A stretch of 25,119 nucleotides of DNA from a virus. Below, piece after piece: positions 1-25,119 of the stretch. Where the stretch lies: positions 1 through 25,119 of IMG/VR virus record IMGVR_UViG_3300007558_000004; one strand, written 5' to 3'. How positions within the stretch are numbered: the stretch's first letter is position 1; the number at the start of each line of letters is the position of its first letter. The translations under genes and the position numbers were made by a program. The notes beneath the pieces are model-generated. The model was not told the DNA's origin. It saw only the letters and a list, made by a program, of their open reading frames with translations, and did no database searches.

Positions 1-359
1 TAGACCCTACGTTTAGCGTTGAGTACAACGAAGGCTTTACTCCTGTTTCTTCACCCAACGCTCGTATTGTCTATACTGGTAGCCAAGACGTAAGTTCTCA
101 AATCTCTCTTACACTATCAACCCGTAACTCTACGTCACAGGACCGTGCAGTTACTTGGGCCGTTTACAAGAATGGTGTTGCTCTTGGTGGTAAAACTATC
201 CGCACAATCTCTCCTGCAACCTGGGGTTCCATTACGGTAACAGGCTATACTGTTCTCAGCACCAATGACTACATTGAAATCAAGTCTAGTGCTGACGACA
301 TTTGCACGATTGACTATGCTTCTGGTTACCTCACAATTGTAGGACTTCCTGAGCTATGA
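1..359 (+). CDS. C-terminal part of a beta-rich phage structural protein (5' end outside window)
   Basis: An open frame runs in from the left edge (codons in phase with position 3) and stops at TGA 357-359, giving about 118 residues of a C-terminus. The sequence is rich in Ser, Thr, Val and Tyr, with alternating hydrophobic residues, short Gly/Asn turns (for example YKNGVALGG) and a final YLTIVGLPEL. This resembles the jelly-roll or C1q/TNF-like domains that end many phage head-decoration or fibre proteins. The stop overlaps the ATG of the tail tubular A gene by 4 bases (ATGA), so the two are probably translated together. Its place just upstream of the tail-tube genes suggests a virion surface protein from the capsid region. 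The exact role (head fibre, decoration or receptor binding) cannot be decided from this fragment. Confidence 0.7.
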   Translation, partial: DPTFSVEYNEGFTPVSSPNARIVYTGSQDVSSQISLTLSTRNSTSQDRAVTWAVYKNGVALGGKTIRTISPATWGSITVTGYTVLSTNDYIEIKSSADDICTIDYASGYLTIVGLPEL

Positions 360-1075
360 GAACTACACTCCTAGATATCGTTCAGTCAATCCTGTCTGAC
401 ATGGACTCAGAGGATGTTAACAGCATCTCTGACACCACAGAAGCCCAACAGGTAGCTTCGGTTGTACAGGACACTTACTTTAACATCGTCACTAGCAAAA
501 ATATCCCAGAGCTTAAGGCTGCATTCACGATCACGTCACTGTCTCAGCTTGCTAGGCCGACCTACTTTAAGTACCCTACCGATGTAAAAGACATCGAACA
601 ACTGTTCTACAATGTGTCAAGAACTGGTGGTGCTGACTACAGAGAGGTTAAGTGGATTGAGCCAGAGCAATTCTTGGCACGTATGCCCAAGGACGGTACC
701 GTCATCACAGACGTTGATGGTACAACTGTTTCTGTAAACAACGACCGTATGCCAACATACTATACGTCATTTGACGATGAACATATTATTATGGATGCAT
801 ACGATGTTTCCATTGAGCCTATCCTTGCTGAGAACAAGACGAAAGCTTTTGGTACGAGATACCCCACCTTTGTCATCTCTGACACATTTGAACCTGACCT
901 AGACAACGTGCTTCTCCCCTATCTTCTTGCTGAAGCTAAGTCAGCTTGCTTCTCTTTATTCAAGGCTGGTAGTGACCCTAAGATTGAACAGTCTGCTCGT
1001 AGGCTGAAGTCCGCTGTACAGAACGACATGTACAAGACACGCAAAAGCAACATCAGAAATAACTATGGACGTTAA
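356..1075 (+). CDS. Tail tubular protein A (T7 gp11-like adaptor)
   Basis: This 239-residue protein is recognised as the tail tubular protein A family, which forms the gatekeeper ring joining the portal to the tail nozzle in T7-like phages. The N-terminus (MRTTLLDIVQSILSDMDSED) is typical of the marine podovirus members, as is the central part with YFKYPTDVKDIEQLFYN. A C-terminal helical region follows, with LLAEAKSACFSLFKAGSD and a basic end. T7 gp11 is 196 residues, so this one is somewhat longer. The start ATG overlaps the previous stop by 4 bases, and the end overlaps the next gene by 11 bases. The nearby tail tubular protein B gene supports the call. The family assignment is from sequence recognition and gene order. 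Confidence 0.88.
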   Translation: MRTTLLDIVQSILSDMDSEDVNSISDTTEAQQVASVVQDTYFNIVTSKNIPELKAAFTITSLSQLARPTYFKYPTDVKDIEQLFYNVSRTGGADYREVKWIEPEQFLARMPKDGTVITDVDGTTVSVNNDRMPTYYTSFDDEHIIMDAYDVSIEPILAENKTKAFGTRYPTFVISDTFEPDLDNVLLPYLLAEAKSACFSLFKAGSDPKIEQSARRLKSAVQNDMYKTRKSNIRNNYGR

Positions 1076-1355
1076 GACTACTGACGACAGAATTGTTGTC
1101 ACCAGCCCGAAGGTTAAAACAACCTACACAATCTCTAGGTACCTTGGCTTCTGGGTCATAAAAGTTGACACAGGTAAAATGCCAGAGGACCTACAGGGTC
1201 GCTTTACGTCATCTAAGTTAGCTCTTACGTGTTTGCAAAAGTACCTGAACTCCATCACAGAATCTAACTCGGTGCGCCGAGAGTATTTCAAAGAAAGACG
1301 TAGGGAGCGGAAAGAAGAAGATGGCGCAAAGAGCAAACCAGAAGATAGTCAATAA
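1065..1355 (+). CDS. Small conserved protein between the two tail-tube genes
   Basis: This is a 96-residue protein of unknown function. Its start ATG (1065) lies inside the end of tail tubular A, and its last 35 bases overlap the start of tail tubular B, so it belongs to the same transcript. The first 65 residues look folded, with a motif around GFWVIKVDTGKMPEDLQG and then FTSSKLAL. The last 30 are very charged (repeated Arg, Lys, Glu) and are probably disordered. The purine-rich stretch that encodes this charged tail (ggaaagaag, about 1311-1319) also works as the ribosome binding site of the tail tubular B gene. That dual use may explain the tail. A role in tail assembly or as a minor virion part is only inferred from position. 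Confidence 0.7.
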   Translation: MDVKTTDDRIVVTSPKVKTTYTISRYLGFWVIKVDTGKMPEDLQGRFTSSKLALTCLQKYLNSITESNSVRREYFKERRRERKEEDGAKSKPEDSQ

Positions 1356-3441
1356 CTTTATCAAGGGTCTTATTACTGAGGCTGGTGAACTTTCTTTTCC
1401 TGAGGGTGCTTCGGTAGACGAACTTAACTGTGACCTTCGTAAAGATGGTTCTCGTCGTAGACGCCTTGGTGTAGCTATTGAAGACAGTGCTGTTGCTGGT
1501 CCTGTTGTCAATGACGAAGACATTGTAACGAGTGGTGATTGGGTTAATGCTGGTGGTGTAGCTAACAAAGAGTTTCTTGTAGTACAGATTGGTGGTACTC
1601 TTTACTTCTACAACAAGGGTGCTCCCCCTTACTCTGGTGACCAAGCACCCTTCACAGTAGACCTTAACAGCTTCTCGTCTGGTTACGGTCTTGGTGCTGC
1701 TTACTACCACTGCAGCTTTACCTCACTTAAGGGTTATCTTGTAGTATCCAGTGGTGGTATTAACTCCTTCTACGTCAAGTACTCTTCGTCAACGAACACC
1801 ATTACCACAGGCAACATTACCCACAATGTTAGGGACTTCGAGTGGCAGGGTGACACAAGTACCTACTACGAAGCTGGGTCCTCTACTGAGGTTAATCGTC
1901 TGTATGACGCAGAGAACTCTGGGTGGGGCGCAACCAATGCTCCTGCCTATGATGGTAAACCACTTACTATGCCTTGGTATGCTGGTAAGGATGCTGATGG
2001 TAACTATGATTCCGCTGAGTGGGATAAGATCTTTGCTGGCTCTTCGCTTACTGCCAACGGCCACAACATCCTTAACTTCTTTGCAAAGGTTCGCTCAGGT
2101 ATTACTACTGAGATTGAGACATCTCGCTTCAAGTGTGCAGAGGCTTTCTCTGGTCGAGTATTCTATGCTGGCCTAGACAGTGAGAAGAACTCAGGTACAA
2201 TTCTTTTCAGTCGCCTTATTGAGAACGTTTCTGACTTTGGTGTCTGTCACCAAGTCAACGACCCTACTGCAGAGTACCTCAGTGACCTTTTGGATACTGA
2301 CGGTGGTGAGATCAAAATCCCTGACTGTGTCGGTATCAAACGTCTCTATGCGTTTAGAACGTCTCTGTACATCTTTGCTGAGAACGGTGTTTGGTCTATC
2401 TCTGGTGTTGACGGTATCTTTAAGGCTTCTGCTTACTCCATCAACCGTGTGTCAAACGTAGGTATTACTACCTCAACAAGCTTTGTGGCTGCAGAAGGTA
2501 TTCCACTCTGGTGGTCTCGTTTCGGTATCCATACTCTGAACTTCGATCAGGTTAGTGGTACTGCTTCTGAACAGAACCTTTCTATTCCTACCATTCAGTC
2601 TTACTGGGATGACATCCCTGCTAACTCCAAAGACAATGTAACTGCAGTATACGACAACATCAGTAAAAGAGTCTACTGGTTCTACCCTGATGATAACGAA
2701 CCAACAAACAATAAACTTAACAACGCACTCATACTTGATGTACCACTCCAGGCTTTCTTCCCTTGGAGGATCTCTGATGATAACACAGAATCGTCTGTCA
2801 AAGCCCACGTAGTTGGGGCCGTGTTCTATTCAGGCTATGGTGCGTCTGATCTCGTTATCAATGTTATTACCTCTAACGGTGACAATGTTGTGTCTAACTC
2901 CTCTAACGTAGTCGTTACGAGACAGCATCCGTTTAACAGCGGCGACAGTGCTATTATTCTTCTTGTAAGAAGCCGTGACACAAAACAACTGACGATGGCT
3001 ACATTTACCTCTACAGGCTTTACTGACTGGGGTAATGCTAGTTACACGTCCTTTGCTGAGACTGGTTACGATTTCATTGGTGACCTGACCCTAAAGAAGA
3101 ATGCACCATTCCTCACTGTCTACTCTCGTTTGACAGAAGAGGGTTTCGAGTACACCAATGGCGAGTACGAAGTTGTTAGGCCATCATCTCTTCTTGTGTC
3201 AACTGCATGGGACTTCAAGGAAACCTTTAACGAACCACAACAGGCATATAGACTTAAGTATCCAGTTGTGGTAGACTCACAGGACCCAAGCATTTTCAAC
3301 TACCCTGAAGAAATGATCGTAACTAGACTTAAAGTACGTGGTCATGGTCGTTCAGTGCGTATTCGCTTCGAGAGCGAGGGGTCTAATGACTTTATTCTCC
3401 TAGGTTACGCAATGGTACAGGGTGTCAACGGAAGGCCGTAA
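1321..3441 (+). CDS. Tail tubular protein B (T7 gp12-like nozzle)
   Basis: This 706-residue protein is recognised as tail tubular protein B, which in T7-like podoviruses forms the tail nozzle below the gp11 ring. The N-terminus has the family signature of a short basic lead, then FIKGLITEAGELSFPEGA, then an NCDLRKDGSRRRRLG segment. The body is a beta-propeller-like series with many GG/YY turns, including the FAENGVWSISG stretch near residue 350-360. T7 gp12 is 794 residues, so the length is reasonable. A purine-rich Shine-Dalgarno (ggaaagaag) sits just before the ATG. The gene follows tail tubular A with only one small gene between, and precedes the internal virion proteins, as in T7. Confidence is high for family and moderate for detailed structure. 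Confidence 0.9.
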   Translation: MAQRANQKIVNNFIKGLITEAGELSFPEGASVDELNCDLRKDGSRRRRLGVAIEDSAVAGPVVNDEDIVTSGDWVNAGGVANKEFLVVQIGGTLYFYNKGAPPYSGDQAPFTVDLNSFSSGYGLGAAYYHCSFTSLKGYLVVSSGGINSFYVKYSSSTNTITTGNITHNVRDFEWQGDTSTYYEAGSSTEVNRLYDAENSGWGATNAPAYDGKPLTMPWYAGKDADGNYDSAEWDKIFAGSSLTANGHNILNFFAKVRSGITTEIETSRFKCAEAFSGRVFYAGLDSEKNSGTILFSRLIENVSDFGVCHQVNDPTAEYLSDLLDTDGGEIKIPDCVGIKRLYAFRTSLYIFAENGVWSISGVDGIFKASAYSINRVSNVGITTSTSFVAAEGIPLWWSRFGIHTLNFDQVSGTASEQNLSIPTIQSYWDDIPANSKDNVTAVYDNISKRVYWFYPDDNEPTNNKLNNALILDVPLQAFFPWRISDDNTESSVKAHVVGAVFYSGYGASDLVINVITSNGDNVVSNSSNVVVTRQHPFNSGDSAIILLVRSRDTKQLTMATFTSTGFTDWGNASYTSFAETGYDFIGDLTLKKNAPFLTVYSRLTEEGFEYTNGEYEVVRPSSLLVSTAWDFKETFNEPQQAYRLKYPVVVDSQDPSIFNYPEEMIVTRLKVRGHGRSVRIRFESEGSNDFILLGYAMVQGVNGRP

Positions 3442-3442
3442 C

Positions 3443-3898
3443 TTGTCTAAAGACGAAACTGTAATTCGTAAAGCAGTGGCTGACGACATCCTTGAGTGTC
3501 TGATGCTTTTCAAACAATTCCACAAAGAAGCAAAACTTCCTTACTCGTGGGATGCCAACAAAACACAGAAGGTCTTCTTAGAAACGCTTTCTGTTGATAA
3601 CTTCGAAATATTTGTCGCTGAAAAAGACAAAGAACTTATCGGGTTTATCAGTTGTATGTACATGGAACCACTTTTTTCAAGCGACAAAGTGTCTACAGAC
3701 ATTGCTTGGTTTGTACACAAGGACCACAGAAACTCTACTACAGGGTTTAGACTAATGAAGGTCTACGAAGAGTGGGCCTTGTCAAAAGGTATTAAGTACA
3801 TTGGCATGGCCTACCTTGAGAGGGTGACAGACCTTTCCAAAGTGTACGAGAAAAAGGGTTACGTTAAAGCCGAGACCCACTATATGAAGGAGTTTTAA
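3443..3898 (+). CDS. GNAT-fold acetyltransferase-like protein at the T7 gp13 position
   Basis: This protein of about 151 residues has the GNAT N-acetyltransferase pattern. An N-terminal IRKAVADDILECLMLFKQF helix region is followed by central strands (EIFVAEKDKELIGFISC and TDIAWFVHKDHR), then an acetyl-CoA-loop-like RNSTTGFRL and a final YEKKGYV. I prefer the TTG start at 3443. It follows the previous stop directly and has ggaagg (3430-3435) seven bases upstream. A GTG at 3422, in the same frame, would add 7 residues. T7 gp13, an internal virion protein at the same place between the tail nozzle and gp14, also has a GNAT-like sequence. This may therefore be a virion-assembly protein rather than an active enzyme. 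The acceptor substrate is unknown. Confidence 0.8.
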   Translation: MSKDETVIRKAVADDILECLMLFKQFHKEAKLPYSWDANKTQKVFLETLSVDNFEIFVAEKDKELIGFISCMYMEPLFSSDKVSTDIAWFVHKDHRNSTTGFRLMKVYEEWALSKGIKYIGMAYLERVTDLSKVYEKKGYVKAETHYMKEF

Positions 3899-3899
3899 T

Positions 3900-4418
3900 A
3901 TGCCCGTCTTTACAGCTATTGGTGCAGCACTTGGTGGTATCTCTGCAGCGGCGGCTGCTGTTGGTACTGTAGGTGTTGTCGCTGGTGTGGGTGGTGTTGT
4001 TGCTGCTAATAAGTCTGCTCAAGCAGCTAAAGCAGCCACCCAGTCTGCTCAACAAGTTGTTGAAACGCAGAAACAAATGCAAGTTGTTCAAGAAAACAGA
4101 CAACGCAGGGCCGCTATCCGTAGCACCATTATTGCACGTGCTCAGGCCGCAGCACAGGCCCAAGCATACGGTGTAAGTGATACCTCCATGGTTGCTGGTG
4201 GTCTTGGTAGTATCTCCTCTCAGCTTGGTGCTAACCTTGGTTATGGTAGCCAAATGAGTGGTCTGGGTATGAGGGCGTCTGACTTCCAGATGGCTCAGAT
4301 TGGTTTCCAAGGTCAGTCTGATTTGTATAGCACCTACAGCGGTGCACTATTCGGGGCCTCTAAGCTTGCCTTTGGTTCAAGCTATGGTAAGCAGTTCACT
4401 GCTAGCATCTTTGGGTAA
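3900..4418 (+). CDS. Internal virion protein B (T7 gp14-like)
   Basis: This 172-residue protein resembles the T7 gp14 family, ejected at infection to form the channel in the outer membrane. The first 35 residues are a long Ala/Gly/Val hydrophobic stretch (GISAAAAAVGTVGVVAGVGG). An Ala/Gln-rich helix that could form a coiled coil follows at about residues 38-90, then a Gly/Ser/Met-rich C-terminal half. A strong Shine-Dalgarno (aaggag) lies seven bases before the ATG, within the end of the GNAT gene. Position between the gp13-like gene and the two very large internal proteins matches T7 order. Sequence composition and synteny carry the call, since gp14 proteins are poorly conserved. Confidence 0.8.
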   Translation: MPVFTAIGAALGGISAAAAAVGTVGVVAGVGGVVAANKSAQAAKAATQSAQQVVETQKQMQVVQENRQRRAAIRSTIIARAQAAAQAQAYGVSDTSMVAGGLGSISSQLGANLGYGSQMSGLGMRASDFQMAQIGFQGQSDLYSTYSGALFGASKLAFGSSYGKQFTASIFG

Positions 4419-4428
4419 GTGATTTAAA

Positions 4429-7400
4429 ATGGCAACATTACCCACTATTCAAGCAGAGATTGACAACGAAAAGGCTCTTATCGCCTCTACTGATGTCATT
4501 AAAGTAGCCGTAGGCAAACCTGATCCTTTCTCTGAGAGGAACTTGTCTGCCAACACTGATATCGCTTTGGCTATGGGTATCCCCCTTTCGTCAATCGAAA
4601 ACACAAACGAGAGTGGCCTACCTATCTCAAGTCCCGCAGCGGCTATGGCGGCTATGCAGGACGTGTCTGTACAGGATCAGGTAGACGCAGCCTATGAAGA
4701 AGGGAAGACCCCTGAGGAAGCTGCTACGGTGGTCTCTGAGCGTCTTTCAAAAGAGTCTGACATGTCTGTTCAGGAGTTTGTCCTGATGCAGGGTCTTGCT
4801 CTTGCTGACCAGACGATTAACCCAGCTAACGCTAGAACCATGACGAACATGGCTATCTGGGATCGTCTTATTGGTGAGGCTATCGACAAGAACGAGCAGG
4901 GTCTCTTCAGCAAATTTCTTACTTTCCTTGACATCAACGTTCTTCGTCAGCTTCCAATTGGAGCTATTGAAGATATTACCATGCGGTCTAACCGTGAGGG
5001 TGAGACTATCAAAGAGGCTTTCCTAAACAAATCCCCTGATGAGTTCCTTAAGTGGGCTACAGTCTATATTGAAGACCGTAGTAAAGAAGGTGTCTTCTCG
5101 TCGGATTCCATCTGGAACCTCTACAAAATTGCAAATGATGCCCGCTACCTCGGCAATGACCCTGCCGCTGCCGCATTTGCTGCTATTGGTGTTACAGACC
5201 TTATCCCAGTTGCTGAGGTGGCTGGTGCAGTAGGCAGGGGTTCTGTCAAATCTGTCACATCAATTCGACGTGGTATTGACGCACTGGCTGTTCTTCGTGA
5301 TGCTGAGGAGTCCGCTCTAGCCTTAGGTCAGAAGATACGCAGAGAGGGTGTACAAGTTGACAGAGTTGAGGCTGGACGTAGTCTTCCTCAGCACCTTGAT
5401 CCCGTGAAGGGTCCTGTAGAAAGACCTAACCTTGCTGTTATAAGTGCAGAGACAAGATCGTCAGGCTTGTTTGAAGACCTTGAGAGTTTGAACAAACGGG
5501 GTTCTCTAGGTGAGTACCTTCCTGAGGCTACCATTAAACGTTTGGCTGACGATGCTGCAGAGGCTGTGTCAAAGCGTGTCAAGGACACTGTAGTTAAGTT
5601 CACTCAGCTTGTTGACGAGGGTTCTAACGACTACAGGGTTATTGTCCAGCTCGGTGCTGATGGAGGTAAACCATTCCCGAATAAGACCGCAGCACAGAGG
5701 GCTATCGGTAGCGAACCTTCACTTGTTCCTATCAAGAATCCTAATGGGCGTGGCTGGTTACTTCAGGGTGAGAAACGTCTTGATGTCCTAGGTGAGGGTG
5801 ACATCGGTGAGATTGTGAATAAGGACCTGTTTGCAGGTAAGACTGGTTTTGGTCAGACAGCAAACTACATTTCTGATGTTGTTAACCGTGTGTTTGAACC
5901 AGTTACTATTCGTCTTGGTGATCGTCTTGGTGCTAAGTTCATGCAGGCTGAGGCAGGCAGAACTCTTATTGCTGAGGCTGTCAAACCTTACCAGAAAGTA
6001 GTCCGCTCTGTAGGCTCTAAAGACCTCAACAAGCTTGGTAAGTACTTCGAGAGACTTCGTGATGGTGACCTTGCACACCTTCGTAGTGCTCCTGATGAGA
6101 TTACCTTCCGTGCTCATTGGGCCGCTGCAAATGGGGCCGCACCAAGCGACAAGGTTGTCAAAGCATACCATGCTATCCTAGATATCAACAACGCAACCTG
6201 GAACATTAAAGCATCTGATCGTCTTAAACGTGTAGTTGCTGAGGGTGGTGAGCTTGTAGAAATTCGTGATGGTTACACTGACATTGGTTACCGAGTTACA
6301 AATGTTCCTACTGATGATCTTGTTTTTGATGTTGCAGCTAACCGTGTAGTCTCCTCGGATAGTCTTGATGACCTTATTGTATACAAGGTTGTTGACCCCT
6401 ACGAAGGCTTCCAGTACATCACTAATGTTAAGCGTGTTCGTGCTCTTAATAAGTCTGACGTGATGCCATACAACATTGGTGGTCCTCGTACTAACGCACA
6501 GTTCCGCTGGTTTGTTGGTACTGTCTTCGAGCAGACCCTTGAGTCTGGGCGTAAGGTTAACTCTACCTTCAAAACTCTGCTTGGTTCCTTTGGTCAGAAG
6601 CAAGCACAAGGGGCTGTAACCGAAATCAATAACATCACCAGCCACATTAAAGACCTCCTTACAAAGCAGAACGTTCGTAAGATCGAAGAGCTTGTGCTTA
6701 CTAAGGAGCAGCGTAAGTTTATTGACGACCTGATCCGTAAGAATAACAACTGGGATGTCAACATTAACGACTTCGACGACCTGCTTAAGAAAGCCAAAGA
6801 CTACGGCATGAACTTCAGTGAAACATTTGTGTTTAAACAGCGTGACGCAAAGGTTCTCATGGAGCATACTGGTGTTGATGGTACTATTTCTGGTATGACA
6901 TACGGTGAGCTTGTCGGTGTTAGGACCAACATGCGTAGGGGTGACCAAGTTCTTCAGGAGTTTGGTGGTGGTAAAGCAGTTAACGCTGACCCAATCACGT
7001 CAATGCTTGAGCAGTTCTCCTCAGAAGCCTTTGGTTACGCTAACCGTGCGGCCACGAGAGATGCCATTGACGGTTGGGTTAAGCTTGCAGAGAAGTCTGG
7101 TCTTGTTGACTTCAAGGGCATTCCAAAGAATGACTTCATTGGTCGTCTGACAGAGTCTAAGGTTGTTGTAGGCGGAACATACGACAGCCTTGCTACCCAG
7201 CTTAAGGAACAACAGCGTATCCTTATCGCACGTTTGAACCAACCGACATGGTCTAGTAAGATGTGGGAAGACTTCACGTCAAGAGCTACTGAGGCTATCT
7301 TCCAAGGCACTGGGTTTAAGCTTGACTTGTCAAAGACCGACCCAGCCTCACAGCTTCTTAAGGTTGGCTTCTACTCCAAGATGGGTTTCTTCAACCCTGA

Positions 7401-8880
7401 CCAGCTTATCCTTCAGGCTATGCACTCCTCAGTCATTCTTGCTGCATCACCTAGGGCAGGCGTAAAGGCTATGGCCTATGCTCTTCCCGTTCAGGCTTTG
7501 GCAAGTATTTCTGACGATGCAACTCGTGCGCTGGGCCTTGCTCGTGTTGCCAAGTTCATGGATGTTGACCCAAATGAACTCGAACGTATTGTAAGATATG
7601 TGAGAGAGAGTGGTCGTAATACTGTTGATGGTAACATCATAGAGCTTCAGATGCCTAACGGTGTTTCTGCCGCCTCTAACCTGCCGGGTAAGGCAAGGGA
7701 ACGTGCGGGTCAGTTCTTGAAGGCATCCACTATCTTCTTTGATGCTGGTGAAAAAGTAACCAGAACCATGTCGATGATCACAGCGTTCCTTGAGCATGGT
7801 GTCAAACGTGCAGGTGAGGATGCGTTTAGTCCTTCAGGCTTGCGCTGGATTGCTAACCGTGAGCAAGATCTTACCTTCCGTATGACAACCACGTCTAAGG
7901 CTTCGTGGGCACAGGGTCCTGCCCGTGTACCTACTCAGTGGCTGTCTTACTCACTCAATGCCATGCAAGCACTTACTATCGGTCGTCAGTTTACCGCTGG
8001 TGAGAAGCTTAGGATGGCGGCGGTACTCGGCCCTCTCTGGGGTATGACTGGTCTTGGCCTCGGTCAGTACTCTAGCTACATCTTTGAAAAGCTTGGGTTC
8101 GATCCGTCTAAACCAGAGGATATTAAGGCATTCCACTTTATCAAGTACGGTCTTGGTGACTACATTCTTTCAGAGGTACTTGGTGGTGGAGAGATGGGCA
8201 CAGCCTATTCAGAACGTGTGTCTGTGGTCAACCAACCTATTGACTACGTCAAGGGTCTGTTCTCTGAGAACTTCATTACGACTGTCATGGGTCCGTCTGG
8301 TGAGATCGCTGGCGATATTTGGGGCGGGATCGTAAGAGTATTCTCTTCTGCTATTGGTGGCAGAGAGTACAAGTTTGGTGAAGACCTTAACGCAACACTA
8401 CGAAACATCTCGACCTATGATAAGTGGGTCAAGATCAGAGAGCTTATCGAAACTGGTAACTACTTGAGCCGTACCCACCGTACCGCTGGTGGTTACACCT
8501 TCGAGGGTGAAGATAAGAACATGGCGGTACGTTCCATTCTCTTTGGTGCAACACCTGCCCCTATCCAAGACTGGTACGACTACAACGAGATCATGTACAA
8601 GGAAGAGGGTGATGCCAAGGTAATCATTGACGACTTGCTTACTCTAGCAAGAGGTGCTAAACTTGACATGCTTTCGGATGACCCTGATCGGGTTAGGCTT
8701 GGTGCTGAAAAGTGGAGAGAAGCCACTGACCTACTCTGGGCAACACCACTCTCTGACGAGCTTAAGAGAGCAACCGAAACAAGGATGATCAACGAGAGCC
8801 AATTCCCAGAGATCATGAGAAACGCAATTAAGCTTGGCGTAGCCCGTGACGCCCAGATCATTGAGACACAAAGGAACTAA
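4429..8880 (+). CDS. Large internal virion / DNA ejection protein (gp16-like)
   Basis: With 1483 residues this is the largest gene here. It is the likely counterpart of T7 gp16, the inner-membrane part of the ejection channel. It is mostly Ala/Leu/Lys-rich helix with no recognisable cysteine-based or nucleotide-binding motif. A hydrophobic stretch near residues 230-260 (AAAAFAAIGVTDLIPVAEVAGAVG in part) and another around 1170-1200 could touch membrane. T7 gp16 carries a transglycosylase domain at its N-terminus. I see no such Glu-containing lysozyme pattern here, and a lysozyme-like domain occurs instead in the gene at 10976-11686. The start is 10 bases after the previous stop and lacks a clear Shine-Dalgarno. 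The ejection role is inferred from size, order and composition. Confidence 0.75.
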   Translation: MATLPTIQAEIDNEKALIASTDVIKVAVGKPDPFSERNLSANTDIALAMGIPLSSIENTNESGLPISSPAAAMAAMQDVSVQDQVDAAYEEGKTPEEAATVVSERLSKESDMSVQEFVLMQGLALADQTINPANARTMTNMAIWDRLIGEAIDKNEQGLFSKFLTFLDINVLRQLPIGAIEDITMRSNREGETIKEAFLNKSPDEFLKWATVYIEDRSKEGVFSSDSIWNLYKIANDARYLGNDPAAAAFAAIGVTDLIPVAEVAGAVGRGSVKSVTSIRRGIDALAVLRDAEESALALGQKIRREGVQVDRVEAGRSLPQHLDPVKGPVERPNLAVISAETRSSGLFEDLESLNKRGSLGEYLPEATIKRLADDAAEAVSKRVKDTVVKFTQLVDEGSNDYRVIVQLGADGGKPFPNKTAAQRAIGSEPSLVPIKNPNGRGWLLQGEKRLDVLGEGDIGEIVNKDLFAGKTGFGQTANYISDVVNRVFEPVTIRLGDRLGAKFMQAEAGRTLIAEAVKPYQKVVRSVGSKDLNKLGKYFERLRDGDLAHLRSAPDEITFRAHWAAANGAAPSDKVVKAYHAILDINNATWNIKASDRLKRVVAEGGELVEIRDGYTDIGYRVTNVPTDDLVFDVAANRVVSSDSLDDLIVYKVVDPYEGFQYITNVKRVRALNKSDVMPYNIGGPRTNAQFRWFVGTVFEQTLESGRKVNSTFKTLLGSFGQKQAQGAVTEINNITSHIKDLLTKQNVRKIEELVLTKEQRKFIDDLIRKNNNWDVNINDFDDLLKKAKDYGMNFSETFVFKQRDAKVLMEHTGVDGTISGMTYGELVGVRTNMRRGDQVLQEFGGGKAVNADPITSMLEQFSSEAFGYANRAATRDAIDGWVKLAEKSGLVDFKGIPKNDFIGRLTESKVVVGGTYDSLATQLKEQQRILIARLNQPTWSSKMWEDFTSRATEAIFQGTGFKLDLSKTDPASQLLKVGFYSKMGFFNPDQLILQAMHSSVILAASPRAGVKAMAYALPVQALASISDDATRALGLARVAKFMDVDPNELERIVRYVRESGRNTVDGNIIELQMPNGVSAASNLPGKARERAGQFLKASTIFFDAGEKVTRTMSMITAFLEHGVKRAGEDAFSPSGLRWIANREQDLTFRMTTTSKASWAQGPARVPTQWLSYSLNAMQALTIGRQFTAGEKLRMAAVLGPLWGMTGLGLGQYSSYIFEKLGFDPSKPEDIKAFHFIKYGLGDYILSEVLGGGEMGTAYSERVSVVNQPIDYVKGLFSENFITTVMGPSGEIAGDIWGGIVRVFSSAIGGREYKFGEDLNATLRNISTYDKWVKIRELIETGNYLSRTHRTAGGYTFEGEDKNMAVRSILFGATPAPIQDWYDYNEIMYKEEGDAKVIIDDLLTLARGAKLDMLSDDPDRVRLGAEKWREATDLLWATPLSDELKRATETRMINESQFPEIMRNAIKLGVARDAQIIETQRN

Positions 8881-8882
8881 CT

Positions 8883-10970
8883 ATGGCAGGATTTGCAATT
8901 GATATAGGTGATACTGGGGCTGTAGTTAGTAACCCAGTAGCCCCCGTTACGACCTCAGATGCCTCTATCGCAGCAAGGAATCTTCAGAACGTATCTCAGG
9001 GTCTATTCGGTGTTATAGATGTCGCCATGTCAAGAGGTGGTGGCACCTCTGAGGCAAGTATTAACCGTGGTGCATACGGTAGTCTTGTCCAGGGTCTACT
9101 TGAACTTGGTGGTATTGAGGACCAAGCCACACTTAATACAAAAGTTGGTGCTCTCATTGCAGGCTATGAGGCACAGGGTTTTGCTATCGGTGATGAAGAA
9201 GCAGCCGCTGTAATGCGCTACACGGGTATCAACGTAAAACCCGTTGAGAACCCTATGGACGCAGCCTCTCGTCAGGTTATTGAGACCCTTGGTCAGAACC
9301 CTGAGTGGATGTTCCTCGCAGAAGAGCAGCTTAAGGCTGCGGGTGTTGAGTACACTCAGGCTGATGTTGTCGCCGCTGCAGCCAGCTTGTTCCAGAATGA
9401 TCAAGCAGATGCTCTTTACCTAAGCACCTCAAAGAACATTACTGCAAGAGAGTTTGCTAGTACTTATCAGCCGAGAGCTAACGGTCTTATCAACAACCTT
9501 ATGAACGTTGCTCTTAAGGGTATTGAGATTGAGGCTGCAGGTGGTAACGTCTCTGTTGAGTCCTTGACGCAGCTCCGTGCTGCTCTCGCCTCTCTTAATG
9601 CAACTCTAACCAGACCTGCTAACGTAAGTGAAGACCAGTTCAAACCTATCGCTGACCAGCTTGCTGCCCTAAATCAGCTGACGGATAAACTTGTAAGCTT
9701 CGACACCGATACACTTGACATTGAGGCAACTCGTCAGTTCACAAACGTGGCACAGGTTTTGCTTGAGAGGGCACGTACAGAGGGTGACACTGGTGCTGCC
9801 CTTCTCGCTGGTGCCCTCACCACGAAGGAGGGTCGTAACACCCTTAGCGCTCAGTTCTACTCAGACATGCGTACAGCACTAACTACGGCTAAACCTGAGA
9901 TTGTCGCTATTGTAGGCTCCCCTGACACGTCAACAAACCTAGACTTCTCTTCCTTCAACGAAGCACTAGGTATTACAGCATCCTCCGATACCAAAGCTGT
10001 AGAAGACTTCAACACTAGCAACCCTGAGTTTGGTGGTGGTGGATCTAACCCTCCTCCTCTCGGTGATGTTCTTGATATTACTACTGACGGTCTGTACGAC
10101 AGAGATTTCCTTGAGCGGATTCAAGATCTGGATGTATTTAGTCCTGCTGACAGGGTAAACCTTATTGATGTGGCTAACGGTATCATGGTTGCTATTCCTA
10201 ACAGCCGTGGTGTTCAGGACCCTGATGTAAGAAACAACTTCACCACTGGTATTGGTCAGATAGCTGCTACTGTCTCGACATCTGATCGTCTGTTTGACCC
10301 ACAGTACCTTAGCAGGGTGTACTCGCAGAATATGTTCAGCACACTGGATTCTATCAAAGCACTTGATCCAGAAGCACACTCTCTGGCAACTGCACGTATT
10401 CAGCACTCCCTCTTGAGTCAGCTTAACATCCTCAACACCACCTACTCTGGTAAGCTTGCTGATAGTAAACTGACGATTAGTGCAGACGGTACAATTGGTT
10501 TCAACAACAGCAATCCTGTAATCAAAGAAAACGAAATCTTTGCACTACAGGGCTACGCAGACCGTCTATACAACGGCTCTATTGCTGACCTGCTTGAGGA
10601 TCGTGGTCGTAAGATTGATAACCCCAACGCACGTAGCTGGACACAGGCTTTCGTCAATGACTACAATGCTCTGAAACCTTATGTTGCTGGTATGACAGCT
10701 CTTACTGATCTTCTCAAGAGATCTGGTGCTGATCCTAAAGTACTTGAGGTTCACCTTGGTTCTACTCCTGCGCAAAGAGAAGCTGCCAACCAAGAAATCA
10801 TTAACAACGGTGGGATTGCTACCACTACCTTGCCTAGAGCAGGAACACCCAGCGCACCGTTCCAGTTCACTGGTAAAACTGATGCAGAGATTGAGGCCCA
10901 GTTTGAAGCCCTGCCCGCTGGCGCTTACTTTGTCAACCCTGCTGATGGTCGTGTCCTCATTAAGGAGTAA
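8883..10970 (+). CDS. Internal virion protein (gp15-like candidate)
   Basis: This 695-residue protein is Ala/Asn/Leu-rich and predicted to be mostly helical. A flexible Gly/Pro linker (EFGGGGSNPPPLGDVL) lies near residues 378-393 and suggests two parts. The C-terminus (AEIEAQFEALPAGAYFVNPADG) resembles the end segments of other podovirus internal proteins. Its size is close to T7 gp15 (747 residues), part of the periplasmic ejection tube. However, it comes after the larger protein, whereas T7 has gp15 before gp16. The Shine-Dalgarno aaagga sits within the last codons of the upstream gene, two bases before which translation ends, so coupling is likely. The gp15 equivalence is inferred from size and position; no motif proves it. 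Confidence 0.65.
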   Translation: MAGFAIDIGDTGAVVSNPVAPVTTSDASIAARNLQNVSQGLFGVIDVAMSRGGGTSEASINRGAYGSLVQGLLELGGIEDQATLNTKVGALIAGYEAQGFAIGDEEAAAVMRYTGINVKPVENPMDAASRQVIETLGQNPEWMFLAEEQLKAAGVEYTQADVVAAAASLFQNDQADALYLSTSKNITAREFASTYQPRANGLINNLMNVALKGIEIEAAGGNVSVESLTQLRAALASLNATLTRPANVSEDQFKPIADQLAALNQLTDKLVSFDTDTLDIEATRQFTNVAQVLLERARTEGDTGAALLAGALTTKEGRNTLSAQFYSDMRTALTTAKPEIVAIVGSPDTSTNLDFSSFNEALGITASSDTKAVEDFNTSNPEFGGGGSNPPPLGDVLDITTDGLYDRDFLERIQDLDVFSPADRVNLIDVANGIMVAIPNSRGVQDPDVRNNFTTGIGQIAATVSTSDRLFDPQYLSRVYSQNMFSTLDSIKALDPEAHSLATARIQHSLLSQLNILNTTYSGKLADSKLTISADGTIGFNNSNPVIKENEIFALQGYADRLYNGSIADLLEDRGRKIDNPNARSWTQAFVNDYNALKPYVAGMTALTDLLKRSGADPKVLEVHLGSTPAQREAANQEIINNGGIATTTLPRAGTPSAPFQFTGKTDAEIEAQFEALPAGAYFVNPADGRVLIKE

Positions 10971-10975
10971 CACCT

Positions 10976-11686
10976 ATGGACTTCTCTAAAAGAGCAGTAG
11001 AAGTTACCCCTGACAAGGCTGTGGGTAATGAAGATATCGCAGTTAACTTCGCCACTGGTATTCAAAAGGCCCTTGAGTTGAACACAACTCTACCATCTGC
11101 TACAAGAGTATCTCTGTCTGCTACAAGAGTATCTCTGTCTGCTACAGGTGGAGGTAACTATGATAGTACCATCGCCCCATACACTGGCAGTGAAGCCTCC
11201 CTCCGACCGGAGTCAACAACCCAGTCGGCACTGCGGGTTGTAGAGGCGGGCACTTACGACACTCTCTTCGGTCATGCTGAGAGAACTTCAGACCAGTTTA
11301 GAGGTGTTCGTGTATCGACTATGACAGTCGGTGAACTTATACAGTTCTCTGATCCGTCAGGCCCATACGGTCAATGGGTAAAACCACGCCTTGGTTCAAA
11401 CACCTATGCAGGACGTAACGGCCTAACCTCTACTCCAATGGGTAAATACCAAATTGTAGGTAGTACACTTAGTTACCTTGTTAATAAGATGGGGTTGGCA
11501 CCAGACACAGTCTTTGACAGAAAGACTCAGGATGAAATGTTCCTTGTCCTTGCGAGAGAGGCCATCGGTAGTGGTAGGTCACCAGAACAACAGAGAGCAA
11601 GACTTCGTTCTACTTGGGAGGGCTTCAAGCACTTAGACGATGTCACTCTAAACGAAGTAATTAGGGAGATTACGGGTAATGTTTGA
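10976..11686 (+). CDS. Lysozyme-like peptidoglycan hydrolase, probably virion-associated
   Basis: This 236-residue protein has a divergent N-terminal 90 residues and a C-terminal lysozyme-like domain (about residues 90-225). The domain has YDTLFGHAER, with a Glu in the place expected for the catalytic acid. VSTMTVGEL and DPSGPYGQWV follow, then STPMGKYQIVGSTL, matching the substrate-groove pattern of lambda endolysin R (GAGRYQLL). The next helix, FDRKTQDEMFLVLAREAIG, also fits that family. It should cut the glycan backbone of peptidoglycan. Sitting among the ejection proteins with no signal peptide, it most likely replaces the transglycosylase domain of T7 gp16. It could also be the endolysin, because a holin candidate lies about 840 bases downstream. 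The N-terminal region contains a 21-base tandem repeat. A strong Shine-Dalgarno (aaggag) precedes the ATG. Confidence 0.75.
   Translation: MDFSKRAVEVTPDKAVGNEDIAVNFATGIQKALELNTTLPSATRVSLSATRVSLSATGGGNYDSTIAPYTGSEASLRPESTTQSALRVVEAGTYDTLFGHAERTSDQFRGVRVSTMTVGELIQFSDPSGPYGQWVKPRLGSNTYAGRNGLTSTPMGKYQIVGSTLSYLVNKMGLAPDTVFDRKTQDEMFLVLAREAIGSGRSPEQQRARLRSTWEGFKHLDDVTLNEVIREITGNV
11096..11146 (+). repeat. 21-bp in-frame tandem repeat (2.4 copies)
   Basis: Two exact copies of a 21-base unit (11096-11116 and 11117-11137) are followed by the first nine bases of a third (11138-11146). Being a multiple of three, the unit keeps the frame of the lysozyme-like gene and encodes the heptapeptide SATRVSL twice plus SAT. 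It lies in the linker before the catalytic domain. Confidence 0.95.
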
Positions 11687-12524
11687 CTTCAGTAACAGGT
11701 CCAGAGACCCTAACGCATCCGTTTGGGAGGAGGCTATTGCAATGGGTAGTCATGCCATTGCATCCGGCAAGCAGATGGTGTCTGACACAGCAGACCAAGT
11801 GGAGCTTTGGTTGCCTACCAGAGAGGAGGTGGCTACCGCAGCAGACTCTGCTATCGCCACAGCGTCTGACTTAGCTGGTCAGGCTGGGGAGGCTATATCT
11901 AATGCTGCCGATAAGACTGTCACAGTCGCAAAAGCAGTTTCATCAACACCTATTAAAACACTGCTTGACGACATCTTCCTGCCAAATCTTGGGCGTAAGA
12001 TAACTGCTGACAACTTCACCCCTGAAGCCATTGAGACCATTAGGGCTATTGCTCAGAATAAGGGCTTGACCCCAGGTGAGACTGCAAGGGTAACCTACGA
12101 AGACTACAACACAGTTGGTTCTAGTATGTCAGTCAGATTCAAGAGTGGGCAAAACCAAAACCAGAACATGCTAGAGAGCCTTGCCAACCTAAGCGGTGCC
12201 GACGAACTTAAGATGACACTTGGCGAGGCGACACTGTCTATGGATAGTGAGGGTAATATTACTCTTACTGACCAGTACGATTTTAACTCTTGGGTTGATT
12301 TCGGTGCAGGTGCTGGTCCTGACGGTAAGTATAGAGAGCTGACTTCAGAGGAGTTTGCTGCCTCTGATATTAGTTTTACCGAGGCTGTAATGAATACCGT
12401 CAATAATGCCCCATCAAAATACCAGATGATGAGAAACCTTGCATTTCTTTTCGGTAGCCGTGACTACCAAGACCCAAGCAAGGACACTGGACGTACTGTT
12501 GAGATAAACCTAGGTAAGCTTTGA
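11679..12524 (+). CDS. Probable virion protein of unknown function
   Basis: This is a 281-residue protein without a recognised enzymatic motif. The first 90 residues are an Ala-rich amphipathic helix region (ADSAIATASDLAGQAGEAIS and around) that could be a coiled coil. The second half has a beta-rich pattern with GEATLSMDSEGNITLTDQYD, then YDFNSW. It ends in a short segment with LAFLFGSRDYQ and a terminal strand pair (EINLG). I have seen the DxYDF plus terminal strand pattern at the end of various phage virion and endolysin-linked proteins, but I cannot name a function. The gene overlaps the lysozyme-like gene by 8 bases, so the two are coupled. Position suggests a structural or ejection role, or one in lysis. 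Confidence 0.7.
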   Translation: MFDFSNRSRDPNASVWEEAIAMGSHAIASGKQMVSDTADQVELWLPTREEVATAADSAIATASDLAGQAGEAISNAADKTVTVAKAVSSTPIKTLLDDIFLPNLGRKITADNFTPEAIETIRAIAQNKGLTPGETARVTYEDYNTVGSSMSVRFKSGQNQNQNMLESLANLSGADELKMTLGEATLSMDSEGNITLTDQYDFNSWVDFGAGAGPDGKYRELTSEEFAASDISFTEAVMNTVNNAPSKYQMMRNLAFLFGSRDYQDPSKDTGRTVEINLGKL

Positions 12525-12525
12525 A

Positions 12526-12738
12526 ATGAGCTTCGCAAGTAAGACGTTTAAGAGGGAGTACGCCGCAGCATTCGTTGCGGTACTCTGCCTTAAAATCTAT
12601 CAGGGTGACGTTCAGATGGTCGAGGCTATCGTGTGGCCCTTCATATCTTTTGTAGCTGCATCAGCGGGGCTTCATATCTATGACAAGACTAGCGGTAATA
12701 GCACTTCTCCTGCTCCTGACGGGGTGCAGCGGGATTAA
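12526..12738 (+). CDS. Small membrane protein, holin candidate
   Basis: This 70-residue protein has two hydrophobic segments, about residues 12-26 (YAAAFVAVLCLKIY) and 33-52 (VEAIVWPFISFVAASAGLHI). A short polar loop separates them and a hydrophilic tail follows. Size and layout fit a small phage holin, which would open the inner membrane at the end of infection. The C-terminal 59 bases overlap the spanin candidate in another frame, as is common in lysis cassettes. The start lies one base after the previous stop, with only a weak Shine-Dalgarno (aggtaag, 12512-12518). No unique holin motif exists, so the call rests on topology and neighbours. A simple membrane-anchored structural protein is the alternative. 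Confidence 0.55.
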   Translation: MSFASKTFKREYAAAFVAVLCLKIYQGDVQMVEAIVWPFISFVAASAGLHIYDKTSGNSTSPAPDGVQRD

Positions 12739-13033
12739 CCCATTAAGTATTCTTGGTGGTGGTGGGCCTAACGTAGCAGCCAACGTACAGGCAGGGGCTG
12801 AGAACAATCAACAGATCGTAGGTCAGCAGAGTATAACTAAGGCTGAAAGAGATGTTGTCAATACTACCGAGACTAAGCAGGTAGAGACACAGCAGGTAGA
12901 AACTATTAACATAACCAACGAGAAGATACCTGTATGGTACATAGTCTTACTTGTTGTTGGTTGGTTACTACCGTCACCCTCTGAGATAGCCAGAGGTTTC
13001 GTAGGTCTATTTAAGAGGAAGACTAATGGCTAA
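12680..13033 (+). CDS. Lipoprotein with C-terminal membrane segment, u-spanin candidate
   Basis: This 117-residue protein begins with a classic lipoprotein signal: positive N-terminus, Leu-rich core, and lipobox L13-T-G-C16. The mature part is polar, with Gln/Thr/Val-rich stretches (TKQVETQQVETINITNE) of about 70 residues. A strong membrane segment then follows at about residues 88-101 (PVWYIVLLVVGWLL), with a basic tail (FKRK). A lipid anchor at the N-terminus plus an inner-membrane anchor at the C-terminus is the architecture of unimolecular spanins such as T1 gp11. These bridge and fuse the two membranes in the last step of lysis. The start lies inside the upstream holin candidate, recalling the nested Rz/Rz1 arrangement. 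Similar proteins with WLLPSP after the membrane segment are common in marine phages, usually unannotated. Confidence 0.7.
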   Translation: MTRLAVIALLLLLTGCSGINPLSILGGGGPNVAANVQAGAENNQQIVGQQSITKAERDVVNTTETKQVETQQVETINITNEKIPVWYIVLLVVGWLLPSPSEIARGFVGLFKRKTNG

Positions 13034-13295
13034 GAAAATTGACAAAGAAAAGATGAAGTGTAACGCACCTAAGCGTACACCTGATCACCCTACCAAGTCA
13101 CATGTTGTCAAGGCATGTGCTGATGGTAAGGAGAAGATCATTCGTTTTGGTCAACAGGGTGTTAATGGTGCTGGTAAGAACCCAAAGACAGAGGCTGAGA
13201 AGAAGCGTAGGGCTTCATTTAAGGCTCGTCATGCCCAGAATATCAAGAAGGGTAAGATGAGTGCAGCATACTGGGCAGATAAGGTGAAATGGTAA
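13026..13295 (+). CDS. Small basic conserved phage protein
   Basis: This 89-residue protein is rich in Lys and Arg, with a compact core (SHVVKACADGKEKIIRFGQQ) and a very conserved-looking C-terminal motif (FKARHAQNI, then KMSAAYWADKVKW). I recognise this pattern as frequent in marine T7-like and other tailed phages, but no function is established to my knowledge. The basic charge and late location suggest a nucleic-acid-binding or minor head protein, which is only inference. It overlaps the spanin candidate by 8 bases and has a good Shine-Dalgarno (agagga, about seven bases before the ATG). Confidence 0.8.
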   Translation: MAKKIDKEKMKCNAPKRTPDHPTKSHVVKACADGKEKIIRFGQQGVNGAGKNPKTEAEKKRRASFKARHAQNIKKGKMSAAYWADKVKW

Positions 13296-13441
13296 TGCCA
13301 CTCAAAAAGGGTTATAGCAAGAAGACAGTCAGTTCAAATATCAAACTGGAAATGTCCCACGGTAAGTCCCAGAAACAAGCAGTAGCTATAGCACTGAGGG
13401 TAGCTGAGGAAGCCAAGAAGAAAAAGAAGAAACGAAAATAA
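13295..13441 (+). CDS. Very small basic conserved phage protein (48 residues)
   Basis: An ORF of 48 residues starts with ATG at 13295, sharing one base with the previous TAA, and ends with TAA at 13439-13441, just before the terminator. The protein begins MPLKKGYSKKTVSSNIKLEM and continues with HGKSQKQAVAIALRVAEEA and a Lys/Arg-only tail. The first part is a pattern I recognise from many phage genomes (MPLKKG.SKKT.S.NI..., GK..KQAVAIAL). Its function is unknown; the charge suggests binding to DNA or RNA. It has aaggtg about seven bases before its start and is the last gene of the late transcript. Confidence 0.8.
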   Translation: MPLKKGYSKKTVSSNIKLEMSHGKSQKQAVAIALRVAEEAKKKKKKRK

Positions 13442-13446
13442 AAAAT

Positions 13447-13480
13447 AACCCCCAAGGATTTCTCCAAGGGGGTTTTTCTT
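13447..13480. terminator. Bidirectional intrinsic terminator between convergent arms
   Basis: The hairpin has an outer stem CCCCC (13449-13453) with GGGGG (13468-13472), extended by the flanking A/T pairs. An AA/AA internal mismatch, an inner GGA/TCC stem and a TTTC loop complete it. On the + strand a run of five T follows (13473-13477). On the - strand the stem is followed by TTATTTTTTATTTT. It sits between the last + strand gene and the last - strand gene, so it should stop transcription from both sides. Confidence 0.85.
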
Positions 13481-13483
13481 TGT

Positions 13484-13702
13484 CTAAAGTTTTGACTGCT
13501 CCTGATCAATCAGGAAGTCAACATAGTGTTTGATCTTCTCAAGGTCCTTGATACCACCCTTCTGCTTCCATCGTGTGATATACTTGACAACGTTACCCTC
13601 ACAGAAGTCTAGCTCATTGGCTAGGATATACTGGATTGGTTGGATTGCCTGTCCCTTGTAGTGGTCACCGCCAATCTGGGTATTTAGTGGGTTTTCGTCC
13701 AT
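13484..13702 (-). CDS. DUF3310 family protein
   Basis: This 72-residue protein matches the DUF3310 family: GGDHYKG near the N-terminus, then IQPIQYILANELDFCEGNVV, and KYITRWKQKGGIKDLEKIKH followed by a short helix. The family is often labelled as nucleotide-kinase-like because T7 gp1.7 contains a related region, but this protein holds little more than the DUF3310 core. That a 72-residue form has kinase activity is not supported by the sequence. It is the last gene of the - strand arm, with a Shine-Dalgarno (aaaggt) seven bases before the ATG. Its 5' end overlaps the upstream small membrane protein by 38 bases. A link to nucleotide metabolism fits the surrounding genes. Confidence 0.85.
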   Translation of the reverse strand: MDENPLNTQIGGDHYKGQAIQPIQYILANELDFCEGNVVKYITRWKQKGGIKDLEKIKHYVDFLIDQEQSKL

Positions 13703-13886
13703 TGACTTTACCTTTCAAGTATACGATCCGAAGTGTCTGGTAGACCGTGAGTATCGGCCAGAGAATACAGAAGAGCCAAACATTGATCTCCTCATAGGTG
13801 ATGTTCAAAACGTAGGCTACTTCGATTAGCAGGATAATACACGCATCGTAGACTGTGTCAATCCAAATAATACCACTAGCACCCAT
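13665..13886 (-). CDS. Small membrane protein of unknown function
   Basis: This protein of about 73 residues has a hydrophobic middle: one segment around DACIILLIEVAYVLNI and a second around VWLFCILWPILTVYQTLRIV. It ends in a basic, polar tail (KGKVNGRKPTKYPDWR). Two membrane passes are likely. I place the start at ATG 13886, which shares one base with the PhoH stop (TAATG) and has aaggagg seven bases upstream. A start at 13919, inside phoH, would add 11 residues but has no better signal. Translation is probably coupled to phoH. No family is recognised. Confidence 0.7.
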   Translation of the reverse strand: MGASGIIWIDTVYDACIILLIEVAYVLNITYEEINVWLFCILWPILTVYQTLRIVYLKGKVNGRKPTKYPDWR

Positions 13887-14587
13887 TACAAACCCTCCTT
13901 CATAAAGGCTACGATCCACTGTTTACACAGATCAGAACGAACAATGTCGTCAGCCGTGAACTCTACCACAGGAACGGGGATCAAGTGCTTCTTAGCGATA
14001 TGTATTGCCTTCGCAAGACCTGACGTTTCACCAAGATCAGACTGTTGTATGTCACCATTAAGAACGACAGTGCAGTTCTGACCGACACGAGTTAGAAACA
14101 TTTTCATCTCGTGTGGTGTAACGTTCTGCGCCTCGTCTAGGATGACGAAAGCATCTTGGAAAGAACGACCACGCATAGTCTCGAATGGTGCGATCTCAAT
14201 GTTACCGTTCTTAATACCAGTTTCAACGACACCCTTACCCAAGTGCCAGTGAAGTACTTCAAGAACAGGCATGACCCATGGCATCATCTTCTCCTCTAGG
14301 GTCCCAGGAAAGTAACCGATGGACTTACCAGCCGCTACGTTAGGTCTGGTGATGATGATCTTGTCGATAGCCTTAATCTGGTAAAGCTGTGACGCCTTGG
14401 TAGCAGCGATGTATGTCTTACCAGTACCAGCAGGACCAAGTACAATAACCTGACTTGCTGTGTCGAGGTGCTTGACATACTCCTCTTGTTTAAAGGTCTT
14501 TGGTAGAAGCTGGATAACAGGTTTGTTGTCAGCATTCTTGTATGTTGTTACACGTCTTGTCTGACGTTTAGGCTTTTCTTGTACCAT
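13886..14587 (-). CDS. phoH: PhoH-like P-loop ATPase
   Basis: This 233-residue protein has the full PhoH fold. Walker A GPAGTGKT is at residues 51-58, TRP at about 80-82 is followed by a GYFPGTLEEKM segment, and Walker B FVILDEAQN is at 147-155. A NGDIQQSD sensor motif follows. PhoH proteins bind and hydrolyse ATP, and bacterial members are linked to RNA processing. In marine phages phoH is a common auxiliary gene whose role during infection is not settled, despite the historical name tied to phosphate starvation. A basic N-terminus (residues 1-14) could contact nucleic acid. The ATG shares one base with the stop of the upstream gene (TAATG). Confidence 0.93.
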   Translation of the reverse strand: MVQEKPKRQTRRVTTYKNADNKPVIQLLPKTFKQEEYVKHLDTASQVIVLGPAGTGKTYIAATKASQLYQIKAIDKIIITRPNVAAGKSIGYFPGTLEEKMMPWVMPVLEVLHWHLGKGVVETGIKNGNIEIAPFETMRGRSFQDAFVILDEAQNVTPHEMKMFLTRVGQNCTVVLNGDIQQSDLGETSGLAKAIHIAKKHLIPVPVVEFTADDIVRSDLCKQWIVAFMKEGL

Positions 14588-15042
14588 TATTCTGGGACCT
14601 TTATTAGTTCGGCTTGTTCGACTGGTATGTGGTAGAATTGTTCACCCTTGCGGATGTTTCTACCAGATGCTTCACGCAGCACATCCTGAGTAAGGTAGGT
14701 GTCCTTAATGCGCCATGCTTGCTTAAGGTCTTTGTCGAAGACGTAGAAGTTAAGAACACCATCCTTCTCACGATACTCGTTCAGTAGACGTGTCTTTCGT
14801 TCTGGTATTCTAACGTCTAACCACGTTGGGTTCCACTGTCCTGACCACCCTACCTTAACCTCGGCCTCATTAAAGAACGTTAGACCGTGCTTTCTTGAGA
14901 CAACATCGACGTAGTAGTCTTCGACGGTGCTCTCAATAGTGTGACCTTTATGCAACAAGTATCGAACCAGTGCATCTTTTGCTTTACTATCGTAGGCTTC
15001 ATACAAAGCTCTATTAAAGCTTTTACGCACGGGTTTTGTCAT
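14587..15042 (-). CDS. Conserved phage protein, possible PD-(D/E)XK nuclease fold
   Basis: This protein of about 151 residues follows the tRNA in the transcript. I chose ATG 15042, which has aagga about seven bases upstream; an earlier in-frame start at 15090 would lie within the tRNA gene. The protein has a helical N-terminus (about 50 residues), then DYYVDVVSRKHGLTFFNEAE followed by VKVGW. An Asp, then about 15 residues later Glu-X-Lys, is the spacing of the PD-(D/E)XK nuclease core. A PTWLDVRIPERKTRLL helix and a NFYVFDKDLKQAWRI strand pair follow. The fold suggestion is inference from this pattern; the family itself is common in podoviruses as a hypothetical protein. Its neighbours are PhoH and nucleotide metabolism genes. 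Confidence 0.75.
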   Translation of the reverse strand: MTKPVRKSFNRALYEAYDSKAKDALVRYLLHKGHTIESTVEDYYVDVVSRKHGLTFFNEAEVKVGWSGQWNPTWLDVRIPERKTRLLNEYREKDGVLNFYVFDKDLKQAWRIKDTYLTQDVLREASGRNIRKGEQFYHIPVEQAELIKVPE

Positions 15043-15057
15043 GGGGTATCCTTTAGT

Positions 15058-15134
15058 TGGTCTCCTCGACAGGACTCGAACCTGTAACACCCTGATTAGA
15101 AGTCAGGTGCTCTATCCAATTGAGCTACGAGGAG
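15058..15134 (-). tRNA. tRNA-Arg (anticodon UCU), CCA encoded
   Basis: The - strand folds into a complete cloverleaf. The acceptor stem is CTCCTCG with CGAGGAG, with discriminator A and an encoded CCA (15060-15058). The D arm is GCTC...GAGC, the anticodon stem is CCTGA/TCAGG with loop CTTCTAA (anticodon TCT), and the T arm is ACAGG TTCGAGT CCTGT. It reads AGA codons, and AGG by wobble, for arginine. It is placed in the middle of the protein-coding - strand transcript between glutaredoxin and the nuclease-fold candidate, so it must be cut out of an mRNA by host RNases. Confidence 0.95.
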
Positions 15135-15154
15135 TTAATATTGAGGTAAACTAC

Positions 15155-15394
15155 CTACTGGTAGATGTCAATGTTATTGATGTGCTGACACAACTCTTCA
15201 TAACCACCAATCAACACACCAGTGTTGTTAAACACCTGCGGCACAGTACCAAGATTAGCCTTCTCAAGAAGTGTCCTTACCCAAGGATCATCGTAGATGT
15301 CCACCTTCTCATAGTCGATGCCGTGTTCGTAGAGTAGGTCCATTGCCTTGTCACACCAAGAACATTCTGTTCTGCTAATAACTGTGTAGCCCAT
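15155..15394 (-). CDS. Glutaredoxin-like thiol-disulfide oxidoreductase
   Basis: This 79-residue protein has a thioredoxin fold of glutaredoxin type. The active site C11-S-W-C14 follows the first strand, the cis-proline loop is TVPQVF (about residues 50-55), and a GGYEEL motif (about 64-69) is expected to bind glutathione or a partner. The C-X-X-C dithiol form can reduce the cysteine pair of ribonucleotide reductase, and its gene lies 53 bases downstream of the RNR gene on the same strand. That makes it the likely electron donor. A good Shine-Dalgarno (aaggag) precedes the ATG. The tRNA follows 20 bases after the stop. Confidence 0.9.
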   Translation of the reverse strand: MGYTVISRTECSWCDKAMDLLYEHGIDYEKVDIYDDPWVRTLLEKANLGTVPQVFNNTGVLIGGYEELCQHINNIDIYQ

Positions 15395-15447
15395 TGTAAC
15401 TCCTTCTGTTAGGTGAGCCTTTTATACGTCATGCTCAGGACACAGCC

Positions 15448-17445
15448 TTATCGGATAGGGCAAGCACCAGTGGCACAGGCTTCGTCCGACAGGTCATCAG
15501 TTGTAGCAAGGTTGGTCAGATCGACAGGCCACAGGTTGTTGGCATAGTCGTAGTACTTCTCCTTGGTGACAACTTCCTGCGGTAGGTAGGCATAACCAAG
15601 ATCCTCTGCTGTCTTGGTAGGATCGTTACGGTAGATGAACGACACACCAACATAGCTGTCCCAGTTCTCCAGAATCCAGTTGACAATAGCCTCGACCTCA
15701 GATGGGTCATAGCTGATAGTAACAGAACAGTTGTGGTCTACGTAGTTGTCCATCATGAACTTGTAACGTTCAAGCTGCAGGAGTGCTGTCTCTACGTTTA
15801 CCTCAACACCATCAACAACATCAAACTTAACGTCATCGTAGACCGCAGGGAACGTGACCAATACGCTGTCAGGTTCAAAGGGCTTGTCAACGATCTTGTA
15901 ACCAGCCTGACGAAGTGTCGGAATGATTTCGTCATGCTTAGAGAATGTGACGTTGTTGAAGATGTACTTACCGAGTGGCTTGTGTACACCCTCAGTGGTG
16001 TCCATGATCTTAGACAGGGTTCCTGATGGCTTGACTGTTGTGACTGCCTTAGCCCGTGGTAGGCCCAGCTCGTCAGCCATGGAGTGAGCACCCTTCTGTG
16101 CTTCCTTACGGAGTGTCTTAACCATGTCCTCAAGGTTATTGTAGCCTTTGTGTGCATCAATAAACTTAACGATACCAGTAGCACCAACACCACACAGCCG
16201 CAGGAACTCGTTAAGCTCATGCCAAGAACGCTGCAGTACACCATCATCAAGATCAACACAGGTCTGACGATAGTTAGCACGGGCGGAAATGTAGACAGCA
16301 CGTTGGAGTCCACCAAAGTCGGTGATGAACTTACCCCAGTCAATCTCAACCAGATTACAGAACGACTTGTTACCTAGCAGAATTTCAGCACACGGGTTAA
16401 CACCCTTGAACCAAGGTGCTCGTTTCTTAGCTGCCTCACCATTGATGAAACCTGGTTCAGAACCACCAGCCTCAACCATCTTGTCGAAGATGTAACGTAG
16501 TTCCCAGTTAGTCGGCTTGTTCCAGAACACAATAGAATTGTTGGACTGCTGACGGTGGGCATTGTCGTACAGCCAGAAGTCTTTCTTTGCGGAGATAAAG
16601 TCGTCAATCTCCGCATCTGTTACTGGCATTAGGGCGATCTCAGCAGAACGACGAGACGATAGTGTAGTACCGAGGTGGTTCAACAGGTCGAGGATGTCGA
16701 TACGTGTCAGGAGTTTACCAGCACGTTTATTCATAAGATCGGTAATTCGTTTGAATGCTACCGAGATAGTCTCGTCACCAGAACTGATCCAGCCGTAACC
16801 CTTGAGACGGATACCTGCAGCACGGACCTCAGAGAAGTCGATGACAACGACATCAACCGCTTCCTTGAGTGCCATGATTTTACCGATAGCCTTGGCCCAA
16901 GCCTCAGCACTGTCACCTACAGTAAGGTGCCACACAGTATTACCATCACGGTTGTACTGCTTGGTCATATTACGTTCATGACCCTTACCGTCACCCGTCT
17001 GCTTCTTTGAGCGGATGATCTCTACATCGACAGGCTTAACAAAACCGTTGAGAGTACCAACGACAGGCTCGAAGCCTACACCACAGCCCTGCAGGAGAAG
17101 CCAGAAGGCGTCAACCACGTCATGGACAGTCTCAACACGACCGAAAGAACAGTTGAATTGTGATGCCTCACGGTTCTTCGATACGTCAGTACCACCGAGC
17201 CACAGTGTACGACCAGACACAGTAGCCTTACGATCAAGCATAAGCTCACGCAGTTCGTTAAGCTCAAGGGTTTCCTCAAGCACGAGGGGTGCACCCTTAG
17301 CACGTTCCCACAGCCACTGCTGATGACCGATAACTCGGCCAACCGTCTCTTCCCACGTCTCAAACGTACCATCATCCTTAGGACGATTGTATGTGCGGCG
17401 GGTTACGACTTGAGCACGGGTGGAGAATTGTTGACGGTTGTCCAT
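15448..17445 (-). CDS. nrdJ: Adenosylcobalamin-dependent (class II) ribonucleotide reductase
   Basis: This protein of about 665 residues reduces ribonucleotides (most likely triphosphates) to deoxynucleotides with a radical made from coenzyme B12. It aligns with the monomeric class II type. A first redox cysteine is in FNCSF (about Cys98), the active-site motif is NPCAEI (Asn350, radical Cys352, Glu354), and the second redox cysteine is in SFCNLVE (about Cys363). The spacing of 11 between the last two cysteines matches Lactobacillus RTPR. The C-terminus (CATGACPIR) has the C-x4-C pair that hands over electrons. No class I small subunit gene is seen. I use ATG 17445, with agaggt about eight bases upstream and only one base after the DUF1127 stop; an earlier ATG at 17475 would overlap that gene. 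Confidence 0.93.
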   Translation of the reverse strand: MDNRQQFSTRAQVVTRRTYNRPKDDGTFETWEETVGRVIGHQQWLWERAKGAPLVLEETLELNELRELMLDRKATVSGRTLWLGGTDVSKNREASQFNCSFGRVETVHDVVDAFWLLLQGCGVGFEPVVGTLNGFVKPVDVEIIRSKKQTGDGKGHERNMTKQYNRDGNTVWHLTVGDSAEAWAKAIGKIMALKEAVDVVVIDFSEVRAAGIRLKGYGWISSGDETISVAFKRITDLMNKRAGKLLTRIDILDLLNHLGTTLSSRRSAEIALMPVTDAEIDDFISAKKDFWLYDNAHRQQSNNSIVFWNKPTNWELRYIFDKMVEAGGSEPGFINGEAAKKRAPWFKGVNPCAEILLGNKSFCNLVEIDWGKFITDFGGLQRAVYISARANYRQTCVDLDDGVLQRSWHELNEFLRLCGVGATGIVKFIDAHKGYNNLEDMVKTLRKEAQKGAHSMADELGLPRAKAVTTVKPSGTLSKIMDTTEGVHKPLGKYIFNNVTFSKHDEIIPTLRQAGYKIVDKPFEPDSVLVTFPAVYDDVKFDVVDGVEVNVETALLQLERYKFMMDNYVDHNCSVTISYDPSEVEAIVNWILENWDSYVGVSFIYRNDPTKTAEDLGYAYLPQEVVTKEKYYDYANNLWPVDLTNLATTDDLSDEACATGACPIR

Positions 17446-17446
17446 G

Positions 17447-17638
17447 TTACTTACCTCTTTTTTCTTTGTCTTCATTTAGCCATATGATACGGTCGATATC
17501 ACCACGATTGATACCAATGTCAGAAAGTTCTTTGTCAGACATGGCGTTCAACTCTTTGATGATCCTTCTGTGGTGTCTCCACGTCATTACAAAACGTACA
17601 AAACGCACCAGCCAGTTTTTGTTAATTATCTTGGTCAT
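17447..17638 (-). CDS. DUF1127 domain protein
   Basis: This is a 63-residue protein with a basic, amphipathic N-terminal helix (WLVRFVRFVMTWRHHRRI) and the DUF1127 core ELNAMSDKELSDIGINRGDI at about residues 29-48. DUF1127 proteins are abundant in alphaproteobacteria, where members have been tied to RNA binding and turnover and to stress or phosphate responses. Here it is the gene directly before RNR (one base between) and shares ATGA with the end of mazG, so it is made with both. A ggag site lies seven bases before its start. Host origin is likely. It might modulate host mRNA, but that is inference. Confidence 0.85.
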   Translation of the reverse strand: MTKIINKNWLVRFVRFVMTWRHHRRIIKELNAMSDKELSDIGINRGDIDRIIWLNEDKEKRGK

Positions 17639-18012
17639 CTGTTATCTCCTGATCCTTTGAGAACACCACGCTCTTGTCTGTCATCAAGCTTCTTGATGTT
17701 CATTTCTACTACGTAACCAAGGTGCTTGCCGAAGTAGTTTGACAGAGCAGTTGTGTAGAACAAAACGTCACCTAGTTCCTTGATGATCTCGTCAGGGGTG
17801 ACCTTGTTACTATCTCTGATCTGTTTCTTGATCTTCTCAGCAACCTCACCAGCCTCACCAACGAGGCCAAGTACGTTCTCAACCAAGCGGGCCTGACCTG
17901 CTGTGATGATCTTACCCTCTACCCAGTCACTGTAGTCTTTGAAGGCTGCTTGCGTAGTCCTCTCAAAGAGATCGTAGTAGCCAAACATGTCCAAGTCTGT
18001 TTCGTTAATCAT
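17635..18012 (-). CDS. MazG-like nucleotide pyrophosphohydrolase
   Basis: This protein of about 125 residues has the all-alpha NTP pyrophosphatase pattern. The metal-binding motif is E53-x-x-E56 (GLVGEAGEVAEKIKK), followed by E79-x-x-D82 (KELGDVLFYTTALSN). A final NIKKLDDRQERG, typical of MazG-like phage proteins, then follows. It would hydrolyse nucleoside triphosphates to monophosphates and diphosphate; possible targets are non-canonical nucleotides or ppGpp-like alarmones. I place the start at ATG 18012, which overlaps the upstream stop (ATGA). An in-frame ATG at 18030 would add six residues. The genes next to it (DUF1127, RNR) form one unit. Confidence 0.87.
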   Translation of the reverse strand: MINETDLDMFGYYDLFERTTQAAFKDYSDWVEGKIITAGQARLVENVLGLVGEAGEVAEKIKKQIRDSNKVTPDEIIKELGDVLFYTTALSNYFGKHLGYVVEMNIKKLDDRQERGVLKGSGDNR

Positions 18013-18194
18013 TCTTCCAACATTCCCCATGCTTCCATATCAGCGTCTGTACTGAAGTATTCGTCAAGGTCTATAAGACCCTCGTCAATTAAGAACCTAA
18101 TGACGAACTCTTCTGTGATTTCGTTTTGCTCAAGTATAAGAACGATACCGTAGTTCTCTACAAGAGCGGCTACTTTACTATCAAGATCAAACAA
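18009..18194 (-). CDS. Small acidic phage protein with TTG start
   Basis: This 61-residue acidic protein begins MFDLDSKVAALVENYGIVLI and has the segment EQNEITEEFVIRFLIDEGLI followed by a polar end (YFSTDADMEAWG). It starts with TTG at 18194. That start is supported by a strong ggagg seven bases upstream, the best in this neighbourhood, and by the lack of an ATG near it. Similar short proteins before MazG or replication genes are known to me from marine podoviruses, without function. It ends in ATGA overlap with mazG. Confidence 0.75.
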   Translation of the reverse strand: MFDLDSKVAALVENYGIVLILEQNEITEEFVIRFLIDEGLIDLDEYFSTDADMEAWGMLEE

Positions 18195-18217
18195 GGTTAA
18201 ACCTCCATATCAACACG

Positions 18218-18409
18218 TCAAGAGGAGATTATAATTGGTTCGATTGACGTTGAGAAGTGTTTAACCATCCCGTAAGCCTCATCAAATGTTTCGACATAGA
18301 CATCCTCAGTGTATAACTCACCATTAATTTCAAGGAGACACACAAGAAAGTAACCGTACTCTTCGTCCTCGTAAGGACCATCGACTATACGATGTATCAT
18401 GATGGTCAT
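18218..18409 (-). CDS. Small acidic conserved phage protein
   Basis: This protein of about 63 residues has the motif IHRIVDGPYEDEEYGYFLVC, then LLEINGELYTEDVYVETFDE and a final helix-like AYGMVKHFSTSIEP. The alternating pattern suggests a small beta sheet with one helix. I recognise related short proteins in cyanophages and other marine phages, without function. The start ATG 18409 overlaps the endonuclease I stop (ATGA) and has ggag eight bases upstream. An in-frame start at 18430 would add seven residues but has weaker support. It is a member of the replication transcript. Confidence 0.75.
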   Translation of the reverse strand: MTIMIHRIVDGPYEDEEYGYFLVCLLEINGELYTEDVYVETFDEAYGMVKHFSTSIEPIIISS

Positions 18410-18774
18410 TTCTTTTTCTCCTTTAACCACTCTAGTGGTATTGTTTCTTGTGCGTAGAGGTAGCCATGTTTATCACACCACATAGCATACGTTGTCTTTG
18501 AACCCTTTGACAGCCTAGCGTTTTGGTTAGAGAAGACAAACCTTATGTCTAGTTCTGGATGCTGCTGTTTTATCATCAGGTGCTTCATCCTGTCTGAAGC
18601 AATGAAACGACCCTTTGTCTCTACGATGATACCGTTGTCTAGTACAAAGTCAGGTGTGTAAGTCTTCTGTCTCGTGTCTATCCAAGGTATCCTGGTCTTC
18701 TCATACTCAAACGAGACCCCTCTTATTTTGAGGAATCCCGCTGTTCTCTTTTCTAGTCCTGATCTGAAGCGCAT
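18406..18774 (-). CDS. Endonuclease I (T7 gp3-like Holliday junction resolvase)
   Basis: This 122-residue protein aligns along its length with T7 endonuclease I. FRSGLEKR near the N-terminus gives the first catalytic Glu (E8). YTPDFVLDNGIIVETKG gives D42, E52 and K54, the metal-binding set that in T7 is E20, D55, E65 and K67. QQHPELDIRFVFSN, the KGSKTTYAMWCDKHG segment and IPLEWLKE match as well. The enzyme cuts branched DNA and helps break down host DNA. It is slightly shorter than T7 gp3 (149 residues) because both ends are trimmed. The start has ggag about eight bases upstream and lies inside the exonuclease gene (22-base overlap). Confidence 0.95.
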   Translation of the reverse strand: MRFRSGLEKRTAGFLKIRGVSFEYEKTRIPWIDTRQKTYTPDFVLDNGIIVETKGRFIASDRMKHLMIKQQHPELDIRFVFSNQNARLSKGSKTTYAMWCDKHGYLYAQETIPLEWLKEKKK

Positions 18775-19469
18775 ACAGGAGGCTCCCAGATATCACCAAC
18801 ACTACGTCTAAGCCAGAGTAACCTACCGTTCTCTGTCACACGATCAACATCGTTGTCGTATTCTTCAAGGACCCGTAAGTAGGCATCACACTCAGACGTG
18901 ATACCATCCAGTATCTTACTTGCCTTGACAGGACCTACTCGAAACAAACCAATGATGTTGTCAGCACTATCACCAGTCAGTATCTGTGAGTAGAAGAACT
19001 TCATACCGTCAAACTCAGACACTGTGGTCCAAGTATGTTTGACAGGATTGAAGTGGGAGCAGGGCAACTGCATCATGTCCTTGTCTACAGAGATAACAGT
19101 GCAGTCATAGTCAAAGCTACATGCTGCGATACCGATAAGATCATCTGCTTCTTCACCAGAGGATACGACAGCACCCCAGTTATCTACCATGTGCTTTCTT
19201 ACATCAGCAAGGTAGCGTGGTTTTTCTACACCCTCTCGGTTACCCTTGTATGGTGCAGTTACAGCGATATCGTAACGGAAGTTACCCTTGCCTGTAAGGA
19301 ATAGTTGGAACTGCTCGTTACTATCTTGGTCGTAATCCCAGAGGACTTCTGATAGAGCCTCGGTTAGGATGTCGTCAACCTTTTCAAGTGCATCGTCAAG
19401 CTCATCATTCTCACAGGAGAACGCAGCACGATATGCAAAGATATCACCATCGATTAGAATGTTATCCAT
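18753..19469 (-). CDS. 5'-3' exonuclease (T7 gp6-like, FEN family)
   Basis: This 238-residue protein has the acidic metal-binding residues of flap/5' nucleases in the right order: D7 and D9 (ILIDGDIFAYRAAF), E106 to D110 (SGEEADDLIG), D129 and D131 (VISVDKDM), and D167/D170 (TGDSADNI). A helix-hairpin-helix element (GLFRVGPVKASKIL) follows. It matches the role of T7 gp6, which removes RNA primers, makes recombination substrates and degrades host DNA to nucleotides. T7 gp6 is 300 residues. A Shine-Dalgarno aggag lies five bases before the ATG. The 3' end overlaps endonuclease I, so the two nucleases are coupled. Confidence 0.93.
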   Translation of the reverse strand: MDNILIDGDIFAYRAAFSCENDELDDALEKVDDILTEALSEVLWDYDQDSNEQFQLFLTGKGNFRYDIAVTAPYKGNREGVEKPRYLADVRKHMVDNWGAVVSSGEEADDLIGIAACSFDYDCTVISVDKDMMQLPCSHFNPVKHTWTTVSEFDGMKFFYSQILTGDSADNIIGLFRVGPVKASKILDGITSECDAYLRVLEEYDNDVDRVTENGRLLWLRRSVGDIWEPPVCASDQD

Positions 19470-19519
19470 AGTCTCTCCTATTGGAGCAGTTTAGCCACAT
19501 GCTCAGGTGAGGGAGAGAC

Positions 19520-20014
19520 TTACCAGCCGTTGTTAGAAGCACCAGCAGATGCTACGAATGGTACGTGTTCAATAACACCAACACGTTCTAGTTTGACAGA
19601 GGCGGTAGAACCCTCACCGTAGATCGAAATCTTTACGGCGACAGAGCTGGAGTTACCGATATCACCATCAGCAGAATAGGACCAAGGCTCGTTGGTCATA
19701 CCCTTGGTGACAACAGGTGCACCACCGAGGTTATCATAACCAGACGGGTGAACGTTGGGACGCTTGAGTTTCATACCACGCTTACCGTCAGCGAAGTCGT
19801 AGGATTTAATCATCTGATTGCCCATGGAAACTTCTGGGAAACCAGCCTTGATCATCTCGTCAATGACTTCTTCCGAGTCGGGGATGAAGATCATGTTGAA
19901 CTGACCGTTTGTTTTCTCGTGATACTCCGAGTCATCCATGTTCTCTTTGAAGATTTTGGCCCAGTAAGCCTTGCCCTTGAACACGCCGTAAGTAGTTTTC
20001 TTTGCCTTAGCCAT
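19520..20014 (-). CDS. Single-stranded DNA-binding protein (T7 gp2.5-like), without acidic tail
   Basis: This 164-residue protein resembles T7 gp2.5. A basic N-terminus leads into an OB-fold-like set of strands with FNMIFIPDSEEVIDEMIKAG. Later strands are GMKLKRPNVHPSGY and VAVKISIYGEGSTASVKLER, the last aligning with gp2.5 VGASVKLQLE. It should coat single-stranded DNA at the fork. T7 gp2.5 (232 residues) continues into a long acidic tail ending in Phe that contacts polymerase and helicase. Here the protein stops soon after the OB-fold at SAGASNNGW, with no acidic stretch. The gene follows polymerase, with a 34-residue ORF and a possible promoter between. The aaaggag Shine-Dalgarno is strong. 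Confidence 0.88.
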   Translation of the reverse strand: MAKAKKTTYGVFKGKAYWAKIFKENMDDSEYHEKTNGQFNMIFIPDSEEVIDEMIKAGFPEVSMGNQMIKSYDFADGKRGMKLKRPNVHPSGYDNLGGAPVVTKGMTNEPWSYSADGDIGNSSSVAVKISIYGEGSTASVKLERVGVIEHVPFVASAGASNNGW

Positions 20015-20016
20015 TG

Positions 20017-20121
20017 TTAAGCTCCTTTAGCTTGAGTACGGAAAGTAATAAGTACGATTGCCTTGTATGTCAAGTACAAAAGTACAGGAAAAAGACCTAA
20101 TACTAGATCAGTGAGTGTCAT
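20017..20121 (-). CDS. 34-residue single-pass membrane protein
   Basis: A short ORF fills the gap between polymerase and SSB. It starts with ATG 20121, inside the last codons of the polymerase, and ends with TAA two bases before the SSB start. The protein begins MTLTDLVLGLFPVLLYLTYK, continues with AIVLITFRTQ and ends AKGA. It is one hydrophobic helix with a basic end. An excellent Shine-Dalgarno (ggaagga) lies six to seven bases before the ATG, inside the polymerase gene, which supports real translation. No family is recognised. It might be a membrane anchor or a small toxin-like or regulatory peptide. Confidence 0.6.
   Translation of the reverse strand: MTLTDLVLGLFPVLLYLTYKAIVLITFRTQAKGA
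20045..20073 (-). promoter_or_regulatory. Possible sigma-70-type promoter for the SSB gene
   Basis: On the - strand a perfect TTGACA (20073-20068) is followed after exactly 17 bases by TATTAC (20050-20045), four of six matches to TATAAT. The predicted start, about 20038, leaves a leader of roughly 25 bases before SSB with its Shine-Dalgarno. The region also has four AGTAC pentamers (starting 20035, 20051, 20073, 20081 on the + strand). It overlaps the 34-residue ORF. Confidence 0.45.
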
Positions 20122-21151
20122 ACCAGTTCCTTCCAATGTCAGATGATCCTGCTAGAGGGCAGAACATGTTGAACTTCTTGCCAGTCTCTTCGATAGACTG
20201 TCGTTGTAGTAGTGCCAAACGTTCAGCCGTAGCCATATCACCACTAACCTCTGTCTGCCATTCGTCATGGGGCCAGGTTACAAGCTTGTAGTTGATCCCC
20301 TCCTCGGTTGCTTTCTTATTCCAGCGGAGAGCAGAGTGTTTCATGATCGTGCTCTCCCCGTTCTGTAACATACCAGCTAGTGTCTTGTGCTCTGACGGAA
20401 CGATAACCTTACGACCATCAAGTCCCTTGAACCAGCCACGCTTTGCAACGTGTGGTATGATGTTGTTCTTTAGGTCAGCAAGGCCAGTGATGGAGTTGGT
20501 GAAGTTCTCAACAGCCTCAGCAGCCTCACGCTGATTAACCCGAAGGATTTGTGCAACCTTACCGTTACCAGCACCAAGAAGGAATGCGTAGATGAATGTC
20601 TTTGCGTCATCACGGGTTACATGGCTAATGCCAAGAGCCTTCTTGTTTAGGTTGTGGATGTCGGTCTCGTCCTCCTTCTTTCCTGATATGATAGCGTGAA
20701 CATACTCCTCAGACTTCATAAGGTGGGCAAGTATGCGAAGCTGAATACCCTCAGCGTCCGTCCCGACGAGGTAACTACCCTCTGGTACACACCAGAGTTT
20801 ACGGAAGTCTCCATCATACTTTGCTTTAACAGCGTCAACAGCCGTTCTGGGTTGCCCGTGAAAAGCTGAGGGGATGTTGGCTTGGTTTGGCGCACTGTGT
20901 GCCATTCGTCCAGTCCAAGCTCCGATGTGTGTAAAGCGTCCATGAATACGTCCATCCTTTTCATTGTAGTGACCAAGCCATTCCACCAAGCTTGATCGTC
21001 TTCCTTCGAGAGTGAGCCACTCAGCAAGGTTCTTTGCACCCTCAGGTGCGAACTCAGGAAGAGTGCTGAGGTTTACCTCAGATAGTGTCCAACCATACCG
21101 CTCGAACTTAGCGCCACGCTCTTCGGTTAGCCCTTTGCTTTTCACGTTCAT
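20108..21151 (-). CDS. DNA polymerase family A, polymerase domain (C-terminal part, split gene)
   Basis: This 347-residue frame carries the complete polymerase active site of a T7-like family A enzyme. Motif A is LVGTDAEGIQLRILAHLM, motif B is RDDAKTFIYAFLLGAG, and motif C is WPHDEWQ. Other matches to T7 gp5 are GRIHGRFTHIGAWTGRMAHS, the KGLDGRKV stretch and the end NWYDTH (T7 NWAICH). It overlaps the exonuclease-domain frame by 44 bases and is +1 relative to it. The ATG at 21151 has an aaagga about ten bases before it, so it can be translated on its own. A +1 frameshift in the overlap would join both parts into one enzyme of about 640 residues (T7 gp5: 704). Confidence 0.93.
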   Translation of the reverse strand: MNVKSKGLTEERGAKFERYGWTLSEVNLSTLPEFAPEGAKNLAEWLTLEGRRSSLVEWLGHYNEKDGRIHGRFTHIGAWTGRMAHSAPNQANIPSAFHGQPRTAVDAVKAKYDGDFRKLWCVPEGSYLVGTDAEGIQLRILAHLMKSEEYVHAIISGKKEDETDIHNLNKKALGISHVTRDDAKTFIYAFLLGAGNGKVAQILRVNQREAAEAVENFTNSITGLADLKNNIIPHVAKRGWFKGLDGRKVIVPSEHKTLAGMLQNGESTIMKHSALRWNKKATEEGINYKLVTWPHDEWQTEVSGDMATAERLALLQRQSIEETGKKFNMFCPLAGSSDIGRNWYDTH

Positions 21152-22013
21152 ATTCGATATGTCCTTTCGTCTTTTCTACTGGCTCCCATCCTGCTTCCCA
21201 CAGTCGGTCTATCCGCTGTTTCGGTGAGGCTGGATTAAAAGAAACAAAGTCGTAGCAGTGTAAGTCAGGGGGGTTAACAGAGTTATCAACCTTTGTCATT
21301 ACATATTTACTACGGGCGTTATCAACTGACGCCACAGGGGTGTTGTCTTTCTTGAGACGGTACTTGATCGTGTTGACTACCTCAAGCTTAGGAGGGAAGT
21401 CCTGCTGGAACCCTGTCTCAAGCTCCTCCATACGTGCCTTGATAACGTCAAGCATTGACAGGGCTAGGGTCTGGTTAAAGTAGAACCCGTTCTCTGTCAT
21501 CTGCTCACACAGCCGCTGGATTTGATGCTCACACTTGAGTGCTTCCTGCCACTCAGGGTCTTCGATAACTTTACGGAACTTGTTGTAAAGCTCAACAGTC
21601 ACCGTCACGTCTTGGTGACAGTAGTCAATCATCTCTTGGTTAAGGTGGGACCAGTCAGAGTAATCAGTCTTGTAGTTACCAAGTCTCTGGCCCCACGCCT
21701 TTAGGCTATGACCACCCTCAACACTGAAGTCAACTAGACGAGATACGATCAGGGTGTCGATCACTTTGTCATAGTCAATATTAACACCATCAAGCATACG
21801 ATTAAGGACTGGAACATCAAAACCGATACCGTTGTGCAGTACGAAACGATCAGCATCAGCGATGTAGTCAATGAACCGTTGTCTCTCTTCTGGTATGGTG
21901 TCAACATTAAGAAACTGATTCTTCTCACCACTGCTGGTATCTTGGGTGCAGATAACCCATATGCGTCTAGCATCAAGGGCGTCCGTCTCTATATCCATAG
22001 CGACTATCTTCAT
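21108..22013 (-). CDS. DNA polymerase family A, 3'-5' exonuclease and thumb (N-terminal part, split gene)
   Basis: This 301-residue frame carries the proofreading exonuclease: Exo I MDIETDALD (Asp/Glu pair), Exo II FVLHNGIGFDVPVLNRML, and Exo III MIDYCHQDVTVTVELYN with Tyr and Asp. All metal-binding residues appear intact. The later part matches the T7 gp5 thumb, including FVSFNPASPKQRIDRLWEAG. It then ends in a stretch that no longer resembles the family (about the last 10 residues), since the frame leaves the homologous path. The palm and fingers continue in the overlapping downstream frame. Its start ATG shares ATGA with the stop of the upstream small membrane protein. In T7 both domains are one protein. 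Confidence 0.93.
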   Translation of the reverse strand: MKIVAMDIETDALDARRIWVICTQDTSSGEKNQFLNVDTIPEERQRFIDYIADADRFVLHNGIGFDVPVLNRMLDGVNIDYDKVIDTLIVSRLVDFSVEGGHSLKAWGQRLGNYKTDYSDWSHLNQEMIDYCHQDVTVTVELYNKFRKVIEDPEWQEALKCEHQIQRLCEQMTENGFYFNQTLALSMLDVIKARMEELETGFQQDFPPKLEVVNTIKYRLKKDNTPVASVDNARSKYVMTKVDNSVNPPDLHCYDFVSFNPASPKQRIDRLWEAGWEPVEKTKGHIEYEREKQRANRRAWR

Positions 22014-22252
22014 TCCTCTTCATCCTCATCAGGCTCGAACATTACTAGAACCAACGTACTTACCACATCATACGGCCAGATCATAGCCCTAAACTTAATA
22101 GCACTATCGTCTGCCTCTAACTCCATTACTTGTAGCAAAGCAGACACAAGCAGGTGGTGGTTAACAGCTCCTAAAAAGTAGATGACTGATGAGATCCAAA
22201 CCAGAGGGGGCACACCAAGGATAAGGTCTAGGACTGGTTGTAAGACTTCCAT
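22010..22252 (-). CDS. Small membrane-associated protein between helicase and polymerase
   Basis: This 80-residue protein has a hydrophobic N-terminal half, LILGVPPLVWISSVIYFLGA and then NHHLLVSALLQVME, consistent with one or two membrane segments. A short second hydrophobic stretch near the end (VSTLVLVMF) and a strongly acidic C-terminus (EPDEDEEE) follow. It overlaps both neighbours by four bases (ATGA at each end), so it is tightly coupled to the helicase and polymerase. No family is recognised. Tethering the replication machinery to the membrane is one idea, but nothing in the sequence tests it. Confidence 0.7.
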   Translation of the reverse strand: MEVLQPVLDLILGVPPLVWISSVIYFLGAVNHHLLVSALLQVMELEADDSAIKFRAMIWPYDVVSTLVLVMFEPDEDEEE

Positions 22253-23892
22253 CAGATATCACCATACTTCTCTGCTAGTGTGAATGTGTTTGTATTGAAG
22301 ACAAGCTGACCAGCGTATCCTGTAGGGCCGACAGGTCTGTTCTTTGTGACAAGGAGTTTTGTAGTGTTACGCTCATCGGCATTCTCAGAAAGCTTGTTAC
22401 GGTTAAGCTCGACCACAACTGACGCCCGCTGTTCGATCATACGGCAATACTTAACAGCACCATCATCGTTTGTATGACCAATGGTTACGATACCAACACC
22501 AAGCTCTGCCGCAAGCTTTGACAGACGTACCGACAGGTCGGCTAGGAATTGTTCCTTACTCTCCTCAGCACCCATGTTTGCTGCAATGTCTTGGATAGGC
22601 TCGAAGAACACATACTTAACACCACATGCCTGAGACAGGTAACGGATGTGTTGAAGGATATCCAGAGGATCATCCTCGTCATTGAGGAAGAACTGGTAGA
22701 ACCTTTCGTCCTTTGTCAGTGTCTTGATAGCCTCCTGAACGTCAGCATCCCGGCCCTTCTCAGCGATCAAGTCTTTTCGGGTTACGTTATCCTTAAGTTC
22801 GTAGGATACAAGGCCGAGAAGACTGCGTAGCTTTGTCTCTTCCATGTGCCATGCAGCGATAGAGATGTTAGGGTAGTTCTTGAGGATGTGATACTCAAGG
22901 TAGCGCATGAACTCAGTCTTACCGATACCAGTCTGTGCTTTGAACAGAGTGAAGTGTCCCTGCATCAGACCCATACACAGTGCGTCGAAGTCTTGGATGC
23001 CTGTCTCCACATAGACGTGATTCTCAGCACCGTTGTAGAGGTTTAGGAACTTGTCTGTGGTATTGTAGATGTTCTCAGGGGTATACTTTACTGCGTTGAA
23101 CCAAGCGTTAAAGAACTCAGCCCTGGCCCCTGCCTGTAGGAACTCGTTAGCATCCTTATACTTGTCATGCTGCACACGGTAGACCTTGTTTGGGTAAAGG
23201 TTAGCGATGCGCTGGGCGACAGAATTACCAGCATCGTCATGTTCGATGGACAGAACGATCTTGTCAAAGCTACTCAACCACTTGTCAACGTTAGCCCACA
23301 GGCGGTGGCTCGGTGTTGACGATGGCAACGATACAAAGGCCGCAGGGAACTTGGGGTTGTTGCACATCTGATAGGCTGACATGGCATCAAGCTCACCCTC
23401 TGTGATCGTCACGATCTTGCACGAACCACTGTTCCAGAGGTTCATACCAAACAGTTCGTCAGACTTGAGGTTACGGGCACGGAACTCTTTGGGGAAGTAG
23501 CGTGTCTTCACACCACCAGACGGGTAGACGTATTCCTGTTTGACAGGATCGTTGTTGCTGTTGACGTAAGTCTTAACACCATAAAACTTCATAGTCGTGT
23601 CAGTGATGTCACGAACACCACGGAATGTTGGTGTCAGAAACTCTGTGACGTTGTCTTGCTTTTCTACTACCTGCACTTTTCTCGTTCCTTCCCATGATCC
23701 GGTGCTGTGTGTTGGGTATTCGTCAGAGGCCCAGTCCATTAGCTTGGGCATCTCCTTAGGGTATTTCTTAGAACATGAAAAGCACTTACCAGCACCACTG
23801 TTTTCGTTGTAGCTGAAAGCGTCACTGCTCTGGCAGTCAATGTTTGGGCAGGGGAGCCTGTCGTGCCAACCATCTTTATCTGCATACTCCAT
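22252..23892 (-). CDS. Primase-helicase (T7 gp4-like)
   Basis: This 546-residue bifunctional enzyme has three parts. The zinc-binding primase finger is C15-x4-C20 ... C37-x2-C40. The Toprim domain has ITEGELDAMSAY (Glu165) and SIEHDDAG (Asp219/220). The RecA-like hexameric helicase has Walker A AQTGIGKT (319-326), a Walker-B-like region VKYVFFEPIQD and IGHTNDDG. It would make RNA primers and unwind the fork ahead of the polymerase. T7 gp4 is 566 residues, so the length fits. The start has aaggag seven bases upstream. The finger has four residues between the first two cysteines instead of the two in T7. Confidence 0.95.
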   Translation of the reverse strand: MEYADKDGWHDRLPCPNIDCQSSDAFSYNENSGAGKCFSCSKKYPKEMPKLMDWASDEYPTHSTGSWEGTRKVQVVEKQDNVTEFLTPTFRGVRDITDTTMKFYGVKTYVNSNNDPVKQEYVYPSGGVKTRYFPKEFRARNLKSDELFGMNLWNSGSCKIVTITEGELDAMSAYQMCNNPKFPAAFVSLPSSTPSHRLWANVDKWLSSFDKIVLSIEHDDAGNSVAQRIANLYPNKVYRVQHDKYKDANEFLQAGARAEFFNAWFNAVKYTPENIYNTTDKFLNLYNGAENHVYVETGIQDFDALCMGLMQGHFTLFKAQTGIGKTEFMRYLEYHILKNYPNISIAAWHMEETKLRSLLGLVSYELKDNVTRKDLIAEKGRDADVQEAIKTLTKDERFYQFFLNDEDDPLDILQHIRYLSQACGVKYVFFEPIQDIAANMGAEESKEQFLADLSVRLSKLAAELGVGIVTIGHTNDDGAVKYCRMIEQRASVVVELNRNKLSENADERNTTKLLVTKNRPVGPTGYAGQLVFNTNTFTLAEKYGDI

Positions 23893-23953
23893 TCATTTTC
23901 TCCTTGACAGTTCTGATTTCGGCTGTATCCTAGGGCTGTCGTTAGACAGGGTC

Positions 23954-24166
23954 CTATTGGGTATACACTTCTCTTGAATGATACTTGAGGACGTTACTGA
24001 TTACTATCTGCTCTTCCTCTATTGTAAGCATATAAGCTACACCATCCCAGTCAGTACCACAATCAATACTAAACTTTGGTTTAGTTCCTTTTGAGTAGGA
24101 ACCCTTTTCCAAGACGGTGACGATAACCTCTAGGTCACCGAGTTCTACCACGATGTAATCTTCCAT
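23954..24166 (-). CDS. Small acidic phage protein
   Basis: This protein of about 70 residues begins MEDYIVVELGDLEVIVTVLE and continues with KFSIDCGTDWDGVAYMLTIE and a final strand (QIVISNVLKY). The alternation suggests a small beta fold. I prefer the ATG at 24166, four bases after the stop of the upstream gene. A TTG at 24181 in frame is also possible, but would overlap that gene. No clear Shine-Dalgarno is visible (gggg only), so it may depend on translation of the upstream gene. No family is recognised. It is part of the early-type cluster before the primase-helicase gene. Confidence 0.65.
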   Translation of the reverse strand: MEDYIVVELGDLEVIVTVLEKGSYSKGTKPKFSIDCGTDWDGVAYMLTIEEEQIVISNVLKYHSREVYTQ

Positions 24167-24170
24167 TGTA

Positions 24171-24398
24171 TTATACCCCAAACTTCCAAACTACCCAGCA
24201 GTAGCAGCAATGGTTTCGACCGAAGATACCATCAATCAAAACAACAATGTTGAACTTACCGTTGCGTTTACGGTCCCAGTTACGGGCAGAAAACGTTTGG
24301 TTAACTGAGCCACCTAGTAAGACGTTGACGAAGATACTTACTACTACCAACACCCTTTTAACGTATCGGTATACTTGACTAGCCATCATAATGATCAT
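24171..24398 (-). CDS. Small conserved phage protein with N-terminal membrane anchor
   Basis: This 75-residue protein has a hydrophobic segment (about residues 13-29: RVLVVVSIFVNVLLGG) followed by the motif NQTFSARNWDRKRNGKFNIV and then LIDGIFGRNHCCYCW. The (N)QTFSARN...G...N...LID...G..HC..CW pattern is one I recognise in small proteins of many tailed phages; the family is conserved but has no known function to me. The two adjacent cysteines plus a third in CCYC, after a His, could bind a metal. The start ATG overlaps the upstream stop (ATGA). The orientation, with the N-terminal helix as signal anchor, would put the conserved part in the periplasm, but this is inference. Confidence 0.78.
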   Translation of the reverse strand: MIIMMASQVYRYVKRVLVVVSIFVNVLLGGSVNQTFSARNWDRKRNGKFNIVVLIDGIFGRNHCCYCWVVWKFGV

Positions 24399-24640
24399 CT
24401 GTCATCTCCTTTACTTCTTACGTATACACCATCTGTCATACCGATAGCTGCCATTAAGTCTGCCAACTGTTGGTGTGACACGATGACGATCTGTTCAAGT
24501 TCCCACTCATCGTCATACTGCTTAATGTAAACAGCATCATCATAAACATACATGACAACATCGCTGTGTTCACCTGACAAGTCAAGCGATGTGATTACTG
24601 AGGCTGTTCCACCGTCAGCATCCATCTCAATCGTGAACAT
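24395..24640 (-). CDS. Small acidic conserved phage protein
   Basis: This protein of about 81 residues begins MFTIEMDADGGTASVITSLD and continues with VVMYVYDDAVYIKQYDDEWE and a helix-forming HQQLADLMAAIG. I recognise similar short proteins (start MFTIEMD, IxQW/Y and a final ELMAS-like helix) from other marine podoviruses, without function. Three adjacent starts are possible (24640, 24643, or TTG at 24646). I prefer ATG 24640 because ggggg (24652-24648 on the - strand) is about six bases from it. The end overlaps the next gene (ATGA). Confidence 0.75.
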   Translation of the reverse strand: MFTIEMDADGGTASVITSLDLSGEHSDVVMYVYDDAVYIKQYDDEWELEQIVIVSHQQLADLMAAIGMTDGVYVRSKGDDR

Positions 24641-24658
24641 CATCAACCCCCGTAGTAT

Positions 24659-24811
24659 TCAATCATTAGTGTCCCCTTCACCCACCTTGTTTAATCCCCT
24701 TGTCAGAACCCAATCATTGAAGTCTTTAGATTTCATGTAATCTTGCAATACACGTTCGATAGCCAACAGCAAGTCTTCGTCACCATCACTACAAATTTCG
24801 TAGTACTTCAT
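24659..24811 (-). CDS. Possible 50-residue acidic protein
   Basis: In the 200-base gap between two genes an ORF from ATG 24811 to TGA 24659 encodes MKYYEICSDGDEDLLLAIER, then VLQDYMKSKDFNDWVLTRGL and a short polar end. The composition looks coding and helix-rich. No good Shine-Dalgarno is seen. A small upstream ORF (ATG 24845) ends at TGATG exactly on this start, so coupling is possible. The same frame is open upstream to the TAG of the DUF5758-like gene. It is reported with moderate confidence as a probable gene or the remnant of one. Confidence 0.45.
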   Translation of the reverse strand: MKYYEICSDGDEDLLLAIERVLQDYMKSKDFNDWVLTRGLNKVGEGDTND

Positions 24812-24847
24812 CAGGGAGACGATGACAATCTCTTGCTCGTAGTCATC

Positions 24848-25119
24848 CTACCAGTCCCTTGCTTCTTGTTCAGTCATAAAGAAGTGAATACCTTTAGTGC
24901 ACTCTACTCGAATGTCACCATCATAGTCAAGACACTCAATAGTCTCACCTTCATTATAGATAATACCAGCATAGTTAGGACCAGTCCCACCAACACCATC
25001 ACCACCAAGAACAACCAGCTTGGAAGTACGACACTTACGACCAATAAGACTATTAGTTCTCTTTGCATCTTCTGGGATAAGGACTTTAATGACACCTTTA
25101 GTAGTCTTCTTGTAGGCAA
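24848..25119 (-). CDS. DUF5758-like phage protein, C-terminal part (5' end outside window)
   Basis: An open frame runs in from the right edge and stops at TAG 24850-24848, giving about 89 residues. It begins AYKKTTKGVIKVLIPEDAKR, then TNSLIGRKCRTSKLVVLGGD, a Gly-rich loop, and VECTKGIHFFMTEQEARDW. The AYKK...IPEDAKR...GRKCR.SK...GIHFF.T..EA pattern is that of DUF5758, a domain often found at the C-terminus of phage proteins that begin with pentapeptide repeats. The N-terminal part lies beyond the window. Function is not known. It is the first gene seen of the - strand arm. Confidence 0.75.
   Translation of the reverse strand, partial: AYKKTTKGVIKVLIPEDAKRTNSLIGRKCRTSKLVVLGGDGVGGTGPNYAGIIYNEGETIECLDYDGDIRVECTKGIHFFMTEQEARDW

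Follow-up and report, generated by a model that had tools for sequence, protein, structure and literature searches.

The experimentally tested prototype of the unimolecular spanins (u-spanins) is gp11 of phage T1, which complements the loss of Rz/Rz1 in lambda (Kongari 2018, PMC6139136). In the model given there for T1 gp11, the lipidated end lies in the outer membrane and the helix in the inner membrane, and the two membranes are drawn together after degradation of the wall. The lambda Rz/Rz1 system is likewise proposed to bridge the periplasm and to disrupt the outer membrane. The available parts of Kongari 2018 list T1, SIO1/P12053L and CHOED as separate families, with SIO1/P12053L (P12053L_39) given as a u-spanin family in Table 5 and CHOED as a singleton u-spanin; they report a periplasmic Cys in none of 58 u-spanins and describe little experimental work on u-spanins so far. 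The u-spanin architecture in cobaviruses has been described in Bischoff 2019 (PMC6775973), the available parts of which credit Summer et al. with the first report of the SIO1 spanin and mention, for the cobaviral spanins, one E. coli phage match with very low similarity. We found no experiments on the SIO1-type branch in the literature looked at, and no paper linking the SIO1 and T1 families in a search that was not exhaustive. Nor did the titles listed include a relevant study of the virion proteomics of these phages.

The DNA analyzed here, a 25,119-base fragment of a phage genome, is referred to as the window. Of its 33 listed genes, 27 match at least one of the four complete cobavirus genomes (ICBM1, P12053L, SIO1 and ICBM2) at an E value of 1e-3 or better, which makes this phage a cobavirus-type podophage with mixed affinities to the ICBM2 and SIO1 branches. 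The firm matches include the RNR (81% identity to P12053L), PhoH (61-62%), a large internal virion protein (46% to ICBM2), and the two ORFs of a DNA polymerase (78% and 63% to ICBM2). These, at 20108-21151 and 21108-22013 on the minus strand, encode its polymerase and exonuclease parts separately, the arrangement also annotated in ICBM2. Elsewhere, ORF 14587-15090 in its longest reading overlaps, at its 5' end, a tRNA-Arg (tct) at 15058-15134 (minus strand); the real start of this ORF is probably internal. We propose, with a probability of roughly 0.9, that the gene at 12680-13033 encodes a unimolecular spanin of this phage. The features of the region are as follows.

10976..11686, plus strand: endolysin-like gene (56% identity to the ICBM1 lysozyme-like endolysin; phrog_90, endolysin, E value 1.1e-7)
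11679..12524, plus strand: gene for a 281-aa protein between the endolysin and the holin-like gene, counterpart of SIO1 gp23 by comparison with SIO1
12526..12738, plus strand: holin-like gene, 70 aa, a putative holin by anatomy and position
12680..13033, plus strand: u-spanin candidate gene, ATG at 12680, TAA ending at 13033, 117 aa
12680..12727, plus strand: signal sequence and lipobox LTGC, ending at Cys16 (12725-12727), Ser at +2, from the sequence
12755..12811, plus strand: conserved lipid-proximal motif GGGGPNVAANVQAGAENNQ, residues 26-44, partly common to T1 gp11, from majority-residue frequency and the T1-family alignment
12812..12928, plus strand: polar periplasmic linker, variable in sequence and narrow in length, from conservation and Cys-to-helix span
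12929..12982, plus strand: C-terminal transmembrane helix, about residues 84-101, from hydropathy, with GWLLPSP at 12959-12979
12983..13030, plus strand: basic cytoplasmic tail, from the sequence (predicted topology)

The 117-aa protein begins with MTR, including the basic residue Arg3, followed by a hydrophobic stretch and then by LTGC. Hydropathy in a 19-residue window peaks at residues 4-22 (2.03) and 83-101 (1.64), the region between being polar, and the tail after the helix (FKRKTNG) is basic. Sequence and hydropathy thus bear out the lipobox at Cys16, the predicted site of lipidation, and the C-terminal helix with basic tail that a first-pass annotation of this DNA had pointed to, while the polar periplasmic part, put there at about 70 residues, measures 68 from Cys16 to the start of the helix. 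Cys16 is the sole Cys of the protein, so the periplasmic part is Cys-free. Scanning ORFs of at least 60 aa for a basic N-terminus, a lipobox closing the hydrophobic stretch and exactly one later helix near the C-terminus, crude criteria as they are, returned 12680-13033 as the only one of 89 ORFs in the window. Among 4574 ORFs from the window and 142 loci, which were picked for holding relatives or lysis regions and one of which (L001) repeats part of the window, 143 passed, comprising 138 relatives and 5 unrelated proteins. A chance origin of the architecture was rejected on these counts. From the Cys to the end of the gene, the differences from an 85% identical relative (L015) number 11, 7 and 35 at codon positions 1, 2 and 3, respectively, which shows selection at the protein level. 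The AlphaFold model is weak (mean pLDDT 65, pTM 0.28); at this low confidence it has the C-terminal helix and no strands. No solved structure matched at an E value of 1, nothing useful matched in Pfam, and the comparison of this low-confidence model with viral fold models was uninformative (best E value 6.5).

Based on sequence comparison, the window protein has 55% identity with SIO1 gp22, 52% with the ICBM1 'spanin' (AYP28147), 54% with the ICBM2 protein, and 48%, over two thirds of its length, with that of P12053L. The results from tblastn searches of 50,697 phage records include Lentibacter phages ICBM1-3, SIO1, Siovirus records, P12053L, CRP-9, CRP-171, CRP-345, DSS3_VP1, a Cobavirinae oyster phage, and Aeromonas phages 1233 and MQM1, together with weaker matches to Drexlerviridae u-spanins; the labels of the relatives are mostly hypothetical. 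The NCBIfam model NF037952 (spanin2_3) matches the window protein with an E value of 6e-21 and all 27 family members compared at 1e-3 or better, the bit scores of the window protein (74.3, i.e., 5.7 under) and SIO1 gp22 (45.8) lying below the curated cut-off of 80. SIO1 gp22, P12053L_39, the ICBM1 spanin, NF037952 and phrog_30566 have in common with the window protein the lipobox, the GGGPNVAANVQAGAEN motif and a C-terminal helix ending in GW..PSP, as well as the position after the endolysin, facing the PhoH/RNR arm. On this homology, which extends along its full length, the protein is a predicted SIO1-type u-spanin and not a new kind of spanin. The window differs from the four cobavirus genomes in the holin-like gene that its spanin gene overlaps, a two-helix type with no match there, and in lacking an i-spanin-like neighbour. 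In CRP-171 (L011:2953-3303), the annotated start at 3073 lies downstream of the lipobox and the ATG at 2953 restores a VMAGC-like lipobox; some members may therefore be hidden by start errors.

The first-pass annotation had described proteins with the WLLPSP signature as frequent in marine phages and usually lacking a function. The family is widespread in environmental viral contigs, with at least 528 confirmed relatives in IMG/VR (528 among the first 600 matches to the search pattern), and it is not functionally blank, given the u-spanin assignments in Kongari 2018 and Bischoff 2019 and the model NF037952. The relatives considered are the best-scoring 80 of each search. All 129 environmental relatives fetched, representing 98 distinct proteins, have the lipobox, called by pattern and not by SignalP, and the C-terminal helix, and none has a Cys after the lipidated one. 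The residue at position +2 governs lipoprotein sorting; among the 98 proteins it is Gly in 51, Ser in 26, Leu in 19 and another residue in 2, and never Asp, so that sorting to the outer membrane would be expected. All 27 aligned representatives share Cys16, Q37, Q44, G94, W95, P98 and P100, and the majority-residue frequency averages 0.82 across residues 26-44, 0.91 across GWLLPSP and 0.38 across the linker at residues 45-77; the QxGxxN motif pattern is missing from 6 of the 98 proteins. These 98 distinct proteins are related to one another and were picked as the best matches; in them, the Cys-to-helix span averages 66.4 residues (range 60-73, sd 3.7), with a coefficient of variation of 0.056 vs 0.153 for the tail. 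At 0.34 nm per residue, an extended chain of 60-73 residues reaches about 20-25 nm, close to the periplasm width, which suggests, as a suggestion only, that the linker of the marine spanin family may be selected for length. The description of this large environmental family, conserved at both ends and joined by a linker of 60-73 residues that varies in sequence, is an addition of the present work. Relatives are also present on 10 contigs of reference genomes, nine of which carry names that we take to be those of the roseobacter group or Rhodobacteraceae, and the remaining one belongs to a planctomycete MAG. The latter contig (L157), assigned to Blastopirellula, was probably misbinned or is that of a free phage.

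The cassette runs from the endolysin-like gene through the 281-aa protein, the holin-like gene and the spanin gene to two small basic proteins, after which a terminator-like site (13449-13470) faces the PhoH/RNR arm. A promoter scan around the spanin gene returned one site, a smaller number than the average for shuffled versions. At the SIO1 locus (L002:3182-3956), gp23 is shorter than its ICBM1 counterpart and the missing C-terminal part is readable just downstream in another frame, possibly owing to a frameshift or an error of sequencing in the record. The 27 loci examined for an endolysin were the window and 26 cluster representatives. In 21 of them a candidate near the spanin gene was picked by eye, and the majority of these candidates match families of peptidoglycan hydrolases; those left out are L014 (a copy of the window itself), L133 (start of a contig), and L020, L054, L096 and L114, where no candidate was seen within 2.6 kb. 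The product of the holin-like gene has two hydrophobic stretches by two measures and one by a third, and found no match in PHROGs at an E value of 0.01 (best 0.21) or in NCBIfam at 1.

As the first-pass annotation had noted, the start of the spanin gene is nested in the holin-like gene, which contains its first 59 nt. Among 130 loci, a holin-like family A overlaps the spanin start in 15, with 14 of the overlaps being 56-62 nt, and a family B does so in 10, 6 of them within the same range. No relation between the two families was detectable (probability 0.3%), and neither has a PHROGs function. Loci with such overlaps include the window (12526-12738), L069, L066, L061, L020, L093 and L083. That nearly identical overlaps are reached by unrelated families suggests that coupled translation of holin and spanin is under selection, which we regard as a lead and not as a result. 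The recurrence of the overlap is itself an addition of the present work.

The window protein also resembles T1 gp11 directly. In a single BLASTP comparison the E value is 6e-10 over 99 residues, with lipobox and helix in register, and phrog_1804 (Rz-like spanin; the T1 gp11 family) matches the window protein with an E value of 2.7e-11 and 23 of 27 members at 0.01. Profile-profile comparison with the T1 family gave a probability of 98% with signal peptides kept and 92% with signal peptides removed; the periplasmic parts by themselves gave 68%, and leaving out the first motif gave 25% (score 22.5). For none of these three trimmed comparisons was the observed score reached in any of 200 column shuffles. 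The phrog_1804 E values weaken without the signal peptide (window 5e-4, SIO1 0.031, ICBM2 0.18), and T1 gp11 as query did not match phrog_30566 at an E value of 1. Besides the N-terminal lipobox, the single C-terminal helix and the absence of a periplasmic Cys, T1 gp11 shares with the window protein an alignable stretch of the first 30 or so residues after the Cys and the place at the end of the lysis cassette. It differs in lacking GWLLPSP and in its periplasmic span, which is 83-90 aa in eight T1-type members vs 60-73 in the marine family. The available parts of Kongari 2018 (PMC6139136) further describe the partners of T1-type spanins as mostly a pinholin and a SAR endolysin, and the T1 periplasmic part as predicted to be mainly beta, whereas the low-confidence model of the window protein is strand-free. 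Common descent of the SIO1-type family and T1 gp11 is likely, although not proven, and the evidence that their relatedness may reach beyond the signal peptide, which includes the weaker results above, is an addition made here.

The CHOED, Aeromonas phage 1233 and VP41s3 proteins (phrog_16830) also have the lipobox and the C-terminal helix, but identity is low, and the gene in CHOED and 1233 stands directly before the terminase gene. The phage 1233 protein matches both phrog_30566 (E value 3e-10) and CHOED (2e-22). We speculate, while rating it somewhat short of an even chance, that SIO1-, T1- and CHOED-type spanins might form one homologous superfamily with conserved membrane-facing ends, in which the length and not the sequence of the linker would be selected, the linker serving as a ruler until the wall is gone. 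On the same tentative footing, these ends would be GGGPNVAAN.Q.G.EN by the lipid and, where the helix meets the cytoplasm, GW(L/V)LPSP for the marine branch. If so, a linker of 60-73 residues would span about 20-25 nm only when nearly extended.

Architecture, cassette position, homology to SIO1/P12053L and the direct match to T1 gp11 all agree, and so support the unimolecular spanin that the first-pass annotation had proposed as the predicted function. The existence of a separate Rz/Rz1 pair would speak against it; a scan for lipoprotein-signal patterns revealed no credible Rz1-like second lipoprotein in the 25-kb window, to which fragment the search for an o-/i-spanin pair in this phage was limited, or in the complete ICBM1, P12053L, SIO1 and ICBM2 genomes. 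Besides the spanin, ORFs with such a signal number none in P12053L, SIO1 and ICBM2, two in ICBM1 and one in the window, and these three are short and overlie larger genes, either on the opposite strand or in another frame. The negative result for the four complete genomes is a further addition of the present work. Unlike lambda Rz/Rz1, which is composed of two proteins and with which no homology was found, the window protein has no second component found here. The cobavirus genomes do hold an i-spanin-like protein of 86 aa, charged beyond its N-terminal helix, that adjoins the spanin in all four:

L152:16124-16384, L153:17468-17728, L154:24306-24566 and L155:15483-15743, minus strand: 86-aa neighbour in the four complete cobavirus genomes

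It is related to phrog_19911 in ICBM1, and some neighbours of this kind give weak matches to Rz-like spanins (phrog_7686, E value 0.03; phrog_739, E value 0.0018). The window protein could accordingly be imagined as the lipoprotein half of a two-component system with such a partner, its own C-terminal helix being secondary. This is quite improbable, since that helix is kept in all 129 environmental relatives fetched, with the GWLLPSP end among the best conserved parts, the periplasmic Cys is absent, and the window has no neighbour of this type, the i-spanin-like scan yielding only an out-of-frame ORF inside another gene. The 86-aa protein is therefore not needed for the unimolecular reading here, and is a candidate holin, antiholin or accessory i-spanin.

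Still less probable is a lipoprotein of another role, either in superinfection exclusion, as in Cor, or as a virion-associated membrane protein. Internal virion proteins are encoded in the same operon, and the Cor family (phrog_1119) gives a weak match with an E value of 0.13. The match covers residues 1-21 only, which is the signal peptide, and a Cor-like exclusion protein was rejected for this reason; T1 Cor, moreover, is without a C-terminal helix, and the endolysin candidates near the gene in 21 of 27 loci count against such a role.

As a unimolecular spanin, the product of 12680-13033 would bridge the periplasm with its lipidated end in the outer membrane and its C-terminal helix in the inner membrane. 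With the inner membrane opened and the wall degraded by the holin-like protein and the endolysin, the spanin molecules thus freed would then collapse or oligomerise, disrupting the outer membrane, presumably by fusion with the inner membrane. Lysis of Gram-negative hosts ends with the action of spanins, and the two nearly invariant ends and the linker of narrow length give simple mutants for a lambda rescue assay.
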